Positions 1 through 64,000 of a stretch of DNA of 64,000 nucleotides are shown piece by piece. The stretch is from Thermococcus sp. P6 (lineage in GTDB: Archaea > Methanobacteriota_B > Thermococci > Thermococcales > Thermococcaceae), in the NCBI RefSeq assembly GCF_002214525.1, contig NZ_CP015104.1, forward strand, positions 124,001-188,000, written 5' to 3'. The notes beneath the pieces are model-generated. The model searched no databases and had not been told where the DNA came from. It saw nothing but the letters and a program-made list of their open reading frames with translations. A program made the translations under genes and the position numbers. Positions within the stretch are counted from its first letter, which is position 1; each line of letters opens with the position of its first letter.

Positions 1-77
1 CAGTCCAGCCGGGCATGGCTGAGAAATACGGCATCGTCGTCGGAAGGGAGATGTCGACCAACTTCGAGCTGGAGTGA
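1..77 (+). CDS. rpsE: Ribosomal protein uS5, C-terminal end only
   Basis: The window opens inside this gene. The frame starting at base 3 reads 24 codons to a TGA at 75-77 and ends in MSTNFELE. uS5 is a small-subunit protein at the mRNA entry and decoding side of the ribosome. The call rests on the short tail and on position: in the archaeal spc-type operon uS5 directly precedes uL30, and uL30 starts 12 bases downstream here. Confidence 0.8.
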   Translation, partial: VQPGMAEKYGIVVGREMSTNFELE

Positions 78-88
78 GGTGAGAGGTA

Positions 89-556
89 ATGGCAAAACTC
101 GCACTCATCAGGCTTAGGAGCGGGATAAGGGCCGGGGGTGATGTTAGGGACACTCTGGCCATGCTCCGCCTCCACAGGATCAACCACCTCGTCCTCGTCA
201 ATGACGATCCCAGCTACAGGGGAATGATCCAGAAGGTCAACAACTACATCACCTGGGGAGAGGTGAACGCCGAGACCCTCGCGGCACTGATCAGGAAGAG
301 GGGCAGGCTCGTGGGCAACAAACCCGTTACGGATGACTACGTAAGGGAGAAGCTCGGGATGACCATCGACGAGTTCGCCAGAAAGGTCGTTGAGGGCGAG
401 ATGGAACTCACCCAGATACCGAACCTTAAGCCCGTCTTCAGGCTCCACCCACCGAGGGGTGGCCTCAAGGGGAGCAAGAAGCGCAGCTTTAAGGAAGGAG
501 GCGCCCTCGGCTATCGTGGCGAGAAAATAAACGACCTCATTGAGAGAATGCTCTGA
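89..556 (+). CDS. rpl30: Ribosomal protein uL30
   Basis: Large-subunit protein of 155 residues, the usual long archaeal/eukaryotic form rather than the 60-residue bacterial one. The N-terminus ([13 protein letters not shown], then [12 protein letters not shown]) is the typical ferredoxin-like core, followed by the archaeal extension with the basic segment [15 protein letters not shown] at 89 follows the ribosome-binding site gaggtgagagg. It lies between uS5 and uL15, with 11 bases to the latter, so it is part of one co-transcribed ribosomal operon. Confidence 0.95.
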
Positions 557-567
557 GGTGGCGAGAG

Positions 568-1014
568 ATGATTAGGAGGAAAAGGAAGGTTAGAAAGCTC
601 CGCGGAAGTCATACTCATGGATGGGGCTGCAAGAAAAAGCACCGCGGCGGTGGTAGCAAGGGCGGCAGGGGAATGGCAGGAACCGGAAAGAGGAAGAACA
701 CCAAGTGGACGTGGGTCATCAAATACGCCCCGGACCACCTCGGTAAGAGGGGCTTCCACAGGCCAAAGGCGGTTCAGTATACCCCCTCCGTCATAAACCT
801 CAGCGATATCGATGAGAACCTTCAGCTCTTCCTCGATATGGGTATAGCCGTTGAGGAAGGGGGGAAGGTGATCGTTGACGTCACGGGGCTCGGCGTGGAC
901 AAGGTCCTCGGAACGGGGAAGCTCACCAGACCCATCGTCATCAAGGCCCGTTACGTTACCCCGAAGGCTGAAGAGAAGATAAGGGCTGCCGGCGGCGAGG
1001 TTATCCTCGCCTGA
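568..1014 (+). CDS. rpl15: Ribosomal protein uL15
   Basis: Large-subunit protein of 148 residues. The first half is very basic and glycine-rich ([18 protein letters not shown], then GGGSKGGRG), which is how uL15 threads into 23S rRNA; the second half is a compact domain ending in an archaeal uL15-like tail ([11 protein letters not shown]). The start follows gaggtggcgagag. It sits between uL30 and secY, the standard order in both bacteria and archaea. Confidence 0.95.
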
Positions 1015-1043
1015 CCCCCTTTAACTTTTGGCGGGTGTTGACC

Positions 1044-2489
1044 ATGAGCTTCAGGAACGTAGTGTTTGCGATGGAACGGTACTTCCCAGAGGTGGAACGG
1101 CCCAAGAGGCACGTCCCGCTCAAGGAGAAGTTCATGTGGAGTGGAATCGTTCTGGTACTCTACTTCATCCTCGCGGAGATCCCCCTCTACGGGATCCCGT
1201 CACAGATTCAGGATTACTTCTCCACGCTCAGGTTCGTTCTCGCGGGAAGGAGCGGTTCCCTCCTGACGCTGGGTATCGGCCCAATAGTCACCGCGAGTAT
1301 TATAATGCAGCTTCTCGTCGGTTCGGAGATAGTCCACCTTGATCTTTCCAATCCGGAAGATAGGAGGTTTTATCAGGCCTCCCAGAAGCTGTTTGCGGTA
1401 TTCATGAGCTTCTTCGAGGCGGCAATATACGTCTTCGCCGGTGCCTTCGGAAGGGTGGACTCCAGCCTTGGGGCCTTCCAGACGACCACCACACCCGCGG
1501 GTACGGCCTACATCGGGCTCGGTCTGGCGACACTAATAATCCTTCAGCTCGGATTCGCCTCGACGATGCTCATCCTCCTCGATGAACTCGTGAGCAAGTG
1601 GGGCATCGGGAGCGGTATAAGCCTCTTCATCGCCGCGGGTGTTTCCCAGACGGTCATCACGAAAGCCCTCAATCCAGCAACGACCTCCAGCTACATCGAT
1701 CCGGTGACGGGTGGCCCGGCTATAGTCGGTGCCATTCCCGCCTTCATACAGCACCTGTTCCATGGTGACCTCACGGGCGCCCTTTACAGGGGAACGCTAC
1801 CCGATATAATGGACCTCACCGCCACGATAATAGTCTTCCTGGTGGTCGTTTACCTCGAGAGCATGCGCGTTGAGATACCCCTGAGCTACGGCAGGGTCAC
1901 CGTCCGCGGAAGGTACCCGATAAGGTTCATGTACGTCAGCAACATCCCCATCATACTGACCTTCGCCCTCTACGCCAACATCCAGCTCTGGGCCCGGCTC
2001 CTCAACAACTTCGGCTACACCTTCCTCGGGACCTTTGACCAGAACGGTTATCCCCTGACGGGCCTCGTGACCTACCTCTACCCGCCGAGGGACATCTACC
2101 ACGTTGCGGCCGATCCGCTCAGGGCCCTGGTTTACGCCCTGATAACGATCTTCTGGGCGATAATCTTCGGGTTCCTCTGGGTGGAGCTAACGGGTCTCGA
2201 CGCGAGGAGTATTGCCAGACAGCTTCAGAAGGCCGGCCTCCAGATTCCGGGATTCAGGAGGGATCCAAGGATACTCGAGAGGGTGCTTAACAGGTACATC
2301 CCCTACGTAACGTTCTGGGGATCCTTTACCCTTGCCATAGTGGCGGTGCTGGCGGACTTCCTCGGGGCCCTCGGTACCGGAACAGGAATACTCCTTACGG
2401 TCGGAATACTCTACAGGTTATACGAGGAGATAGCCAGAGAACAGGCCACCGAGATGTTCCCGGCCCTCAGGAAGTTCTTCTCCAAGTAA
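1044..2489 (+). CDS. secY: Protein translocase channel subunit SecY
   Basis: Central pore of the Sec translocon, moving unfolded proteins across or into the cytoplasmic membrane. The 481-residue chain has about ten hydrophobic segments and a SecY-type N-terminus ([17 protein letters not shown]). The early stretch ending in QIQDYF fits the plug region, and the cytoplasmic loop [19 protein letters not shown] matches SecY loops that contact the ribosome. ATG at 1044 is chosen; in-frame GTG at 1035 and TTG at 1038 would add three residues, and ATG 1071 is also possible. It ends a run with uL30-uL15; adk has its own TATA-like box after it. Confidence 0.95.
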
Positions 2490-2561
2490 CCTTTTCCCTT
2501 TTCACAAAACCTTTTAAACCCGCCGGATTACTTCTCCCAGAAACCTCCCTGGGTGGGTGAG

Positions 2562-3152
2562 ATGTCGTTTGTGGTCATGATAACCGGGATTCCGGGGGTC
2601 GGTAAAAGCACCATAACAAGGATGGCCCTCAAAAAAACGAAGGCCAGATTCAGACTCGTCAACTTCGGTGATCTGATGTTCGAGGAGGCCGTTAAGTCCG
2701 GACTCGTCAGACACAGGGACGAGATGAGGCGGCTGAATCCGGAAGTTCAAAAGGAGCTTCAGCTGAAGGTCGCAAGGAAGATAGTGGAAATAGCCGAGAG
2801 GGAACCGGTACTCCTCGATACCCACGCCACCATCAGGACCCCCGCCGGCTACCTGCTCGGGTTTCCCAGGGAGGTTATCGAGGTGATAAACCCCAATTTC
2901 ATAGTCATAATAGAGGCCTCACCCAGTGAGATACTCGGAAGGCGCCTCCGGGATCTCAAGCGCGACAGAGACGTTGAAACCGAGGAGCAGATACAGCGCC
3001 ACCAAGATCTGAACCGCGCCGCAGCGGTTAGCTACGCCATGCACTCCCATGCTCTCATAAAGATAATCGAGAACCACGAGGACAAAGGTCTTAAAGAGGC
3101 CGTTCATGAACTTGTTGAGATACTGAATCTGGCGGTGGGGGAGTATGCTTGA
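2562..3152 (+). CDS. adkA: Archaeal adenylate kinase AdkA
   Basis: Catalyses ATP + AMP to 2 ADP. The 196-residue protein has a Walker A loop GIPGVGKST at residues 8-16 and closely resembles the remembered Thermococcales AdkA, including the [22 protein letters not shown] helix region near residue 140. It belongs to the archaeal trimeric class, distinct from bacterial Adk. ATG at 2562 follows ctgggtgggtgag; a GTG nine bases upstream is in frame but less likely. A TATA-like cttttaaacc near 2508 suggests its own promoter. Its last codons overlap the next gene by 8 bases, so the two are translationally coupled. Confidence 0.95.
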
Positions 3153-3672
3153 AGGTATATACGGTTTACTTGACAATCTGTTCGGACCCATGATACAGGC
3201 GTACCACCCGATATGGGTGGTTACCGTATCCGGAATAATACTGGGTGCTTTTTTCACCCTGCTGAACTACGTCCTGGTTGATCAGGAGAAGATTAAGTTA
3301 CTCCAGAAGAAAAGCAAGGAGTTCCAGAAGAAATACAGGGAAGCACAGGAATCCAGAGACGAGAAGAAACTCAGAAAGCTGCAGCAGGAGCAGATGGAGC
3401 TGATGAAGCTCCAGAGCGAGGTAATGAAGGACACGATGCTCAAGGTCAGCCTCCTGACCCTGCCGATATTCTGGATATTCTTCGGATGGCTCAGGAGATG
3501 GTACGTCGAGGTGGGAATAGCTAAGGCACCCTTTAACTTCTTCCTGTTCGACTGGTTCCACGGGTTTTACCATTCGGGACTGCCTGCCAGCGAGCTCGGT
3601 TACGTGGGCTGGTACATAATGACATCGACGGTAGTCGGCTACGCCCTCAGAAAGCTCCTCGACATGGGTTAA
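3145..3672 (+). CDS. DUF106 membrane protein, EMC3/YidC-like insertase
   Basis: Membrane protein of 175 residues with the layout of the archaeal DUF106 family: an N-terminal membrane helix (about 22-45), a cytoplasmic charged coiled coil (about 50-105, rich in [14 protein letters not shown]-type repeats), a second helix ([14 protein letters not shown]) and a C-terminal helix after residue 150. This family is the archaeal member of the Oxa1/YidC/EMC3/TMCO1 insertase superfamily and is held to insert short or tail-anchored membrane proteins, possibly with SecY. The gene overlaps adkA by 8 bases and lies just after secY, which supports that role. Function here is inferred from family and context. 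Confidence 0.85.
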
Positions 3673-3714
3673 ATTTAAAAAGAGTCCACAAATAGGGGTT
3701 GCGAGGTGAGAGAG

Positions 3715-3984
3715 ATGAAGCCGATGTACAGATCAAGGTCATGGAGGCGGAAGTACGTCAGGACCCCGGGCGGAAGGACGGTCATACACTTTGAGAGGAA
3801 GAAGCCCAAGGTAGCCCACTGCGCCATGTGCGGCAGGCCGCTCAACGGTGTCCCCCGCGGCAGGTCTTCCGCTCTCAGGAAGCTCCCCAAAACTGCAAAG
3901 AGGCCCGAGAGGCCCTACCCGAACCTCTGCCCGGAGTGCATGAGGAAGGTCATGAAGGCCCAGGTCAGGGCAGGCCTCGTATGA
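3715..3984 (+). CDS. rpl34e: Ribosomal protein eL34
   Basis: Large-subunit protein of 89 residues found in archaea and eukaryotes. It is very basic at the N-terminus ([15 protein letters not shown]) and has two cysteine pairs, CAMC near residue 38 and CPEC near residue 75, forming the expected zinc site. ATG at 3715 is preceded by gcgaggtgagaga; the in-frame GTG at 3706 lies within that ribosome-binding site. A TATA-like aaatttaaaa lies near 3671. Only 9 bases separate it from cmk. Confidence 0.95.
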
Positions 3985-3993
3985 GGTGTTTGG

Positions 3994-4554
3994 ATGCCAA
4001 AGGGCTGCCTCGTCATAACGGTCAGCGGGCTGGCGGGTTCCGGAACCACAACCCTCTGCAGGAATCTCGCCAGACACTACGGGTTCAAACACGTCTACGC
4101 CGGGTTGATCTTCAGGGAGATGGCCCGGGAAAAGGGGATGTCCCTCGAGGAGTTCCAGAAGTACGCGGAGCTCCACCCCGAAGTCGACAGGGAGGTTGAC
4201 AGGAGGCAGATCGAGGCGGCCAGGGAGTGTAACGTTGTCATCGAAGGTCGTCTCGCCGGCTGGATGGTCGAGGAGGCCGACCTGAAGATATGGCTCGATG
4301 CTCCCATAATGGAGCGCGCCAGGAGGGTTGCGAGGAGGGAGCACATTCCCGTCGAGAGGGCCTTCGTGAAAATCGCCGAGCGCGAAAAGGACAACAGGAA
4401 AAGGTATTTAAACCTCTACGGGATCGATGTTGAGGACAGGTCGATTTACGACCTGGTAATAAATACCGCCAAATGGGGTCCCGGTGGCGTCTTCAACATA
4501 GTGAAGGCCGCCATCGACCACCTTTACCCCGACGGTGACGCGGGGTCCGGTTAG
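3994..4554 (+). CDS. cmk: Cytidylate kinase (CMP kinase)
   Basis: Transfers phosphate from ATP to CMP/dCMP in pyrimidine nucleotide supply. The 186-residue protein has the P-loop GLAGSGTTT near residues 12-20, in which threonine replaces the usual lysine-serine end exactly as in archaeal Cmk proteins, followed by HVYAGLIFREMA and the WLDAP, RRVARRE segments of the lid/nucleotide-binding region. Placement between eL34 and eL14 is the conserved archaeal order. Confidence 0.93.
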   Translation: MPKGCLVITVSGLAGSGTTTLCRNLARHYGFKHVYAGLIFREMAREKGMSLEEFQKYAELHPEVDREVDRRQIEAARECNVVIEGRLAGWMVEEADLKIWLDAPIMERARRVARREHIPVERAFVKIAEREKDNRKRYLNLYGIDVEDRSIYDLVINTAKWGPGGVFNIVKAAIDHLYPDGDAGSG

Positions 4555-4579
4555 AACAACGTTTTGGGAGGTGGGATGA

Positions 4580-4831
4580 ATGCCAGCCATTGAAGTGGGA
4601 AGACTCGCCGTGATAATAGCCGGAAGGAGAGCCGGGGAGAAGGTCGTCGTCGTTGACGTTATAGACAGGAACTTCGTCCTCGTTACCGGCGCCGGCCTCA
4701 ACAGGGTCAAGCGCAGGAGGATGAACATCAAACACCTCGAGCCCCTCCCCGAGAGGGTCAACATCGAGCGCGGTGCCGACGACGAGGCCGTCAAGGCGGC
4801 TCTGGAAGAAGCTGGAATCAGCCTCGAATGA
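4580..4831 (+). CDS. rpl14e: Ribosomal protein eL14
   Basis: Short archaeal eL14 of 83 residues with an SH3-like (KOW-type) beta barrel: [21 protein letters not shown] followed by [15 protein letters not shown]. It binds rRNA in the large subunit. Start at ATG 4580 follows ttgggaggtggga. In archaea eL14 is followed by the pseudouridine synthase Cbf5, as here. Confidence 0.95.
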
Positions 4832-4960
4832 GGCCTCTTTTCTTTGTTAAACTTTTTTAACCCTCTGCACGGGGGCGGCTTTTTACCTGTGCTACATATG
4901 GAGGTTCTCGTAGAAGGGCTTTTCGGGGCAGTTCAACACCCATCGGTTTAAAAGGGTGGA

Positions 4961-4968
4961 TTTATAAG
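4961..4968 (+). promoter_or_regulatory. TATA box for cbf5
   Basis: The sequence tttataag with a purine-rich upstream element (aaagggtgga) lies about 50 bases before the cbf5 start, a normal distance for an archaeal promoter with a short leader. The 184-base gap between eL14 and cbf5 otherwise shows an A+T-rich stretch after eL14 (probable U-tract termination at about 4840-4860) and no gene I can support. Confidence 0.6.
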
Positions 4969-5015
4969 ACCTTCACCATTGGAGGGGCTGGAGTTAAAGA
5001 GATGGGGTGATGCTC

Positions 5016-6020
5016 ATGGCCGGGAATGGGGTGAGAAAGATCCTGCCGGCGGATGTGAAGAGGAAAATCATCGTTAAGGATGAAAACGCCGAAACGAATC
5101 CAAAGTGGGGGTTTCAACCGGAAGAGAGGCCCATGGAAATGCACATGCAGTTCGGGATAATAAACCTCGATAAACCCCCGGGCCCAACGAGTCACGAGGT
5201 CGTTGCGTGGGTCAAGAGGCTCCTCAACCTGAGTAAGGCCGGCCACGGAGGGACCCTTGATCCAAAGGTCAGCGGTATCCTCCCGGTTGCCCTGGAAAGG
5301 GCCACGAGGGTCGTTCAGGCCCTGCTTCCCGCGGGTAAGGAGTACGTTGCCCTGATGCACCTTCATGACGACGTTCCCGAGGGCAAAATCCGGGCCGTTA
5401 TGAAGGAGTTCGAGGGCGAGATAATCCAGAGGCCCCCGCTGAGAAGCGCCGTCAAGAGGCGGCTCAGGACGAGGAGGGTTTACTACATTGAGATACTTGA
5501 GGTCGACAACCGGGACGTTCTCTTCCGGGTTGGCGTCGAGGCCGGGACGTACATCCGATCGCTCATCCATCACATCGGCCTTGCCCTCGGCGTGGGTGCC
5601 CACATGGCCGAGCTCCGTCGTACCAGAAGCGGCCCCTTCAAAGAGGACGAAACCCTCGTGACGCTGCACGATCTCGTGGACTACTACCACTTCTGGAAAG
5701 ACGACGGTATAGAGGACTACTTCCGCAGGGCCATCCAGCCCATGGAGAAGGCCGTGGAGCACCTCCCCAAGGTGTGGATAAGGGACTCGGCCGTTTCTGC
5801 CGTGACCCACGGTGCGGATCTGGCGGTTCCTGGCATCGTTAAACTCCACAGGAGCATCAGAAGGGGCGACCTCGTTGCAGTTATGACGCTCAAGGACGAG
5901 CTCGTTGCCCTCGGAAAGGCCACCATGGGGAGCGAAGAGATGCTTAATAAGAGCAGGGGGATAGCGGTCGACGTTGAGAAGGTCTTCATGCCGAGGGACT
6001 GGTATCCGAAGATGTGGTGA
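5016..6020 (+). CDS. cbf5: tRNA/rRNA pseudouridine synthase Cbf5
   Basis: Catalytic subunit of H/ACA ribonucleoprotein, converting uridine to pseudouridine in rRNA, and also tRNA U55 in archaea. It shows the TruB-family motif with catalytic aspartate (GHGGTLDPKVSG, about residues 76-87), the KEYVALMHLH strand and a C-terminal PUA domain from about residue 250 (KVWIRDSAVSAVTHGADL). It is nearly co-linear with remembered Pyrococcus furiosus Cbf5. ATG at 5016 is chosen because ggggtga lies 5 bases before it; GTG 5007 and ATG 5010 are within that site. The downstream methyltransferase begins 4 bases after the stop. Confidence 0.96.
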   Translation: MAGNGVRKILPADVKRKIIVKDENAETNPKWGFQPEERPMEMHMQFGIINLDKPPGPTSHEVVAWVKRLLNLSKAGHGGTLDPKVSGILPVALERATRVVQALLPAGKEYVALMHLHDDVPEGKIRAVMKEFEGEIIQRPPLRSAVKRRLRTRRVYYIEILEVDNRDVLFRVGVEAGTYIRSLIHHIGLALGVGAHMAELRRTRSGPFKEDETLVTLHDLVDYYHFWKDDGIEDYFRRAIQPMEKAVEHLPKVWIRDSAVSAVTHGADLAVPGIVKLHRSIRRGDLVAVMTLKDELVALGKATMGSEEMLNKSRGIAVDVEKVFMPRDWYPKMW

Positions 6021-6024
6021 TTCC

Positions 6025-6612
6025 ATGGGGCACTACTACTCGGAGAACCCCGACGTTCCCATCAGGGAGAAGATCGTGGAGGTGTACCTCAGGGGTTGCA
6101 GATTTAAGTTCGTTACCGCAAGCGGTGTCTTCTCCTTTGGAAAGCTCGACAGGGGAACGGAGTTGCTGATAGAGAACATGGTGCTCAAAAATGGCTGGCG
6201 TGTTCTCGATCTGGGATGCGGTTACGGGGCCATCGGAGTGGTTGCCTCACGCTTCGTTGGGAGCGTGGTAATGACCGACGTTAACAGAAGGGCCCTGAGC
6301 GTGGCGAGGAAAAACTTAAAAATCAACGGCGTTAAAAACGCCGAGGTTCGGTGGGGAAACCTTTATGAACCCGTTAAGGGCGAGAAGTTCGACTCGATAA
6401 TCACCAACCCCCCGGTGCACGCGGGAAAGGACGTGTTGAGGGAAATAGTTATAAACGCTCCCCGGCATCTCAACGATGGAGGCCTCCTGCAGCTCGTAAT
6501 AAAAACAAAGCAGGGGGCAAAGTATATTAAGGCCCTGATGGACGGGCACTTCAACGAGGTGAGAGAGCTGGCCCGGGGGAGTGGTTACCGCGTGTATGCC
6601 GGGATCGCCTAG
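6025..6612 (+). CDS. RsmC-like class I SAM methyltransferase
   Basis: The 195-residue protein is a compact Rossmann methyltransferase. The SAM loop is VLDLGCGYGAIG (about 59-70), the acidic ribose-binding strand is VMTDVN, and the catalytic motif is NPPVHAG (about 120-126), the NPPxH form of the RsmC/MJ0882 group that methylates exocyclic amines of rRNA guanines. The target here is unknown. ATG 6025 follows gatgtggtgattcc, 4 bases after cbf5, pointing to co-expression with the pseudouridine synthase. Its last five codons, including the TAG, lie inside the downstream tRNA-Ser gene. Confidence 0.85.
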   Translation: MGHYYSENPDVPIREKIVEVYLRGCRFKFVTASGVFSFGKLDRGTELLIENMVLKNGWRVLDLGCGYGAIGVVASRFVGSVVMTDVNRRALSVARKNLKINGVKNAEVRWGNLYEPVKGEKFDSIITNPPVHAGKDVLREIVINAPRHLNDGGLLQLVIKTKQGAKYIKALMDGHFNEVRELARGSGYRVYAGIA

Positions 6613-6684
6613 CCTGGGATGGCGCGGGCCTTGAGAGCCCGTGTCCGTATGGACACCGGGGTTCAAATCCCCGTCCCGGCGCCA
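6598..6684 (+). tRNA. tRNA-Ser (anticodon UGA)
   Basis: 87-base class II tRNA. Acceptor strands GCCGGGA (6598-6604) and TCCCGGC (6674-6680) pair perfectly; anticodon stem CGGGC/GCCCG holds loop CTTGAGA, giving UGA; a long variable arm (GTCC-GTAT-GGAC) is diagnostic of serine; the T arm is CGGGG-TTCAAAT-CCCCG. CCA is encoded at 6682-6684. The first 15 bases are also the end of the methyltransferase coding sequence. Confidence 0.95.
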
Positions 6685-6720
6685 AAATCCTCTGTGAAGG
6701 ATCAAGGAGGTGTGTTCGTA

Positions 6721-7167
6721 ATGGCTGACTTTAGACATATCGTCCGTGTAGCTGGAGTGGATCTGGACGGGAATAAGCAACTGAGATGGGCTCTTACAGG
6801 CATCAGGGGAATGGGGATAAACTTTACCACTATGGTGCTCAGGACGGCTGGCATAGACCCCTACATGAAGACCGGCTATCTGACCGACGAGCAGGTCAAA
6901 ACCATAGAGAAGATCCTCGAGGATCCGGTGGGCCACGGCGTACCCGCCTGGGCGGTCAACAGGCCGAAAGACTACGAGACCGGAAGGGACATGCACCTTA
7001 CAACGGCCAAGCTCGTCATGGCATGGCGCGAGGATGTGAACAGGCTCAGGAGAATACGCGCCTACAGGGGCATAAGGCACGAGCTTGGACTGCCAGTTAG
7101 GGGCCAGAGAACCAGATCGAACTTCAGACATGGTTCCACGGTAGGCGTTAGAAGAAGAAAGAAGTGA
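6721..7167 (+). CDS. rps13: Ribosomal protein uS13
   Basis: Small-subunit head protein of 148 residues contacting the P-site tRNA and 5S/uL5 bridge. The N-terminus [15 protein letters not shown] and the C-terminal basic tail ([21 protein letters not shown]-like) are typical for archaeal uS13. ATG 6721 is preceded by caaggaggtgtgttcgta; a GTG at 6712 is a possible alternative. It starts the uS13-uS4-uS11-Rpo3 block 36 bases after the tRNA. Confidence 0.95.
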
Positions 7168-7177
7168 GGTGGTGTGA

Positions 7178-7720
7178 ATGGGAGACCCCAAGAGACAGAG
7201 GAAGAAGTACGAGACGCCCTCTCACCCGTGGATTAAGGAGAGGCTCGAGCGTGAGAGGGTTCTCATGAGGAAGTACGCCCTCAAGAACAAGAAGGAGCTC
7301 TGGAGGCACGAAACCCAGCTCAAGGAATTCAGGCGCAGGGCCAGACGTCTCCTCGCTGCCCGTGGGGATCAGGCGGAGATCGAGAGGGTCCAGCTCCTTC
7401 AGAGGCTCAACAGGCTGGGACTCCTTCCGGCTGACGCAGTTCTGGACGACGTTCTCTCGCTCACCATTGAGGATGTTCTCGACAGGCGCCTCCAGACCAT
7501 CGTTTACAGGAAGGGTCTCGCCAGAACCATAAAACAGGCCCGGCAGCTGATAGTCCACGGTCACATCGAGTTGAACGGACAGATCATCCGGTCTCCGGGT
7601 TACCTCGTCCTCAAGGAGGAAGAGGACAGCATTACCTACTCGAAGACGTCTCCCTTTGCGAGGGAAGGCCATCCCGAGAGGATGGTCATTGAAAGCGCCA
7701 GGCAGGGTGGTGAGGCATGA
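7178..7720 (+). CDS. rps4: Ribosomal protein uS4
   Basis: Primary 16S rRNA-binding protein of 180 residues. It has the basic N-terminal region ([17 protein letters not shown]) and an S4 RNA-binding fold around residues 105-150 ([20 protein letters not shown], then [12 protein letters not shown]). The uS11 start overlaps its stop by four bases (ATGA), showing translational coupling. Confidence 0.95.
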
Positions 7721-8136
7721 GTGAGGAAGTTCAGCAGGTTAACCTTAAGAAGAAGGATAAGTGGGGAGTCGCGCACATCTACTCAAGCTACAACAACACC
7801 ATAATCCACATCACTGACATTACGGGGGCCGAGACGGTCTCGAGATGGAGCGGTGGTATGGTTGTGAAGGCCGACAGGGACGAGCCCTCTCCCTACGCTG
7901 CCATGATAGCCGCCAGAAGGGCGGCCGAAGAGGCCATGGAAAAGGGCTTCGTCGGCGTCCACATCAAGGTTCGCGCCCCCGGAGGGAGCAAAAGCAAGAG
8001 CCCCGGACCGGGTGCTCAGGCGGCTATACGTGCCCTGGCCAGGGCCGGCCTCAGGATAGGCAGGGTTGAGGACGTCACCCCGATTCCGCACGACGGTACC
8101 CGGCCGAAGGGCGGGAGAAGGGGCAGGCGCGTCTGA
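7717..8136 (+). CDS. rps11: Ribosomal protein uS11
   Basis: Small-subunit platform protein, 139 residues. Recognisable by [19 protein letters not shown] at the N-terminus, the [14 protein letters not shown] helix and the basic glycine-rich end ([15 protein letters not shown]) that contacts rRNA near the E site. It overlaps uS4 by four bases and is followed by the polymerase subunit gene after 27 bases. Confidence 0.96.
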
Positions 8137-8163
8137 CCCATAACTTCTTTTTTGGTGATGCCG

Positions 8164-8949
8164 ATGGAGCCAAAATTCCGGATTCTCGAGAAAAAGGGGG
8201 ACTCGATCAAGTTCATCGTGGAGGGAATTGACGTAACCTTCGCCAACGCCCTGAGGAGGACCATCCTCTCCGAGGTCCCCACCTTTGCCGTCGACGAGGT
8301 CGAGTTCTTCGAGAACGATTCGGCCCTCTTCGATGAGATAATAGCCCACCGACTGGCCATGATTCCCCTCACCACGCCCCCTGACAGGTTCTCGCTCGAT
8401 TCCCTCGAGCTTGATGAAACCACCGTCACTCTGTCCCTTCAGGCAGAGGGGCCGGGGATGGTTTACTCGGGCGACCTGAGGAGCGACGATCCGGACGTCA
8501 AACCGGCCAACCCGGACATACCGATAGTCAAGCTCGCGGAGGGCCAGAAGCTTACCCTCAACGCCCATGCAAGGCTCGGCCGCGGTAAGGACCACGCCAA
8601 GTGGCAGCCGGGTTTCGTCTACTACAAGTACCTCACGAGGCTACACGTTGATAAGGAAGTTCCGGACTGGAAGGAACTCGAAGAGCTCGGGAAGAGGCGC
8701 GGTCTTCCAGTTGAGGAAAGGGAAGGAGAGTTGATCATCACGACCACCAAGGCCTTCTACCTTCCGGCGAAATTCGAAGCCTACGAAGGGAAGGGCATAA
8801 GTGAGGAGATAGTGCCCGGAGCGTTCGTGTTTACGGTCGAGACCAACGGGGAAATTCCGGTTGAGGAAACGGTAAGCTTAGCACTCAAAATCCTGATGAG
8901 GAAGAGCGATAGATTTATAAGCGAACTCCATAAATTAGCGTCCGACTGA
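8164..8949 (+). CDS. rpo3: RNA polymerase subunit Rpo3 (subunit D)
   Basis: Assembly subunit of archaeal RNA polymerase, homologous to Rpb3 and bacterial alpha; it dimerises with Rpo11 and nucleates the enzyme. The 261-residue chain carries the alpha-type dimerisation motif [19 protein letters not shown]. No cysteine is present, so the Fe-S cluster domain seen in many archaeal D subunits is absent, as is known for Thermococcales. ATG 8164 follows ttggtgatgccg; ATG 8158 is an alternative. It closes the uS13-uS4-uS11 block and is followed after one base by a tRNA. Confidence 0.95.
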
Positions 8950-8950
8950 C

Positions 8951-9038
8951 GCGGGGGTTGCCGAGCCTGGCCAAAGGCGCGGGATTCAGGGTCCCGTCCC
9001 GTAGGGGTTCCGGGGTTCAAATCCCCGCCCCCGCACCA
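8951..9038 (+). tRNA. tRNA-Leu (anticodon CAG)
   Basis: 88-base class II tRNA with acceptor GCGGGGG pairing to CCCCCGC, anticodon stem CGGGA/TCCCG and loop TTCAGGG giving CAG, a long variable arm, T arm CGGGG-TTCAAAT-CCCCG, and encoded CCA at 9036-9038. The gene begins one base after the rpo3 stop, so it must be excised from an rpo3 read-through transcript or have a promoter inside rpo3 (a TATA-like gatttataagc lies near 8912). Confidence 0.96.
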
Positions 9039-9106
9039 GCTTTCACGCTCATCCCTTGGACCTGTCGGTTTCCCAGCCCTGAGAGAGAGCGTTAGGAGGT
9101 ATGTTC

Positions 9107-9472
9107 ATGGTCAAGAGAACCGGTCCAACAGATATTAACCTGCGGAGACTCATCCGCTATCTCAGAAAGAAGTCGAACGAAGAAGGGGTTAAGATATGGA
9201 AGGACATCGCCTGGCGCCTTGAGAGGCCCAGAAGGCAGAGGGCTGAAGTCAACGTCAGCAGGATAAACCGCTACACCAAAGAGGGCGACACCGTCATCGT
9301 TCCGGGAAGCGTCCTCGGTGCTGGAAATCTCGATCACAAGGTCACCGTTGCCGCGTGGAAGTTCAGTGAAACCGCAAGGAAGAAGATAGTCGACGCCGGT
9401 GGAGAGGCGATAGCTATTGAAGAACTCGTCGAGAGAAACCCGAAGGGTAGTGGAGTAATCATAATGGAGTGA
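9107..9472 (+). CDS. rpl18e: Ribosomal protein eL18
   Basis: 121-residue archaeal/eukaryotic large-subunit protein of the uL15 superfamily. Landmarks are [18 protein letters not shown], the [15 protein letters not shown] loop and [10 protein letters not shown]-like turn ([20 protein letters not shown]). ATG 9107 is chosen because taggaggt ends 6 bases before it; ATG 9101 would abut the ribosome-binding site. It begins the eL18-uL13-uS9 run. Confidence 0.94.
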
Positions 9473-9478
9473 TGCACC

Positions 9479-9907
9479 ATGAGGATAATCAACGCTGAGG
9501 GGCTCATACTCGGGAGGCTTGCCTCGAAGGTCGCCAGAATGCTCCTCGATGGGGAGGAAGTCATCGTGGTCAACGCCGACAAGGCCATCATCACCGGTAA
9601 CAGGGAGGACGTCTTTGCCAGATACAAGCGGAGAACCGGACTTAGAACTAGAACCAACCCGAGGAGGGGACCGTTCTATCCAAAGAGGAGCGATGAGATA
9701 GTGAGGAGAACCATCAGGGGAATGCTCCCGTGGAAAACCGACCGCGGGAGAAAGGCCTTCAGAAGGCTAAAGGTTTACGCCGGCGTTCCAAAGGAGCTCG
9801 AGGGCAAAGAGTTCGAGGTAATAATGGAGGCCCACATGTCCAGACTCGCAACGCCGAAGTACGTTACGGTTGGTGAAGTGGCCAGGTTCCTCGGTGGAAA
9901 GTTCTGA
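9479..9907 (+). CDS. rpl13: Ribosomal protein uL13
   Basis: 142-residue early-assembly large-subunit protein. It has the uL13 pattern [21 protein letters not shown] at the start, [13 protein letters not shown], and [21 protein letters not shown]. The start lies 6 bases after eL18 and the stop 11 bases before uS9, the conserved archaeal arrangement. Confidence 0.96.
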
Positions 9908-9918
9908 GGTGAGAGAAA

Positions 9919-10326
9919 ATGAGGGTCATCCAGACTGCTGGTAAGAGAAAAACGGCCATCGCGAGGGCCACCATCAGGGAAGGAAAGGGTCGCGTCAGGA
10001 TCAACCACAAACCGGTTGAGATAATCGAGCCAGAGATAGCGCGCTTCACCATAATGGAGCCGCTCGTCCTTGCAGGAGAGGAAGTGGTTGGCGGGGTTGA
10101 CATAGACGTCAGGGTTAGCGGCGGGGGCTTCGTGGGACAGGCGGAAGCGGCCCGCGTAGCCATAGCGAGGGCCCTCGTGGAATGGACCAACGACATCAAC
10201 CTCAAGGAAAAGTTTATGAAGTACGACAGGACCATGCTGGTAGGGGACTCGAGGAGAACCGAACCCCACAAGCCCAACCGTTCAACCAAGGGTCCGAGGG
10301 CCAAGAGGCAGAAGTCCTACCGCTGA
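9919..10326 (+). CDS. rps9: Ribosomal protein uS9
   Basis: 135-residue small-subunit protein whose C-terminal tail reaches the P-site tRNA. It begins with [19 protein letters not shown] and ends in a basic tail with the invariant-type terminal arginine (RQKSYR). The start follows gaggtgagagaaa. uL13-uS9 is a conserved pair in archaea and bacteria. Confidence 0.96.
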
Positions 10327-10361
10327 TGGCTTTCCTTTAATCCATTTGGAGGGTGGTTCCG

Positions 10362-10559
10362 TTGATAGTCCCCGTCAGATGCTTCACGTGTGGAAAGGTC
10401 ATAGGAGACAAATACTACGAGTTCAAGGAGAGGGTTGAGAAGGGCGAAGACCCCGAGAAGGTACTCGACGACCTCGGGATAGAAAGGTACTGCTGCAGGA
10501 GAACCCTGCTGAGCCACGTCGAGCTCATCGATCAGGTAATGGTATACCGCGTATATTGA
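10362..10559 (+). CDS. rpo10: RNA polymerase subunit Rpo10 (subunit N)
   Basis: 65-residue zinc-binding subunit that anchors the Rpo3/Rpo11 assembly platform, homologous to Rpb10. The zinc ligands are the CFTC pair (residues 7-10) and the CC pair (about 44-45) in RYCCRR. The start is taken as TTG at 10362, giving the standard [12 protein letters not shown]-terminus of this family; the in-frame GTG at 10353 falls inside the ribosome-binding site ggagggtgg. Confidence 0.95.
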
Positions 10560-10576
10560 AAAACCGCACTTCTGGG

Positions 10577-10654
10577 GGGGCCGTGGGGTAGCTTGGTCTA
10601 TCCTCCCGGCTTGGGGTGCCGGAGACCCGGGTTCAAATCCCGGCGGCCCCACCA
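10577..10654 (+). tRNA. tRNA-Pro (anticodon GGG)
   Basis: 78-base tRNA. Acceptor GGGGCCG pairs with CGGCCCC; anticodon stem CCGGC/GCCGG holds loop TTGGGGT, giving GGG; the T arm is CCGGG-TTCAAAT-CCCGG, and CCA is encoded at 10652-10654. It sits in the 116-base gap between rpo10 and rpo6, so tRNA processing must cut any transcript linking the two polymerase subunit genes. Confidence 0.96.
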
Positions 10655-10675
10655 AAATTTGCAAAGGTGGTTGGG

Positions 10676-10849
10676 ATGTTCGAGTACACCAGATTTGAGA
10701 AGGCCCGCATAATAGGAGCAAGGGCCCTCCAGATAGCAATGGGCGCCCCGATACTCATCGATGTCCCCGAAGGGATCACCCCGCTCGATGCGGCGATGCT
10801 TGAGTTTGAGAAGGGGATAATCCCGCTCACCGTAATCAGACCGGGCTGA
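10676..10849 (+). CDS. rpo6: RNA polymerase subunit Rpo6 (subunit K)
   Basis: 57-residue homologue of eukaryotic Rpb6 and bacterial omega, which clamps the largest subunit. The conserved core is YTRFEKARIIGARALQIAMGAP followed by the acidic/hydrophobic end (AAMLEFEKGIIPLTVIRPG). ATG 10676 follows aaaggtggttggg; a longer reading frame upstream would run through the tRNA gene and is rejected. Confidence 0.95.
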   Translation: MFEYTRFEKARIIGARALQIAMGAPILIDVPEGITPLDAAMLEFEKGIIPLTVIRPG

Positions 10850-10855
10850 TGAAAG

Positions 10856-11881
10856 ATGACCCTGATAGAGAACGTGATCGGCAGGGTGGTAGTGCTCAGA
10901 GGCGGCAGGTATTCCGTGGAGGTCGACGTTGTAACCAGCTCGGGTTTTGGCAGATTTGCCGCCCCGGTGGACGAGAACCCGGCCCTCTACGTGGCCGAGG
11001 CCCACCGTGCCGTTAGCGAGGTCGACGAGATAATCGGGCCCGAGCTGATAGGCTTCGATGCCTCCGAGCAAGAACTTATAGACAGTTACCTCTGGGAGAT
11101 CGACGGCACGGAGAACTTCAGCCACATCGGGGCCAACACGGCACTGGCGGTCTCGGTGGCGGTTGCCAGAGCCGCCGCCGACGTCAGAAGAATGCCCCTT
11201 TACAGCTACATAGGGGGCACCTTCACGACGGAACTGCCCGTTCCGATACTGGAGGTAGGAAAGGGTGATACCTTTGACTACTACGTGATGGTCAGGGACC
11301 TGATGGAGATAACCGACGTGGTCGATGCGGCCAGCAGGGTTACAAAGCTGGCCGAAAGCGGAACCGTTGAGGCCCTTTCAAAGGCAACCGAGAAGGCCTC
11401 TGACGAGCTCGGTCTTGAGGTGGCCCTCGGGCTCGTGCAGAAGGCCCCCCTGAGCACCGAAGAAGTGCTCTCAACGGTAGAGGACAACAACGTGGCCTAC
11501 GTAAAGCCCATCGGTGACGAGGAGCTCTTCCTCGAGCTCGTATCGAGCACCCACGGGGTCTTCATCGATGGAGAATACCTCTTCCGTGAGAGGGACGTAC
11601 TGGACAGGCGCTACTACAACGCCCTGTCGGTAAAACCCATAAACCTCGGCACGCTCACCGACTTATACAACCTCGTGAACGATGCGAAGTCGGAGAGGAT
11701 CGTCCCGATACTTGCGGAGGCTCGCTACGAGTCCTCCGACGGGACGGCTGCCCATCTTACCGTGGGTTTACGCTGTCCGGCGATGGTGCTCCGTTCGGAC
11801 TCCGTCGCCAAACTGAACGAGCTGATAAGGATAGCCGAAGATCTTGGTGAAAGGGGAAGGGTAATAACCTTTGAAGGATGA
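10856..11881 (+). CDS. Enolase-like protein, probably inactive
   Basis: The 341-residue protein aligns with enolase in an N-terminal capping domain (NVIGRVVVLRGG, HIGANTALAVSVAVARAAA) and in the C-terminal end (VKPINLGTLTDLYNLV, LRSDSVAKLNELIRIAEDLGE). It is about 90 residues shorter than true enolase (about 430), and most of the middle barrel is missing or changed. Of the catalytic residues, the lysine before NxGTLT is kept, but the histidine of the SHRSGETEDT loop (here ARYESSDGTAA) and the second lysine of the QIKTG segment (here LRCPAM) are lost. Many archaea carry eno at this place before uS2. I infer a decayed paralogue kept for a structural or regulatory role, with a real enolase elsewhere. 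Confidence 0.75.
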   Translation: MTLIENVIGRVVVLRGGRYSVEVDVVTSSGFGRFAAPVDENPALYVAEAHRAVSEVDEIIGPELIGFDASEQELIDSYLWEIDGTENFSHIGANTALAVSVAVARAAADVRRMPLYSYIGGTFTTELPVPILEVGKGDTFDYYVMVRDLMEITDVVDAASRVTKLAESGTVEALSKATEKASDELGLEVALGLVQKAPLSTEEVLSTVEDNNVAYVKPIGDEELFLELVSSTHGVFIDGEYLFRERDVLDRRYYNALSVKPINLGTLTDLYNLVNDAKSERIVPILAEARYESSDGTAAHLTVGLRCPAMVLRSDSVAKLNELIRIAEDLGERGRVITFEG

Positions 11882-11894
11882 GGAGGTGTGAAGA

Positions 11895-12500
11895 ATGGAG
11901 GAATATCTCGTTCCACTCGATCAGTACCTTGCCGCGGGTGTCCACATAGGCACCCAGCAGAAGACCCAGGACATGAAGAAGTTCATCTACCGCGTCAGGC
12001 AGGACGGCCTCTACGTTCTCGACGTCAGGAAGACCGACGAGAGGCTCAGAACGGCCGGTAAGTTCCTCGCCAGATTCGATCCGGAGGGCATACTCGCGGT
12101 CAGCGTCAGGCTCTACGGCCAGAAGCCCGTCAAGAAGTTCGGGGACGTTACGGGCGCGAGGTCAATTCCCGGGCGTTTCCTCCCCGGAACGATGACCAAT
12201 CCAAACGTCAGGAACTTCATCGAGCCGGACGTTCTCGTCGTCACGGACCCAAGGGCCGACCATCAGGCGGTGAAGGAGGCCATTGAGGTAGGCATACCGA
12301 TAGTGGCCCTCGTCGATACCGAGAACTTCCTCAGCTACGTTGACCTCGCCATACCGACCAACAACAAGGGCAGGAAGGCTCTGGCTCTGATCTACTGGAT
12401 ACTGGCGAGGGAAGTCCTCTACAACAGGAAGGAGATAGAAACCCGGGAGGACTTCAAGGTTCCGGTAGAGGATTTTGAGATGCAGATCATCAGAACCTGA
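11895..12500 (+). CDS. rps2: Ribosomal protein uS2
   Basis: 201-residue small-subunit protein at the back of the head near the mRNA exit. Motifs are [32 protein letters not shown] and [19 protein letters not shown]. The start follows gatgaggaggtgtgaag, 13 bases after the enolase-like gene, indicating one transcript with rpo6. Confidence 0.96.
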
Positions 12501-12539
12501 GGAGAAAGCTTTTTATTTTACCCGCTTATCCTCCCTCGC

Positions 12540-12627
12540 GCGGGGGTGCCCGAGCCTGGCCAAAGGGGGCGGACTTAAGATCCGCTGCCGCAGGGCTGCG
12601 CGGGTTCGAATCCCGTCCCCCGCACCA
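12540..12627 (+). tRNA. tRNA-Leu (anticodon UAA)
   Basis: 88-base class II tRNA. Acceptor GCGGGGG/CCCCCGC, anticodon loop CTTAAGA giving UAA, long variable arm, T arm CGGG-TTCGAAT-CCCG, and CCA at 12625-12627. A TATA-like ctttttatttta at 12509-12520 lies about 25 bases upstream, so it may have its own promoter. Confidence 0.95.
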
Positions 12628-12677
12628 AAGCTTTAAAAGTCATTCGATGTACGTGTGCCGGAAGTGAGGTGATAAAA

Positions 12678-12836
12678 ATGGCGAGATTCCCTGAGGCTGA
12701 GGCCAGAATATTCAGAAAGTACGTCTGCATGCGTTGCGGTGCCACGAACCCGTGGAAAGCCAAAAAGTGCAGAAAGTGTGGTTACAAGGGTCTCCGCCCG
12801 AAGGCCAGAGAGCCACGCGGTGGAATGGGACGCTGA
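12678..12836 (+). CDS. rpl40e: Ribosomal protein eL40
   Basis: 52-residue large-subunit zinc protein. Read directly: [17 protein letters not shown], then CMRCG and CRKCG, the two cysteine pairs that bind zinc, then a glycine/arginine-rich end (REPRGGMGR). ATG 12678 follows gtgaggtgataaaa. It lies 50 bases after the tRNA and is convergent with padR. Confidence 0.95.
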
Positions 12837-12858
12837 GGGCACCGGCCCTCGAGGTTTT

Positions 12859-13200
12859 TCATTTCTGCTGGTTTTCCCTTTCGGAATCGCTCTCCAGCCT
12901 TGAGAGCATCTCCTTCAGAAACTTCACTCCCTCCTCGAAGAGCCTTTCTCCTTCTGGAGTGAGTCTGTAGTACTTCCTTGATGGTTTTCCGGTCCTGCCC
13001 TCCTCCCATTCCGCGGTGACGTATCCATCCTTCTCCAGTTTGTAGAGGACGACGTAGGAGCTAACCGTGGCGGGCTCGAAGTCAAAGGCCCCTTTTATCC
13101 TCTCCTTGAGCTCGTAGGCGTACATGGGTCTCTCCTTCAATAGCCTCAGGATGTACAACCAGAGGACCTCCTTCGTTACCTTGGTTTTGAGCCTCTCCAT
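12859..13200 (-). CDS. PadR-family transcriptional regulator
   Basis: 113-residue winged-helix DNA-binding protein. The helix-turn-helix and wing are clear: EVLWLYILRLLKERPMYAYEL, TVSSYVVLYKLEKDGYVT, EEGRTGKPSRKYYRLTPEGERL, followed by a helical tail (FLKEMLSRLESD) that usually dimerises. PadR proteins repress genes for membrane or stress functions in response to small ligands. It diverges from the FUN14 gene, with a 120-base shared promoter region that holds a tandem TTTTGGAA motif, its likely operator. The ligand is unknown. Confidence 0.88.
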   Translation of the reverse strand: MERLKTKVTKEVLWLYILRLLKERPMYAYELKERIKGAFDFEPATVSSYVVLYKLEKDGYVTAEWEEGRTGKPSRKYYRLTPEGERLFEEGVKFLKEMLSRLESDSERENQQK

Positions 13201-13233
13201 CGGGGGTCGTCATGACCGGCACCAGCTTTTATG

Positions 13234-13252
13234 TTTTGGAAATATTTTGGAA
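13234..13252 (+). promoter_or_regulatory. Tandem TTTTGGAA sites between padR and FUN14 gene
   Basis: TTTTGGAA occurs at 13234-13241 and again at 13245-13252, exactly 11 bases apart, one turn of the helix. On the reverse strand the pair lies just upstream of a TATA-like cataaaag (about 13226-13233) for padR; on the forward strand it lies about 30-50 bases upstream of the TATA-like gtttttatcc (about 13280) for the FUN14 gene. Position suits an operator for the divergent PadR regulator; binding is inferred. Confidence 0.45.
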
Positions 13253-13320
13253 TCGTGTAATTTAAACGTTTTGCAAAAAGGTTTTTATCCACTGAAGACC
13301 ATACACCACAGGTGAAACCT

Positions 13321-13620
13321 ATGAGTTTTGATACGAGCGGAATCGTGGGAGACGTGGGCATCGGGGGAGTGGCGGGCTTCCTTACGGGCTTTGCCCTGAA
13401 GAAGGTCATGAAGGTAGTGACGGCCCTGATTGGTGCCTACCTCCTCAGCCTCTTCTGGCTTCAGCAGAAGGGGGTAATAACCATAAACACGGACAGGTTG
13501 TTCAACATCACGGGTGACCTGACGTCCCAGATAGTCTCCCTAAGCCAGAAGGTGATCGGCATCCTCCCGGGCACGGGGGCGTTTCTGGCGGGTTTCTACC
13601 TCGGCTTCCAAAAAGGTTAA
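13321..13620 (+). CDS. FUN14-family membrane protein
   Basis: 99-residue small membrane protein with two or three hydrophobic glycine-rich helices (IGGVAGFLTGFALKKVMK; TALIGAYLLSLFWLQQ; GTGAFLAGFYLGFQKG). The N-terminal helix ending in KK and the C-terminal GFYLGF helix match the FUN14 family; the molecular role in archaea is unknown. ATG 13321 follows caggtgaaacct; GTG 13312 is within that site. It diverges from padR, which probably regulates it. Confidence 0.8.
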   Translation: MSFDTSGIVGDVGIGGVAGFLTGFALKKVMKVVTALIGAYLLSLFWLQQKGVITINTDRLFNITGDLTSQIVSLSQKVIGILPGTGAFLAGFYLGFQKG

Positions 13621-13645
13621 ATTCCCTCTTTAGTCTTTTTACCCC

Positions 13646-14968
13646 ATGAGCTACGAAAGGAAGATCCTTCTTCGCCATTCTCTGGCCTCCATCCTCTCCC
13701 TCGGCCTCACCGGACTAACGAGGTTCCTGTACAGCGCGATAGTTGCCAGACGTTTTGGCCTCCGGGAACTCGGAATGGCGAATTCCCTCATCTCTCAGGC
13801 TTTCTTTCTGGCGATACCCCTGAGCTTCTTTGCGGTGGCCCTCGGCAAGTACGCCTCGCAGTTTCTGGGAAGCGGTGATGCCGACTCAATACGCTCCATG
13901 ACCCTCCCGTCCTTCCTCCTTCCCCTCGCGGGATTGCTCCTCCTGCCGGTCAACGGTTACCTCGGGATCCTCTCAACCCTCCGGGGGATTCAGCTGACCC
14001 TCAGGAGCTTCCTCTACGGAATACACAGGGGGGAGCACTACGCTTACGTGATGATTCTGGCCTTTCCGGGCTTTTTCATAGGCCTGTTGCTTCCCGATGT
14101 CTTTGCACCCTACCTCCTCTTCCTCGGGCTGACGGCCCTCGCGGCGCTCTTTTACATGGTGAGGTTCGACCTCCTTGGAAGGCCCCGTCGCCGGGAGATG
14201 GGTCTCCTCGTGAAGTATTCCTCCTTCGCCTTTCTGGGGACCCTGTCAGGAGTCTTTCTGATACAGGGGCCCTACTTCATGAGCGAGTACCTGTCCGGTC
14301 CGGAGGTGAGCGGGGTTGTGTCTGCCGCGCTCTCAACCGCGTTTCTCCTGACCTATCTGCCCCAGATCCTCCAGTCCGCGATAACCCCGATTTTCTCCTA
14401 CGAATACGGCAGGAACGAGAAGGGTTACGTTAAACTGCTCACTGAGAAGACCACGTCCCTTTTAATCCTCGCCACGGGCGTTACGGTCTTTCTTCTAATG
14501 CTGCCCGGCAGGGAAACCCTCTCGGCGATATTCGGCTTTGACGTTGGCCCGGCCCTCTACACGGCCCTCATGGCCATGGAGATCTACATAGCCTACAACC
14601 CCACCATAGTTGCCCTAAACGCCACGGCCTACGTCAAAAAAGGAACCCTTGTAGCTCTATCCGGTGCCCTCGTGGCCCTCTTCTCATGGCTCTACCTCAT
14701 ACCGGCCTTTGGAGCAGTGGGCGTGACGGTGGGTCTGATGCTCGGCTATGCTGCCATACTCGCTGGAGTTACCCGCTACGGAGCGATGCTCCTCGGCGTA
14801 TCCCGGAGGATATACGCACCTCTTGGAGTGGCCCTGCTCCTCCAGTCCTCGGTCTTCATCTCGAAGTACGCCCTGACGCTCGCCTTCCTGCTCTTCCTCC
14901 TCTACGAGAGAGAAGAAGTGCGGGAAGCCATGGGAATCATCCGGTCCCTTCGGAACGGAGAAAACTGA
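13646..14968 (+). CDS. Polysaccharide flippase-like MOP-superfamily transporter
   Basis: 440-residue integral membrane protein with about 12-14 hydrophobic helices and few charged loops. The opening (LLRHSLASILSLGLTGLTRFLYSAIVARRFG) resembles Wzx/RfbX-type flippases, which turn lipid-linked oligosaccharides across the membrane, for instance for N-glycosylation or surface polymers. Helix pairs repeat in two halves (about 1-210 and 215-430). It is transcribed alone between the FUN14 gene and tRNA-Arg, without glycosyltransferases beside it, so the substrate cannot be named. Confidence 0.75.
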   Translation: MSYERKILLRHSLASILSLGLTGLTRFLYSAIVARRFGLRELGMANSLISQAFFLAIPLSFFAVALGKYASQFLGSGDADSIRSMTLPSFLLPLAGLLLLPVNGYLGILSTLRGIQLTLRSFLYGIHRGEHYAYVMILAFPGFFIGLLLPDVFAPYLLFLGLTALAALFYMVRFDLLGRPRRREMGLLVKYSSFAFLGTLSGVFLIQGPYFMSEYLSGPEVSGVVSAALSTAFLLTYLPQILQSAITPIFSYEYGRNEKGYVKLLTEKTTSLLILATGVTVFLLMLPGRETLSAIFGFDVGPALYTALMAMEIYIAYNPTIVALNATAYVKKGTLVALSGALVALFSWLYLIPAFGAVGVTVGLMLGYAAILAGVTRYGAMLLGVSRRIYAPLGVALLLQSSVFISKYALTLAFLLFLLYEREEVREAMGIIRSLRNGEN

Positions 14969-15005
14969 AGGCCCATCAGGAGAAGCTTCCATCGTGGAAA
15001 GAACA

Positions 15006-15083
15006 TGGCGCCCCGGCGGGGATTCGAACCCCGGACCTCGAGGTCCGCAGCCTCGCGCCCTATCCAGACTAGGCCACCGGGGC
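15006..15083 (-). tRNA. tRNA-Arg (anticodon GCG)
   Basis: 78-base tRNA read on the reverse strand. Acceptor GCCCCGG/CCGGGGC, anticodon stem CGAGG/CCTCG, loop CTGCGGA giving GCG, T arm CGGGG-TTCGAAT-CCCCG, and CCA encoded at 15008-15006. It lies back to back with tRNA-Gly, 101 bases apart, with TATA-like tttataaattt at about 15110-15121 that can serve this strand. Confidence 0.95.
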
Positions 15084-15184
15084 ACCGCCCGCTAACCATT
15101 TGGAGGAGCGTTTATAAATTTAACCGTCCGGGCTCACCGAAAGATTTATAAATCGGCTCCGGATGAGTATTCTACGGACAGAGC

Positions 15185-15262
15185 GCGGTGGTAGTCTAGT
15201 CTGGTCTAGGACAGCGGCCTGCCACGCCGCTGGCCCGGGTTCAAATCCCGGCCACCGCACCA
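15185..15262 (+). tRNA. tRNA-Gly (anticodon GCC)
   Basis: 78-base tRNA. Acceptor GCGGTGG/CCACCGC, anticodon stem GCGGC/GCCGC with loop CTGCCAC giving GCC, T arm CCGGG-TTCAAAT-CCCGG, CCA at 15260-15262. The TATA box TTTATAAAT at 15145-15153 with upstream purine stretch gaaaga is a textbook stable-RNA promoter. Confidence 0.96.
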
Positions 15263-15332
15263 CAATCCGTTTCTTTAAAACCTGCGTGTCCAGAACTTCA
15301 GGAGAACGGTGACGAGAATAAAGGGAAAAGGC

Positions 15333-16136
15333 TCACTCTCCGGTGGCGCCCTTCAGGGCGTCCTTGCAGGCACAGTGCCGCTCCTTCGGGATGTGCTTGA
15401 TCGCTCCCATCAGTAGGTACTTTATCTCCTCACTCTTCTTCTCCATGAGCTCGACGACTTCCCTGTGGGTGAGTTTTTCCCCGCTCATTCCCGCGGCGAA
15501 GTTTGTAACTATGGCAACGCTCGCGTAGCACATCTCGAGCTCCCTCGCCAGAGCGGCCTCCGGACACTGGGTCATCCCAACGACGTCCGCCCCGAGGATC
15601 TTAAGGGCCCTTATCTCGGCCCTCGTCTCAAAGCGCGGCCCTTCCATGCAGGCGTAGGTTCCCGTTGGGTGGTAATTGAAGCCGAGCTCTTTCGCCGAAG
15701 TTATCAAAGCCTTCCTGAGCTCCGGGCAGTAGGGATCCGTGAAGTCCACGTGGGCCACGAACTTCCTGTCGTGGGGGCTCTCCTCGCCGTCGTAGAAAGT
15801 GTAGTGCCTCGTCTTCGTGAAGTCCATGAGCTGGTCGAGGATAACGAAATCACCCGGCTTCATGGCCTCGTTGAGCGAGCCCACGGCCGAGGTTGAAAGT
15901 ATCCTTTCCACGCCAAGCTCGTGAAGGGCCCAGATGTTGGCGCGGTAGTTCACCCTGTGCGGGGGGGTGTTGTGCTTTTCCCCGTGCCTTGCCAGAAAAA
16001 CTATCTCCTCCCCATCGTACTCGCCTACCTTCACCCTGACGTCTCCGTAGGGCGTGCCCACAAACAGCTCTCTAACGTTTTCCAGAATCTCTGGATCGTA
16101 AACCCCCGAACCTCCGATAATGGCTATCCTTGGCAT
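15333..16136 (-). CDS. mtnP: S-methyl-5'-thioadenosine phosphorylase
   Basis: Splits methylthioadenosine with phosphate to adenine and methylthioribose-1-phosphate, recycling the by-product of polyamine synthesis. The 267-residue protein has the phosphate-binding IIGGSGVYDPE start, FLARHGEKHNTPPHRVNYRANIWAL-type loop (key HGxxHxxPPHxxNYRAN), the purine-site STSAVGSL and MEGPRFETRAE, and ends with a CAC pair (residues about 256-258). CxC motifs near the C-terminus are known to form stabilising disulfides in hyperthermophile relatives. Residues fit MTA rather than guanosine specificity, but inosine/adenosine activity cannot be excluded. Confidence 0.92.
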   Translation of the reverse strand: MPRIAIIGGSGVYDPEILENVRELFVGTPYGDVRVKVGEYDGEEIVFLARHGEKHNTPPHRVNYRANIWALHELGVERILSTSAVGSLNEAMKPGDFVILDQLMDFTKTRHYTFYDGEESPHDRKFVAHVDFTDPYCPELRKALITSAKELGFNYHPTGTYACMEGPRFETRAEIRALKILGADVVGMTQCPEAALARELEMCYASVAIVTNFAAGMSGEKLTHREVVELMEKKSEEIKYLLMGAIKHIPKERHCACKDALKGATGE

Positions 16137-16175
16137 GGTACCACCTTAAAAAAGGACGATAAAAGGCTTAAAACG

Positions 16176-17471
16176 TTAGTGCTTTTCCCAGAGAACCCTC
16201 TGGCGCTCCGCCCCTTCTTCAAGGTTCTCCCTGACCTCCCCACCGGCCTGCTGCTCGAGTATCCGCGTGAGTATCTCGCTCAGAAGCCACGAACCCCATC
16301 TGGGATCCTTAACTTCGCGGGCGGCATCTATGGCCCCGTCTATGTCGCCGGATTTCAACCTGTAAACCGCCACGCTTCCGAAGGCAAGGGAGCGGAGGTA
16401 GTTGCCCCGAACTGACCGGGCGAACTTCAGTGCCTCATCGAACTCCCCGAGTTTGGAGAGGTAAGTTGTAACCTTGACCCTGATGGCATCCTCGCGGGTG
16501 CGCTCTCCAACCTCCCTAATGATGGAGAGGTATCTGGAGTCGGCCCTCTTCGAGAGAAGCCCGTCCATTACAACTCCCGCCACTCTCTCAAACTCCTCCC
16601 CCTCGAGGCGTCCGAGAAGGGCCGAGAGGGCCTCTTTACTGTCGATGGACGTTTTGGCGATGTCTTCCAGAAGGGAGAGCCTTTCCCCCGGCTGGAGCCT
16701 TTCGAGGATCCCCATGACGAAATCAATCTCCCCCTGTCTGGCGAGACCGATCAGAAGGGATCTCAAAACCTCAAAACCCCCCTCGGAGGACATTCCAAGG
16801 GCTACCTCCACGAACTTTTCGTAGGTGTCCACCGGAACGCTGGCGTTCTTCAGGTGGACGGCCACTTCCTTCATGGCCTCCTCAAGCCAGTACTCGCTCT
16901 TAAGTTCCGAAAGTATTCTAATGGCACTTCCAAACTCCTCACGTTTTAGGTGCTCCTTTATAGTCTCCAGTTGCGCTATGGAGCGCCACGGTTCTTCGTC
17001 TATCCTCTCCACCACGAGCCACGCCCTGCGCATGTTGCCGTTCCGCAGGTAAATCCTGAGCACTTTAAGGAGGAGGTCGTTCCGCTTTACGGAGTCCCTG
17101 ATATCAACCGCGTAGAAGAGGGCATCATTCGGGAGGTTGAGTTCCAGAAGCCGGGTTACCAGCTCACCGAGCAGATCGTCCCTCAGTGGCTCCGGAAACT
17201 CCGTAATAGACTCGTAAGCCTGCTGAAAGACCTTTTGAGATGCTTTCGGATCTATCCCCTTGAGATGCGTTCCGATCTCTATGAGAGCTTTAACAGTAAG
17301 GGCCGGGTTTTCGATGGATGCAACCGCGTTCAGGGCGTATTTAAAAGCGGTTTTGTAATCGGGGTTCTTCGCGCGGTACATGTAGTAACCGACTCTGGCA
17401 CAGGTGATCGCCCGGATGTAGTCGTCCCTTATACCGGAGGCCATCCGGAGGGCCTCACCGTAAACGTCCAT
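16176..17471 (-). CDS. TPR-like helical-repeat protein, function unknown
   Basis: 431-residue protein built of repeated helix pairs, e.g. ALFYAVDIRDSVKRNDLLLKV, YLRNGNMRRAWLVVERI and ALKFARSVRGNYLRSLAFGSV; units of about 34-36 residues with A at TPR positions 8 and 20 recur through the chain. No enzyme motif, signal peptide or membrane segment is visible, so it is a cytoplasmic scaffold-like protein. It is followed after 39 bases by mtnP on the same strand and may be co-transcribed with it. I do not recognise the specific family. Confidence 0.7.
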   Translation of the reverse strand: MDVYGEALRMASGIRDDYIRAITCARVGYYMYRAKNPDYKTAFKYALNAVASIENPALTVKALIEIGTHLKGIDPKASQKVFQQAYESITEFPEPLRDDLLGELVTRLLELNLPNDALFYAVDIRDSVKRNDLLLKVLRIYLRNGNMRRAWLVVERIDEEPWRSIAQLETIKEHLKREEFGSAIRILSELKSEYWLEEAMKEVAVHLKNASVPVDTYEKFVEVALGMSSEGGFEVLRSLLIGLARQGEIDFVMGILERLQPGERLSLLEDIAKTSIDSKEALSALLGRLEGEEFERVAGVVMDGLLSKRADSRYLSIIREVGERTREDAIRVKVTTYLSKLGEFDEALKFARSVRGNYLRSLAFGSVAVYRLKSGDIDGAIDAAREVKDPRWGSWLLSEILTRILEQQAGGEVRENLEEGAERQRVLWEKH

Positions 17472-17564
17472 AACGTTTCCACCCGAAAAGGTTTGGGCAG
17501 ATACTATTTAATCATTTTCCAAAAACCCGGTGAGAAGACAAGAGGTTAGTCAAAAAACGAAAGT

Positions 17565-17774
17565 TCAGCTGAGCTCGTCGTAGACCACTCCAACGACCTC
17601 TCCGTCGTCGAGCGAGACGAAACTTACCCGGGTCTTTTTGCCACTCTTGGGGTCGATAACAACGAAATCCGGTCTGGACAGGTATTTACTGGAGGGTATA
17701 CGCCAGACATCGCCGTAATGGGCGCGGAGTTCCTCCAAAAACCTTTTTGAGTTCCGTCTAATAACGGTTGGCAT
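17565..17774 (-). CDS. Small conserved-looking protein, function unknown
   Basis: 69 residues: an N-terminal basic helix (MPTVIRRNSKRFLEELRAHYG) and a beta-rich rest (DFVVIDPKSGKKTRVSFVSLD, GEVVGVVYDELS). ATG 17774 follows acggtgatatca; an in-frame GTG at 17783 lies in that site. Its promoter (TATA-like tttttatac on the reverse strand, about 17807) diverges from srp54. Composition is like its neighbours, so it is probably a real gene; no function can be proposed. Confidence 0.7.
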   Translation of the reverse strand: MPTVIRRNSKRFLEELRAHYGDVWRIPSSKYLSRPDFVVIDPKSGKKTRVSFVSLDDGEVVGVVYDELS

Positions 17775-17885
17775 TGATATCACCGTTAGTATGTACTACT
17801 CAAAAGTATAAAAACCTTTCTATAGACATTCGTTAAACATAATATCGACGATCGGCGAATTAAAAAGGAAGAAGGAACCCAACCG

Positions 17886-17893
17886 TTTATAAA
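17886..17893 (+). promoter_or_regulatory. TATA box for the srp54 operon
   Basis: TTTATAAA preceded by accg and followed 30 bases later by the ribosome-binding region gtgtgggag of srp54. The distance to the start codon (38 bases) predicts a very short leader. Confidence 0.6.
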
Positions 17894-17923
17894 CTTCGAG
17901 GAGACCTATACCCGGTGTGGGAG

Positions 17924-19270
17924 ATGGCGCTGGAAAAACTCGGAAAGGCTCTCAACAACGCCCTCAGAAAGCTCGCCCGTTCGGGCGCCGCCGATGAGGC
18001 CGTGGTTAAGGAAGTCATAAGGGACATCCAGAGGGCCCTCATTCAGGCGGACGTTAACGTGAGACTGGTCCTCCAGCTGACGAAGACCATAGAGAGGAGG
18101 GCACTTGAGGAGAAACCCCCGGCGGGAGCATCGAAGAAGGAGCATATCATCCAGATAGTTTATGAGGAGCTCACGAAGTTCCTTGGAAATGAAGCAAGGC
18201 CACTCGAGGTGAAGGCAAAACCCACGATCCTGCTGACGGTTGGCATTCAGGGATCGGGCAAGACCACGAGCGTGGCCAAACTGGCAAGGCATCTCCAGAA
18301 GAGGGGTTACAAAGTTGGAGTAGTGTGCTCGGATACGTGGCGTCCCGGCGCTTACTTCCAGCTAAAACAGCTCGTCGAGCCCTTCGGAATAGAGGTCTTC
18401 GGCGACCCCGAGGAGAAAGATGCCGTGAAGCTCGCCCGTGAGGGCGTCGAGCACTTCAAAGCCAGAGGTGTGGACGTCATAATAGTGGACTCCGCCGGAA
18501 GGCACAGGGAGGAGAGGGGCCTCATTGAAGAGATGAGAATGATAAGCGAGGCCATAAAACCGCACGAGGTAATCCTCGTTATCGATGGAACGATCGGCCA
18601 GCAGGCCTACAATCAGGCGCTGGCGTTTAAAGAGGCCACCCCAATAGGATCCATCATCGTCACGAAGCTCGATGGTTCCGCCAAGGGTGGTGGGGCCCTT
18701 TCAGCCGTCGCTGCCACCGGAGCTCCAATAAAGTTCATAGGCGTTGGTGAGAGGATAGACGACATAGAGCCCTTCGATCCCAAACGCTTCGTCTCCCGGC
18801 TCCTCGGAATGGGGGACATAGAGGGACTGCTTCAAAAGCTCGAGGAACTCCAGAAGGGACAGGAACTCAAGGAGGAGGACATCGATAAATTCCTGAAGGG
18901 CAGGTTCAACCTGAAGGACATGTACGCCCAGCTCGAGGCCATGCAAAAGATGGGACCGCTGAAGCAGGTTCTCCAGATGATCCCCGGTCTGGGTTACTCC
19001 CTTCCCGAGGATGCCGTCAAAGTCGGCGAGGAGAAGCTGAAAAGGTACAGGGTGATAATGGACTCAATGACCGAGGAAGAGCTCGAGAACCCCGAAGTAA
19101 TCAACTATTCAAGGATAAAGCGAATCGCAAGGGGTTCAGGAACCAGCACCCGCGAGGTCAGGGAACTTCTCCAGCAGTACAACCAGATGAAGAGAACCTT
19201 TAAGAGCCTCGACAAAAGAAAGCTTTCCAAGATGATGAAGAAGTTCAACTTCGGGGGGCTGGGGATATGA
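17924..19270 (+). CDS. srp54: Signal recognition particle GTPase SRP54
   Basis: 448-residue GTPase that binds signal sequences of nascent membrane and secreted proteins and delivers ribosomes to the receptor FtsY. Order of domains: N helical bundle (1-90), G domain with [10 protein letters not shown] (about 105-114), [24 protein letters not shown], then the methionine-rich M domain (about 300-448, [23 protein letters not shown]) that binds 7S RNA and signal peptides. ATG 17924 is chosen; GTG 17915 is in the ribosome-binding site. Its stop overlaps the next start (ATGA). Confidence 0.97.
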
Positions 19271-19506
19271 TAACCGTTCTGGTGCTGGTCGTCGTAAGGC
19301 CGGGAACGGAGGAGAAGGTTTACAACGCCCTGAAGAACGACAGAAGGGTGAAGGAGATCTACCGCGTCTACGGAGAGTACGACATCATCCTAAAGGCGGA
19401 GGTTAAGGACATCCGGGAGCTGGACCTGTTCCACGACGAGGTGCTCAGGAAGGTTAGGGACATAGAAATGACGGAAACCCTGATAGCCAGCCCTTACGGG
19501 GGGTAG
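19267..19506 (+). CDS. Stand-alone Lrp/AsnC ligand-binding (RAM) domain
   Basis: 79 residues forming only the RAM half of an Lrp/AsnC regulator: [42 protein letters not shown], and the closing segment [12 protein letters not shown]. There is no DNA-binding helix-turn-helix. Such proteins form oligomers that bind amino acids and may modulate full-length Lrp regulators. It overlaps srp54 by four bases and is followed after 3 bases by the YkgJ-like gene, so it is translated with SRP54; the biological reason is unknown. Confidence 0.85.
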
Positions 19507-19509
19507 GCT

Positions 19510-20007
19510 TTGGAAAAGAGATGGGTGGCGAGGATTAACCTCGACACCCTCGAGATCGATTACGACCCCTCCTTTAAATTTAAGTGCGTTGAGAACTGCG
19601 GAAAGTGCTGCCGGGATCTTGAGGTACCCCTGAGGGACGAGGACATAGAGGAGATAGAGGCCCTCGGGTACAGCGCATGGGAGTTCGTTGATTACGAAAA
19701 GATGTTCTACAGGGGCGACAGGTTCCTGAGTTATGCCCTGAAAAAGCGTCCCTTCGACGGAGGCTGCGTTTTCCTCGACCCCGAAACGATGAAGTGCCGG
19801 ATATACGAGAAAAGGCCCCTCGCGTGCAGGCTGTACCCTTTCATCTTCGTTAAGAAGGGGAATCTCATGGAAGTGTACGTTAAGAGGGACTCCTTCTGCC
19901 CCGGTATAGACCATCCGGAGGGAGAGAGCATCGACAGGATACTCCTTCGCGATTACCGGGACGTTATAGAGACCTACCGTAGGAAGGCTGTAAAGGATCG
20001 CGGGTAA
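19510..20007 (+). CDS. YkgJ-type cysteine-cluster protein
   Basis: 165-residue protein with the conserved cysteine pattern of the YkgJ/CxxCxxCC zinc- or iron-binding family: CVENCGKCC (about residues 27-35), CVFLD, CRIYEKRPLACRLYPF and a last cysteine in SFCPG. Function is not established; many members are found beside Fe-S or metal-handling genes. The start is TTG 19510, 3 bases after the RAM gene. Together with the RAM protein it forms a tail to srp54. Confidence 0.82.
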   Translation: MEKRWVARINLDTLEIDYDPSFKFKCVENCGKCCRDLEVPLRDEDIEEIEALGYSAWEFVDYEKMFYRGDRFLSYALKKRPFDGGCVFLDPETMKCRIYEKRPLACRLYPFIFVKKGNLMEVYVKRDSFCPGIDHPEGESIDRILLRDYRDVIETYRRKAVKDRG

Positions 20008-20061
20008 CCGAAACATATTTAAACATTTTTTTGTTAATCCCACGCCACCGGAGGTGAGAGG

Positions 20062-20778
20062 ATGAGCCAGCTAAAGTCGGTTCAGGAGAAGCTCAAGCTG
20101 ATCAGGGTGCTCAGACTCCTCAAAAAGACCTACACCTACGAAGAGCTGTCGAGAATGACAGGCCTTCCGATAACGGTGCTCAACAGGTACGTAAGGGGGA
20201 AGGTTCTTCCGAGTGCCGAGAGGACGCGGAAACTCCTTGAGCTGCTCACGCCCTACATCAAAATCGAGGAGGAGGTCAGAAAGAGGATAAAGTTCGATGA
20301 GCACGGCTTCTTCGACAACATGCCCGTGCTGGGCGACACGACCCTCATGGGCCTCATAGCCGAGAAGGTGGCGAGCGATTACCTCGATAGGGGCGTGGAT
20401 AAGGTCCTGACCGCTGCCACCGACGGAATAGCCCTCGGCGTCCACATTGCCAGAGAACTCGGCGTTGATATTGTCTACGCCAAGAAGAAGAAGGAAGTAG
20501 GGGTGGAGAAGTTCTACGAGGTCAGCTACGTTCCAAGCGCCTCGGGAAGCGTTACAACGCTCTACCTCCCGCAGTGGGCCCTCAGAAAGGGGGAGAACGT
20601 TCTCATAGTGGATGACGTCATAAGGAGCGGTGAGACCCAGAAGGCCCTGATTGAGATATGCAAAAGGGCCGGGGCGAAACCCGCGGGCATGTTCTTCCTG
20701 ATAAGCGTCGGCGATGTAATCGACCGCCTCAAGAAGGAGTACAGCGTTCCGGTAGAGAGTCTCATAACTCTGGAGTGA
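20062..20778 (+). CDS. HTH plus phosphoribosyltransferase-like regulator (GfcR/PyrE2 type)
   Basis: 238 residues. Residues 1-75 contain a helix-turn-helix (YTYEELSRMTGLPITVLNRYV, then GKVLPSAERTRKLLELL); residues 85-238 form a type I phosphoribosyltransferase fold with the PRPP loop VLIVDDVIRSGET. Archaeal proteins of this COG0856 group act as transcription factors rather than orotate phosphoribosyltransferases; a halophilic member (GfcR) controls sugar breakdown. Here PRPP or a nucleotide is the likely signal and the targets are unknown. TATA-like catatttaaa at about 20013-20022 gives it its own promoter. Confidence 0.8.
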   Translation: MSQLKSVQEKLKLIRVLRLLKKTYTYEELSRMTGLPITVLNRYVRGKVLPSAERTRKLLELLTPYIKIEEEVRKRIKFDEHGFFDNMPVLGDTTLMGLIAEKVASDYLDRGVDKVLTAATDGIALGVHIARELGVDIVYAKKKKEVGVEKFYEVSYVPSASGSVTTLYLPQWALRKGENVLIVDDVIRSGETQKALIEICKRAGAKPAGMFFLISVGDVIDRLKKEYSVPVESLITLE

Positions 20779-20783
20779 GCAGG

Positions 20784-21110
20784 ATGAAGGTGCTGATATA
20801 CAACGCAGACGGCCTGAGCCTGCCGGTCGAGGTCGAGGTGGGGGTTCCCTTTAAATTCACCTGCAAAGAGGGGGAGTGTGGTAAGAGGATTGTCATAGAA
20901 GGGATCGTGAGGCCCGCGAGCGAGGAGGAGTTCAACGAGGTCCTCGAGAAAACCGTAAGCAGTAACCCGGGTTTCAAAAGGATACGGGAGATAACCGCGA
21001 GAAGGCTGGTGTTCGAGGGAAAGGTCAACGGAAAGCCTGCTCTCCTCCCGGTCGAGAGCCTCGACGACTTCGCCGAACGATTCATGAGCGAGGTCTTAGT
21101 CCTCCGTTAG
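20784..21110 (+). CDS. Hypothetical protein with CKEGECGKR motif
   Basis: 108 residues, starting at ATG 20784 after the site gagcagg, 5 bases past the regulator gene. It is predicted to be a small alpha/beta protein (VLIYNADGLSLPVEVEV; FNEVLEKTVSS; ALLPVESLDDFAERFMSEVLVLR) with only two cysteines, in CKEGECGKR near residue 30. I do not recognise it. The operon suggests a link to the phosphoribosyltransferase-like regulator. Its end overlaps the convergent Lrp gene by 15 bases. Confidence 0.7.
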   Translation: MKVLIYNADGLSLPVEVEVGVPFKFTCKEGECGKRIVIEGIVRPASEEEFNEVLEKTVSSNPGFKRIREITARRLVFEGKVNGKPALLPVESLDDFAERFMSEVLVLR

Positions 21111-21548
21111 TTTAAGCCTCCAGTCCTCCTTGACCACCTGCATGGCCACGCTCGTGTTGGTCTTCTCGACCCCCTCGAGGGAGAGGAGCCACTTAACGAA
21201 ACGGTTCATGTCGGCCCTGTCCCTGAACTTCGCCACCACGAGGATGTCGAACTCCCCCGTGATGTCGTAAACCACAACGGCCCTGTCGTTCCGGGCTATC
21301 TCACGCTCTATTTCGGTTATCTTCCTTCCCTGCGCCTTGATTCCTATCACCGCGGTGAGTCCAAAGCCAAGCTTCTCGTAGTCGAGAACCGGCGCGAAGC
21401 CCCTGAGTATTCCCTCCTCTTCCATCCTCCTGATCCGGTTGTACACGGTCCCCACCGCCACATCGAGCTCGCGCGCTATCTCGCGGTAGGACAGTCGGGC
21501 GTTCTCCTGAAGGAGGGAGAGTATCCTAACGTCCAGCTCGTCCACCAT
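21096..21548 (-). CDS. Lrp/AsnC-family transcriptional regulator
   Basis: 150-residue regulator with an N-terminal helix-turn-helix (DELDVRILSLLQENARLSYREIA, VGTVYNRIRRMEEEGI) and a C-terminal RAM domain (VVVYDITGEFDILVVAKFRDRADM, LSLEGVEKTNTSVAMQVVKED). It probably responds to an amino acid. The start ATG 21548 gives the standard VDELD beginning; upstream in-frame extension passes through the TATA-like ggtatttaaagg (about 21578-21589) and is rejected. It lies 50 bases after the radical-SAM gene, same strand. Confidence 0.9.
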   Translation of the reverse strand: MVDELDVRILSLLQENARLSYREIARELDVAVGTVYNRIRRMEEEGILRGFAPVLDYEKLGFGLTAVIGIKAQGRKITEIEREIARNDRAVVVYDITGEFDILVVAKFRDRADMNRFVKWLLSLEGVEKTNTSVAMQVVKEDWRLKLTED

Positions 21549-21598
21549 TCCGGCCACCGCTGTTGGTTTAGAAGTCTCCTTTAAATACCCTCCGGGGG

Positions 21599-23200
21599 TT
21601 AATAAGCCTCCACGGGTGAAGCCGGGTACCATCCCTGTTCCTCCTTTTCTATCCTGATATCCAGAGGTTCGAGCCTTTTATCGGGGTTAAATCCGTGTTT
21701 GATGCCCCATTTTCTCAGGTACCTAACAACGAGCCTTGCCCCAAGCCTTGCTAACGGATAGAATGGAATTAAGAATGGATTCCCCCTCATGACCATCGGC
21801 AGACCGTTCGTCACCTCTTTGTAGAGGTGCCTCCACGCGTAATAGAGGTGCAGGAACCTTCCCTCCGTCATCATCCCCTCGACGTCGAAGAAGTCCCTGC
21901 CTTTCAGCATTCCCATTGGAACGAACGCCAGTGGAGTTACCGAAAAGTGGGCCCTGTTGCCGAGCTTTTCCTCCAGTTCCCTCTCCATCGTCAGTATGAG
22001 CCGGGCCGTCATTATCTCGTCCTCCTCATCCTCCCCCGGGAGCCCCAGTATGGTGGTATAAGCCGGGAACCAGTAGTTCCTGTTGAGTACGTAAGTTCCG
22101 TTCAGCAGGACCCAGGGCCACTCCTCTGGTGAGAAAGGCTTCATTTTGTTGTTCATGTAAAGCCCGATTAACCTCGGCGAAGCCGTTTCAAACCCCACCT
22201 GTATTCCGATCCAATGCCTCTCGTTTGCCCCCACTATTCTTGATATCGTCTCCACCATCCCGGGGTTCGCCAGTGCCCCGGCAACAGCTCCGTGGGTCGG
22301 GTTCACGTTCCTCGTATACCTCCTCGCCATCTCAAAGAGCTCAATAACGGCTTCCGCATTTGGATAGAAGTTCCGCTTATCTTCAACTTTATACAGGAAG
22401 ATGTCCTCGCTGTGGAGCCATGCATGATCTATGCCCGCTTTCGTGTTCAGCCTTATCTCCTCTTCGATTTTTTCCAAGGGAATATAACGGGCAACCCTTA
22501 GGTTGGGCTCACAGAACCTGCAGCCCCGTCCACATCCTCTCATCACCTCAACGAGACCCTTGTAAGATGGGGCGACTATGGTGGGGATCTCATCCACCCT
22601 TGGCCAGCCCTTAACCTGAATGGTTCTGTCCGCACTTCCGCTCTCTATCTCCCTGAAGATATCTCCGGCAACGTGATCGACCTCGCCGATCACCACATGG
22701 TCAATCTTCAGCCCTTCCCTTCCTTTGAAGTCAATCTGCCAGGCCCCCGGGCCACCGACGACGAGCTTAAAATTGTAGCCTTTTCTATCCCTGATCGAGT
22801 TTATCCTCCGCACCAGCTGAAGGAACTTTAGCTTCGTGTAGTTTGTCCACCTGCCGCCGTTTGTGAACATCATGCTCACCGGCCCGAGTCCCATTGGATC
22901 CATCTCATAAAGCGCTACGATGGTTGTCTTATCATCTATGAATTGCTCTATCGCTCTTGGATGGGCAACGACCACCTCATCCCTCCCGAACCCCTGGGTG
23001 AGTAAAGCCGCCTCCACCTTTCTCAGTCCGTAGGGAGCTTCACTCAGGATTCCGTTTTCGTCCGGAAGCTGGGAGTCAAGGATGTGATAGACCCACCCGG
23101 GCATCTTCTCCACAGGAGCACAGCCGAGGAAGTCCAAGAGGGGAACGTTGTGATAGGTGCTCGTCAGCGTTTCATCTGTGCTCAACACGATCCTCGCCAT
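21599..23200 (-). CDS. B12-binding-type radical SAM protein
   Basis: 533-residue protein. The first 200 residues look like a cobalamin-binding-like Rossmann domain (VVVAHPRAIEQFIDDKTTIVALYE, VVGGPGAWQIDF, DHVVIGEVDHVAGDIFRE). A radical SAM core follows, with the cluster motif CGRGCRFC (CxxxCxxC, about residues 226-233) and the downstream ILGLPGEDEEDE segment. No cobalamin DxHxxG motif is evident. The layout is that of the broad COG1032 group (methyltransferases, methylthiotransferases, others); the substrate cannot be named. ATG 23200 follows ggggatgatacc. It is transcribed from its own TATA-like element (tttaaatatg region about 23247). Confidence 0.8.
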   Translation of the reverse strand: MARIVLSTDETLTSTYHNVPLLDFLGCAPVEKMPGWVYHILDSQLPDENGILSEAPYGLRKVEAALLTQGFGRDEVVVAHPRAIEQFIDDKTTIVALYEMDPMGLGPVSMMFTNGGRWTNYTKLKFLQLVRRINSIRDRKGYNFKLVVGGPGAWQIDFKGREGLKIDHVVIGEVDHVAGDIFREIESGSADRTIQVKGWPRVDEIPTIVAPSYKGLVEVMRGCGRGCRFCEPNLRVARYIPLEKIEEEIRLNTKAGIDHAWLHSEDIFLYKVEDKRNFYPNAEAVIELFEMARRYTRNVNPTHGAVAGALANPGMVETISRIVGANERHWIGIQVGFETASPRLIGLYMNNKMKPFSPEEWPWVLLNGTYVLNRNYWFPAYTTILGLPGEDEEDEIMTARLILTMERELEEKLGNRAHFSVTPLAFVPMGMLKGRDFFDVEGMMTEGRFLHLYYAWRHLYKEVTNGLPMVMRGNPFLIPFYPLARLGARLVVRYLRKWGIKHGFNPDKRLEPLDIRIEKEEQGWYPASPVEAY

Positions 23201-23288
23201 GGTATCATCCCCGTAATTATCTTCATACCTATGAAAGAAGACTTGCATATTTAAATCTATCGAAACCCTGCTCTAAGTTCAATGCTCC

Positions 23289-24110
23289 CTAATCCAAAAC
23301 CTGAAGAACCCTCTCAAAAAGGCCCTCGATTTTTCCGGGCCCGAATTCCACGACCTCCACCGGGTGCAGAAGGGGTAGCAAATCTTCTGTAACCACCCTC
23401 CATGGCTCTTTTATACTCGAGACAACTTCCAGCGCCCTTCTGTAGTCTTCCCCTTTAAAGATCGCCACCTTGCTTGGAGCAACTGCAAGGACCAAGTCAG
23501 AATCAACGGACTTTTTAGTCGGGGCCGCGAAGTTGTTATAGGACTCCACTATCGTGAGCTCGTGATTCCTCTTGATGTAGTTCAGGCATTCATCGGCCTT
23601 TTCACGGGACGTTATTAGAAGTTCATCTATTTCACTGGTATTTAGCGGTTCTGGATTTACCACAGAGACAAGTTTTTTGACCTCTTCCTTGAGCGGTCTT
23701 GTCAGTCTCCTTAAGTTTTCGGGAACATAATACTGCTTAGTTTCAGTGGTACTCGTTACTCTGATCATCGTCACCTGGCTTTGGTATGTGAGCGCTATGT
23801 AACTGCTGCTCCTCCAGCCAACTTTTTCCGGATCTGGAGGAAAAAGAAGAACGGTCACTGGGCTTTCAATTTCTATTGATTCAGAGCTTTTCGCCGATTC
23901 ATGGAGTCTATAGGCATCCTCGCCCATTAGAAGGCCGGCCTCAACGCTCTTGGATAGATACTCGTATTGATACCAACCATTAAAGGCACTCACGGGCTTA
24001 GAAACTCCAATATCAATCCCTCTCTCCACTGCATCTTCAATTAGAGAAGTTGCCAAAGTTGTTTTACCTGAGTCATAAGGGAGGACACCAACTATTAAGA
24101 CGGAAGGCAT
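23289..24110 (-). CDS. P-loop ATPase/GTPase of unknown role
   Basis: 273 residues with a dethiobiotin-synthetase/MinD-like N-terminus: VLIVGVLPYDSGKTTLATSLIEDA contains a GxxxxGKTT-type nucleotide-binding loop, followed by GIDIGVSKPVSAFNGW. Later strands (LTIVESYNNFAAP, LVLAVAPSKVAIFKG) match the SIMIBI-class fold, in which such proteins bind a ligand between subunits. Archaeal relatives are annotated only as predicted P-loop ATPases. Codon usage is slightly more A+T-rich than neighbours. It lies 88 bases upstream of the radical-SAM gene on the same strand. Confidence 0.7.
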   Translation of the reverse strand: MPSVLIVGVLPYDSGKTTLATSLIEDAVERGIDIGVSKPVSAFNGWYQYEYLSKSVEAGLLMGEDAYRLHESAKSSESIEIESPVTVLLFPPDPEKVGWRSSSYIALTYQSQVTMIRVTSTTETKQYYVPENLRRLTRPLKEEVKKLVSVVNPEPLNTSEIDELLITSREKADECLNYIKRNHELTIVESYNNFAAPTKKSVDSDLVLAVAPSKVAIFKGEDYRRALEVVSSIKEPWRVVTEDLLPLLHPVEVVEFGPGKIEGLFERVLQVLD

Positions 24111-24294
24111 CTAAACCACCTCCGGGATCGTTATTAATTTTTTCTCGATAACTACCTTATTTTTACATGTCCTGTCCTCCGGAAACTTCAAACGATGCCT
24201 TAAGCCCGAGAACCTTTTAAGTTTTAAGGTGTGGTGAGCTTCCAGACCAGCAAAAAGCTTATAAACCCCTGCCGGGGATAGGATAGCGGGCGGA

Positions 24295-24372
24295 GGACCG
24301 GTAGCCTAGCCAGGACAGGGCGGCGGCCTCCTAAGCCGCAGGTCCGGGGTTCAAATCCCCGCCGGTCCGCCA
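24295..24372 (+). tRNA. tRNA-Arg (anticodon CCU)
   Basis: 78-base tRNA. Acceptor GGACCGG/CCGGTCC, anticodon stem GCGGC/GCCGC, loop CTCCTAA giving CCU, T arm CGGGG-TTCAAAT-CCCCG, CCA at 24370-24372. TATA box cttataaac at 24258-24266 lies about 30 bases upstream. Confidence 0.96.
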
Positions 24373-24416
24373 CAAAACGTTCTATTGACCTATCCGTTGA
24401 AAAACAGGTGAAGGGC

Positions 24417-25253
24417 TTAAAGCCCCCTGAGTCCCGGGAACCAGACCTTCTTACCGGCCCGCTCTTTCTCCCCGTCCCACTCGGCGAGTATCCTAACGGC
24501 CTCACTGGCCACCATAGCCGCTTCCTTCTCGCCCGCCTTTCCGAACTCGTCGGTTATCCTGTTGGCAAAGACGGCACAGACGCAGCCTGCCCTCAGACCG
24601 TATAAACCTGCCAGAGTGTAGAGGGTGGCCGCCTCCATCTCGAAGTTCGTAACGTTGGCCACCCTCAGATCGTCCACGATGTTCCTTGCGAAGCTCGGGA
24701 AGTAGCCGTTTAACCCCGGCCTTCCCTGACCGAGGTAGAAGCTGTCGGTGGAGGCCGTTATGCCGACGTGGTACCTGACCCCCATAGTCTCGGCGGCCTC
24801 TATCAGGGCGAGGGTAACCTCAAGGTCAGCAACTGCCGGATACTCCACCCTGACGTACTGCTTTGAGGTTCCCTCAAGCCTGACGGCGGCTCTGGCTATT
24901 ATGAGGTCACCGATCTCTATCCCGGGCTGTATGGCACCCGTCGAGCCCACCCTTATGAAGGTATCCGCGCCGATAGCGGCAAGCTCCTCAACGGCTATGG
25001 CTGTCGAAGGCCCTCCTATGCCGGTTGAGGTTGCGCTTATCCTAACCCCCCTGTACCTCCCGGTGTGAGTTCTGTACTCCCTGTGGAAGGCTATCTCCTT
25101 CCTCTCGTCCCAGAGGGAGCTTATCTTTGGAACCCTCTCGGGATCGCCGGGCAACAGGACGTACCTCGAAACGTCCCCCGGTTTGCAGGCTATGTGGTAC
25201 TGATAGCCCTCCTCGGTCTGGGGCCTCTCGGCCGAAACGAACCTCTCTCCCAT
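24417..25253 (-). CDS. udp: Uridine phosphorylase (nucleoside phosphorylase family)
   Basis: 278-residue enzyme splitting uridine with phosphate to uracil and ribose-1-phosphate. It has the phosphate-binding LLPGDPERVPKI, ISATSTGIGGPSTAIAVEELA, the RVGSTGAIQPGIEIGDLIIA strand and the ribose site FEMEAATLYTLA. Length and motifs fit Udp rather than purine phosphorylase. ATG 25253 follows agggtgatcccc; GTG 25262 is inside that site. It is monocistronic and convergent with tRNA-Arg. Confidence 0.88.
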   Translation of the reverse strand: MGERFVSAERPQTEEGYQYHIACKPGDVSRYVLLPGDPERVPKISSLWDERKEIAFHREYRTHTGRYRGVRISATSTGIGGPSTAIAVEELAAIGADTFIRVGSTGAIQPGIEIGDLIIARAAVRLEGTSKQYVRVEYPAVADLEVTLALIEAAETMGVRYHVGITASTDSFYLGQGRPGLNGYFPSFARNIVDDLRVANVTNFEMEAATLYTLAGLYGLRAGCVCAVFANRITDEFGKAGEKEAAMVASEAVRILAEWDGEKERAGKKVWFPGLRGL

Positions 25254-25399
25254 GGGGATCACCCTTTTACCCTTTACGGGGTATATCAGGATGCTACCAT
25301 AAAAACCTTGGGTGCCTCATGCTCCAGCTGTCCCCGGGAATTTCAGGGGAGAGGTTGAAGGTATTTAAGGGTTGAATCCAAGCATGAGGGGGTGGTATC

Positions 25400-26284
25400 A
25401 TGGCAGGGGTAAGGTATCCTGCGGTTGCCGGGAGCTTCTATCCCCCGGATGAGGAATTAAAGGAGATGCTGGACAGGTTCTTCAGGGATCTGGGTGAGGA
25501 GGGAAGCGAGAGAAGGATAACCGCCGGGGTGGCGCCACATGCGGGTTACGTCTTTTCGGGTTTCACGGCATCGAGAACCTACAAGGCGATCTTCGAGGAC
25601 GGGCTTCCAGAGACGTTCGTGATCTTCGGGCCGAACCACACGGGCATGGGCTCGCCGATAGCGGTCTATCCCTCCGGGAAGTGGCGCACTCCCCTTGGAG
25701 ACGTTGAGGTTGACTCCGAGATGTCCATGGCCATAGCGAGGCTCTCCGGAGTGGCGGATCTCGACGAGATGGCCCACAGGTACGAGCACTCGATAGAGGT
25801 GCAGCTTCCCTTTATCCAGTACCTTGCGGAGAAATCGGGGAAGGAGATCAGAATAGTTCCCATAACCCTTGGAATTCAGGACGAGGAGGTTTCCCGGGAC
25901 CTCGGAAGGGCCGTGTTTGAGGCGAGCGAGGAGCTGGGCAGGGACGTTGTGGTGATAGCGAGCACCGACATGATGCACTACGGCCCGATGTACGGCTACG
26001 TGCCCTTCAGGGCGAGGGGGGACGATTTACCCGGCAGGATAAAGGAGTGGGACTTCAGGGTTATAAGGCGGGTCCTCGACTTCGACGTGGAGGGAACCTT
26101 CCGGGAGCTCCGTGAGATGAACCACACGATGTGCGGGCCCGGGGGGGTTGGAGCTGCAATAGTGTTTTCGAGATTAAAGGGAGCGGTTGAGGCGGAGCTC
26201 CTCCACTACACGACGAGCTACGAGATCAGCAGAAGTACAGATGCCATAGTCGGGTACGCGAGCATCGTCATGAGAAAGGCATGA
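25400..26284 (+). CDS. MEMO1/AmmeMemoRadiSam system protein B
   Basis: 294-residue protein of the MEMO family, related to class III extradiol dioxygenases. The iron-site residues are in [11 protein letters not shown] (His about 49), GPNHTG (His about 80) and NHTMCGPG-type segments, with [12 protein letters not shown] and ASTDMMHYG conserved. The biochemical role in archaea is unproven; in many archaea the gene neighbours mevalonate kinase, as here. Start ATG 25400 follows gagggggtggtatc. Confidence 0.88.
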
Positions 26285-26459
26285 AGGGTCTGACTTTTTG
26301 TTCACCCCTTTGTGCTTCCCTTCCCTCAAAACCGGGTGAAAATAACCGCAATGATGGTCCTCCCCTCTGTACTGTATGGGGGGAAGAGGACATAACAGGG
26401 CACCCGCTGGGGTTAAGTTTAATTATTCCCGGGATATAGTTTGAGCCTGAGGCGATGGA

Positions 26460-26549
26460 ATGGGGAGCATAAAATCAAAAACCGTCAAAATTTTAGATGA
26501 CATGGGGATCCCGAAGGATTCTGATGAACTCCGGGAGGGTCAAAGATGA
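26460..26549 (+). CDS. Possible 29-residue ORF overlapping mvk start
   Basis: The 261-base gap after the MEMO gene holds a TATA-like gtttaattatt (about 26416) and a short frame, ATG 26460 after ctgaggcgatgga, reading [16 protein letters not shown] and ending RREGQR-like with TGA overlapping the mvk ATG (ATGA). The overlap and spacing look like a translated leader or a small protein coupled to mvk. It may equally be chance or the remnant of a longer gene. Nothing else is visible in the gap. Confidence 0.3.
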
Positions 26550-27547
26550 GGGTCTTAGCTTCTGCACCGGCCAAGGTCATACTCTTCGGGGAACACAGCG
26601 TTGTTTACGGAAAGCCTGCAATAGCGGCCGCAATAGATCTCAGGACGTACGTCCGGGCCGGGTTCAACGAGAATGGTGCGATTAAAATCGAGGCAAGGGA
26701 CATTAAGGTACCCGGCCTGACGGTTTCCTTTTCGGAGAACGAGATCTACTTCGAAAGCGATTACGGGAAAGCGGCGGAGGTTTTGAGCTACGTGCGGCAG
26801 GCGATCGAGCTCGTCAGGGAGGAAGCGGATAAAAGGAAGGGCGTAACCGTCTCGATAACGTCCCAGATTCCCGTTGGTGCAGGCCTCGGAAGCTCCGCAG
26901 CCGTTGCTATTGCCACCATTGGAGCCGTTTCAAGGCTCTTTGGCCTTGAGCTTACCCGCGAGGAAATAGGAAAGCTCGGGCATAAGGTTGAACTCCTCGT
27001 TCAGGGGGCATCGAGCGGCATAGACCCAACCGTATCCGCCCTTGGGGGCTTCATCCACTACGAAAACAGGAAGTTCGAACGCCTTCCCTTCATGGAGCTC
27101 CCGATAGTCGTCGGCTACACGGGCTCGAGCGGCTCAACCAAAGAGCTCGTCGCCATGGTGAGGAGAACCTACGAGGAGATGCCGGAAGTGGTGGAACCCC
27201 TTCTCGTCGCGATGGGGAGGATCGTTGAAAAGGCCCGCGGGTTACTGCTCTCCGAGGTGGAAGAAAGGGCCCGCTTTGAAGAACTCGGAAGGCTCATGAA
27301 CATCAACCACGGCCTCCTCGATGCCCTCGGAGTTTCGACGAAGAAGCTGAGCGAGCTCGTTTATGCGGCGAGGACGGCAGGAGCGGTTGGGGCCAAGATA
27401 ACGGGCGCAGGCGGAGGGGGCTGTATGTACGCTTTGGCCCCGGAAAATCAGAGCGAGGTGGCGACGGCAATAAAGATAGCCGGCGGGGTACCGATGATAA
27501 CCAAAATCAGCAGGGAGGGGTTGAGGATAGAGGAGGTCAAACCCTGA
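26546..27547 (+). CDS. mvk: Mevalonate kinase
   Basis: Phosphorylates mevalonate at the 5-hydroxyl in isoprenoid synthesis. The 333-residue GHMP kinase has [19 protein letters not shown] at the N-terminus, the phosphate loop [15 protein letters not shown] (about 109-123), the catalytic aspartate in [12 protein letters not shown] and the C-terminal [16 protein letters not shown]. It belongs to a local set of isoprenoid genes (ipk, fni, idsA) for archaeal lipids. The start overlaps the small upstream frame; gggagggtcaaag precedes ATG 26546. Confidence 0.96.
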
Positions 27548-27569
27548 GCCCCCGGAGGGAGTTTCCACC

Positions 27570-28863
27570 TTAAAACTCAACACCTTCACCGTTTTTCGGG
27601 AGGAGTACCCTTTCACCCCAGTTCTCCCTGAACCACTCCCTCTTCTCCGTGTGGACCGGAACTATGAAGTCGGGGTCTATCCCCTCTATCACTTCCCTCA
27701 GTTCTTCCCTTGATAAGTGTCCCGAGGCGTGGAGGCCCTTCTCGAACCTCGGCCTTCCGTATCTGTCCACTCTAAAGCCGTGAACCTCAAAACCGAAGTA
27801 CCTGAGCCAGTTCCAGAGCCTGAGGAAGCTGAACTCCTGCTCCTCCCCGAAGGCCTCGCTCGAGGAGTAAATGTAATCTCCGCCCTCAGGCATCACATCC
27901 AGAAGGTTCGGCATGTCGTAGAAGGAGAAGCACAGCAGGTAATTTTGCGGGTTGCTTCTGATCTCCGCCGGTGAGACGTATTGATCCGAATAATTCCCCT
28001 GAACGATAACAGTCTCCCACTTGTCGCGTTTGGCCTTTAGATCACCGTATATCCTCAATCCCTTCAGCCTCTCAACGCCGTCAACAAGCCGGAGGGCGTG
28101 GAGGAAGTAGGCGTCCTTTGCAGTAATCACCAGCTCCCTTCCGCTTTTCTCCGCGATCCTTTTGAAGCTCTCGAGCCTCTCGAAGTTCCTCGCCGAAAAG
28201 TCCGCCACAACGAGGCCCCTGCTTTCTTCAACAATCCGGAGGGCGTTTTCGTAAACCTCCTCCTCAGAAACGTTCCCGTGCTCCTCCCTTCCGACCCTCG
28301 TGCCCTCGGTTATCAGCACGCTCGAGTTTCTGGCGGCCCTGATGAACGCCTCGGTTTCTTTTCCCTTTTTCCCGTGAAGCCTGAAGTCACCCGTGTAGGC
28401 CAGACTGACGTCGCCTTCGATCACGTAAGCCAGCGCCCCGTATATGGAGTGATCCACCGGGAAGGGATGGATCTCAAAGGCCAAATCCACCCCTTCGAGG
28501 GTCTCCACCTCTGAGGGGACTATTTTCCTCACCCTCCCCGATTCCTGTCCGGGCCTGTAGAAGAGGAACTCACGCAGGCTCTCGTTCTCCTCGGTCAGGA
28601 CGATCGGCCTCGATGGATAGTCCCCTCTCCTCGATTCCAGCACGAAACCCCCTTCGTCCTGAGGCACTCTGAGCCTGTAGTAGGGAAGCTCGATCCCGAA
28701 ATGGTTGCCCCCTCTGGAGGTGTCGTTTATGGCCTTCAGGATGGCGAGGGTAGCCGGTGAGCCGACGATCGGAAAAGTCCAGAAAGAGGCCGTTTTTCCC
28801 TTCCTGCAGGTGGATTTTCGTTCCTCCGATGGTATCGGCACCATCATGTATCGTCAGGAGCAT
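27570..28863 (-). pseudogene. Broken metallo-beta-lactamase/beta-CASP nuclease gene
   Basis: The natural start is ATG 28863 (after ggtgaaccca), reading MLLTIHDGADTIGGTKIHL and GLFLDF, a typical N-terminus of archaeal RNase J-like proteins. Near 28780 the reading frame changes: the rest (PIVGSPATLAILKAINDTS onwards, to 27570) is in another frame. The strands that should carry HxHxDH are absent from both frames, so an internal deletion of non-triplet length has removed the main zinc motif. Later motifs remain (HPFPVDHSIYGA, YTGDFRLHG, HASGHLSREEL, VPVHTEKREWFRE). The remaining 400 codons are open, so the lesion is recent. It is tail-to-tail with mvk and shares an upstream region with ipk. Confidence 0.8.
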
Positions 28864-28962
28864 TGGGTTCACCTTTGTTTTAAGTTTACAATAAGGGGTT
28901 TAAACCTATCGGTCTTCAAAACCCCTATAAACCCCGGTTTGCATTTTTATCCGGTGTTAACG

Positions 28963-29742
28963 ATGATACTGATAAAACTCGGCGGGAGCGTTGTAAGCGA
29001 TAAGAACGTCCCCTATTCGTTTAACAGAGAGGTTGTGGAGGCCATAGCTGAAGAACTCAGAGGGTTTTACCCGGATGAAAGCTTTATCCTCGTCCACGGG
29101 GGCGGAAGCTTCGGCCATCCAAACGCAAAGGAATACCGTATCAGGGAAGGGCTTACAGGTGATCCAGAGAGAAAAAGGATAGGCTTCTCAAAGACCCATC
29201 AGGCGATGCTCGAACTAAACGGCCTGATAGTTGAGACCTTCCTTAAAAAAGGTCTGCCCGCTTATTCCGTCTCCTCCTCATCGATCTTCCTCGTTGAAGA
29301 AGGCGGGATCGTCTACGGCGATGTTGAGGTCCTTAGAAAGCTCCTCGAGAGGGGTTTCATCCCGGTTCTCTTCGGCGACAGTGCCGTGGCCCTCGAGGGG
29401 GGAATAGATATCCTCTCCGGGGACCAGATAGCCGGCTATCTGGCCAAGATGTTCAGGCCGGAAAAAGTGATCTTCTTGATGGACGTTGACGGAATCTATG
29501 ACAAAAACCCGAAGGAAAGGGATGCCAGGCTTATAGAGGAGCTCAGCGGCGGGGAGATTGAGCACCTCCTCGAGAGTCCGGAATCCGCTGGAATAGACGT
29601 TACCGGAGGAATCGGGAACAAACTGAGAGAAGCCCTGAAGATAGCCCTCTATTCGGAGGTTTACTTCATAAACGGAGGGGTTAGGGGAAACCTCAGCAAG
29701 GCGATAAGGGGAGAAAAAGTCGGCACGCGGCTCAGGCTATAG
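28963..29742 (+). CDS. ipk: Isopentenyl phosphate kinase
   Basis: Final kinase of the archaeal mevalonate pathway, turning isopentenyl phosphate into IPP. The 259-residue amino-acid-kinase-fold protein starts MILIKLGGSVVSDK, has the substrate loop VHGGGSFGHPNAKEY with the catalytic histidine, and the nucleotide region LMDVDGIYDKNPKE plus DVTGGIGNKLREAL. ATG 28963 follows ccggtgttaacg. The much longer upstream reading frame runs antisense through the pseudogene and is rejected. Confidence 0.95.
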   Translation: MILIKLGGSVVSDKNVPYSFNREVVEAIAEELRGFYPDESFILVHGGGSFGHPNAKEYRIREGLTGDPERKRIGFSKTHQAMLELNGLIVETFLKKGLPAYSVSSSSIFLVEEGGIVYGDVEVLRKLLERGFIPVLFGDSAVALEGGIDILSGDQIAGYLAKMFRPEKVIFLMDVDGIYDKNPKERDARLIEELSGGEIEHLLESPESAGIDVTGGIGNKLREALKIALYSEVYFINGGVRGNLSKAIRGEKVGTRLRL

Positions 29743-29891
29743 CTTTTTCATTCACCGGGCTTTCTGGAATTAATGGAAAACTTAACCCGGAATGAATTTA
29801 TATCAAAAATGAAAAGGGAAGGGTTATTACCAGAGTAAATGGAAAGAGTTATAGGTGTCGGTTGATTATTATGACACGTTGGGTGAGGACC

Positions 29892-30194
29892 ATGGAGGAA
29901 AACACCGCGGTGATTCTGGTCCTTACGGCTATCCTGCTCCTCTTCTCCCCTTTTATAGCGCTTTATTCTGGCGTAGTGGTGGACATCACCGGGGTTGACA
30001 GGATGCTCCCGTATCACCTTGTCCCAATCGTTATCGCCCTTCTCTCCACGGCGGTAATCTGCGGCATCCTGGCTCCTGTCATGAAGCTCCTCGGAAAGCC
30101 CACTCCATGGATCAAGATGGCCCTGATCAGAATAGCAATTGTTGCCTACCTTCTGTCCTACCTGTCCGTGGACGTGCTCTTAACCATCGGATAA
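29892..30194 (+). CDS. Small three-helix membrane protein, function unknown
   Basis: 100 residues with three hydrophobic segments (about 7-28, 42-62 and 76-96) separated by short loops, no known motif. ATG 29892 is chosen for the strong gggtgagg site 4 bases upstream; ATG 29871 would add 7 residues. It has an A+T-rich promoter region (29760-29850) and lies between ipk and fni; relation to isoprenoid synthesis is only positional. Confidence 0.65.
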   Translation: MEENTAVILVLTAILLLFSPFIALYSGVVVDITGVDRMLPYHLVPIVIALLSTAVICGILAPVMKLLGKPTPWIKMALIRIAIVAYLLSYLSVDVLLTIG

Positions 30195-30283
30195 TCCTGA
30201 TGGGGAGACACGAGGGGATTAATAACTCATTGATCTACCCAAAAACCTCTTAACCCTTCCCTCCTTTTTCCACTGGTGGTATC

Positions 30284-31399
30284 ATGGACAGGGAGGAGCT
30301 CACCCTCATAAGGAAGTTCGAACACATAGAGCACTGCCTCAAGAGAAACGTTCAGGCCCACGTGAGCAACGGTTTTGAGGACGTTCACTTCGTTCACATG
30401 AGCCTGCCCGAGATAGACAAGGATGAGATCGACTTAAGCGTTGAATTTCTTGGGAGGCGCTTCGATTACCCCATCATGATCGCGGGAATGACTGGGGGGA
30501 CTAAAGGCTCTCAGCTTGCCGGAAGGATAAACAGGACTCTGGCAAAAGCCGCTCAGGAGCTCAACATACCAATGGGCGTCGGGAGTCAGAGGGCCATGAT
30601 AAGAAAGCCCGAAACGTGGGAAAGCTACTACGTTAGAGACGTTGCCCCGGATGTTTTTCTGGTTGGCAACCTCGGGGCCCCGCAGTTCTCCGAGACCATC
30701 CCGGAGCGCTATGGCATTGATGAAGCCCTAAAGGCCGTCGAGACCATTCAGGCTGACGCCTTGGCCATTCACATGAACCCCCTTCAGGAGAGCGTCCAGC
30801 CGGAGGGGGATACCCAGTACCGGGGGGTTCTGAGAGCTTTAGCAGAGCTTAAGAGCGAGTTCCCCTACCCGATAATAGCCAAGGAAACCGGAGCGGGCGT
30901 TTCCATGGAAGTTGCGATAAGGCTCGAGAGCATAGGCATAGACGCCATCGACGTCGGCGGTCTTGGCGGAACGAGCTGGAGCGGTGTTGAATACTACAGG
31001 GCAAGGGACGAGATGGGCAGAAATCTGGCATTAAAGTTCTGGGACTGGGGGATACCCACCGCCTTAAGCGTTGCCGAAGTGAGATATTCCACGGATCTCC
31101 CGATCATAGCCACCGGCGGAATGAGAGATGGGATAACCATGGCCAAGGCCCTCGCCATGGGGGCAAACCTTGCGGGGGTGGCTCTGCCCCTGCTCAAGCC
31201 GGCGGTGAAGGGCGACGTTGATGGCGTTATAAAAATCCTCCGGAGATACATCGAGGAGATAAAAAACGTGATGTTCCTCGTCGGGGCAAGAAACGTGAAA
31301 GAGCTCAGAAGGGTGCCCCTCGTCGTAACGGGCTTCACGAGGGAATGGCTGGAACAGAGGATTGACCTGCAGGGATTTTTAAAGGGCGGAAGGAGTTGA
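30284..31399 (+). CDS. fni: Isopentenyl-diphosphate delta-isomerase, type 2
   Basis: FMN- and NADPH-dependent enzyme interconverting IPP and DMAPP. The 371-residue TIM barrel shows [36 protein letters not shown] (with the catalytic glutamine and metal glutamate), [20 protein letters not shown] and [10 protein letters not shown] for flavin binding. It is part of the mvk-ipk-fni-idsA set. The start follows tggtggtatc at 30284. Confidence 0.96.
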
Positions 31400-31421
31400 A
31401 ATCCCTCCTCCGATGCACACA

Positions 31422-31430
31422 TTTTTAAAC
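31422..31430 (+). promoter_or_regulatory. TATA box ahead of the RNase J leader
   Basis: TTTTTAAAC lies about 25-28 bases before the predicted transcript start near 31450 and 104 bases before the RNase J start codon, implying a leader of about 85 bases. Such a leader is long for this genome, where most TATA boxes lie 35-50 bases from the start codon. Confidence 0.5.
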
Positions 31431-31455
31431 CCTCCCACCAAGTATGGCGTAACCC

Positions 31456-31514
31456 GATGAGGTTCCACCTCATCACTTAAAGGGCCGGGGCCGACGGAAG
31501 TCCGCCTCATCACA
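31456..31514 (+). ncRNA. Structured RNA candidate in the RNase J leader
   Basis: GATGAGG (31456-31462) can pair with CCTCATC at 31468-31474 through a 5-base loop, or with an identical CCTCATC at 31505-31511. Both copies continue as CCTCATCAC. The second pairing encloses a 42-base region with a small hairpin and is followed at once by ACA (31512-31514), the layout of a single-hairpin archaeal H/ACA guide RNA. Two readings are possible: an RNA switch controlling the nuclease gene, or an H/ACA RNA co-transcribed with it. Neither is proven. Confidence 0.4.
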
Positions 31515-31533
31515 AATTCACGGAGGAAATGAA

Positions 31534-32856
31534 ATGATAAAAGTTCACACAATAGGCGGTTATGAAGAAGTGGGTAAAAACATGACCGCGGTGGAATACA
31601 ACGGCGAGGTCGTTGTAATCGATATGGGAATACGGCTTGACCGCGTTTTAATCCATGAGGATGTTAATATACAGCAGTTTTCTGCAAAGGAACTCCAAAA
31701 ACTTGGTGCTATTCCGGACGATTCATCAATCAGGGATAAAAAGGTTGTCGCCATAGCCCTGACCCACGGCCACCTCGACCACATAGGGGCGATTGCCAAG
31801 CTCGCGCCCCACTACCCGGACGTCCCGATATACGGAACTCCCTACACCATAAAGCTCGCGAAGGGGGAGGTTAAGAGCGAGCAGTACTTCGAGGTCAGGA
31901 ACCCCATGTACGAAACGGAATACGGCGAGATGGTTCAGGTGAGCGAGAACCTTGCCATAGAGTTCGTCCGGATCACGCATTCGATTCCACAGGCGTCGAT
32001 GGTGGTGGTTCACACGCCGGAAGGTGCCGTGGTTCACACCGGGGACTTCAAGTTCGACAACAACAACCCTCTCGGCGAGAGGCCCGATTACAAACGCCTG
32101 AAGGAACTCGGCAGAGAGGGAGTGAAGGTCCTCATAGCGGAATCTACGAGGGTTTCAGAGCCAACGAAAACGCCAAGCGAGGCTGTTGCGCAGATGCTCC
32201 TTGAGGATTTCTTCCTCTACGATGGCATGGACGAGCACGGTCTGATAGCCACGACCTTCGCCAGCCACATTCCCCGCCTTCAAGAACTCATATGGATAGC
32301 CAATAAGATGGGGAGGCAGGCCGTTTTCGTGGGTCGCTCCCTGGCCAAGTACACCGGGATAGCCAAGCAACTCGGGTTGATAAAGATGAAAGGGGCCCGC
32401 GCGGTTAGAAGCCCCAATGCGGTCAGGAAGGTCCTGCGGGAGGTTTCCGAGGCCCGGGAAAACTACCTCCTTGTGGTAACCGGCCATCAGGGAGAGCCGG
32501 GCGCCGTATTGACCAGAATGGCCGAGGGTCAGCTCTACGACATAGGGAAGCGCGATACGGTGGTTTTCTCCGCCGGAACGATACCCAATCCGCTCAACAG
32601 AGCCCAGCGCTACGTCCTTGAAACCAAGCTCAGAATGAAGGGCGTGAGGATGATAAAGGACCTCCACGTTTCGGGGCACGCGAGCAGGGAGGACCACCGC
32701 TACCTGATAAGGATGCTTAATCCAGAAAACATCGTTCCGGCCCACGGGGAGTTCAGGATGCTCACCCACTACGCGGAACTCGCCGAGGAGGAAGGTTATT
32801 TAATAGGCAGGGATGTGTTTGTCTCAAGGAACGGTTACAGAGTGGAGATAGGTTAG
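31534..32856 (+). CDS. rnj: Archaeal ribonuclease J
   Basis: 5'-3' exoribonuclease of the beta-CASP metallo-beta-lactamase family, acting in RNA turnover. The 440-residue protein starts IKVHTIGGYEEVGKNMTAVE, has HGHLDH (zinc motif 2, within ALTHGHLDHIGA, about residues 75-86), THSIPQASMVV, HTGDFKFD, the beta-CASP motif HVSGHASREDH and a final PAHGEFRML. All metal ligands are present, in contrast to the broken paralogue at 27.6-28.9 kb. It lies between fni and idsA. A structured leader precedes it. Confidence 0.94.
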   Translation: MIKVHTIGGYEEVGKNMTAVEYNGEVVVIDMGIRLDRVLIHEDVNIQQFSAKELQKLGAIPDDSSIRDKKVVAIALTHGHLDHIGAIAKLAPHYPDVPIYGTPYTIKLAKGEVKSEQYFEVRNPMYETEYGEMVQVSENLAIEFVRITHSIPQASMVVVHTPEGAVVHTGDFKFDNNNPLGERPDYKRLKELGREGVKVLIAESTRVSEPTKTPSEAVAQMLLEDFFLYDGMDEHGLIATTFASHIPRLQELIWIANKMGRQAVFVGRSLAKYTGIAKQLGLIKMKGARAVRSPNAVRKVLREVSEARENYLLVVTGHQGEPGAVLTRMAEGQLYDIGKRDTVVFSAGTIPNPLNRAQRYVLETKLRMKGVRMIKDLHVSGHASREDHRYLIRMLNPENIVPAHGEFRMLTHYAELAEEEGYLIGRDVFVSRNGYRVEIG

Positions 32857-32906
32857 GGCAAAACTGATAAACCTCCCTTTGACCGCTTTCATGAAGGGGT
32901 GATATA

Positions 32907-33935
32907 ATGGGAAAGTACGATGAACTGTTCACAAGGATCAAGGAGACCGCCCGGGAAGTTGACATGAAGATACTCGAGCTCATACCTGAAAAGGAACCCG
33001 GAGAGCTCTACGCGGCGGCAAGACACTACCCTCTGGCGGGTGGAAAGAGGGTAAGGCCGTTTGTAGTGCTGAGGGCGGCCGAAGCCGTCGGCGGCGATGC
33101 CGAGAAGGCCCTTTATCCGGCGGCCGCTGTTGAGTTCATCCACAACTACTCCCTCGTTCACGACGATATAATGGACATGGATGAAAAGAGGCGTGGAAGG
33201 CCGACCGTCCATAAGATCTGGGGCGTCAACATGGCCATCCTCGCGGGAGACCTGCTCTTCTCCAAGGCCTTCGAGGCCGTCGCCCGGGCGGAGGTCGGTC
33301 CCGGAAAGAAGGCGAGGATTCTGGAGGTTCTCGTTAGGACATCCAACGAGCTCTGCGAGGGGCAGGCGATGGACATCGAGTTCGAGACGAGGAGCGAGGT
33401 CACGGTCGAGGAATACCTCAGGATGATAAGCGGCAAGACGGGGGCGCTCTTCGATGGCTCCGCGACCATAGGCGGGATCGTGGGGACCGAGAGGGAAGAC
33501 TACGTTCAGGCGCTCTCGAAATGGGGCAGAAACGTGGGAATAGCCTTCCAGATATGGGACGACGTTCTCGACCTCGTGGCGGATGAGGAGAAACTCGGCA
33601 AGCCCGTTGGGAGCGACATAAGGAAGGGCAAGAAGACGCTCATAGTGAGCCACTTCTTCCAGAGGGCGAGCGAGGAGGACAAAGCGGAGTTAATGAAGGT
33701 CTTCGGGAAGTACGCCGGCGACGCCAAGGATGATGCGCTCATACACGAAGACATTAGAGAGGAGGTTGAAAGGGCGATAGAACTCCTCAGAAAGTACGGA
33801 AGCATCGATTACGCCGCTGAATACGCCAGAAACCTCGTTAAGGAGGCCAACGAGGCCCTGAAGGTTCTCCCGGAGAGCGAGGCCAGAAGGGATCTTGAAC
33901 TCCTTGGGGAGTTCCTCGTCGAGAGGGATTATTAG
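32907..33935 (+). CDS. idsA: Geranylgeranyl/farnesyl diphosphate synthase
   Basis: Builds the C15-C20 prenyl chains of archaeal membrane lipids from IPP. The 342-residue trans-prenyltransferase has the first aspartate-rich motif DDIMD (in SLVHDDIMDMDEKRRG, about residue 90) and the second DDVLD (in FQIWDDVLDLVADEEKLGKP, about residue 215), plus GGKRVRPF for IPP binding. Product length cannot be read with certainty. The start follows aaggggtgatata. Confidence 0.95.
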   Translation: MGKYDELFTRIKETAREVDMKILELIPEKEPGELYAAARHYPLAGGKRVRPFVVLRAAEAVGGDAEKALYPAAAVEFIHNYSLVHDDIMDMDEKRRGRPTVHKIWGVNMAILAGDLLFSKAFEAVARAEVGPGKKARILEVLVRTSNELCEGQAMDIEFETRSEVTVEEYLRMISGKTGALFDGSATIGGIVGTEREDYVQALSKWGRNVGIAFQIWDDVLDLVADEEKLGKPVGSDIRKGKKTLIVSHFFQRASEEDKAELMKVFGKYAGDAKDDALIHEDIREEVERAIELLRKYGSIDYAAEYARNLVKEANEALKVLPESEARRDLELLGEFLVERDY

Positions 33936-34290
33936 TGGACCCGGAGTTCCCTTACTCCCTTACCCTGAAGGAATACGGGTGGGGGCCTTCATTCTGTTTA
34001 TTCTATCCGCCCTTGCCCTGAGTCCGCTTGACCTTGAGTTTACCCTTAGCTCCCCCTTCGATGTTCCGTCTGGTGTTCATCGTTGCCGTTCACGAGGGGC
34101 TCCACGCACTGGTGGCGAGACACTTTGGGGGAAGGGTCGAGTTCGGGGTTTCCCTGCTCGGAAAGATCGTCCTTGCGCCCTACACCGCCGTGAGTTGCGG
34201 AAGAGGGAGTGGGTTTACGTTATCCTCGCTCCGGTTCTGCTGGTGTACATACTTCTGAACGTCCGGGTTGCGGTAGAGGTTGAAGGCTGA
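33935..34290 (+). pseudogene. Decayed DUF3267-like zinc-peptidase membrane gene
   Basis: GTG 33935 begins MDPEFPYSLTLKEYGWG, then the frame shifts to AFILFILSALALSPL (a membrane helix), shifts again to FRLVFIVAVHEGLHALVARHFGG with a HExxH-type HEGLH motif and LGKIVLAPYTAVS, and shifts back to REWVYVILAPVLLVYILLN (second helix). The pieces in order match DUF3267 putative metalloprotease-like proteins, with at least three frameshifts and a shortened C-terminus. The start overlaps the idsA stop by one base, so it was once translationally coupled to it. Confidence 0.65.
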
Positions 34291-34423
34291 ACCGCCTCCG
34301 TTTCCATCCCCGGGTATAATGGCGATAATCATAATGCCCGGTTGCTTCAGATCTATGGAGGCAAATGCTAACGGAGAACTACGTAGGGGAGGTATGTCTA
34401 ACTACTATATCTAATAGAAAATT

Positions 34424-34533
34424 TTATAAATATTTGTTGTCCAATATGTGTAAAATCCGGGGTAAGGCCGGGGGTGGAAGGATTGCCTGCACTCCCGCCG
34501 GGTTTTGTCATAACTCACAAATGGAGGGGGGCG
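34424..34533 (+). promoter_or_regulatory. Promoter and hairpin leader of the secreted orphan gene
   Basis: The 244-base gap before 34535 contains an A+T-rich TATA region (ttttataaatatt, about 34424-34436) and, in the predicted leader, GGGGGTG (about 34467-34473) pairing with CACTCCC (about 34490-34496). The ribosome-binding site atggaggggg precedes the start. No terminator-like U tract follows the hairpin directly, so its role is uncertain. Confidence 0.4.
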
Positions 34534-34534
34534 C

Positions 34535-35095
34535 ATGAAACTCAGGGTGGATGTACTAATCGACGTGATCATCGGGTTGATTATTATCGGGGCTGCTGCA
34601 TATTGCTGGGTGGACGAATACGGCACTCAAAAATTCATAGAGGGACAGAGGGATGGGGACGAGTTCCGCATCTACATGATGACGTCCGACACTGTTTGTG
34701 ATATCCAGTTCCATTCACGGGAAGCGCTTAACTCCCTAAACCGCAACTCCACAGGGGCTTTTAATCTTTCGATGGTGGAGCTGGTCGGGGATTTCGAGCA
34801 CTTGGAATTGAATCTTTGGGATTCTGTTGAGTATCTCTTTCCCAATGAACTTCCCAATGAAACTCTGGTTAACATGACAAGAACCTACCAGTGCGCGGAG
34901 TTCGTGGAACTTTCCAGGAAGGCGGTTCTAAACGGAACTGCCAACGTTTCAGCGGTCAGGGAGGGGTTGAGCCTGATTTACGAGTCTGCCACGGAGTGGC
35001 GGGCGAACTCCAGATTTCCCAGCGAAGAATTTCTTCGAGCCAACGCCGGGCTTCAAAGAAAGTGCGGGCTGTTACTGAAGCACGTGTCGGGATAA
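34535..35095 (+). CDS. Membrane-anchored extracytoplasmic protein, orphan
   Basis: 186 residues: one N-terminal membrane helix (VDVLIDVIIGLIIIGAAAYCW, about residues 5-25) and an external domain rich in helices with six or more N-glycosylation sequons (NST, NLS, NET, NMT, NGT, NVS) and four cysteines. Such sequon density is typical of glycosylated surface proteins. No family is recognised. Base composition is lower in G+C than neighbours, suggesting a recent or fast-evolving gene. Confidence 0.65.
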   Translation: MKLRVDVLIDVIIGLIIIGAAAYCWVDEYGTQKFIEGQRDGDEFRIYMMTSDTVCDIQFHSREALNSLNRNSTGAFNLSMVELVGDFEHLELNLWDSVEYLFPNELPNETLVNMTRTYQCAEFVELSRKAVLNGTANVSAVREGLSLIYESATEWRANSRFPSEEFLRANAGLQRKCGLLLKHVSG

Positions 35096-35191
35096 CTTTT
35101 TCTGTTTCCTCTTCTGTTTCCTCTCGTCCTGAATGTTGCCTCCCTTCCCGTGATAAATGCGCACCGTGAAGAAGAGAAAAACGAAAAAAGC

Positions 35192-38086
35192 TCACTCCAC
35201 GAAAACCGCTGGTTTCAGAGGCATTGCCTGCTTTGCCTTTCCTCCCCGGTCTTCCTCCGGGTTGATGACGACCTCAACTTCGAGCTCCTTCTCCATGAAC
35301 TCTCTGGCTTCCATCAGGGCCTTTTCCTCATCAATGCGCTTGACTTCAAAGGCCCTCTCCTTTATGAGCTTCTGAATCAGTTTGCTTATCTCCTTTCCAC
35401 GTTTCCGCATCTCAGGATCCTTCATGAGCTCGGACATTGCGGCCCTGAAGTCCCTTTTCTCTGCAACGATCTGAGCAACCTTCCACTTCCACTCCGGAGC
35501 GGTGTAGATGTAAACCCTCCGCGGGTTCTCTATTCTGGCGACCCTGATTATCTCCCTGATGTCCTCGATCAGGTTTTTGACGAACTCCTCCTCCGCCTCT
35601 ATGGTCTCGTTCCACCACTCCGGATCCGGCTCTGGCCACTCCGCCAGACTTACGAAGCCCTCTCCTCCGAGCTTCTCCCATAGTTCTTCGCTTATGTGAG
35701 GTGTGAAGGGAGCCATGAGCCTGACCCAGACCTCCGCGAGTTTCCTCAGGGTGGTGCGCTTCGCCCCATCGTCCCTTCCCTCGGTTCTCCTCAGGTACCA
35801 GCGCAGGTCGTTGAGGACCGAGTAGAAGGCCCACTGGACGGCCGTCCTCGTCCTGAATTCTTCGAGTGCCCGCGTCGTCTCTTCAATGGCCCTGTTGAGT
35901 CTGTGGAGCATCCACCTGTCGATGTCCTTCAGCTCGCTTTCGCCGGCCCTGTACGCTGAGAACTCGCTCACCAGCTCATAAAAGCGCTCCACCTGCCTCC
36001 GGAGCTTTCCGACTTCCTTCCTGCGCCAGTCGAAGTCGCTATCGTGCTCGGCCAGACCCATTATGTAGAGCCTTACAACGTCGGCGCCGTTCTCGTCTAT
36101 GGCGTCTATGAAGTTCAGAACGTTGCCCTTGCTCTTGCTCATCTTGGTTCCTTCGAGGGTTCCGAAGCCGTTTACTGCTATGCCCCTCGGCCAGTGCTCC
36201 CTCCTGAAGATGGCAACGTGGTTGAATATGAAGAAGGTCAGGTGGTTGGGTATGAGGTCCTTGGCCGAACAGCGCCAGTCGAGGGGATACCAGTACTCGA
36301 ACTCCTCCTTCATCCCGTGGATTACCTCTGCGGGAATGCCGGTCTTCTCCTGAAGCTCCCTCTCACGTTCCTCGCTGAACTCCTCGAGGAATACGTAATC
36401 GAAGAACTCCCTGTCGAGCTTCTCCGGGTCCATGCCCTCTTCCCTGAGCCTGTTCATGTGCCTGCTGATGGTGTAGTAGGCCATGTAGATGGTGGAATCG
36501 CTCAGGCTCTCGATGACCCATTCGGGATCCCATGGCAGGGGCGTTCCAAGGCCGACCTTCCTCGCGCAGGCCTTCTTGTCGAGCCAGTCAATAACAGCCT
36601 CGAACTGTGTCCTCCTGCTCTCGGGGAATATCTTCATGTTTTTCAGGGCTTCTCTGGCTTTCTCCTTCCATTCCGGATTGCCGTAGTCTATGAACCACTG
36701 GTCGTGGATTATCTTGATGACCGCCCGGTTTCCAAAGCGGCTTATGACGGGCTTTTCCGCGAACTCGTACATCGTCTCGGCGATGCCCTTCTCCAGAAGC
36801 TCCTTCGCTATGAGCTCCTTGGCCTCCTGAACGGTTTTACCCGCGTAGGGCTCCACCTTGAAGATGCCCCTGTGGTACTCGGCTTTGTATATGGTCTTAG
36901 TTGCCTCCTCGAGTTTCTCCTCGTCCTTCTGATCCTTAACGCCGAGCCTCTTGACCTCTTCCACCGCCGGGAATTCCCCGTAACCCTCAAGCTCTATCAG
37001 GGAAACGTAGCGTATCCCCTCCACCAGCCGGGGATCGATGTCGTATTTGAGCAAAACGTCTGTTTCCTTCTTCAGATCCTCTAAGGCCACGTGGTCGAAG
37101 GGGGCGTGCGCCGGAACGCTCATGACAACCCCCGTGGCGTTGTCGGGGTCGACGAATTCCGCGGGCAGGATGATGACCTCGTCGCCCGTTACGGGGTTCT
37201 TCACGTACCTCCCGATGAGTCTTTCCCCCTTGAACTCCTCGAGAACCTCTACCTCCCGGTCCTGGAAGGAGAGCTTGTAGGCGGATTCTTTGCTTACGAT
37301 CCACACCTCTTCCCCCTTCCCGCTCTTCACCCTTGCCTTTACGTACGTTGCCTCCGGATTCAGCCACATGTTGGTTACGCCGTAGACCGTTTCCGGCCTC
37401 AGCGTTGCGGCCGGCATGTATATCGTCTCCCCATTCTCCTCGAGGATGAACTTGATCAGGGTGTATTCGAGTATCTGCACGTCCTCGCCTTCCATTATGT
37501 CGTGGTCTCCGAGTGGCGTCTCAACCACCGGATCCCACCTGACCCTGTGGGCCCCCTTAACGACCAGTCCCTTTTCCTTTAGCGTCCAGAACTGCCACTC
37601 TATGAACTTGCTGAAGGGCGGGAAGAGCGAAGTGGTGTGGAACTCCCTGCTCCAGTCGACGGAGAACCCGGCCCTTATGAAGGTCTCCTTCGCGGCCTTC
37701 ATGAAGTACTTAACTATCTCCCTTGGATCCTCGAACTTCCAGAGCACATCCTCGGGAACCTTGTAGACGTCGCGGTAGATGTGGATCGTTTTGGGGTCCC
37801 TCTGCTTTATCCTCTCGGCGATTCCAACTATGGGTGCTCCAGTTATGTGCCAGCCCATGGGGAAGAGCACGTTGTAACCCTGCATCCTTTTGAAGCGCGC
37901 TATCACATCCGGGATCGTGTAGGTCCTTGCGTGGCCCACGTGCAGGTGGCCCGAGAGGTAGGGGAAGGCAACGGTGATGTAGAACTTCCTTTCCCGAGGC
38001 TTATCGTCTATCCTCGGCTCGAAAACCTTCTCCTCCAGCCAGCGCTTCTGCCACTTCTCCTCAATGGCCCTGAAGTCGATTCCCAT
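35192..38086 (-). CDS. leuS: Leucyl-tRNA synthetase
   Basis: Charges tRNA-Leu with leucine; class Ia synthetase of archaeal/eukaryotic type, 964 residues. Signatures: HIGH-type HVGHA (in LSGHLHVGHARTYTIPD, about residue 48), a long CP1 editing domain (about 180-520, with TLRPETVYGVTN), and KMSKS in GTKMSKSKGNVLNF (about residue 650), then the helical anticodon-binding region and C-terminal domain. Three tRNA-Leu substrate genes (CAG, UAA, CAA) are in this same window. A leader of about 100 bases precedes the start. Confidence 0.97.
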   Translation of the reverse strand: MGIDFRAIEEKWQKRWLEEKVFEPRIDDKPRERKFYITVAFPYLSGHLHVGHARTYTIPDVIARFKRMQGYNVLFPMGWHITGAPIVGIAERIKQRDPKTIHIYRDVYKVPEDVLWKFEDPREIVKYFMKAAKETFIRAGFSVDWSREFHTTSLFPPFSKFIEWQFWTLKEKGLVVKGAHRVRWDPVVETPLGDHDIMEGEDVQILEYTLIKFILEENGETIYMPAATLRPETVYGVTNMWLNPEATYVKARVKSGKGEEVWIVSKESAYKLSFQDREVEVLEEFKGERLIGRYVKNPVTGDEVIILPAEFVDPDNATGVVMSVPAHAPFDHVALEDLKKETDVLLKYDIDPRLVEGIRYVSLIELEGYGEFPAVEEVKRLGVKDQKDEEKLEEATKTIYKAEYHRGIFKVEPYAGKTVQEAKELIAKELLEKGIAETMYEFAEKPVISRFGNRAVIKIIHDQWFIDYGNPEWKEKAREALKNMKIFPESRRTQFEAVIDWLDKKACARKVGLGTPLPWDPEWVIESLSDSTIYMAYYTISRHMNRLREEGMDPEKLDREFFDYVFLEEFSEERERELQEKTGIPAEVIHGMKEEFEYWYPLDWRCSAKDLIPNHLTFFIFNHVAIFRREHWPRGIAVNGFGTLEGTKMSKSKGNVLNFIDAIDENGADVVRLYIMGLAEHDSDFDWRRKEVGKLRRQVERFYELVSEFSAYRAGESELKDIDRWMLHRLNRAIEETTRALEEFRTRTAVQWAFYSVLNDLRWYLRRTEGRDDGAKRTTLRKLAEVWVRLMAPFTPHISEELWEKLGGEGFVSLAEWPEPDPEWWNETIEAEEEFVKNLIEDIREIIRVARIENPRRVYIYTAPEWKWKVAQIVAEKRDFRAAMSELMKDPEMRKRGKEISKLIQKLIKERAFEVKRIDEEKALMEAREFMEKELEVEVVINPEEDRGGKAKQAMPLKPAVFVE

Positions 38087-38226
38087 GCCTATACCTCCTT
38101 ACTGTTTTCTCAAAAGAGCGAGTCTCCAGAATAGGGGAGAAATCAGTCGCGGATTTTATTCCGGCGATGGAGAAGACACTCCCCCCTCATCGGCATCGGA
38201 GCGGGTAGGAATTTCAATATTTAAAC
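38087..38226 (-). promoter_or_regulatory. Promoter and long leader of leuS
   Basis: On the reverse strand the TATA-like gtttaaatatt lies at about 38216-38226, so transcription should start near 38193, about 105 bases before the leuS ATG. At the very 5' end of this leader, 38192 to 38165, CGAT pairs with ATCG and GGAG with CTCC in an imperfect hairpin. A good ribosome-binding site (taaggaggtatagg) abuts the start codon. Confidence 0.4.
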
Positions 38227-38254
38227 CTTTTGCTAACCTCCGAACGAGCCTGTC

Positions 38255-39325
38255 CTAAAGGATGACCAGCTCCCGGTCCGCTTCGGTCAGCCTCTTTCCC
38301 CGGCCGTTGCTGACAACCACGTCGTCCTCTATTCTAACCCCTCCAAGGCCGGGAACGTATATCCCCGGCTCTATCGTGAAGGTCATACCGTTTTCGAGCA
38401 CCACTTCCCCATCGGGGCCTATGTAGGGGTCTTCGTGGACATCGAGACCCAGTCCGTGCCCCGTTCTGTGGGTAAAATACTCCCCGTACCCGGCCCGCTC
38501 TATGGTCTCCCTCGCGGCCCTGTCGACTTCCTTCGCAGGGATTCCCTCGCGAACGGATCTGTAGGCCTTTTCCTGAGCCTCCTTAACGATCCCGTAGATC
38601 TCCACGAGCCTTTCGTCCGGTCTGCCGAGGGCTATCGTCCGCGTTATGTCCGAGCAGTAACCCTTCCACTTAGCTCCGTAGTCGAGTATAACCAGATCGC
38701 CTTTCCTGAGCCTTCTCTCCCCCGGCTCGTGGTGAGGGTTGGCCGCGTTTTCACCGCTCGCCACTATCGGCGGAAAGGAGATGCCATCGCCGAGCGCTCT
38801 GATGGTCAGCTCCACCTTCAGGGCAAGCTCCCTCTCGCGCATTCCGATGAGATCCCAACCCAGAACCTCATCGAAGACCCTATCGGCGATTTCTGCCGCG
38901 TGCTTCATCATCCCTATCTCCATATCATCTTTCCTCATGCGGAGCTCCCTGACGAGCGAGCTGAGGGGATGGAACTCAAAGGAACCGAGTTTGAGGATGT
39001 TTATCAGCCAGTCGGCGCGCATGGTATCCTCTATCAGTAAACTACCGTTTAGAAGGTCCAGATCCGCCAGGATACGGGCGAGCTTCCCGTAGGGGTTCTC
39101 CCCATCCCGCCAGAAGGTAACCGGGAAGTCCCTCAGGGTGTTCTCGTAAAGGCTCGGGACCAAAAACCTATACCGGCCGTCGGCGTTCAGGACGAGAAGG
39201 GTAAGCCTCTCGCCGGATTCGTGCGTTTTAATTCCAGTGAGGTAGTAGAGGTTCGTCCCGGGGCTTATCAGGGCCCCGTCAAATCCTTCCTTCTCCATCA
39301 GGGGGACGAGTTTTTGAAGGCGCAT
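38255..39325 (-). CDS. pepQ: Xaa-Pro dipeptidase (prolidase)
   Basis: Cleaves dipeptides with proline at the second position; M24 'pita-bread' metalloprotease, 356 residues. The five metal ligands are visible: two aspartates in [17 protein letters not shown], histidine in [10 protein letters not shown], glutamate in [10 protein letters not shown] and the last glutamate in [12 protein letters not shown] 39325 gives the usual N-terminus [16 protein letters not shown]; longer upstream frame is antisense to the eL15 leader and rejected. Cobalt- or manganese-dependent prolidase is well known in Pyrococcus. Confidence 0.93.
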
Positions 39326-39387
39326 CGTTCCCACCGGGTTGAATAGGGGGGAGTTCAATTTAAACGTATGCCCTGAGCCCACCATAA

Positions 39388-39464
39388 CCCTTAAAAACCC
39401 GGCCTCGAATCCCGACCGAAGTGGCGGGGAAGACCCGCGGGATGTTCCCGTAAGGGAGAACCAC
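39388..39464 (+). promoter_or_regulatory. eL15 promoter and structured leader
   Basis: TATA-like ccttaaaaaccc at about 39388-39399 predicts a transcript start near 39420 and a leader of about 65 bases. It begins with a compact fold: GTGG (39421-39424) can pair with CCAC (39461-39464), enclosing hairpin CGGG-GAAGA-CCCG (39425-39437) and a second hairpin, either CGGGA/TCCCG (39438-39450) or GTTCCC with GGG-A-GAAC around a GTAA tetraloop (39444-39461). Alternative pairings of the same bases suit an autoregulated ribosomal protein leader. Confidence 0.45.
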
Positions 39465-39485
39465 AAACGAGGAAGGGGTGAAAGT

Positions 39486-40070
39486 ATGGGAATGTACAAA
39501 TACATCAGGGAAGCCTGGAAGAGGCCCAAAGAAAGCTACGTTGGAGGGCTTCTTAAAGAGAGGATGATAGAGTGGAGAAGGGAGCCCGTTGTGGTCAGAA
39601 TCGAGAGGCCGACCAGACTCGACAGGGCCCGGAACCTCGGTTATCAGGCCAAACAGGGCTACGTAATGGTCCGCGTCAGGGTCAGAAAGGGCGGAAGGAA
39701 GAGGCCCAGGTGGAAGGGTGCAAGGAAGCCCTCAAAGATGGGTCAGGTGAAGTACAGCCCGAAGAAGAGCCTCCAGTGGATAGCAGAGGAGAAGGCCGCC
39801 AGAAAGTTCCCGAACCTCGAGGTTCTAAACTCCTACTGGGTCGGCGAGGACGGGATGTACAAGTGGTTTGAGGTCATAATGGTGGACCCGCATCACCCGG
39901 TCATTAAGAGCGATCCAAAGATCAACTGGATAACCGGCGGAGCCCACAAGGGAAGGGTCTTCAGGGGACTCACGAGCGCGGGAAGGAAGAGCCGCGGTCT
40001 GAGGAACAAGGGCAAGGGTGCCGAAAAGGTCAGGCCGAGCATAAGGGCCAACAAGGGCAGGGGCAAGTGA
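39486..40070 (+). CDS. rpl15e: Ribosomal protein eL15
   Basis: 194-residue archaeal/eukaryotic large-subunit protein, extremely basic. Landmarks: [60 protein letters not shown] and the C-terminal [16 protein letters not shown] 39486 follows gaaggggtgaaagt. It is the first gene of a run with the exosome-linked protein and the RNase P subunit Rnp3, although 83 bases and a TATA-like tttttatcc separate it from the next gene. Confidence 0.96.
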
Positions 40071-40153
40071 CGGCCCTTCCGATTTTTTATCCTCTTGCTT
40101 CCATCAGGGGTTACCTTTTAAAGCTCCCCCATCAATTCTCCGCGGTGAGATGA

Positions 40154-40606
40154 ATGGCCGGGATAGGGGCCCATCACGTCAGGATCACAACCTTCATTCA
40201 CGCCACCGAGGACGAGGAAAAGGTTCTCGAGGCCCTGGAAACGTTCATCCCAGAGGGGATAGAGGACGATGTAAACGTTGAGGTGGAGGAAACCACGGGC
40301 TTCTTCGGGAACCCCATCAAGGTCGTCAACGTTGAGATAAAGCGAAGCAAAGCTGTTAGAAAGTTCCTTGATTATTTCAAGGAGCTTCTGGACGGGGAGA
40401 GCAGGAGGTACATCCTCGATAACCTTGAGGAGAAGGTCGACGAAGAGGGGACCCTTTACGTCCGCTTCAACAAGCAGAAGGCCTACCTCGGCGAGCCGGA
40501 GATCGATGAAGGTGGCGACACGATTCAGGTGAAGATAAAGGTAAAGGCCTTCCCGATGAGGAAGGAGAGCGTTGTGAAGGCTCTGAGGGAGTGGCTGGAA
40601 GGATGA
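40154..40606 (+). CDS. COG1325-type RNA-binding protein, exosome-linked
   Basis: 150-residue alpha/beta protein (HHVRITTFIHATEDEEKVLEAL at the start; [32 protein letters not shown] at the end) of the archaeal family predicted from gene neighbourhood to be an exosome-associated RNA-binding protein. It overlaps the RNase P subunit gene by four bases (ATGA), so the two are translationally coupled, consistent with a role in stable RNA processing. Direct biochemical function is not established. Confidence 0.82.
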   Translation: MAGIGAHHVRITTFIHATEDEEKVLEALETFIPEGIEDDVNVEVEETTGFFGNPIKVVNVEIKRSKAVRKFLDYFKELLDGESRRYILDNLEEKVDEEGTLYVRFNKQKAYLGEPEIDEGGDTIQVKIKVKAFPMRKESVVKALREWLEG

Positions 40607-41334
40607 GCCCCGAAAAGGGTGGAGAGACCGAAATCGAGGAGCTCTCATTCTCGAGGGATCACTTCGTCGAGATGGACGTGAGGAGCGAGGAAGCTTACGA
40701 GCTGGCCCGTGAGTGGTTCGATGAAGTCGTTTTCACGAGGGAGCTCGTCCTTGAAGGCACCCCCGACTGGTCCCCGCTTAAAGAGGAACTCAGGGAACTC
40801 CGGGAGAGGTACGGCAGGGTTGCCCTGCTCGTGGTCACCCGGAAGCCGGCGCTTATAAGGGAGGTTAAAAAGCGTATCCATGGTGTTTTGATCTACGTTC
40901 AGGGCGGGAACATGAGGGTCAACCGCTTTGCACTCGAGAGCGGAGTCGATGGACTCATAAGTCCGTGGCTGGGGAGAAAGGACCCCGGCTTCGACCACGT
41001 TCTGGCAGGGATAGCCTCGAGAAGGAAAGTTGCGATAGGTTTCTCCCTCTCGCCCCTCCTGAGGGCCGGGCCATATGAGAGGGCCCAGATACTGCGCTTC
41101 ATGACAAAAACATGGCAGCTCGTGGACAAGTACTCGGTTCCGAGGTTCATCACGAGCTCCGCAGCGAGCAGGTGGGAGGTTCGTTCTCCGCGGGATCTTA
41201 TGAGTCTCGGGATAAGCATCGGGATGGAGATCCCTCAGGCCAAGGCGAGTCTTAACTTCTATCCCCGGAGCGTTCTCTCAAAATTAAAGGGGAGGGTTCA
41301 CCCCTCCAGAGCGGGGAAGTGCTCGGGCTCGTAA
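40603..41334 (+). CDS. rnp3: RNase P protein subunit Rnp3 (Rpp30 homologue)
   Basis: 243-residue TIM-barrel-like subunit of archaeal RNase P, which trims 5' ends of pre-tRNA; it works with Pop5. Sequence features match Rpp30/PHP-like proteins: [63 protein letters not shown] and [24 protein letters not shown]. The N-terminal 20 residues are a short extension. ATG 40603 is used; GTG 40591 is also in frame. Its last 37 bases overlap the convergent trpB2. Confidence 0.92.
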
Positions 41335-42623
41335 TCCGTGAGCCTGCCCTCGAGGTAATCTTCGTAGCCCTTGAGGTCGAGCAGCCCGTGTCCGCTCAGG
41401 TTGAAGAGTATGACCTCCTCCTTTCCGCTCTTCTTTGCCTCCAGAGCCCTATCCACGACCCCCTTTATGGCGTGCGCACTCTCGGGAGCGGGGATGATCC
41501 CCTCGGTCCTGGCGAAGAGCTCGGCGGCTCTGAAAACCTCGGTCTGGTGGTAGGAGATGGGCCTCACGATGTTGTGGTTTATGAGAACGCTGAGCGTCGG
41601 AGCGAGACCGTGGTAACGCAGGCCTCCGGCGTGAATGGGCGGAACGTAATAGGTGTGGCCGAGGGTGTGCATCTTCATCTTCGGCGTGTATCCGCCCGAG
41701 TCCCCGAAGTCGTAGGTGTAAACGCCCCTCGTCATCGAAGGAGCGGCCCGGGGTTCAACGGCTATGAACTCGTAATCGGCCTTTCCCTCGAGGACCTCCC
41801 TGACGAAGGGGTAGGCCAAACCTGCGAAGTTGCTCCCTCCCCCGACGCAGCCAATTATAACGTCCGGTTCTTCGAATTCGGCCATCTCTTCCTTAGCTTC
41901 CAGACCGATAACCGTCTGATGCATAAGGACGTGATTCAGAACGCTTCCAAGGGAGTAACGGGCCTTCTCATCCCCCAGAACGTCTTCTATGGCCTCGCTT
42001 ATCGCTATCCCCAGTCCACCCGGGTGGTCTGGATCTTCCTTTAGGAACTTCCTCCCCACTTTTGTTCTGTCGCTCGGGCTCGGGTAAACCTCCGCCCCGT
42101 AGAGGTGCATCACCGTCTTCCTGTAGGGCTTCTGCCGGTAGCTTGCCCGGGCCATGTAGACCCTAACCTTGAGCCCGAGAAGGGCTCCCGCCAGGGATAG
42201 GGCCGACCCCCACTGGCCCGCACCGGTCTCGGTTACGAGCCTCTCTATCCCCTGTTCCTTGGCGTAGTACGCCTGAGCGAGGGCGGTGTTTATTTTGTGG
42301 CTTCCCGTGATGGTGGCCCCTTCGTACTTGAAGTATATCCTCGCGGGCGTTCCGAGGGCCCTTTCAAGGTTCGTGGCCCTGAAGAGAGGCGTGGGACGAC
42401 CTATCTTGGCGTAGAGTTCCCTCACCTTTCCGGGAATCTCAACGTACCTTTTCCTGCTCATCTCCTGTTTCACCAGCTCACGGGCGAAGATCCTCAAAAG
42501 CTTCTCGGGTTCCATTGGCTCGTTCGTTTCCGGGTCCAGCGGTGGGGCGAGGGGCTCCGGAAGGTCGGGCAGTATGTTGTACCATCTCCTCGGTATCTTC
42601 TCATCCGGCAGAACGGCTTTCAT
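41298..42623 (-). CDS. trpB2: Tryptophan synthase beta chain-like TrpB2
   Basis: PLP enzyme that condenses indole with serine (or O-phosphoserine) to tryptophan without the alpha subunit. The 441-residue chain is the long TrpB2 class with N-terminal insertions ([15 protein letters not shown]). The PLP lysine is in [24 protein letters not shown] and the phosphate-binding [11 protein letters not shown] follow; the C-terminal LSGHGLLDL is conserved. No trpA or other trp gene is adjacent. It may serve as an indole-salvage enzyme. Confidence 0.92.
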
Positions 42624-42716
42624 TCTAACACCTCCCCTGTTTTAACCACCCAGAAGAAATCCCAAAAGCGAGGGAATAATGAGCGTGCTGGGGCTTTAAC
42701 CCGGGAACGCGGGGCG

Positions 42717-42812
42717 CCAAAAACGGACCCCATTAGGTTACGGGCACCAAAAACGATCCCTTCCTTCAACTAATCCGGGAGAACCGGGAAGGGCATTACG
42801 GGTTCCAAAAAC
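42717..42812. repeat. Three copies of CCAAAAAC motif upstream of trpB2
   Basis: CCAAAAAC occurs at 42717-42724, 42747-42754 and 42805-42812, each preceded by GGG or TTACGGG-like sequence. On the trpB2 strand they read GTTTTTGGnnCCCG(TAA). Spacings are 30 and 58 bases. They lie 95-190 bases upstream of trpB2 in the 255-base gap that also contains the downstream end of the 42.9 kb gene. They could be regulator sites or U-rich termination signals; no promoter clearly overlaps them. Confidence 0.45.
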
Positions 42813-42878
42813 ACTCACTCCTGATTGTCATTGTTCATCGGTGCGGGAAACACATCACCCTTTAAAAACCTTTCCCCG

Positions 42879-43325
42879 CTATGCTATCTCCGTCTGCTCG
42901 TAGGTCGTTTCCCCCTTCCGGTGTTTGAGCATAAGCCCGTAAAGGAACTCCTTGAGGTCGAGTCCCATGTTGTCGTCGAGCAGCATGTCGGATTTGCCCG
43001 TGTATTCCCTTTCCGCCCGGGTTACCAGAAGGGCTATCGAGGGGGCGAGATGCTCGAGCAGTAACCTGACGAGCTCGGGGTAAACGTCTTCCTCAAGCTC
43101 CTCATCGGACTCTATCCCGATGTAAACCACGAAACCCTTCATCTGGACCGCGAGGACGAACTCCTCAGGGGTCAGGTTGAAGATCGAGAAGTTGTAATCC
43201 CTCGAATTACTTCTGGCGAGGAGGACGCCCTTTATCGACAGCGTTACCGGTTCGTCCCCTATCTCAAACACGAGATCCCTGGCCAGCTCCCTCGTGGCTA
43301 TGGCGTAGAGCCCCTCGAGTGACAT
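42879..43325 (-). CDS. Conserved-looking acidic protein, function unknown
   Basis: 148 residues: MSLEGLYAIATRELARDLVFEIG, a beta-rich middle (EPVTLSIKGVLLARS, EEFVLAVQMKGFVVYIGI) and an acidic helix (ESDEELEEDVYPELVRLLLEHLAP). No cysteine cluster, signal or membrane helix. ATG 43325 has the site ggaggaatgccc; ATG 43331 would abut it. It diverges from nikR with about 75 bases between, so both may share regulation. I do not recognise the family. Confidence 0.65.
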   Translation of the reverse strand: MSLEGLYAIATRELARDLVFEIGDEPVTLSIKGVLLARSNSRDYNFSIFNLTPEEFVLAVQMKGFVVYIGIESDEELEEDVYPELVRLLLEHLAPSIALLVTRAEREYTGKSDMLLDDNMGLDLKEFLYGLMLKHRKGETTYEQTEIA

Positions 43326-43403
43326 GGGCATTCCTCCGGAAGATTCAATAAAAGTGTTTCGTCACTTTTTTAACGATGAAGGTTAAAGAACCACGGTGGT
43401 GTC

Positions 43404-43820
43404 ATGGGGATAACGCGATTTGGGGTTTCGGTTCCGGATGAGCTCCTCGAAAGGTTCGACCGCATAATCGCGGAGAGGGGCTACGTCAACCGGAGCGAGG
43501 CCATAAGGGACATGATGAGGGACTTCATAGTCAGGCACGAGTGGGAAACGGGCGAAGGGGACGTCGCCGGCACCATCACCATAGTCTACAACCACGACGA
43601 GGCCGATGTGGTCAGGGAACTGCTCGACCTCCAGCACGAGTACATCGACGAGATAGTCTCGAGCCTTCACGTTCATATGGACGCTCACAACTGCCTTGAG
43701 GTTGTCGTGGTCAGGGGAAAGGCCTCGAGGGTAAAGGAGATAGCCGAGAGGCTCATAAGCCTGAAGGGCGTGAAGCACGGAAAGCTCGTTATGACGACAA
43801 CCGGTAGGGAGCTGGTTTGA
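43404..43820 (+). CDS. nikR: Nickel-responsive regulator NikR
   Basis: 138-residue ribbon-helix-helix repressor with an ACT-like metal-sensing domain. The N-terminus ([34 protein letters not shown]) is the DNA-binding ribbon-helix-helix; the nickel ligands are the histidine of LQHEYID, the HVH pair and the cysteine of AHNCLEVVV, the classical H-H-H-C set. It should repress nickel uptake or use genes when nickel is plentiful, e.g. for hydrogenases; no target is next to it. Confidence 0.94.
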
Positions 43821-43832
43821 GGGGGTGGTCGA

Positions 43833-44243
43833 ATGAGGCTGATCTCCCTCCCCCTGTCCCTGCTCGTGGTCCTGTCCTTCCTCTTCCCGTGGTTCCGCGT
43901 TGACGGGGAGAGGATAACGTTCATCGAAGTCCTTAGGAGCACATTATTCGGATCCGATGGCCTGACCTTTTCCCTTTCGTGGCTCAATCCAGACAGCAAC
44001 GGTGGGATAATAGCGTTCATCCTTTTCCTCATCGCACTGCTGCTCATACTACTCGGGATCCTCTACGGTCTCAGAGGCGGAAGGACGGGGCCCGCGTTAG
44101 GCGTCCTTGGAATGCTGATCTTCACCCTCGTTCTGTGGTACATCCACGGTCCCGGATACCTGAAGGTAATAGACAAAGGCTACGTAATGGCCTTTCTGAG
44201 CTTTACGGCGGGTCTACTGCTTGCCGGCGGTGAGAAGCTCTAA
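43833..44243 (+). CDS. Four-helix membrane protein, function unknown
   Basis: 136 residues with about four hydrophobic segments: LPLSLLVVLSFLFPWF (N-terminal), GIIAFILFLIALLLILLGIL, GPALGVLGMLIFTLVLWYI and VMAFLSFTAGLLLAGG. No catalytic motif. The start 12 bases after nikR (site gagggggtggtcga) makes an operon likely, so a nickel- or metal-linked role is possible but unproven. The end overlaps the convergent rqcH by four bases. Confidence 0.65.
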   Translation: MRLISLPLSLLVVLSFLFPWFRVDGERITFIEVLRSTLFGSDGLTFSLSWLNPDSNGGIIAFILFLIALLLILLGILYGLRGGRTGPALGVLGMLIFTLVLWYIHGPGYLKVIDKGYVMAFLSFTAGLLLAGGEKL

Positions 44244-46189
44244 CCAACAACCTCGACTATGTCCGCACCTCCCGGTGGAAGGACCGCCATTATGTCCTCT
44301 TCCCTCACGCTGTAGCCCCATCCCTCGATTATTCTTTTGATCCTTTTCACCAGCTCGCTCTTCTTCAGCGAACCGGGCCTGATTACGATGTACCTGTCGG
44401 TATGGGCCTTCATGGCCTCGACCGGTGCGCAGGTAACGTATTCCTCACCCTCGTAGTTGATCACCCCAACGGCGAGCTTCAGGGGGAGGCCGTGAAGCCA
44501 GTTCCTCTTACCGTAGACCATGAAGGCACCTTTTCCAAGGTACTCGCCGCTCGGGGTCTGTTTTGTCACCTGCTCCGGCTTCGCCCAGTAAGCGTCCCCG
44601 CTGTAAAGCCCCCTGCTCCATGCCCTGCTCATAGAAAGGGCGAACTGACAGGCCTCGAACATGGTCTTTTCTCCCGCTTTCTCCCCTTCCTTGATGACCA
44701 CGTGGGGTGCACCGTAAAAGTCGGCGTGGCAGTAGCGGTCGTTTTCGCTCATGTACTTCTTGATGAGCATCTCATTGGTGCTCGCGTCCTTGCCCGCGAG
44801 GACGAGGAAACCCTCGCTCGAAACGAACCAGCGGAACTTCTCGAACCACTTCCTCTTTCTCCGCTCCAACTTCTTAACGTGGACCTCCTTCTTCATCTCC
44901 TCCTCGATGAGCCTCCCGACTTCCTCGAGCTTTCTCTTCGTATCCTCGCAGGCCTTCAGCGCGCCCTCGTACTTGCGCCGGAACTTCTTGGCTTCCTCGT
45001 AGTAGAGCCCGGCGTTCTCGCCCACGCTTCTGCCGAGGTAGAGCCTGACGGGTTTCCCTTCGATCTCAACCTTCACCGCCCTGCTCCCGGGATCGATGGC
45101 CCTGACCATGAGGGCCACCCTGTTGCCGGCCCTTTTGCCCTCCTCTATCCTCTTCCTGAAGCCCTCCCATCCGAGCCTCTCCACCGCCTTCCCGAACTCC
45201 CTTAGAAGGTTCTCGACGAGGGTGTAGTTGGCGTAGATAAGATCCCCTATCTCCTGATTGGTCTCCGCGGCTTTTCTAAACCCTTCGAGCATCTCCTCCT
45301 GTTTTTTGAGGGTCATTAAAAGGGCCCTTTTCTGGGCTTCAAGCTTTTTTGTAGCTTCCATTTTGGCCTTCTCGACGGTTATCTTTCCGAAGTACTCATC
45401 GAGGGCCTCACTGAAGGTTTTGAAGTAGCGCTTTTCAAGGCCTTCGTAGATCCTCAGCTCTATGGGAACGACATCGTACATCCTCCCCTCCCTGAAGACC
45501 ACGTTGGGCCTCGGCTCGTCGTTGAAGGTCTCCAGCATGGCATCGTAGACCCTCATCATGTCCTCATCGCTGAGTTCGCTCACCGGAACGGTCTTCTCAA
45601 ACCCGGCCCGGAGGGAGATTTCCTCGGCGTACATGCCCCCCATGTTGAGTTTCCTTGCGAGGGCACGCACGAGCTCCAGCTCCTCCTCCCGCATCAGTTC
45701 GATAAACTCCTCGCGCGTCACCTCGAGCGGGTTCCTCCTCGCCGGCGGGAAGCGGTATTCCGCCTTCGGCTTTATGGCCCTGTTCCTGTATTCCTCGTAG
45801 CGCAGGGCCGCTATTATCCTGTTATCGGAATCAACGAGTATCACGTTTCCCCTCCTGAAGAGCTCGCCTATGAGGGTATAATCGCCAACGCGGATCTTGA
45901 CTATCCTGTCGAAGCCGTGTTGCTCTATGGCATCCACGAAGCCACCGCTGAGGTGCTTTCTGAGGAGCATCGTGAAGCTCGAGGGGCTCTTTGGAGCCTC
46001 CTTTATGTAGGTCGTCAGGTGAAACCTCTTACCCGCCTGAAGGATCAGGTCGGCCCTGCCCTCCTTCGTGCGGAGCTTTATCCTGATCTCATCGCCGTCG
46101 TGGTAAACCTTGTCAACCCTCGAGCCGACCAGCCACTGCAGTTCCCTCACGACGTAGCGTATATCGACGCTGCTCATTTCCTCCTTCAT
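44240..46189 (-). CDS. rqcH: RqcH/NEMF-family ribosome quality-control protein
   Basis: 649-residue NFACT protein that binds 60S/50S subunits with stalled peptidyl-tRNA and, in bacteria and eukaryotes, adds C-terminal tails to the stuck chain. The N-terminal NFACT-N domain is clear (DIRYVVRELQWLVGSRVDKVYHD, LILQAGKRFHLT), then HhH-like helices, a long coiled coil (about 270-450, EKAKMEATKKLEAQKRALL, EEMKKEVHVKKLERRKRK) and the NFACT-R (DUF814) domain with NEMLIKKYM and YGAPHVVIKEGEKAG. ATG 46189 follows ggtgaagaa; ATG 46177 is an alternative. Confidence 0.92.
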   Translation of the reverse strand: MKEEMSSVDIRYVVRELQWLVGSRVDKVYHDGDEIRIKLRTKEGRADLILQAGKRFHLTTYIKEAPKSPSSFTMLLRKHLSGGFVDAIEQHGFDRIVKIRVGDYTLIGELFRRGNVILVDSDNRIIAALRYEEYRNRAIKPKAEYRFPPARRNPLEVTREEFIELMREEELELVRALARKLNMGGMYAEEISLRAGFEKTVPVSELSDEDMMRVYDAMLETFNDEPRPNVVFREGRMYDVVPIELRIYEGLEKRYFKTFSEALDEYFGKITVEKAKMEATKKLEAQKRALLMTLKKQEEMLEGFRKAAETNQEIGDLIYANYTLVENLLREFGKAVERLGWEGFRKRIEEGKRAGNRVALMVRAIDPGSRAVKVEIEGKPVRLYLGRSVGENAGLYYEEAKKFRRKYEGALKACEDTKRKLEEVGRLIEEEMKKEVHVKKLERRKRKWFEKFRWFVSSEGFLVLAGKDASTNEMLIKKYMSENDRYCHADFYGAPHVVIKEGEKAGEKTMFEACQFALSMSRAWSRGLYSGDAYWAKPEQVTKQTPSGEYLGKGAFMVYGKRNWLHGLPLKLAVGVINYEGEEYVTCAPVEAMKAHTDRYIVIRPGSLKKSELVKRIKRIIEGWGYSVREEDIMAVLPPGGADIVEVVG

Positions 46190-46323
46190 TTCTTCACCCG
46201 GTGAAGGTTGGGAAAGGGGGTTAAAAGCTTTCAGAAGTCCAGTGCACAGAAGGAAACACGGGTTCAGCCCTGTTCAGAATAAGGTTAAATACCCTCAGGG
46301 TAACAAAGGCCCGGTGACGTGCA

Positions 46324-48288
46324 GTGAAAGGATACTTTACCTTCGTTCTCCACACCCACCTGCCCTACGTTCGAAAGCACGGGAAGTGGCCCTTCGGTGA
46401 GGAATGGCTCTACGAGGCTATGAGCGAAACCTACCTGCCGCTGTTGATGGAGTTCGAGCGACTCCGCTCCTCGGGCGTCAGGTTCCAGCTCGTGATCAAC
46501 GTGAGCCCGGTTCTGGCGGAGCAGCTTTCCGATGAGTACATCAAAGGGGAGTTCGAGAGGTACCTCCTCAGGAAGATAGAGGCCGTAGAGGAGGACCTGA
46601 AATCAGGGAAGTACAGCGAGGATGCGGTCAGGGCTTCCCTCGACCACTTCAGGAAGGTTTACAACTACTGGAAGGCCATAAACGGTGACATCGTCGGAAA
46701 GTTCCGGGAGTTTCAGGACGCCGGCTACGTTGAGATAATAACCTCGGCCGCGACTCACGGCTACCTTCCGCTCCTCGGGAGGGACGAGGCCATAAGGGCA
46801 CAGCTCGCCAACGGGGTGGCAACCTACGAAAAGCACTTCGGGAGAAAGCCGAGGGGCATATGGCTTCCGGAGTGCGCCTACAGGCCCGAGGGTGAGTGGG
46901 AGCTTCCGGGAGGCAGGAAAGTTAAACGACAGGGCATAGAGAAGTTCCTCGAGGAGTTCGGCATCGAGTACTTCTTCGTGGAAAGCAGTCTTATCGATAG
47001 GGGACCCGTGGTCGAGGTATACGGTGAGGTCCCACTCTACGAGGGGGACAAAAGCACCCTGCGGCCCTACTGGATAAAGGACTCCAGCGTGGCCGTGTTT
47101 GCCCGCAACAGGGAGACGGGTCATCAGGTATGGAGCGCCCACCACGGATACCCCGGTGATTTCTGGTACAGGGAGTTCCACAGGAAGGCCCCAAAAAGCG
47201 GCGGTCAGTACTGGCGCATAACGGGAAAAGAAGTCCCTCTCAGCCGGAAGGAATTCTACGACCCTGAAAAGGCCATGGAAAGGGTTGAGGAACACGCGAG
47301 GCACTTCGTTGGGCTCGTCAGGAGGCTCCTGTCAGACCACGAAAGAAAATCGGGTGAGAAGGGGATAGTTGTTTCGCCCTACGATACCGAGCTCTTCGGC
47401 CACTGGTGGTTCGAGGGCGTTAAATGGCTCTGCAGGGTTCTCGAACTGATGGCCACGGAGGGCATCGTTACAACGACCATCTCGGCTTACCTCGATGGTT
47501 ACAGGGGTAGGAGGCACGAGATCGAGCTTCCGGAAGGTTCCTGGGGGGCCGGCTCGGACCATTCCACGTGGTGGAACGAGGAAACGACCTGGACGTGGGA
47601 GGAGGTTTACAGGGCCGAGGACAGGATGGTTGGACTTGCGAGCAAATACATGGGGAAGGATGAAAAGGTGGAAGAAACTCTGAAACAGCTTGCCAGGGAG
47701 CTCCTGATACTCGAGGCGAGCGACTGGCAGTTCCTCATAACCACCGGTCAGGCAAAGGAATACGCAAAGAAACGTGTGCTCCTTCACAGCAGGGATTTCC
47801 ACAGGCTGGCGAACGAGCTGGAGAGGTACGTCAGAACGGGTGAGTTTAACGATTCCCTTCTGGAGGAGCTCAGGGAAAGGGACAACGCCTTTAACCCGGT
47901 GATAATCGAGGAGTACGTGAGTGAAAACCCGCCCGAAGTTCCCGAATACGTTGAACCACCCCAAGTCCCGGCGGAAGAGGAAGAGAGGACAGCCGAAGAG
48001 AAAACCGAAGTTTCGAGGGCCTACGCCACGGAGCTCTCCACATTCCGGGAAAAAGTGAAGACGCCTTCCGGGCTCCAGGCAAAGCAGGAAAAAACCGAAA
48101 AGAAGGTTCAGAAGGGGGAGAGCGACCTGCTGAAAATAAGGGGCATCGGACCAAAGAGACTCGCCAAACTCCAGAGTGCGGGAGTTTACACCGTGGAGGA
48201 CCTCAAGAGGGCCGACCTGAATGAACTGGCCAAAAAAACTGGCATCTCTCCCCGACTGTTAAAGAAGTTTCTATCCCAGCTCTCCTGA
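46324..48288 (+). CDS. GH57 1,4-alpha-glucan branching enzyme
   Basis: 654-residue glycogen branching enzyme of family GH57, resembling T. kodakarensis TK1436. The start MKGYFTFVLHTHLPYVRKHG carries the HTHLPY motif; the nucleophile glutamate is in GIWLPECAY (about residue 183), and the acid/base aspartate in SPYDTELFGHWWFEG (about 353). After about residue 530 follows a charged linker and a C-terminal pair of helix-hairpin-helix motifs (LLKIRGIGPKRLAKL, LAKKTGISPRLLKKFL), a known unusual appendage of this enzyme in Thermococcus. The start is GTG 46324. It makes branched storage glucan. Confidence 0.93.
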   Translation: MKGYFTFVLHTHLPYVRKHGKWPFGEEWLYEAMSETYLPLLMEFERLRSSGVRFQLVINVSPVLAEQLSDEYIKGEFERYLLRKIEAVEEDLKSGKYSEDAVRASLDHFRKVYNYWKAINGDIVGKFREFQDAGYVEIITSAATHGYLPLLGRDEAIRAQLANGVATYEKHFGRKPRGIWLPECAYRPEGEWELPGGRKVKRQGIEKFLEEFGIEYFFVESSLIDRGPVVEVYGEVPLYEGDKSTLRPYWIKDSSVAVFARNRETGHQVWSAHHGYPGDFWYREFHRKAPKSGGQYWRITGKEVPLSRKEFYDPEKAMERVEEHARHFVGLVRRLLSDHERKSGEKGIVVSPYDTELFGHWWFEGVKWLCRVLELMATEGIVTTTISAYLDGYRGRRHEIELPEGSWGAGSDHSTWWNEETTWTWEEVYRAEDRMVGLASKYMGKDEKVEETLKQLARELLILEASDWQFLITTGQAKEYAKKRVLLHSRDFHRLANELERYVRTGEFNDSLLEELRERDNAFNPVIIEEYVSENPPEVPEYVEPPQVPAEEEERTAEEKTEVSRAYATELSTFREKVKTPSGLQAKQEKTEKKVQKGESDLLKIRGIGPKRLAKLQSAGVYTVEDLKRADLNELAKKTGISPRLLKKFLSQLS

Positions 48289-48338
48289 ATTTTCGAAAGC
48301 TTTTTCTGGAGTTTTTACATTTTATAGGTGTGATCACC

Positions 48339-48656
48339 ATGAAGAAGGTCGAGGCCGTTATCAGGAGTAGGGATTTTGACAGGGTTAAAGGTGCCCTCAA
48401 ACAGCTGGGTATCGTACCCCTGACGGCCTACCCGGTTCAGGGACGGGGAGTTCAGGGGGGCGTTCCACCCTACGATCTGCTTCCAAAGATGAAGCTCGAG
48501 GTGGTCGTCAGGGATGAGGACGTGGAGAAGGTCGTGGAAAGCATCGTTAGAAACGCAAGGAGCGGTACCCCGGGGGACGGCAAGGTGTTTATAATCCCCG
48601 TGGAGGACGCTGTAAGGATCAGAACAGGGGAAAGAGGAAACGAAGCCCTCTACTGA
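48339..48656 (+). CDS. P-II family protein with a shortened T-loop
   Basis: 105 residues with the P-II (GlnB/GlnK) fold: MKKVEAVIRSRDFDRVKGAL, LPKMKLEVVVRDEDVEKVVESIV, the B-loop ARSGTPGDGKVFIIP and RIRTGERGNEAL. P-II trimers read ATP/ADP and 2-oxoglutarate. The T-loop (AYPVQGRGVQGGVPPYD) is about eight residues shorter than usual and lacks the tyrosine-51 modification site and the QKGHTE-type sequence. No ammonium transporter gene adjoins it; it follows the branching enzyme. A carbon- or nitrogen-signal role with an unusual partner is inferred. Confidence 0.85.
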   Translation: MKKVEAVIRSRDFDRVKGALKQLGIVPLTAYPVQGRGVQGGVPPYDLLPKMKLEVVVRDEDVEKVVESIVRNARSGTPGDGKVFIIPVEDAVRIRTGERGNEALY

Positions 48657-48670
48657 GGGTTTTCTTTAAC

Positions 48671-49405
48671 TTAAAGGAAGGCGTGCCTGTGCCTGTACAG
48701 TCCAAGGAGCCCACTGGATACCAGATACACCTCAACCGCCGCAAGGAGCAGCAGGAACACAAGATACGCCTGCGCGAAGGAGGGGCTCTTTCCGAGGTGT
48801 TCCGCTATAACACTTATCTGATTCGGGTCGCGCAGGGCACCAAGGGAGTATATCAGCGCGTTGAAACCCACAACCAGTGGAATCGGAGCTGAAGCGTAGG
48901 CCAGAAGGAGTCCGGTATAACCCCTCCTCTGGAGGGACAGCATCGAGAGGATTATCGGGATGGCCAGTATGAGCGCGGTTATGGCGAAGAACTGATTGAG
49001 GTACGCCCCGGTAAGCACGAAGAAGGAGGTCATTCCGAAGATGTACTTTCGGTATGCCTTCTTCAGCTCAACGAGCGTATTCGGAATAAAGTCATACTTC
49101 GCCGATCTGGAGTACAGGAGAACCTTGTTCACGGCCCTCAGGTAATTTTTCTTGCCCTCCCTCTCGATGGCCTTATCGGTACTCATCAATTTAAGCTCTT
49201 TGGCCTTTTTAAAGAAGAACTCCGCCAGTTCTTCATTGTCTTTCTCGATTCCGGGGGCGAGCGCCCTGAAATTCTCCACAGCTTCCCTGAGGAATTTTTT
49301 GACCTTCGACTTTTCCTTTTCACTCAGGCTCTCAAGCCTCTCGATCTTTTCAAGGGCCGATTCGAGAACATCCGCAGTTTCAAGAAGCACTTCCCTGCTC
49401 TTCAC
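48671..49405 (-). CDS. Helical membrane protein of unknown function
   Basis: 244 residues starting at GTG 49405 (site ggggtggtccat). Residues 1-125 are charged helices with coiled-coil character (LETADVLESALEKIERLESLSEKEKS); residues about 130-244 contain four membrane helices (IFGMTSFFVLTGAYLNQFFAITALIL, LLLAYASAPIPLVVGFNALIYSL, AYLVFLLLLAAVEVYLVSSGLLG). I see no known motif. It lies 33 bases downstream of the transporter pair on the same strand, perhaps the end of that operon. Confidence 0.65.
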   Translation of the reverse strand: MKSREVLLETADVLESALEKIERLESLSEKEKSKVKKFLREAVENFRALAPGIEKDNEELAEFFFKKAKELKLMSTDKAIEREGKKNYLRAVNKVLLYSRSAKYDFIPNTLVELKKAYRKYIFGMTSFFVLTGAYLNQFFAITALILAIPIILSMLSLQRRGYTGLLLAYASAPIPLVVGFNALIYSLGALRDPNQISVIAEHLGKSPSFAQAYLVFLLLLAAVEVYLVSSGLLGLYRHRHAFL

Positions 49406-49437
49406 ATGGACCACCCCAAATAGAAAAAGAAAAGGGT

Positions 49438-49545
49438 TTAAGACGCTTCCCCTTTCTCCGCCTTTAGTATCCTGTTGATGCTCCATCCCATCATGGCGAA
49501 TATTATCAGCCATGCCGTCAGCATGTAGATTACCCAGCTTCCCAT
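49438..49545 (-). CDS. MetS-like small transporter subunit
   Basis: A 35-residue single-helix membrane peptide, too short for most gene finders: MGSWVIYMLTAWLIIFAMM then GWSINRILKAEKGEAS. It is preceded by the site gaggtggtgaaa and begins 11 bases after the stop of the NSS-family transporter. In bacteria, NSS-type methionine/alanine importers (MetP) are encoded next to an essential tiny subunit MetS with just this layout: an N-terminal helix with a tryptophan, then a basic tail. The identification rests on size, topology and position. Confidence 0.65.
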   Translation of the reverse strand: MGSWVIYMLTAWLIIFAMMGWSINRILKAEKGEAS

Positions 49546-49555
49546 TTTCACCACC

Positions 49556-51112
49556 TCAGACCTTTATTATGACCTCGTTCTTCTCCAGCTCTTCCCTGTA
49601 CTTCTTCTTTATCGAGTAGTAGCTCTCGACTGCACCGAGGATCCACATCAGGATTATTGCCAACCTTGCCGGCCATTCGAGCGTTGCTCCAACGAGGCTC
49701 CTGGCGGAGCCTACCAGGGGTATCAGCAGGAGTATTGGGGCTATGTAGAGGATTATCGGCTTGTACCAACCGGGAACCCTCATCCACGCACCCTTGTGGA
49801 GTTCCTCCCAGAAGTTGTCGGGCTTGAAGAGCCACACCGCGACGATGATGTCGACGAGCGCCAGCAGCGTAAGCTGGAAGCTGACCCACGCATCGACCTG
49901 ATCCATGTAGCCGCTGATGTATATGACCGGAATTCCCGCGAGGAGGTATATCAGGAACACCACCCATGTGCCGACGTTCCTCTTTATGTTGAGATCTTCC
50001 TCGAGGAGCGCAACGAGGTAGTTGTACATGGCTATGGCCGAGGTGAACCCTGCAAACCATAGCAGCAGGAACCAGAGTGCCCCAAAGAACCTTCCTGCAC
50101 TACCCATGCTGACAAAAACGTTGGGCAGGCTTGTGTAGGAGAATCCCAGACCGAACTCTTTCCCTATCCATGCGAGTGCCTCGCTCTTACCCTGGCTGAG
50201 GACATCGGGCGGCACGATCTTGGGAGCGTAGGCAGTTGCCAGCGGGATGGCGAGCGAACCACCGAGAACCACTTCGGCGAACTCGTTGAGTGAAACCGTT
50301 GCCAGACCGCTCAGAGCGACATCCTCATCGGGACCCAGATAGGAGGCGTAGTTCTGGATGATTCCCATACCCAGGCTGAGTGTGAAGAATATCTGCCCCG
50401 TTGCAGCCAACAGAACCGCTGAGAAGTGCTTTCCAAGGTAAGACCAGTTGGGGCTCCAGATGAACTTGAACCCATCGATGGTGCTCCAGTTGGGGTCTAT
50501 GGGGGAACCCAGGATGAAGACGTAGCCGATCATTATAATGGCGAAGATGTAAAGCAGTGGCATCATTACCTTGACCCATCTCTCGATACCCTTGCTGACA
50601 CCCTGCCCGACGGCTATCGCCAGCAGGATTACGGTTATGCCCCAGAACAGCATGATCTCCGCGTGGTTACTCAGGTAATTGCTGAAGAAGTCCCCGGTGT
50701 TCTGACCGAAGTAAGCCCCAGTTATGCTGAACCATGAGTAAGCCGCCGACCAGCCTATGAGGTGCAGGTAGTAGCTGTTCAACAGGACGGTCAACGAAAA
50801 GGCCAGCATGCCGCTTATGACTCCCCACCAGAAGGCGCTTCTGGGACTAACGCTCTCCCTGGCCATGAGGTAGTAGGTAGGGCCAAGGGTACCGTGGCCG
50901 TATTTACCACCGTAGCGACCGGCGACCCACTCAATCCACATCACGGGTATACCCAGGAAGAACAGTGCTATAAAGTACGGCACCATGAAGGCTCCGCCAC
51001 CGTTCTGGGCAACCTGTGTGGGAAACCTGACGAAGTTTCCAAGTCCAACTGCGTTTCCAGCCATGGCTAAAATCAAACCGATCTTGGTCGCCCATTGATC
51101 CCTCTGTTCCAT
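49556..51112 (-). CDS. NSS-family sodium-dependent amino-acid transporter
   Basis: 518-residue neurotransmitter:sodium symporter of LeuT type. The first helix has the unwound sodium-substrate segment GNAVGLGNFVRFP (about residues 18-30), followed by NGGGAFMVPYFIALFF; helix 6-8 regions include ATGQIFFTLSLGMGIIQNYASYL and FAGFTSAIAMYNYLVALLEE. Twelve hydrophobic segments are present. The substrate is probably a neutral amino acid such as alanine or methionine because of the MetS-like partner. ATG 51112 follows gggggtgtatatt. Confidence 0.92.
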   Translation of the reverse strand: MEQRDQWATKIGLILAMAGNAVGLGNFVRFPTQVAQNGGGAFMVPYFIALFFLGIPVMWIEWVAGRYGGKYGHGTLGPTYYLMARESVSPRSAFWWGVISGMLAFSLTVLLNSYYLHLIGWSAAYSWFSITGAYFGQNTGDFFSNYLSNHAEIMLFWGITVILLAIAVGQGVSKGIERWVKVMMPLLYIFAIIMIGYVFILGSPIDPNWSTIDGFKFIWSPNWSYLGKHFSAVLLAATGQIFFTLSLGMGIIQNYASYLGPDEDVALSGLATVSLNEFAEVVLGGSLAIPLATAYAPKIVPPDVLSQGKSEALAWIGKEFGLGFSYTSLPNVFVSMGSAGRFFGALWFLLLWFAGFTSAIAMYNYLVALLEEDLNIKRNVGTWVVFLIYLLAGIPVIYISGYMDQVDAWVSFQLTLLALVDIIVAVWLFKPDNFWEELHKGAWMRVPGWYKPIILYIAPILLLIPLVGSARSLVGATLEWPARLAIILMWILGAVESYYSIKKKYREELEKNEVIIKV

Positions 51113-51148
51113 AATATACACCCCCTTTCTTAAACGCATGGGCATAGC

Positions 51149-51170
51149 GTCCCGTGTACGCTTACGGGAC
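51149..51170. promoter_or_regulatory. Inverted repeat in the transporter leader
   Basis: GTCCCGT (51149-51155) and ACGGGAC (51164-51170) form a perfect 7-base inverted repeat with an 8-base spacer. On the reverse strand the TATA-like tttttatagg (about 51194-51203) places the transcript start at about 51172, so the repeat is at the start of the leader of the NSS transporter mRNA: either an operator just downstream of the promoter or an RNA hairpin. Confidence 0.5.
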
Positions 51171-51174
51171 ACTG

Positions 51175-51649
51175 GGTATAGAAAAATTCATCCTATAAAA
51201 AGATTTCTGATGGGCTCTTTCGACAAAAGACGATTTACTCGACCGTTAAACTATTCCATCCCCGGTTTCATCATTTTTCCAAGATACCTTAAAAGAACCA
51301 GGGGAGGGATTGGATTTATGTCAGTAGAAAAAGGGCAGTTAGCCGGTGGTGACCAAAAGGTTCGGGAGCAGTTCCATTAACTATTTAACCCGAAAAACCA
51401 AGGGTTGTACGGTGCCCGATGACTGGAACGAGAGTGAGCTGAGCGGTGATGATCGACTTCTCGCTGAGGGCACCCCCGTACATCATAATCCACTGAAGAC
51501 GTTTTATGTTCTTCAAAGTATAGAAAATTATGGATGTACAGGCATGTTTTCACCCCAAAATTTCCATAGGTTCGCTCTTTTCATTAAAAATTTCCGTATA
51601 TAACTTTTTGTGCAGAATCAACCGTTTTCCACTCCGTTCTGGCGAAAGG
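51175..51649. other. Long gap between transporter and gdhA
   Basis: This 475-base stretch, part of the 595-base interval between the divergent transporter and gdhA, contains the transporter promoter at its left end, the C/D box RNA in the middle, and an A+T-rich run (51500-51600) ahead of the gdhA promoter. Apart from these I see no protein gene that can be supported. Confidence 0.6.
51411..51474 (+). ncRNA. C/D box guide RNA for 2'-O-methylation
   Basis: All parts of an archaeal C/D sRNA are present in order: terminal stem GGTGCC (51411-51416), box C ending GATGA (51418-51422), guide ctggaacgagagtgag (51423-51438), box D' CTGA (51439-51442), spacer gcg, box C' GTGATGA (51446-51452), guide tcgacttctcg (51453-51463), box D CTGA (51464-51467), and terminal stem GGCACC (51469-51474). 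A TATA-like ctatttaacc (51381-51390) lies about 25 bases upstream. By the D+5 rule the two guides pick one C and one A in targets complementary to them; the target RNAs were not identified. Confidence 0.88.
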
Positions 51650-51659
51650 TTTATATATG
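51643..51659 (+). promoter_or_regulatory. Strong promoter of gdhA
   Basis: BRE-like CGAAAGG (51643-51649) is followed directly by TATA TTTATATATG (51650-51659), a near-consensus archaeal promoter, as expected for one of the most abundant proteins in Thermococcales. The predicted start near 51682 leaves a leader of about 26 bases with the site gaggtggtgtga before ATG 51708. Confidence 0.75.
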
Positions 51660-51707
51660 CAAACGCCTAAAGTCCTATCGCAGATTACCGAAACCGAGGT
51701 GGTGTGA

Positions 51708-52967
51708 ATGGTCAAGGAAGACCCGTTTGAGATGGCCATTAAGCAGCTCGAGAGGGCTGCCCAGTTCATGGACATAAGCGAAGAAGCCCTTGAGTGGCTC
51801 AAGAAACCCATGAGGATCGTTGAGGTTTCAGTTCCCGTAGAGATGGACGACGGTTCCGTTAAGGTTTTCACCGGTTTTAGGGTTCAGCACAACTGGGCCC
51901 GCGGTCCTACAAAGGGCGGCATAAGGTGGCACCCCGAGGAGACCCTAAGCACGGTTAAGGCCTTAGCCACGTGGATGACCTGGAAGTGCGCCGTTGTTGA
52001 CATACCCTACGGTGGAGGTAAGGGCGGTATCATAGTCAACCCCAAGGAATTGAGCACGAGGGAGAAGGAGAGGCTCGCCAGGAGTTACATAAGGGCGGTT
52101 TACGATGTCATCGGTCCCTACACGGACATTCCGGCGCCGGATGTCTACACCAACCCGCAGATCATGGGCTGGATGATGGACGAGTACGAATCAATCGCGA
52201 GGAGGAAGAACCCCGCCTTCGGTGTCATCACGGGCAAGCCGCTGAGCATTGGCGGTTCACTCGGCAGGGGAGATGCCACGGCCAAGGGCGCTTCTTACAC
52301 GGTTAGAGAGGCCGCCAAGGCCCTCGGAATGGACCTCAAGGGCAAGACGATAGCCATACAGGGCTACGGTAACGCCGGCTACTACATGGCCAAGATCATG
52401 AGCGAGGAGTACGGAATGAAGGTTGTGGCTGTCAGCGACAGCAGGGGCGGTATCTACAACCCGGACGGACTTAACGCCGACGAGGTCCTCAAGTGGAAGA
52501 AGGAGCACGGCAGCGTTAAGGACTTCCCGGGAGCCACAAACATAACCAACGAGGAGCTCCTTGAACTTGAGGTTGACGTTCTCGCTCCCGCTGCCATCGA
52601 GGAGGTCATCACCAAGGACAACGCCGACAGGATAAAGGCCAAGATCGTTGCCGAAGTTGCCAACGGCCCGGTTACACCTGAAGCGGACGAGATCCTTAGG
52701 GAGAAGGGCATACTCCAGATCCCGGACTTCCTCTGCAACGCCGGTGGTGTTACCGTCAGCTACTTCGAGTGGGTCCAGAACATAAACGGCTACTACTGGA
52801 CGCTTGAAGAGGTCTACGAGAGGCTCGACAAGAAGATGACAAAGGCCTTCTGGGACGTCTACAACACCCACAAGGAGAAGAACATCCACATGAGGGACGC
52901 GGCTTACGTTGTGGCGGTCCAGAGGGTCTACCAGGCAATGCTCGACAGAGGATGGGTGAAGAAGTGA
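51708..52967 (+). CDS. gdhA: Glutamate dehydrogenase
   Basis: Hexameric NADP-linked enzyme joining 2-oxoglutarate and ammonia to glutamate. Its 419 residues match the well-known Thermococcales enzyme: [11 protein letters not shown] with a substrate lysine, the catalytic lysine in [16 protein letters not shown], the NAD(P) loop [10 protein letters not shown] (about 218-227), [12 protein letters not shown] and the end FDRGWVKK-like tail (LDRGWVKK). Strong promoter and codon usage indicate high expression. A 26-base copy of part of it lies 2.9 kb downstream, at the far side of the accessory island. Confidence 0.97.
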
Positions 52968-53135
52968 TACCTTTCCTTTGTTTTCCCTCTTTTTCTATGC
53001 TGATCAATGAACCCTTTGTGCTGTAGCCGGAAGTGCGGAATCCGGTATGGTCTGTGATGTCTTTTACCTGCTGTGTGGCATAATTCTAATTGGATTGCTT
53101 ATACCCCGGCTATTCAACTGGAATTCGCCCGATGT
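52968..53135. other. Boundary between gdhA and A+T-rich island
   Basis: After the gdhA stop a U-rich tract (cctttttttttc-like, 52972-52995) suits transcription termination. Base composition then falls sharply toward A+T. The octamer TTTGTGCT occurs here (53015-53022) and again at 53948-53955 on the other side of the transposase remnant, possibly a target-site duplication. No gene is visible. Confidence 0.4.
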
Positions 53136-53920
53136 TTATTTGATTGCCAGATAAACAGGAATCTCATTCATCATTAGATTCAATACACCATATTGAACAT
53201 CTACTTCTTTTATTATATTCTCCCAATTTCTTGATGAAACATATCCTCCATTCTTTTTTCTCTCGAAAATAGTTTCAGTCATCCATCTCTTTCCATTTGA
53301 TATTTATCTCTCCACCCTTCATAACCAAGTTCTTTCATTTCTTTTTTTAGCTTGAAGGAGAACCTCTTGCCCTGGTAGATGAATTTCTTCTCATCTTTAT
53401 CGCAGCATCTATTCCTTTGTTATTCAAATACTCAAAATTTGCTGTCATATGCACCATCTCCCAAAACCCTTCTTATTTTCCTTCCTCCGGCTCCTGCTTT
53501 CTCTATTAACTGCTTAAGCATTTTGCCATCTCCTCTTCTCTCATCTGTAACCTCCAATGCAATAATCTCTTTTGTATTTACATTAACAGATGAACTTTTA
53601 TCCAATGTAAACTTTCCATTTCTCCCTCATCCATTTTCCTCTATTTGCTACTTTCACTCCAGAATATTGCAATAACAAAATCGTCCTTGCTCTCCTTCAG
53701 CGTCTTATACAAATTTACCTTCCACCTGTCTGTATCTGTTGAATACGTGTAGTATCTTGAGAAATGTCATGCTCTGGATAATCATAAGATCTTCCCCTCT
53801 TACCCTTATTCATCTTTTCTATTTCTTCGTCCCAATTTTCCAGTCTATGAAGAGCATTTCTTCCCTTCTCACAATTGTTACATTCTTTCCACTTTTTTGC
53901 ATCCTTATCACCTAAACGTA
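53136..53920 (-). pseudogene. Decayed IS5-like DDE transposase
   Basis: Translating the reverse strand in all three frames recovers ordered fragments of one transposase: NWDEEIEKMNKGKRGRSYDYPE; VNVNTKEIIALEVTDERRGDGK with MLKQLIEKAGAGGRK; RRVLGDGAYDS (second D of DDE); GIDAAIKMRRNSSTRARGSP; KKEMKELGYEGWRDKYQ; KRWMTE-like catalytic-E helix; and a C-terminus NEIPVYLAIK with TAA at 53138-53136. Pieces lie in different frames with several stops, so it is inactive. The pattern is that of the archaeal IS5-type family. Composition is far more A+T-rich than neighbours, marking lateral origin. Confidence 0.8.
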
Positions 53921-54007
53921 GATAGATACAAAAATTAAAAATTTTACTTTTGTGCTACACAACACTTCTACCAAAAAATTTATATAGTACTACCCCATAG
54001 TGTAAGT

Positions 54008-54030
54008 GGTGATATTCATGTCCTGCACCA
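54008..54030 (+). repeat. 23-base direct repeat, copy 1
   Basis: ggtgatattcatgtcctgca followed by cca. It matches 54718-54740 at 22 of 23 bases. It contains the ribosome-binding site and start codon of the gene at 54018 and is preceded by a good TATA region (aaaaaatttatatag, 53974-53988). Confidence 0.9.
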
Positions 54031-54722
54031 TCCATCCTTGGCAATATGGGATAAGAAGTCCAAATCCCTCAGACAAGATTTATGGGGGATTTATACAAGT
54101 AAAGACCCCACCAATACTGCCAGAGGACTTAGAGTGTCTGATAGTGATCTGGGCTTCTATGTCAACAACTGAGGGCAACTTCTATCAAACCTCACTGGGC
54201 TTCCATCCCGATTGGGGCTGGCATATTTCAGCAGGCTCTACAAATCCTCAGCTTGAATGCGGTTTGGCTTGTCCACCCTTCAAATTAAATGGACAGATTT
54301 TTAGACCAAAGCCAAATACTGTTTATGAGCTTGGTATCAGACTTATACCTCAAGATTCAACTAACAAAGTGCATCTTTATTTCTTGGACTTCAGCACAAA
54401 CATGTTGTATGACATCTACACGTTGGATGATTCCAGTAATGTATCGACCCCAATCGGGGGGATTTTAGAGGCATACACTGTAAATCCTTCTGAGCTCGCC
54501 AAGTTAGGAGGATACAATGCATTTAGGATAGTAAACGCAAACTGGTTAATAGAACCGTGGACATCTACTCGCTGGCCTCATGGATATGTATATGAGGCTG
54601 AAGGTAGTGGATATGAGACTACCCCTGAAGATATTCAGATTAAGTTAATGAGTCCCGGAGATCTGTATATCGGATATAAAGTTGGTGGAGAGCATTATCC
54701 AAACAATTATCAAGTATGGTGA
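54018..54722 (+). CDS. A+T-rich beta-sandwich-like protein, captured gene
   Basis: 234 residues beginning MSCTIHPWQYGIRSPN. Many aromatic residues and glycine turns (KIYGGFIQVKTPPILP, GNFYQTSLGFHPDWGWHISAG, VYELGIRLIPQDSTNKVHLYFLD, YEAEGSGYETTPEDIQIKLMSP) suggest a concanavalin-like or G1-peptidase-like beta sandwich of a secreted protein, yet there is no signal peptide. Codon use is A+T-rich, unlike nearby genes. The start codon and site lie in repeat copy 1, and the TGA stop lies in repeat copy 2, so the whole coding body sits between the repeats. Family not recognised. Confidence 0.6.
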   Translation: MSCTIHPWQYGIRSPNPSDKIYGGFIQVKTPPILPEDLECLIVIWASMSTTEGNFYQTSLGFHPDWGWHISAGSTNPQLECGLACPPFKLNGQIFRPKPNTVYELGIRLIPQDSTNKVHLYFLDFSTNMLYDIYTLDDSSNVSTPIGGILEAYTVNPSELAKLGGYNAFRIVNANWLIEPWTSTRWPHGYVYEAEGSGYETTPEDIQIKLMSPGDLYIGYKVGGEHYPNNYQVW

Positions 54723-54740
54723 TATTCATGTCCCGCACCA
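54718..54740 (+). repeat. 23-base direct repeat, copy 2
   Basis: ggtgatattcatgtcccgca followed by cca, one mismatch from copy 1 (T/C). It supplies the stop codon of the preceding gene and the ribosome-binding site and start codon of the next. Confidence 0.9.
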
Positions 54741-55309
54741 GTCTCTTAATTCTTGTAATCTCTCTGCTGGTCTTTTCCGCGTTATGTCTGGGTGTGCCGA
54801 ATAATTCCCCGAATAATTCGCCGACTAAAATCCAGGCTTCCGGAGGTTTGAAGGGGAATATTACAGCATTCCTCAGCGAGGCAAAGAGAGACCTTGAAAC
54901 CTGCAACACAACCTTGAAGAAACCCCTCTCTCCCGGAAGTGAACGGGATTATCTGAATATGACCGTTCTGAACGATACGACGATCGAGGTGAAGGGCAGG
55001 CTTTACAGATATGCCGTTCTGGGCATCTGGAACGTTAGCTTCAGCGGGGAGGCACAGCTTGAGGATTATAAGGTCCTCTGGGGGCAACGGAAGAACATTA
55101 CATCAACCGGAGGACAGGAAATCAACTTCAAAATCTACAGTGGTGAGAAGGTTGTCGACTCGTTTACCTACTACTACGTCCCGTTTCAGCTGGACTCGTT
55201 CTGCGTCTCGGTCAATTCTAGGCGCATAACCCTTCCAAACGGCGATGAGTTGACCTTCCTCTTCATGCATACCGAAAGGGGAGATCTGTGGCTCCTTCTG
55301 CTGGCATAA
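54728..55309 (+). CDS. Secreted or anchored orphan protein
   Basis: 193 residues with a signal peptide (MSRTSLLILVISLLVFSALCLG, about 1-22) and a mature part rich in N-glycosylation sequons (NIT, NTT, NMT, NDT, NVS), then a beta-rich end (RLYRYAVLGIWNVSF, SFTYYYVPFQLDSFCVS, GDELTFLFMHTERGDLWLLLLA). A cysteine at residue 20 follows the hydrophobic core but the preceding residue is leucine, so a lipobox is weak. It shares size and sequon density, not sequence, with the 34.5 kb protein. G+C content is closer to the host than the gene before it. Confidence 0.6.
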   Translation: MSRTSLLILVISLLVFSALCLGVPNNSPNNSPTKIQASGGLKGNITAFLSEAKRDLETCNTTLKKPLSPGSERDYLNMTVLNDTTIEVKGRLYRYAVLGIWNVSFSGEAQLEDYKVLWGQRKNITSTGGQEINFKIYSGEKVVDSFTYYYVPFQLDSFCVSVNSRRITLPNGDELTFLFMHTERGDLWLLLLA

Positions 55310-55345
55310 TTCAAAGGCTTCGCTCGATGTGAATCTTCAAGTGGG

Positions 55346-55371
55346 AAGTGGAAGAGGGAGCACGGCAGCGT
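55346..55371 (+). pseudogene. Short fragment of a glutamate dehydrogenase gene
   Basis: Twenty-five of 26 bases match gdhA positions 52491-52516 (coding KWKKEHGS there, KWKREHGS here). The match is in the same orientation as gdhA and is not part of any open frame. It marks the right side of the accessory island, whose left side is gdhA itself. Confidence 0.6.
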
Positions 55372-55422
55372 CGAGGTCTACCCGCCATCCAGTTTTGGAG
55401 GAAATAAAGGACGTTAGGGTTT

Positions 55423-56586
55423 TCAGGCCTTCGCCCAGTATTCTTTCTCCTCCACCATGGCGTTTATCATCTCGTCCTCATCCTTGAACATTGTTCTCCT
55501 TGAGGGGTTCTGCATCCCGTAGAACTCCATGAAGGGACTCGGCCGTCTCTTGAAGGGGTAGTAGAGGTACACCGCCGCGAGCTTCCTGTAGGCCTCGGCC
55601 ATCTCGCTGATAACCCCGGCCGAAACACCCTCGGCGTAGTGGTAAACCGCTATTGCCTTGCTGACGCCGACGAGGTTGAAGTCCCTCTCGACGAGCTGTC
55701 TTCTCAGTATATCCGTTGCCTGTTCTATGTCTTCCCTGTCCAGCTCCTCAACCTCCTCGCCGTCGAGAAGGTGCTTTATCCTGATGCGCTTTACCGAGGG
55801 GTTCTCCTCAACCTGGGCGTCGTACTCGGCAACGACCCACCAGTCGTCCAGAGCCCCGGGGTCGAGAACCGTGAAGTGTTCGCTTAGCTTGGCGTAGAAA
55901 CCCCTTACGCGGTGGTAGTATTCCTCCTCGTGGCCCGTCATCGGGTAACTGAGGTAAACCAGGGGCTTCTCCCTTTCCCGGAATATCAGATCGAGGAACA
56001 CCTCCGGAGGGTGCCTTATGCCGAACTGTAGCACGTAGCGGACGTTTGTTCCCTCTTGTTTTAGCTCATGGATGAGGGTCTTGACGTGGTTTATGGCATC
56101 CTCGCGCCACATGACGAGGGTCGTGAGCCTTATGTTCTCGGCATCTCCACCGAAGCGCTCGAACCACTCGGGGTCGTTGATGACCCGCCTCCTGACGGAA
56201 AGAACGTCGTCAAGGACTATTATCACGCGGTCCGGTCTCAGAAGCTTTAGGTTGCTCGCCGTAAACCCTATAACGCTTCCACTCCCCCACCGGAAGAGGC
56301 TTGGGGTTGAGACGAGGTGAAACTTCCGGTCGCTTTCGTCTATTTCCATCCTTATCCTGTTGAAGGCCTCGTCTCTGATCTCGTTCATCAGATCCTGATG
56401 ATTTATGGCGAAGTCGAGGACGTTCTTCCTCGTTATCCTGACGCCAGTTTCCTTGCCCACTTCCCTGATGTAGTCGAAGACATGGTAATAGGCGTAGCTC
56501 TCCCCGTTCTGAAGCTTCAGTGCCCCGGTTATGTATTCGTCGCGCCCGTTGAGGGGCGGACCCGTCAGGAGGATCACTTCCTTCAT
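55423..56586 (-). CDS. Two-domain P-loop-like and nucleosidase-like protein
   Basis: 387 residues. The N-terminal half resembles a nucleoside-monophosphate-kinase P-loop protein (VILLTGPPLNGRDEY, FHLVSTPSLFRWGSG, RVIIVLDD) but the phosphate loop reads GPPLNGRDE, without the usual GK(S/T). The C-terminal half (YLSYPMTGHEEEYYHRVRGFYAKL, VLDPGALDDWW, DREDIEQATDILRRQL) looks like the nucleoside 2-deoxyribosyltransferase/nucleotide N-hydrolase fold. A role in nucleotide sensing or salvage is plausible. The start ATG 56586 lies back to back with the psmB promoter. Confidence 0.6.
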   Translation of the reverse strand: MKEVILLTGPPLNGRDEYITGALKLQNGESYAYYHVFDYIREVGKETGVRITRKNVLDFAINHQDLMNEIRDEAFNRIRMEIDESDRKFHLVSTPSLFRWGSGSVIGFTASNLKLLRPDRVIIVLDDVLSVRRRVINDPEWFERFGGDAENIRLTTLVMWREDAINHVKTLIHELKQEGTNVRYVLQFGIRHPPEVFLDLIFREREKPLVYLSYPMTGHEEEYYHRVRGFYAKLSEHFTVLDPGALDDWWVVAEYDAQVEENPSVKRIRIKHLLDGEEVEELDREDIEQATDILRRQLVERDFNLVGVSKAIAVYHYAEGVSAGVISEMAEAYRKLAAVYLYYPFKRRPSPFMEFYGMQNPSRRTMFKDEDEMINAMVEEKEYWAKA

Positions 56587-56694
56587 TTTACCCCTCCCCG
56601 GGAACTTGGACGAAACCTTTAAATACTATTCCCCCAAACCGGCGTTGTAGAGGTTCTTCTATTCTAAAAAACATAACCAGCAGGGGTGTTGTAG

Positions 56695-57306
56695 TTGGCT
56701 GAAAGGCTAAAGGGAACGACCACGGTCGGCATTGTATGTAAGGACGGCGTTGTTTTAGCGGCCGACAGGAGGGCATCGCTCGATAACATGGTGCTTTCGA
56801 AGAACGTTACCAAGGTGTTCCGGATAGATGATCATCTGGCCCTGGCCGGGGCCGGGAGCGTTGGAGACATCCTCTCACTCGTCAGGCTTCTAAGATCCGA
56901 GGCCAGACTTTACAGGGCAACGGTTGGAAGGGAGATGAGCGTCAGGGCCCTCGCCACGTTAACCTCCAACGTGCTCCATGGCAGCAGGATCATGCCCTAC
57001 TTCGGGTGGTTTCTCGTGGCGGGTTACGACGAAAAACCCCGACTTTACTCGGTGGATATGGCCGGGGGTGTTACGGAAGACAGGTTCACCTCGGCCGGTT
57101 CTGGAATGGAGTTCGCCTTTGCGGTTCTTGAGGAAGGTTACGAGGATGATATGGAACTCGAGGAGGGAATCAGGCTCGCCCTCCGGGCCATAAAGGTGGC
57201 CACGAGAAGGGACGTCTTCACTGGAGACGGGGTAACCCTCGTCACCGTAACGGCCGGGGGTTACAGGGAACTAGGCAAAGAGGAAATAAGAGCCCTTCTG
57301 GAGTGA
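56695..57306 (+). CDS. psmB: Proteasome beta subunit
   Basis: Catalytic subunit of the 20S proteasome, a 203-residue Ntn-hydrolase. A seven-residue propeptide (MAERLKG) precedes the catalytic threonine of [21 protein letters not shown]; the aspartate and lysine of the active site are visible ([14 protein letters not shown]), and [12 protein letters not shown] matches beta-type subunits. The start is TTG 56695 after ggggtgttgtag. Thermococcales usually have two beta subunits; only one is in the window. FttA follows after 4 bases. Confidence 0.95.
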
Positions 57307-57310
57307 GGTG

Positions 57311-59263
57311 ATGGCTTTGATAAGAAGAGAGACGTTCGTTGATGACGTTTTGAAGGACATAAAGGCAATTATAAGACAGATGGTTCCAAGGGAAGCCGGA
57401 ATAACGGAAGTTGAGTTCGAGGGACCCGAGCTGGTCATATACGTCAGGAACCCCGACGCGATAATGAGGGACGAGAACCTGATAAGGAACCTCGCCAAGG
57501 TTCTCAAAAAGCGCATAAGCGTTCGTCCCGATCCGGATGTTCTTCTGCCACCGGAGAAGGCGGAGGAGCTGATAAGGGAGATAGTTCCGCCCGAGGCTGA
57601 GATAAGCAACATAAGCTTTGATCCATCGGTTGGCGAGGTCCTCATAGAGGCCAGAAAACCGGGGCTGGTGATAGGAAAGAACGGCGAAACACTCAGGCTC
57701 ATAACCCAGAGGGTCCACTGGGCCCCCAGAGTGGTTAGGACCCCACCCCTGCAGAGCCAGACGATATACTCGATAAGGCAGATACTTCAGGCGGAGGCCA
57801 AAGACCGCAGGAAGTTTCTCAGGAACGTTGGAAGAAACATCTACCGCAAGCCCGAGTTGAAGAGCGATTGGATCAGGATAACCGGTCTCGGCGGTTTCAG
57901 GGAGGTCGGCAGGAGTGCCCTTCTCCTCCAGACCAACGAAAGCTACGTGCTTGTCGATTTCGGCGTCAACGTAGCGGCCCTCAGGGATCCCAAAAAGGCC
58001 TTTCCGCACTTTGATGCTCCGGAGTTCAGGTACGTCCTCGACGCCGGCCTGCTGGATGCGGTGGTTATAACCCACGCCCACCTCGACCACTCAGGAATGC
58101 TCCCCTACCTGTTCCGCTACAAGCTCTTTGATGGGCCCGTTTACGCCACTCCACCAACGAGGGACCTCATGGTTCTCCTGCAGCAGGACTTCATCGAGAT
58201 ACAGAAGATGAACGGCGTAGAACCCCTTTACCGGCCGAGGGACATCAAGGATGTAATAAAGCACACGATAACCCTCGATTACGGGGAGGTTCGTGATATA
58301 GCACCCGACATAAGGCTCACCCTCCACAACGCGGGCCACATCCTCGGCTCCTCGATAGTCCACCTCCACATAGGCAACGGGCTCCACAACATAGCCATAA
58401 CCGGTGATTTCAAGTTCATCCCGACGAGGCTCTTCGAGCCGGCCGTGAACAGGTTCCCGCGCCTCGAGACTCTCGTGATGGAGTCCACCTACGGTGGAAG
58501 CAACGACTATCAGATGCCCCGCGAGGAGGCCGAGAAGAGGCTGATAGAGGTCATCCACCAGACCATCAGGAGGGGAGGCAAGGTCCTGATCCCGGCCATG
58601 GCCGTTGGGAGGGCTCAGGAGATAATGATGGTCCTCGAGGAGTACGCCCGCGTCGGTGGAATAGACGTGCCCGTGTACCTCGACGGGATGATATGGGAGG
58701 CCACGGCCATACACACCGCCTACCCGGAGTACCTCAGCAGGCACCTGCGCGAGCAGATATTCCACGAGGGTTACAACCCCTTCCTGAACCCGATATTCAA
58801 GCCCGTCGCCAACAGCAGGGAGAGGCAGGATATAATAGACTCGGGTGAGCCCGCGATAATCGTGGCCACCTCCGGCATGCTCGTGGGAGGGCCCAGCGTG
58901 GAGTACTTCAAGCAACTCGCCCCGGATCCGAAGAACAGCATGGTGTTCGTCAGCTATCAGGCCGAGGGAACCCTCGGAAGGCAGGTCCAGAGGGGCATGA
59001 GGGAGATTCCGCTGGTCGGGGAGGACGGAAAGACGGAAGTCGTCAACGTCAACATGGAGGTTCACACCATCGACGGCTTTTCCGGTCACGCCGACAGAAG
59101 GGAGCTCATCAGCTACGTCGCCCGCCTGAGGCCAAAACCCGAGAGGGTCATAACCGTCCACGGGGAGTCCCACAAGTGCCTCGATCTCTCAACGAGCATC
59201 CACAAGAAGTTCGGAATCTCAACGAGGGCCCCGAACAACCTCGACGCCATAAGGCTCAAGTAA
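57311..59263 (+). CDS. fttA: Transcription termination nuclease FttA (aCPSF1)
   Basis: 650-residue beta-CASP metallo-beta-lactamase that cleaves nascent RNA and terminates transcription in archaea. Two KH RNA-binding domains occupy residues 1-145 (with GLVIGKNGETLRLI), then the lactamase core with THAHLDHSG (motif 2), HNAGHILGSS, ITGDFKF and the beta-CASP segment ending SGHADRRELI and VHGESHKC. ATG 57311 follows gagtgaggtg. The psmB-fttA pair is conserved in archaea. Confidence 0.96.
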   Translation: MALIRRETFVDDVLKDIKAIIRQMVPREAGITEVEFEGPELVIYVRNPDAIMRDENLIRNLAKVLKKRISVRPDPDVLLPPEKAEELIREIVPPEAEISNISFDPSVGEVLIEARKPGLVIGKNGETLRLITQRVHWAPRVVRTPPLQSQTIYSIRQILQAEAKDRRKFLRNVGRNIYRKPELKSDWIRITGLGGFREVGRSALLLQTNESYVLVDFGVNVAALRDPKKAFPHFDAPEFRYVLDAGLLDAVVITHAHLDHSGMLPYLFRYKLFDGPVYATPPTRDLMVLLQQDFIEIQKMNGVEPLYRPRDIKDVIKHTITLDYGEVRDIAPDIRLTLHNAGHILGSSIVHLHIGNGLHNIAITGDFKFIPTRLFEPAVNRFPRLETLVMESTYGGSNDYQMPREEAEKRLIEVIHQTIRRGGKVLIPAMAVGRAQEIMMVLEEYARVGGIDVPVYLDGMIWEATAIHTAYPEYLSRHLREQIFHEGYNPFLNPIFKPVANSRERQDIIDSGEPAIIVATSGMLVGGPSVEYFKQLAPDPKNSMVFVSYQAEGTLGRQVQRGMREIPLVGEDGKTEVVNVNMEVHTIDGFSGHADRRELISYVARLRPKPERVITVHGESHKCLDLSTSIHKKFGISTRAPNNLDAIRLK

Positions 59264-59272
59264 GGGATCCCG

Positions 59273-60607
59273 ATGCGGGTTCGCTGTCCCTCCTGCGGAA
59301 GGCCCTACGATTCCATTGTTCCCCCCACCTGCTCCTGCGGGGAACCCCTCAGGCTCAGCTACGACTACGACTCGGTGGACGTTTCCAGATGGGAAAGGAG
59401 AGTGCCCGGCGTCTGGAGGTACCGCGAGCTTCTTCCAGATGTTAAACGAATCGTCAGTCTGAGCGAGGGGGGAACACCCCTTCTGAGGGCGAAGCTCGGC
59501 GAGGAACTCGGGCTGAGGGTGTTCATAAAAGACGAAACCCGAAACCCCACGGGTTCCTTCCGTGACAGGCTCATCACCGTTGCCGTCTCCTACGGCCTGC
59601 CCTACGCCCGGAAGGGCTTCATCGTGGCGAGCAACGGAAACGCGGCTGCGTCCCTCGCGGCATACGCATCGCGGGCCGGAAAGCCGGCTTACACGGTGGT
59701 TCCGAAGCTGATCGAAGAGGGAAAGCTCAACCAGATAGTGGCCCTCGGTGCAAAGCTCGTACGCTACGGTGAGAGCGTCGATGAGGGCATAGGCTACGCT
59801 GAGGAGCTTGCTGAGAGGGAGGGACTCTACAACGTCACCCCCGAGAGCAACATCATAGGACTCGAGGGGCAGAAAACGCTCGCCTTCGAGCTCTGGGAGG
59901 AGCTGAAGCCGACCCACATCGTGGTTCCCACGGGGAGCGGAAGCAACCTCTACAGCATCTACAGGGGCCTGGCCGAGCTCAGAAGGATCGGCGTCCTCGA
60001 GGAGATGCCGGAACTCATAGCCGTCCAGACGGAGAGGTGTTCCCCCATAGCGAGCGAGGTTCTCGGTCTCGAACCGAGGGCCGAGCCGACGAGGGCGCTT
60101 GCGCTGTACGTTAAGGATCCGGTCATGAAGGAACTCGCCCTCGAGGCCATAAGGGAAACGGGTGGAACCGCCGTGGTGGTCGGTGAGGACGAGCTCGACC
60201 TCGGGCAGAGGCTACTTGCTGGAGAAGGCATCTTCGGGGAATACGCTTCAGCGGTCATAATCCCGGCCTTCCTCAAGCTCGCGGAAGAGGGACACTTCGA
60301 GAGGGACGACAGGATAGCCCTCGTAGTGACGAGTTCCGGCCTCAAGGGCCATTACCACGAAACCCGGGAGAAGTTCACCCTTGGCGGAACGAAGCTCGAG
60401 ATACTGAGGCTCCTCAGCGGGAGGAGAATGTACGGCTACGAGATATGGGAGGCCCTCAGGAAACCCGTCAGGTATCAGGCGGTGTACCAGCACCTCAGGG
60501 AGCTCGAGAGCCTTGGACTCATAGGAGAATCCCACAGGGAAGGGAGACGGGTGTATTACAGGTTAACGGAAAAGGGACGGAAGTTCCTTGAGACGCTTTC
60601 GGAATAA
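59273..60607 (+). CDS. Threonine-synthase-like protein without PLP lysine, fused to PadR-like domain
   Basis: 444 residues. Residues 1-30 hold a zinc ribbon (CPSCGRPYD, CSCGEPL) typical of archaeal threonine synthases; residues 60-360 are a fold-type II PLP domain (KDETRNPTGSFRDR, ASNGNAAASLAAYASRAG, VPTGSGSNLYSIY, TSSGLKGHYHE). The lysine that binds PLP, in the family's NPTGSFKDR, is arginine here (CGT codon near 59560). Residues 370-444 form a PadR/MarR-like winged helix (KLEILRLLSGRRMYGYEIWEAL, AVYQHLRELESLGLIG, GRRVYYRLTEKGRKFLETL). I infer a ligand-sensing DNA-binding protein, not an enzyme. It is the third gene of the psmB-fttA operon. Confidence 0.85.
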   Translation: MRVRCPSCGRPYDSIVPPTCSCGEPLRLSYDYDSVDVSRWERRVPGVWRYRELLPDVKRIVSLSEGGTPLLRAKLGEELGLRVFIKDETRNPTGSFRDRLITVAVSYGLPYARKGFIVASNGNAAASLAAYASRAGKPAYTVVPKLIEEGKLNQIVALGAKLVRYGESVDEGIGYAEELAEREGLYNVTPESNIIGLEGQKTLAFELWEELKPTHIVVPTGSGSNLYSIYRGLAELRRIGVLEEMPELIAVQTERCSPIASEVLGLEPRAEPTRALALYVKDPVMKELALEAIRETGGTAVVVGEDELDLGQRLLAGEGIFGEYASAVIIPAFLKLAEEGHFERDDRIALVVTSSGLKGHYHETREKFTLGGTKLEILRLLSGRRMYGYEIWEALRKPVRYQAVYQHLRELESLGLIGESHREGRRVYYRLTEKGRKFLETLSE

Positions 60608-60655
60608 CGGAAAGGTTTTAAAAGGTCTTTTTAAAGCTAAGCGTGGGTGAAGAAG

Positions 60656-60997
60656 GTGAAGCTAACGCCTGAAAACAAGTTCTCGCTCTCAGTCTACCTC
60701 TGGGGACTCATCTGTGGTCTGGTCAGTGGTATCGCAGCTACCAGGGTTCAGTACGGCTGGGTTACGGGCCTTGTGCTCTTTCTCCTCACGGATAAGGTTG
60801 TCATGGCGATGATAAAGACGCTTCCGCCGGAGATTGAAGAGGGTCAGATACTCAAGAAGGCCTTCTGGGGATGGCTCCTGTTCTGGCTTTACTTCACCAT
60901 GCTAAGCTACACCGTGATGGTCAACTTCCAGCCGGAGTTCTACTCGAACCAGAGCCTGCTTTACAGACTGACCCATAACGGAACGGTGGTGGGGTGA
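60656..60997 (+). CDS. Small membrane protein, function unknown
   Basis: 113 residues with three hydrophobic segments (FSLSVYLWGLICGLVSGIAA; YGWVTGLVLFLLTDKVVMAM; AFWGWLLFWLYFTMLSYTVMV). The start is taken as GTG 60656 (site gggtgaagaag); GTG 60647 is possible. TATA-like aaggttttaaaagg at about 60612 gives it a promoter independent of the preceding gene. The stop is 4 bases before rpiA, so the two are co-expressed. I do not recognise the family. Confidence 0.65.
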   Translation: MKLTPENKFSLSVYLWGLICGLVSGIAATRVQYGWVTGLVLFLLTDKVVMAMIKTLPPEIEEGQILKKAFWGWLLFWLYFTMLSYTVMVNFQPEFYSNQSLLYRLTHNGTVVG

Positions 60998-61001
60998 GTC
61001 C

Positions 61002-61685
61002 ATGGAGGAGCTGAAGAAGGCCGTCGCAAGGGAAGCTTTGAAGTTCGTGGAGGACGACATGGTAATCGGTCTCGGCACCGGCTCCACAGCAGGATACTTC
61101 ATCAGGTACCTCGGCAGGCTCATCATGGAGGAGGAGCTTCAGGACGTCTACGCCATTCCCACGTCCTATCAGTCGAGACTCCTTGCCATTGAGAGCGGAG
61201 TTCCCGTCGTGGGCCTTGACGAGGTGGACGCTATAGATGTAGCCGTTGACGGTGCCGATGAGGTGGATCCGAACATGAACCTCATAAAGGGTCGCGGTGC
61301 AGCCCTGACCATGGAGAAGGCCATAGAATACCGCGCCGGAACTTTCCTCGTCCTCGTGGACGAGAGCAAGCTCGTCGAGAGGCTCGGCCAGAAGATGCCC
61401 GTTCCCATTGAGGTCATTCCTCAAGTCTGGCGTGCCGTGGCGGAGGAGGTGGAGATCTTCAACGCCGAGGCCGAGCTGAGGATGGCCGCCAGAAAGGACG
61501 GACCCGTCGTCACGGAAAACGGCAACTTCATCCTTGACGTTAGATTCCACCGCATAGCTGATCCGCTCGACCTTGAGATGGAGCTCAACAACATTCCCGG
61601 GGTCGTTGAGAACGGTATCTTCGCCGACGTGGCGGATGTTGTTCTGGTGGGAACGAGGGAAGGCGTCAAAAGAATGGAACGCTGA
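61002..61685 (+). CDS. rpiA: Ribose-5-phosphate isomerase A
   Basis: Interconverts ribulose-5-phosphate and ribose-5-phosphate for nucleotide and histidine precursors; in Thermococcales it works with the ribulose monophosphate route in place of the oxidative pentose phosphate pathway. The 227-residue protein has GLGTGSTAGYFI, DVAVDGADEVDPNMNLIKG and KGRGAALTMEKAIE with catalytic aspartate, glutamate and lysine. The start follows ggggtgagtcc. Confidence 0.96.
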   Translation: MEELKKAVAREALKFVEDDMVIGLGTGSTAGYFIRYLGRLIMEEELQDVYAIPTSYQSRLLAIESGVPVVGLDEVDAIDVAVDGADEVDPNMNLIKGRGAALTMEKAIEYRAGTFLVLVDESKLVERLGQKMPVPIEVIPQVWRAVAEEVEIFNAEAELRMAARKDGPVVTENGNFILDVRFHRIADPLDLEMELNNIPGVVENGIFADVADVVLVGTREGVKRMER

Positions 61686-61741
61686 TTTTTGCCCTTAGTT
61701 AAATTTATAAACCGGTTTGCGGTTCATGATTCTGGATTCAG

Positions 61742-61829
61742 GCGGGGGTTGCCGAGCCTGGCCAAAGGCGGTGGACTCAAGATCCACTCCCGCAGGGGTT
61801 CCGGGGTTCAAATCCCCGCCCCCGCACCA
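61742..61829 (+). tRNA. tRNA-Leu (anticodon CAA)
   Basis: 88-base class II tRNA nearly identical in arms to the CAG isoacceptor at 8951. Acceptor GCGGGGG/CCCCCGC, anticodon stem GTGGA/TCCAC, loop CTCAAGA giving CAA, encoded CCA at 61827-61829. TATA box TTTATAAA at 61704-61711 lies about 34 bases upstream. Confidence 0.96.
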
Positions 61830-61894
61830 TATCGAAGTCAGACTTTTTACCTCCCCCCGGGGCAGGGGGATGTACTGTTGGGCTCCGTGGAGAA

Positions 61895-63292
61895 TCACGA
61901 GGATGGGGAATCGATGATGCGACTCATCCAGCTCCCCCTGAGGAACCACGCGAGGGCAACCAGCGCCCCTATGAAGTTACTCAGGCCCATTCCAAGCCAC
62001 ATCCCGGCGGTGTCCCTGAAGAGAACCCCGAGGCCGTAGCTCAGGGGGAGACGAAGAACCCAGAGGCGGAATATGGCAAGTAACATGCTCTTCTTCGTGT
62101 GACCCGAGCTCCGGAAGACGTTGTTCACTGCCGAGAAGATCCCGAAGAAGGGGAGGAAGGCGGAGAAGTACCTCACAACCTTCGTGCTCTCGGCTATTAT
62201 CGCCGGATCGTCGATGAAAAACCTGAATATCTCGACCCTGAAGAGGATGAAGAGCAACGTTCCAGCACCGAGTATCGTGAAGTTTATGGCCATCGCCTTC
62301 TCCGCTATGGTCTTCGCCCTGTCGTAGAGCTCTGCCCCGACGGTCTGGCCGATCATCGTACCCATTGCCATGCTTATGCCGTCCGAGAAGGCAAACATGA
62401 AGTTGGTGAGCCTGTTGGTGATGGAGTAGGTTGAAAAGGCCACGTCGGCGTTACCGAACGCTCCTCCGAGGGTGAAGATTATCTTCGTGAGTATGACGAA
62501 GCCGAGGGCGGTCGTTGAGGAACCAACGCTCGAGGGTATTCCCACCCGAAAGATGCGAGAGTAGAACGCTGGGTCAGGCTTAAGGTTCTCCATCGTCAGG
62601 TGTATCCCAACCCTCCCGGTGAAGAGGAGGTAACCGCCGACGAGAGAGCCGAGGGTGTTGGACAGCATCGTTGCGATCGCCGCACCCATGACCCCGAGCC
62701 TCGGGAAACCGAACCAGCCGAATATGAGCAGGGGGTCAAGCAGGATGTTGAGGAACACGGTCGCCATGTTTATTTTAACCGGCGTTCTGGTGTCGCCTAT
62801 GGCCCTCAGGAGGAAGTTGAACGCAAAGAGCGTGAAGGAGAAGGGAATGCCCGCGAAGATTACCCTCGTGTAGGCGAGGGCGTACGGGTAAACCGTATCC
62901 GTGACGCTCATAAACCTGAGCAGGTAAGGGGCCGAGAGAACTCCAAACAGACCCACGCCAACGGCGAAGAGCATCATGAGGGAGTAAAGCGCACCGGCGG
63001 CCCTGTTGGCCTTCTCGTATTCCCCCGCTCCAACGTACTGGCTCACGAAGGCGAAGCCGGCCGTCGCAAAACCCATGCCAATAGACATGAAAAACCAGAC
63101 GAGCGGCCACGCCGTTCCGGGGGCGGCAAGTTCCACCCTCCCGAGTTTTCCGAGCCAGAAGGTATCGGTCAGGTTGTAGAGAACCTGAACCAGCTGGTTT
63201 ATGATCAGAGGGTAGGCTAACACCAATAGAGTCTTCACTATCGATCCGTTGAGTATCTCCTCACGCATCCGTGCGACTTTCTCGTTTCTCAT
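61895..63292 (-). CDS. MATE-family multidrug/metabolite exporter
   Basis: 465-residue transporter with 12 membrane helices in two related halves; first half TLLVLAYPLIINQLVQVLYNLTDTFWLGKLG is characteristic, and the mirrored second half begins near FRVGIPSSVGSSTTALGF. MATE proteins export cationic drugs or metabolites in exchange for Na+ or H+. A TATA-like tttttatat on the reverse strand (about 63313-63323) predicts a start near 63293, so ATG 63292 is preferred to the upstream ATG 63304. Confidence 0.9.
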   Translation of the reverse strand: MRNEKVARMREEILNGSIVKTLLVLAYPLIINQLVQVLYNLTDTFWLGKLGRVELAAPGTAWPLVWFFMSIGMGFATAGFAFVSQYVGAGEYEKANRAAGALYSLMMLFAVGVGLFGVLSAPYLLRFMSVTDTVYPYALAYTRVIFAGIPFSFTLFAFNFLLRAIGDTRTPVKINMATVFLNILLDPLLIFGWFGFPRLGVMGAAIATMLSNTLGSLVGGYLLFTGRVGIHLTMENLKPDPAFYSRIFRVGIPSSVGSSTTALGFVILTKIIFTLGGAFGNADVAFSTYSITNRLTNFMFAFSDGISMAMGTMIGQTVGAELYDRAKTIAEKAMAINFTILGAGTLLFILFRVEIFRFFIDDPAIIAESTKVVRYFSAFLPFFGIFSAVNNVFRSSGHTKKSMLLAIFRLWVLRLPLSYGLGVLFRDTAGMWLGMGLSNFIGALVALAWFLRGSWMSRIIDSPSS

Positions 63293-63404
63293 TGAGACAT
63301 CCATCGAAACGTGGATATAAAAACCTTACTATGGATAAAAAGACCAGAGGGCGGTAAAAGGAAGGGAGAAGATCGCAAAAATCGGTCTCCCTAATTGCCC
63401 CCTT

Positions 63405-63596
63405 TAATTTGACGACGCTGTCCTTTTTAAGCTCTTTCAGTGCCTCACCCAAGCTTGACGGGAGGCTTTCAATCCCCAGCTCTTCCTTCTTCTTTTCATC
63501 CATCTTGTAGACATTTCCCTCAACATAACCGGGTGGCTCGATTTCGTTGTAAACTCCATCAAGGCCCGCTCTGTATCCAACTGATAAATAGTCCAA
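63405..63596 (-). pseudogene. Glutamine synthetase gene fragment
   Basis: On the reverse strand an open stretch of about 64 codons reads LDYLSVGYRAGLDGVYNEIEPP, GYVEGNVYKMDEKKKEELGIESLP and SSLGEALKELKKDSVVK. This is the C-terminal region of glutamine synthetase (the AGLxGIxNxIxPP, 'niyeM', 'LPxSLxEAlxelexDxv' segments). Nothing of the catalytic N-terminal part is present, so it is a truncated remnant. It abuts the DUF2334 gene stop, and the region downstream to the MATE promoter (63305-63404) contains nothing else visible. Confidence 0.75.
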
Positions 63597-63597
63597 T

Positions 63598-64000
63598 TCA
63601 TGGGTTAATCTGCAACATAGCATTCAGAAATTCATCCAGAAATTTCAGCCCGCCTCCATAGATTATGGTCTGGGGATGAAGGGAGAGATAGAAGGGAATC
63701 CCTGCCCTGCTGGTCCGGTTGTAGTCGCGGAGTGCCATCGAAACCCGTATATCAGTCTCATTTCTCTCAATGTACCATGTATATTCATGATTCCACACCC
63801 TTTTTATGCTCCCGTTTGGGAGTATAAAGTAATCGGGCATGATCGTTGTCAGATTATATTCCTCAATGGCATCAATGGACTCATTGTTCAATGCCCATGC
63901 AGGGGGTAGAAATAAGCTGAAATTTCCAAATCCCACGCTCTCCATTAAGAATGTTGCATTTTCGAGCTTCTCCCCGGCTTTAGCATACGAACAGTTGAAT
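63598..64000 (-). CDS. DUF2334/polysaccharide deacetylase-like protein, partial
   Basis: The gene enters from beyond base 64000; 133 C-terminal codons are visible. They read KAGEKLENATFLMESVGF, FSLFLPPAWALNNESIDAIEEYNL, ILPNGSIKRVWNHEYTWYIE and SRAGIPFYLSLHPQTIIYGGGLKFLDEFL. The PPAWA and H-P (LHPQ) segments match NodB-fold proteins of the DUF2334 group, usually extracytoplasmic. G+C is lower than the core genes. The N-terminus, including metal ligands, is outside the window, so activity cannot be judged. Confidence 0.6.
   Translation of the reverse strand, partial: FNCSYAKAGEKLENATFLMESVGFGNFSLFLPPAWALNNESIDAIEEYNLTTIMPDYFILPNGSIKRVWNHEYTWYIERNETDIRVSMALRDYNRTSRAGIPFYLSLHPQTIIYGGGLKFLDEFLNAMLQINP

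Follow-up and report, generated by a model that had tools for sequence, protein, structure and literature searches.

Protein and tRNA genes are known to overlap in the compact organelle genomes of animal mitochondria, and the tRNAs in overlaps of the cox1/tRNA-Lys type are not known to have separate promoters. In the Armadillidium example, tRNA processing is set against mRNA integrity on a single transcript (as related in PMC8124441), a tension that would also arise at the locus presented here. In bacteria, selC, which encodes tRNA-Sec, overlaps selB (Mukai 2021, PMC8124441). As these cases are presented in that source, the upstream gene continues in frame into the tRNA gene and takes its C-terminal codons from it, the stop of the Dyella and Luteibacter (Gammaproteobacteria) selB lies inside the tRNA at nucleotides 46-48, and some lineages have lost the overlap while keeping a tRNA remnant; a model involving non-stop mRNA is also proposed there. 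In Thermococcus kodakarensis, it is common for BRE/TATA promoters in the 3' part of an ORF to serve the next gene; of the internal starts close to ORF ends, 90 were taken as the primary start of the following gene, rpoN being among the examples (Jaeger 2014, PMC4247193).

The locus studied here, in which a methyltransferase (MTase) gene ends inside the gene for tRNA-Ser(TGA), is an archaeal variant of these known tRNA-ORF overlaps; what is new is its family-wide occurrence, the three predicted promoters embedded in it and a single traceable uncoupling. It shares with selB/selC the in-frame reading of a tRNA gene as C-terminal codons, and differs from the cases covered in that source in that the tRNA is an archaeal tRNA-Ser, the stop is U13-A14-G15, the overlap extends through a whole family and conserved promoter motifs lie in the upstream coding sequence. 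Only tRNA nucleotides 1-15 are shared, unlike the alphaproteobacterial selB/selC form, where the whole tRNA is nested in the ORF. The placement of BRE/TATA motifs in the 3' part of an ORF recalls the T. kodakarensis internal starts, yet here the following gene is a tRNA that overlaps the ORF, and the account of internal starts in PMC4247193 describes neither this locus nor such an overlap. No description of the locus was found in the open-access literature searched (supplements excluded). Its value is that of a natural experiment in gene overlap, in which one stretch of DNA would act as coding sequence, promoter and tRNA.

A preliminary description of the window (the whole 64,000-nt stretch of Thermococcus sp. 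P6 DNA that was analysed) had claimed that tRNA-Ser overlaps the last five codons of the MTase gene. The coordinates proved right in every respect, whether judged by ARAGORN, Rfam or the ORF frame (Table 1). The RF00005 match covers 6598-6681 (50.6 bits; gathering score 29), and the MTase ORF ends with GCC GGG ATC GCC TAG, in frame with tRNA nucleotide 1. An earlier MTase stop upstream of 6598 had been considered; no in-frame stop was found before 6612, and the overlap stands. It lies in the acceptor strand and the start of the D arm of the tRNA and, given that the conserved domain stops at residue 191, only residues 192-195 (AGIA) and the stop codon fall within tRNA sequence.

Table 1. Features at the MTase/tRNA-Ser locus, in window positions.
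Feature	Positions	Strand	Evidence and remarks
cbf5	5007-6020	+	490.6 bits, cut-off 242; 4-nt gap to MTase
MTase gene, 195 aa, end inside tRNA	6025-6612	+	PF05175, 155 bits; phmmer match to MJ0882
Predicted BRE/TATA box AAAAACTTAAAAATC	6310-6324	+	288 nt 5' of tRNA; predicted start near 6346
Predicted BRE/TATA box AAATAGTTATAAACG	6443-6457	+	155 nt 5' of tRNA; predicted start near 6479
Predicted BRE/TATA box CAAAGTATATTAAGG	6518-6532	+	80 nt 5' of tRNA; predicted start near 6554
tRNA-Ser(TGA), encoded CCA	6598-6684	+	ARAGORN; Rfam RF00005
15-nt overlap, codons A-G-I-A-stop = tRNA nucleotides 1-15	6598-6612	+	conserved in 84/89 genomes
MTase stop TAG = tRNA U13 A14 G15	6610-6612	+	T13 in 83/83 overlapped, C13 in 5/5 separated
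rpsM (ribosomal protein uS13)	6721-7167	+	203.9 bits, cut-off 159; 36 nt 3' of tRNA

The Ser-TGA gene is present in a single copy among the 44 tRNA genes found in the genome. TAG occupies nucleotides 13-15 in many of these 44 tRNAs, so a gene that enters a tRNA in frame 1 meets a stop by default. Ten open frames of at least 45 codons enter a tRNA in this genome, and the MTase alone has a Pfam match, the search of Pfam families with the nine others returning none; a profile-supported coding sequence enters a tRNA on the same strand in one of the 44.

The MTase is an MTS-domain, MJ0882-like protein. The Pfam domain PF05175 spans residues 27-191 of 195 (155.3 bits, cut-off 23), and its best solved relative is 1dus (MJ0882), matched by phmmer over residues 5-191 at 7.6e-49. 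The name "RsmC-like" given to the gene earlier was loose: RsmC, the 16S rRNA m2G1207 methyltransferase, is rejected as its identity, with the NCBIfam equivalog NF007023 scoring 86 bits against a cut-off of 295.

Conservation of the overlap in relatives, proposed as a check in the preliminary description, was assessed in 94 Thermococcaceae genomes. The 3' end of the MTase gene was recovered in 89, and the other five, holding paralogues only, were excluded. The same 15-nt overlap, identical in length and frame, is found in 84 of the 89, with an AGIA C-terminus in all 84. Hence, as in selB/selC, an in-frame stop within a same-strand tRNA is conserved in relatives, and sharing on this scale places the overlap beyond chance. 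Protein length is exactly 195 aa in 86 of 86 full-length relatives, four of them with separated genes. The tRNA nucleotide counts cover 83 of the 84 overlapped genomes, one contig ending inside the tRNA. Ten of nineteen further contig loci are from Thermococcales (nine overlapped, one separated), and these were left uncounted because at least some duplicate counted assemblies.

Of the surroundings, rpsM is the next gene in 88 of the 89 loci, and cbf5 adjoins the MTase on the upstream side in at least 35, many loci having been read over 600 nt upstream only. Genome G024, which we take to be T. kodakarensis, has its own TTTATAAA box upstream of the MTase in place of an adjacent cbf5.

The preliminary description had argued that the tRNA, if not processed from a read-through transcript, needs a promoter inside the coding sequence, and this branch is now well supported, with three conserved boxes lying there. 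A 15-position BRE/TATA matrix was trained on the upstream regions of the genome's other tRNAs only. Among the 42 of 43 such tRNAs that were scored (one of two tRNA-Met genes was left out), 34 have a clear TATA site, the motif starting at -35 to -60 and mostly at about -40. When tRNA-Ser(TGA) was scanned with the matrix, no TATA motif was found at -35 to -60, and the best upstream sites, at -288, -241, -155 and -80, are all in the MTase. A sigma-70 scan, uninformative for archaea, was set aside.

Promoter statistics were computed on 82 of the 84 overlapped genomes, since two overlapped MTases and one separated MTase are cut by a contig end. The sites at -288, -155 and -80 score 5 bits or more in 79, 82 and 78 of the 82, respectively, with mean scores of 17.0, 12.2 and 8.1 bits. 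Synonymous shuffles, in which codons were permuted while each protein and its codon usage were kept (60 shuffles; 200 in an earlier version), gave means of -2.2, 0.4 and 2.2 at these positions, and the highest shuffled mean anywhere in the gene was 4.6. With 41 representatives below 90% identity, the means are 15.8, 12.2 and 8.3 against a shuffle maximum of 4.4. In the full set, the three boxes exceed the shuffle controls with z from 10 to 28; given that three low-scoring positions of the rpsM control (80 genomes) still present z from 6 to 13, the argument relies on the mean score, not on z alone, and no rpsM mean is above -3.3. A BRE+TATA motif conserved beyond coding constraint is found, then, within the ORF.

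Codon choice points the same way. Synonymous choice is most skewed in the MTase at a leucine codon of the -288 box, which is TTA in 37 of 38 Leu rows. Of the top 18 among 145 testable codon columns, in a list read by eye, 14 are in a box, beside one (-159) or in the tRNA codons. Counting against the promoter reading, the -288 box overlies residues partly conserved in outgroups (Asn97 in 26/26). The -241 site is lineage-specific, occurring in 18 of 82 genomes. Also on the contrary side, the -80 box falls below 5 bits in four of the 82 overlapped genomes; the three of these inspected (G050, G055 and G068) retain the boxes at -155 and -288. At the level of sequence it is thus shown that the MTase lacks a stop codon upstream of the tRNA and uses the tRNA's UAG, and that its coding sequence carries three predicted BRE/TATA boxes kept at synonymous sites.

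We consider it likely that the overlap is old and has been locked in by promoters inside the MTase coding sequence, with tRNA-Ser heading the rpsM ribosomal-protein/RNA-polymerase cluster. A competing view, that the TATA-like boxes are incidental and tRNA-Ser comes solely from processed long upstream transcripts, could appeal to the 8 of 42 scored tRNAs without their own box, some of which are second genes of tandem pairs. It is nevertheless highly improbable, as the boxes exceed the synonymous-shuffle controls by the z values above, and as separation of the genes was followed by their decay in the MTase and their retention in the spacer.

This separation is seen in the remaining five of the 89 genomes, all from one genus (g3, presumably Pyrococcus). 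Four have an 81-nt spacer between the genes and an AGKK C-terminus, and one has a 158-nt spacer and AGRL. In keeping with embedded promoters, the separated MTases have lost all three boxes, every position scoring 3.7 bits or less in 5/5 genomes. Copies survive in the spacer: all five spacers contain the former -80 box (15.0 bits), now at -48/-49, and four contain the former -155 box (12.5 bits), now at -87. In the 158-nt spacer, which holds the former -80 box at -49, a different TATA box (18.8 bits) is present at -156. The nearer spacer box is thereby close to the usual TATA distance of tRNAs.

The origin of the spacer was examined by alignment. The spacers of G005 and G009 score 51-73 and 49-60 against the MTase tails of four overlapped Pyrococcus, where the best of 500 letter shuffles is 32, and the same two spacers score 16-20, within shuffle range, against the tails of the separated MTases themselves. 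Since these latter tails are unlike the spacer, duplication from them is something we infer rather than see. The spacer looks like a fossil MTase tail in which mainly the promoters survive, and separation probably proceeded by partial duplication of the MTase tail, which would leave a spacer with promoter copies. Ahead of their new stop the separated MTases retain Y-A-G, which would fit a first copy that had kept tRNA nucleotides 1-6.

The beneficiary of the boxes could also be rpsM, the tRNA being a passenger in the rpsM leader. The start of rpsM lies 36 nt past the tRNA, a T-rich terminator was searched for between 6598 and rpsM and none was found, and in T. kodakarensis the 5'-UTR of TK0306 contains a tRNA-Lys (PMC4247193). 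We regard this as rather unlikely, given that the -80 box of the separated clade moved to -48/-49, near the usual tRNA distance; besides, it would alter the beneficiary and not the architecture. Under the reading we prefer, in which the boxes lock in the overlap, rpsM is probably served by the same promoters as tRNA-Ser.

The uncoupled lineage also points to protein and tRNA residues that look like compromises. MTase residue 143, encoded by the ATA of TATAAA, is Ile in 84/84 overlapped genomes, Arg in 5/5 separated ones and Ile in 0/26 outgroup proteins. At residue 144, all 84 overlapped genomes have Asn; the separated ones have Glu (four) or Gly (one), and the outgroups Glu in 13/26 and Asn in 1/26. 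It therefore looks as if the MTase reverted towards its family after its coding sequence was freed of the promoter. At tRNA nucleotide 13, T (83/83 overlapped tRNAs called by ARAGORN) is replaced by C (5/5 separated), and the stop is thereby gone. The C13 version of the motif is confined to those five genes across the 94 genomes, while two further sites that share this D-arm motif, one Ser-GCT-like and one Cys-like, keep T13 in four of the five separated genomes; in the fifth, which is incomplete, no match for these other sites was found. Nucleotide 22 is G in these Pyrococcus tRNAs (sequences read by eye), so U13.G22 became C13-G22. Other tRNAs retain U13 without any overlap, however, and the change from U13 to C13 may hence be drift. 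From these alignments, the arrangement appears to tax the MTase at Ile143-Asn144 and possibly the tRNA at U13. It serves as a warning that promoters of the next gene can bend a protein-family consensus.

Uncoupling is seen once in the sampled genomes, in the Pyrococcus lineage; with a single event, the linked changes are correlated on one branch, which makes them suggestive but unreplicated. The overlap is taken as the earlier state because a coding tail can decay to spacer. The reverse polarity is disfavoured, since a tail common to MJ0882 and all outgroups is unlikely to have arisen from a spacer. The separated MTases (four of the five, the fifth being truncated) group as a single clade, with support of 99/97, in the ingroup MTase tree. 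Rooting with very distant outgroups puts the separated genomes at the base and requires two changes; a tree of MTase residues 1-135 alone likewise requires two. These residues still group the separated clade with two other Pyrococcus (90/94), which disfavours xenologous replacement of the whole MTase in that clade. A preliminary tree that included cbf5 (7 rows, none from a separated genome) was not used.

Outside the Thermococcaceae, the comparison took in 19 outgroup loci from the same class. Nine belong to a sister family (f3, ten genomes, of which one with a weak match was left out), and in all nine the order is cbf5-MTase-tRNA-Ser(GGA)-rpsM and the last G of the MTase TAG is G1 of the tRNA, a 1-nt overlap. 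No tRNA was called in the stretch read at the other ten, nor was one found within 700 nt of the MTase stop at seven more distant archaeal loci (L016-L022). The tRNA between MTase and rpsM is thus Ser(GGA) in the sister family (L159-L167) and Ser(TGA) in the Thermococcaceae, which at a conserved site would reflect either an anticodon shift or a swap. The sister-family tRNA does not encode its CCA, and rpsM apparently starts very near its 3' end.

As for expression, the embedded boxes would drive tRNA-Ser and the rpsM operon: RNA polymerase would start about 36 nt past the start of each motif, at the positions given in Table 1, and read tRNA-Ser and rpsM. In T. kodakarensis, TATA boxes lie at a median of 23 bp before the transcription start (PMC4247193). 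If the boxes act in this manner, most tRNA-Ser would come from transcripts that never encode the whole MTase, and, as the search between tRNA and rpsM revealed no T-rich terminator, the tRNA would be excised by RNase P and tRNase Z, with the rpsM mRNA remaining. Folded together with its predicted leader, the tRNA takes a different minimum-energy structure (z = -0.84) from the one obtained for it alone (z = -2.57), a difference to which we attach no weight.

A transcript begun upstream of the MTase would have to hold at least part of the tRNA, and on a read-through transcript the outcome would depend on order, giving MTase mRNA if the ribosome comes first and a tRNA precursor if RNase P does. 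RNase P cleavage of such a transcript at 6598 would leave an MTase message without a stop. Given that the MTase stop is inside the tRNA and that no T-rich terminator was found before rpsM, a non-stop message can soundly be predicted for any transcript starting upstream of the MTase. The production of non-stop mRNA by archaeal RNase P becomes, in this way, testable at one defined, family-wide locus.

The overlap might, on another account, be a regulatory switch, kept since tRNA-Ser maturation destroys the MTase stop, so that the two outputs are alternatives and MTase level is tied to processing capacity. Its presence in 84 of 89 Thermococcaceae agrees with this, as do the sister family, which severs the stop in another way (TAG ends on G1 of tRNA-Ser(GGA), 9/9 loci read), the proposal of the same model for selB/selC (PMC8124441) and the presence of RqcH and an RNase P subunit in the genome. 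We nonetheless judge it unlikely: the overlap is dispensable in five Pyrococcus genomes, embedded promoters would supply the tRNA independently of the MTase transcript, and gene abutment together with constraint accounts for the conservation with no need of regulation. A broader version, which we hold to be quite unlikely, would make RNase P the off-switch of the MTase in both archaeal families, every read-through transcript yielding either tRNA or full MTase; aPelota/RqcH-type rescue would clear the non-stop ribosomes, and the overlap would be kept for the coupling while embedded promoters secure basal tRNA.

The preliminary description had also placed an RNase P subunit and RqcH in the same window, and both are real: RNase P p30 is at 40591-41334, about 34 kb from the overlap, and RqcH/NFACT at 44240-46189, about 38 kb from it. 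Neither provides evidence of a link to the overlap. The window also contains a gene for an FttA/aCPSF1-type termination factor (57308-59263; PF17214, PF10996), and its Rfam matches include an eL15 ribosomal protein leader (39424-39467) and the C/D box sRNA sR58 (51415-51469).

Two other tRNAs of the window are placed near the locus. tRNA-Leu(CAG), within the region 8152-9038, starts 1 nt past the stop of the upstream ORF, presumably rpoD, and its TATA box ATAGATTTATAAGCG (18.6 bits) starts 42 nt upstream, inside that coding sequence. Here again a tRNA promoter is housed in the preceding gene, this time with no overlap of the two genes. By its position, we take rpoN to belong to the same gene cluster as the MTase/tRNA-Ser locus. 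tRNA-Pro(GGG), at 10577-10654 in the same ribosomal-protein/RNA-polymerase cluster, likewise has no TATA motif at the usual distance and is probably co-transcribed.

Follow-up and report, generated by a model that had tools for sequence, protein, structure and literature searches.

RbkR and ThiR, two vitamin regulators of Thermococcales, are fusions of an enzyme domain with a winged helix (wHTH). Their regulons, for riboflavin and thiamin respectively, have been predicted in P. furiosus (PMC10746257). In bacteria, the MocR-family regulator PdxR likewise joins a sensor derived from a PLP enzyme to a winged helix, and its regulon comprises pdxST, pdxK and pdxU (PMC5320631). The open-access literature that we searched yielded neither an archaeal regulator of vitamin B6 genes nor a description of the fusion reported here as a regulator.

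The window, a stretch of 64,000 nucleotides (C1:124001-188000) from the 1.52 Mb genome of Thermococcus sp. P6, contains a gene labelled 'threonine synthase' whose product is most likely a DNA-binding switch made from a dead enzyme rather than an enzyme. We computed the architecture of this protein, the loss of its lysine, its co-occurrence and adjacency with the gene for an ECF transporter S component (hereafter the S gene), and an operator together with its tracking of the regulator. The protein is probably an archaeal B6-responsive repressor, the fold-type-II counterpart of bacterial MocR/PdxR. The gene and its parts lie at the following window positions.

59273..60607, + strand: regulator gene, ATG start, 444 amino acids; threonine-synthase-like domain with Arg97 and a C-terminal PadR-like winged helix.
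59285..59338, + strand: N-terminal zinc-ribbon cysteines C5, C8, C20 and C22, conserved in the arginine and lysine sets; predicted zinc site.
59453..60331, + strand: PLP-dependent-enzyme domain (fold type II), residues 61-353, from Pfam and the structure model.
59561..59563, + strand: codon CGT for Arg97, at the site where NPTGSFKDR has its Schiff-base lysine.
60389..60601, + strand: PadR-like winged helix, residues 373-443, from Pfam, model and alignment, with the conserved recognition-helix region QAVYQHL.

A reading of this DNA from its letters alone (the sequence-only reading) had described a threonine synthase with every landmark in place, an arginine for the lysine and a complete winged helix, and this is confirmed by Pfam, by an alignment of 69 arginine-type and 22 lysine-type proteins, and by a structure model. 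In the 444-residue protein, Pfam places PALP at residues 61-353 (E 1.2e-65) and PadR (PF03551) at residues 377-440 (E 5.5e-9; 36.3 bits against a curated cut-off of 27). The AlphaFold model has a mean pLDDT of 85, and its best PDB matches are the threonine synthases 2d1f, 1uin and 6nmx, with TM-scores above 0.8 on the target. Because the linker (residues 357-371) has pLDDT below 50, the model does not fix the placement of the two domains relative to each other. The zinc-ribbon cysteines are common to the regulator and its lysine-type archaeal homologues.

The protein has the fold-type-II PLP domain of a threonine synthase but lacks the Schiff-base lysine, its motif at that site being KDETRNPTGSFRDR with Arg97 (NPTGSFRDR). 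Position 97 is arginine in 69/69 arginine-type and lysine in 22/22 lysine-type proteins, and it is the only column of the enzyme domain that is at least 85% conserved in both sets with differing residues. The pocket residues K86, E88, S95, F96, D98, R99, G122, N123, T353 and K358 are shared by the two sets. Catalysis by fold-type-II PLP enzymes requires the Schiff-base lysine.

The Arg motif recurs in 69 of 115 genomes of the host phylum and in most wHTH-bearing homologues from Thermoproteota, so the combination of Arg97 and wHTH is not a local sequencing accident. The same pattern search found the motif in 45 of 398 genomes from Thermoproteota (the phylum of genome G062), and the enzyme-wHTH fusion recurs in Thermococci and Thermoproteota alike. 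A few of the arginine-type loci examined are cut by contig ends; of those complete to the C-terminus, nearly all have the wHTH. In a tree of 94 proteins, which is midpoint-rooted and has long branches, 23 lysine proteins fall on one side of a branch with support of 100/99, and L054 is the only lysine row amid arginine rows. Judged from these sequences, a single Lys-to-Arg change in the family is likely.

As the Arg pattern itself selects arginine, a second search of the 398 Thermoproteota genomes used the family alignment, and it retrieved 20 full-length matches without the exact pattern. Some are arginine variants (NPTNSYRDR and similar, NPTGSVRDR); others have M (L289), F (L301), I (L302, L304), V (L303), L (L305-L307), T (L308) or K (L298, L299) at the lysine site. 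The expectation that arginine and the C-terminal domain would always occur together was rejected as a strict rule in view of these other residues and the two lysine-bearing fusions. Still, nearly all fusions are without the lysine, and most of them have arginine. Given these residues, it is the loss of lysine, rather than arginine itself, that the wHTH accompanies, with the full-length L298 and L299 and the fragment L054 as exceptions. The sequence-only reading had named wHTH-bearing orthologues with lysine and threonine synthase activity as a case that would count against it. L298, L299 and the truncated L054 match that case in form, not in substance. No ECF gene adjoins L298 or L299, and the L054 genome keeps the operator before its S gene.

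Several members of the family stand apart. The lysine-bearing fusions L298 (genome G469) and L299 (genome G322) are possibly bifunctional or ancestral-like forms. The lysine orthologue L054 (3046-3444) is a fragment of 133 residues at a contig end, so placed that any wHTH would fall outside the contig; it stands behind a spermidine-synthase-like gene in a genome that lacks pdxS and has the S gene with its operator. L302-L308 are a sister group: threonine-synthase-like proteins fused to a wHTH, in which the lysine site is occupied by Ile, Val, Leu or Thr. Several of them adjoin an ECF S-like gene (divergent in L303-L305, downstream in L308). On contigs L144-L147 a lysine-type threonine-synthase paralogue lies near the regulator on the opposite strand, possibly a relic of duplication.

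Two more threonine-synthase-like genes lie elsewhere in the Thermococcus genome, one at C1:1199926 and one at C1:558616; each encodes the lysine, and neither has a wHTH. The sequence-only reading had proposed to look for a second, lysine-bearing threonine synthase; with these two candidates, threonine synthesis need not depend on the regulator gene. These paralogues bear on whether the public label is right and the protein is an unusual threonine synthase, with a still catalytic arginine and an accessory wHTH. The NCBIfam model NF004170/PRK05638, which spans the full 444 residues including the wHTH at 728 bits, does give the family the name 'threonine synthase', and two fusions retain the lysine. 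We nevertheless regard such an enzyme as highly improbable, given the established need of fold-type-II catalysis for lysine, the Met, Phe, Val, Ile, Leu or Thr at this site in wHTH relatives, and the lysine paralogues in the same genome; it would also leave the operator and transporter links described below unexplained.

Instead, the former enzyme is now very probably a transcription regulator, as had been proposed, to judge by the lysine paralogues, the co-occurrence of arginine and wHTH, and a cognate predicted operator that tracks the gene. Its neighbours in the window are as follows.

56695..57306, + strand: psmB (proteasome beta subunit), upstream; a conserved neighbour only in Thermococcaceae and outside the inferred mechanism.
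57308..59263, + strand: fttA/aCPSF1 (transcription termination factor), immediately upstream of the regulator; a Thermococcaceae-specific neighbour.
61002..61685, + strand: RpiA-like gene, downstream of the regulator; named by sequence inspection.

The order psmB-fttA-regulator is near-constant in Thermococcaceae loci long enough to show it, and could suggest that the regulator shares a role in protein turnover or termination with psmB and fttA, a link at which the sequence-only reading had hinted. It is not kept in family f4 or in Thermoproteota, and no operator match occurs near psmB in the window. We rejected this link, which we consider scarcely credible, since these neighbours are not conserved outside Thermococcaceae; elsewhere an ECF transporter gene adjoins the regulator.

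Between the regulator and rpiA (window 60647-60997) lies a gene for a small membrane protein that is kept across many Thermococcus loci; the protein has no significant Pfam match, the best, DUF6113, falling below cut-off. Ribose-5-phosphate and ribulose-5-phosphate are substrates of PdxST, and a weak functional link between the RpiA-like gene and PdxST is possible.

Among 30 Thermoproteota contigs, 23 of the 30 arginine-type genes are followed directly or almost directly by a gene for a membrane protein of one cluster, the tested members of which are, by Pfam, PF07155 ECF transporter S components. EcfA and EcfT stand behind the S component in several Thermoproteota contigs. ECF neighbours also occur at L303-L305, L308 and L289; a sequence motif, rather than Pfam, served to identify the S genes there.

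The PF07155/COG4720 family holds PdxU and PdxU2/HmpT (PMC9997740), and pyridoxamine is the preferred substrate of HmpT (structure 4hzu_S; PMC4860826). The S protein of the Thermococcus genome belongs to PF07155 and has HmpT (4hzu_S) as its best solved-structure match (E 1.4e-16), as expected of a PdxU/HmpT S component; other members of PF07155 are S components for different vitamins, and the assignment to B6 rests on pdxST and on the loss of pdxS. Within Thermococcaceae, the S gene is present in 28/28 genomes with the regulator versus 7/15 without it. Among Thermoproteota, PdxS is found in only 3 of 31 arginine-type genomes, as against 16 of the 29 that lack the Arg motif (Fisher p 2e-4; regulator presence follows phylogeny and the genomes are related, so that Fisher p-values overstate independence and are descriptive). 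When the sister fusions found among the 29 are moved to the regulator side, the counts become 5/39 versus 14/21. Given this rarity of PdxS, many regulator-bearing genomes appear to depend on imported B6. Six near-complete Thermococcaceae genomes (G065, G080, G102, G106, G114 and G115) lack PdxS while having both the S gene and the regulator, and are candidate natural B6 auxotrophs.

A palindrome with the shared core GTTnnAAC is the predicted operator, taking the form TTCAAGTTnnAACTTGAA in Thermococcaceae and TAGTATAGTTnnAACTATACTA in many Thermoproteota. In Thermococcaceae with the regulator, TTTCAAGTTnnAACTTGAAA or a variant lies upstream of the S gene, at or after a TATA-like box, whereas Thermococcaceae genomes with an S gene but no regulator showed no such palindrome there. 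In Thermoproteota, AATAGTATAGTTATAACTATACTATT, TTAAAGTTTAAACTTTAA and similar sequences often precede the S gene, although in a few contigs of this phylum the palindrome search found none there (for example, L141, L158 and L160). The site goes with the S gene even at a distance from the regulator: it precedes the gene in L206, L207 and L210, and in weaker form in L205, L208 and L209.

The pdxS gene of the Thermococcus genome, which is followed by pdxT, is preceded by TTATATTCAAGTTTTTTCTTGAATATAA. A consensus, TTCAAGTTNNAACTTGAA, was derived from S-gene upstream regions and then scored on pdxS upstream regions (maximum 16). Within Thermococcaceae, a score of at least 13 is reached before pdxS in 24/27 genomes with the regulator versus 0/15 without it; among 424 control regions upstream of other genes, one reaches 13 and none reaches 14. 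The site lies upstream of the S gene in 24/24 genomes with the regulator versus 0/7 without it, group g12 and family f4 being left out. All three pdxS failures belong to g12 (scores 11, 11 and 12), whose genomes have weak or half sites; the g12 S-gene upstream regions were inspected by eye and carry no scores. In f4 the palindrome differs (TATACAAG-N6-CTTGTATA, score 11). The L054 genome, with the lysine form, has a site before the S gene that scores 15/16.

Across the Thermococcus genome, the pattern WTNAAGT-N4-ACTTNAW has its sole exact match at C1:840345, which is 153 bases ahead of the S-gene match, and 8 one-mismatch sites, one of which (C1:579582) lies before pdxS. In genome G026 the same search placed two sites ahead of pdxS and one ahead of the S gene; G001 has one of each. 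A regulon search with the short pattern AAGTTNNAACTTGA and one mismatch gave matches no commoner than in the control, and by itself says nothing about the regulon. The predicted operators at pdxS and the PF07155 S gene would correspond to a regulon of the MocR/PdxR kind (pdxST and/or pdxU).

There is no operator match near the psmB-fttA-regulator operon within the window, and autoregulation was rejected on that ground. No common palindrome immediately precedes the regulator gene in Thermoproteota, the site preceding the S gene instead. Another conserved near-palindrome, TTCAAATCCnnATCTGAA, occurs near pdxS in Thermococcus genomes without the regulator (L246, L247, L249, L251, L233 and L253), and is perhaps the site of another regulator.

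We propose the following mechanism, of which DNA binding, dimerisation, ligand identity and direction of control are inferred. The former threonine-synthase domain would keep a PLP-type pocket yet be unable to form an internal aldimine, because its Schiff-base lysine is replaced by arginine; PLP, or another B6 vitamer or adduct, would be bound there non-covalently. With B6 in good supply, a dimer would use its PadR-like winged helices to bind the GTTnnAAC-core palindrome, which lies at the TATA box or a little downstream of it, and would thereby prevent transcription of the PLP synthase genes pdxST and of the S gene pdxU/hmpT (B6 uptake through an ECF transporter). When B6 is scarce, the protein would release DNA, and pdxST and the S gene would be expressed.

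The direction of control could be the reverse, with the protein an activator that switches on pdxST at low PLP, as does bacterial apo-PdxR, for which PLP is an anti-activator (PMC5320631). Repression is favoured, from position, since the palindrome coincides with the TATA box or follows it, close to where transcription is expected to start, and we think an activator rather doubtful. Slightly less doubtful, although still unlikely, is a protein that does control pdxST and the S gene, but with an amino acid, O-phosphohomoserine or a PLP-amino-acid external aldimine as its ligand in place of free PLP, or with an S gene that imports another vitamin. A substrate-like pocket may persist from its threonine-synthase ancestry, a lysine-type paralogue stands near the regulator on some Thermoproteota contigs (L144-L147), and PF07155 is a broad S family; yet the inferred targets are B6 genes, pdxS is depleted in arginine-type genomes, and neither lysine-type threonine-synthase gene of the Thermococcus genome (C1:1199926 and 558616) has an operator match nearby. 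The sequence-only reading had listed PLP, O-phosphohomoserine, threonine or an analogue as the ligand; the inferred targets, pdxST and a PdxU/HmpT-family S gene, favour PLP.

A B6-responsive repressor of this kind would represent convergent PLP sensing, achieved with a fold-type-I enzyme in bacteria and a fold-type-II enzyme in archaea. If correct, this assignment would amend the 'threonine synthase' label in many archaeal genomes and offer a simple testable system in the genetically tractable Thermococcus and Pyrococcus. It would also name a likely archaeal B6 transporter; B6 transporters are an acknowledged gap (PMC9997740). We consider it reasonably likely, with somewhat less assurance than for the protein in the window, that these proteins form an ancient archaeal transcription factor family, not previously described, that has a dead fold-type-II PLP enzyme for its B6 sensor, arose independently of MocR, and controls pdxST and ECF uptake; the Val/Ile/Leu/Thr sister group beside further ECF S genes may sense another ligand.

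Among known systems, threonine synthase (ThrC, fold type II) shares fold, zinc ribbon and pocket signature with the regulator, which differs in having no Schiff-base lysine and an additional wHTH. The protein is a full-length member of NF004170/PRK05638, the functional label of which is very probably wrong. Its winged helix passes the Pfam cut-off for the PadR family, although here the wHTH is fused behind an enzyme domain and the predicted operator has the core GTTnnAAC. RbkR and ThiR resemble the proposed B6 regulator as vitamin regulators of Thermococcales and differ in vitamin and enzyme fold. MocR regulators pair a fold-type-I aminotransferase domain with a GntR-type wHTH at the N-terminus, neither of which is found in the window protein; this archaeal protein instead has a fold-type-II domain of the threonine synthase kind, without lysine, and a C-terminal PadR-like wHTH. 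The combination of a PALP domain with a C-terminal PadR wHTH supports the earlier description of the protein as a fold-type-II mirror image of MocR.
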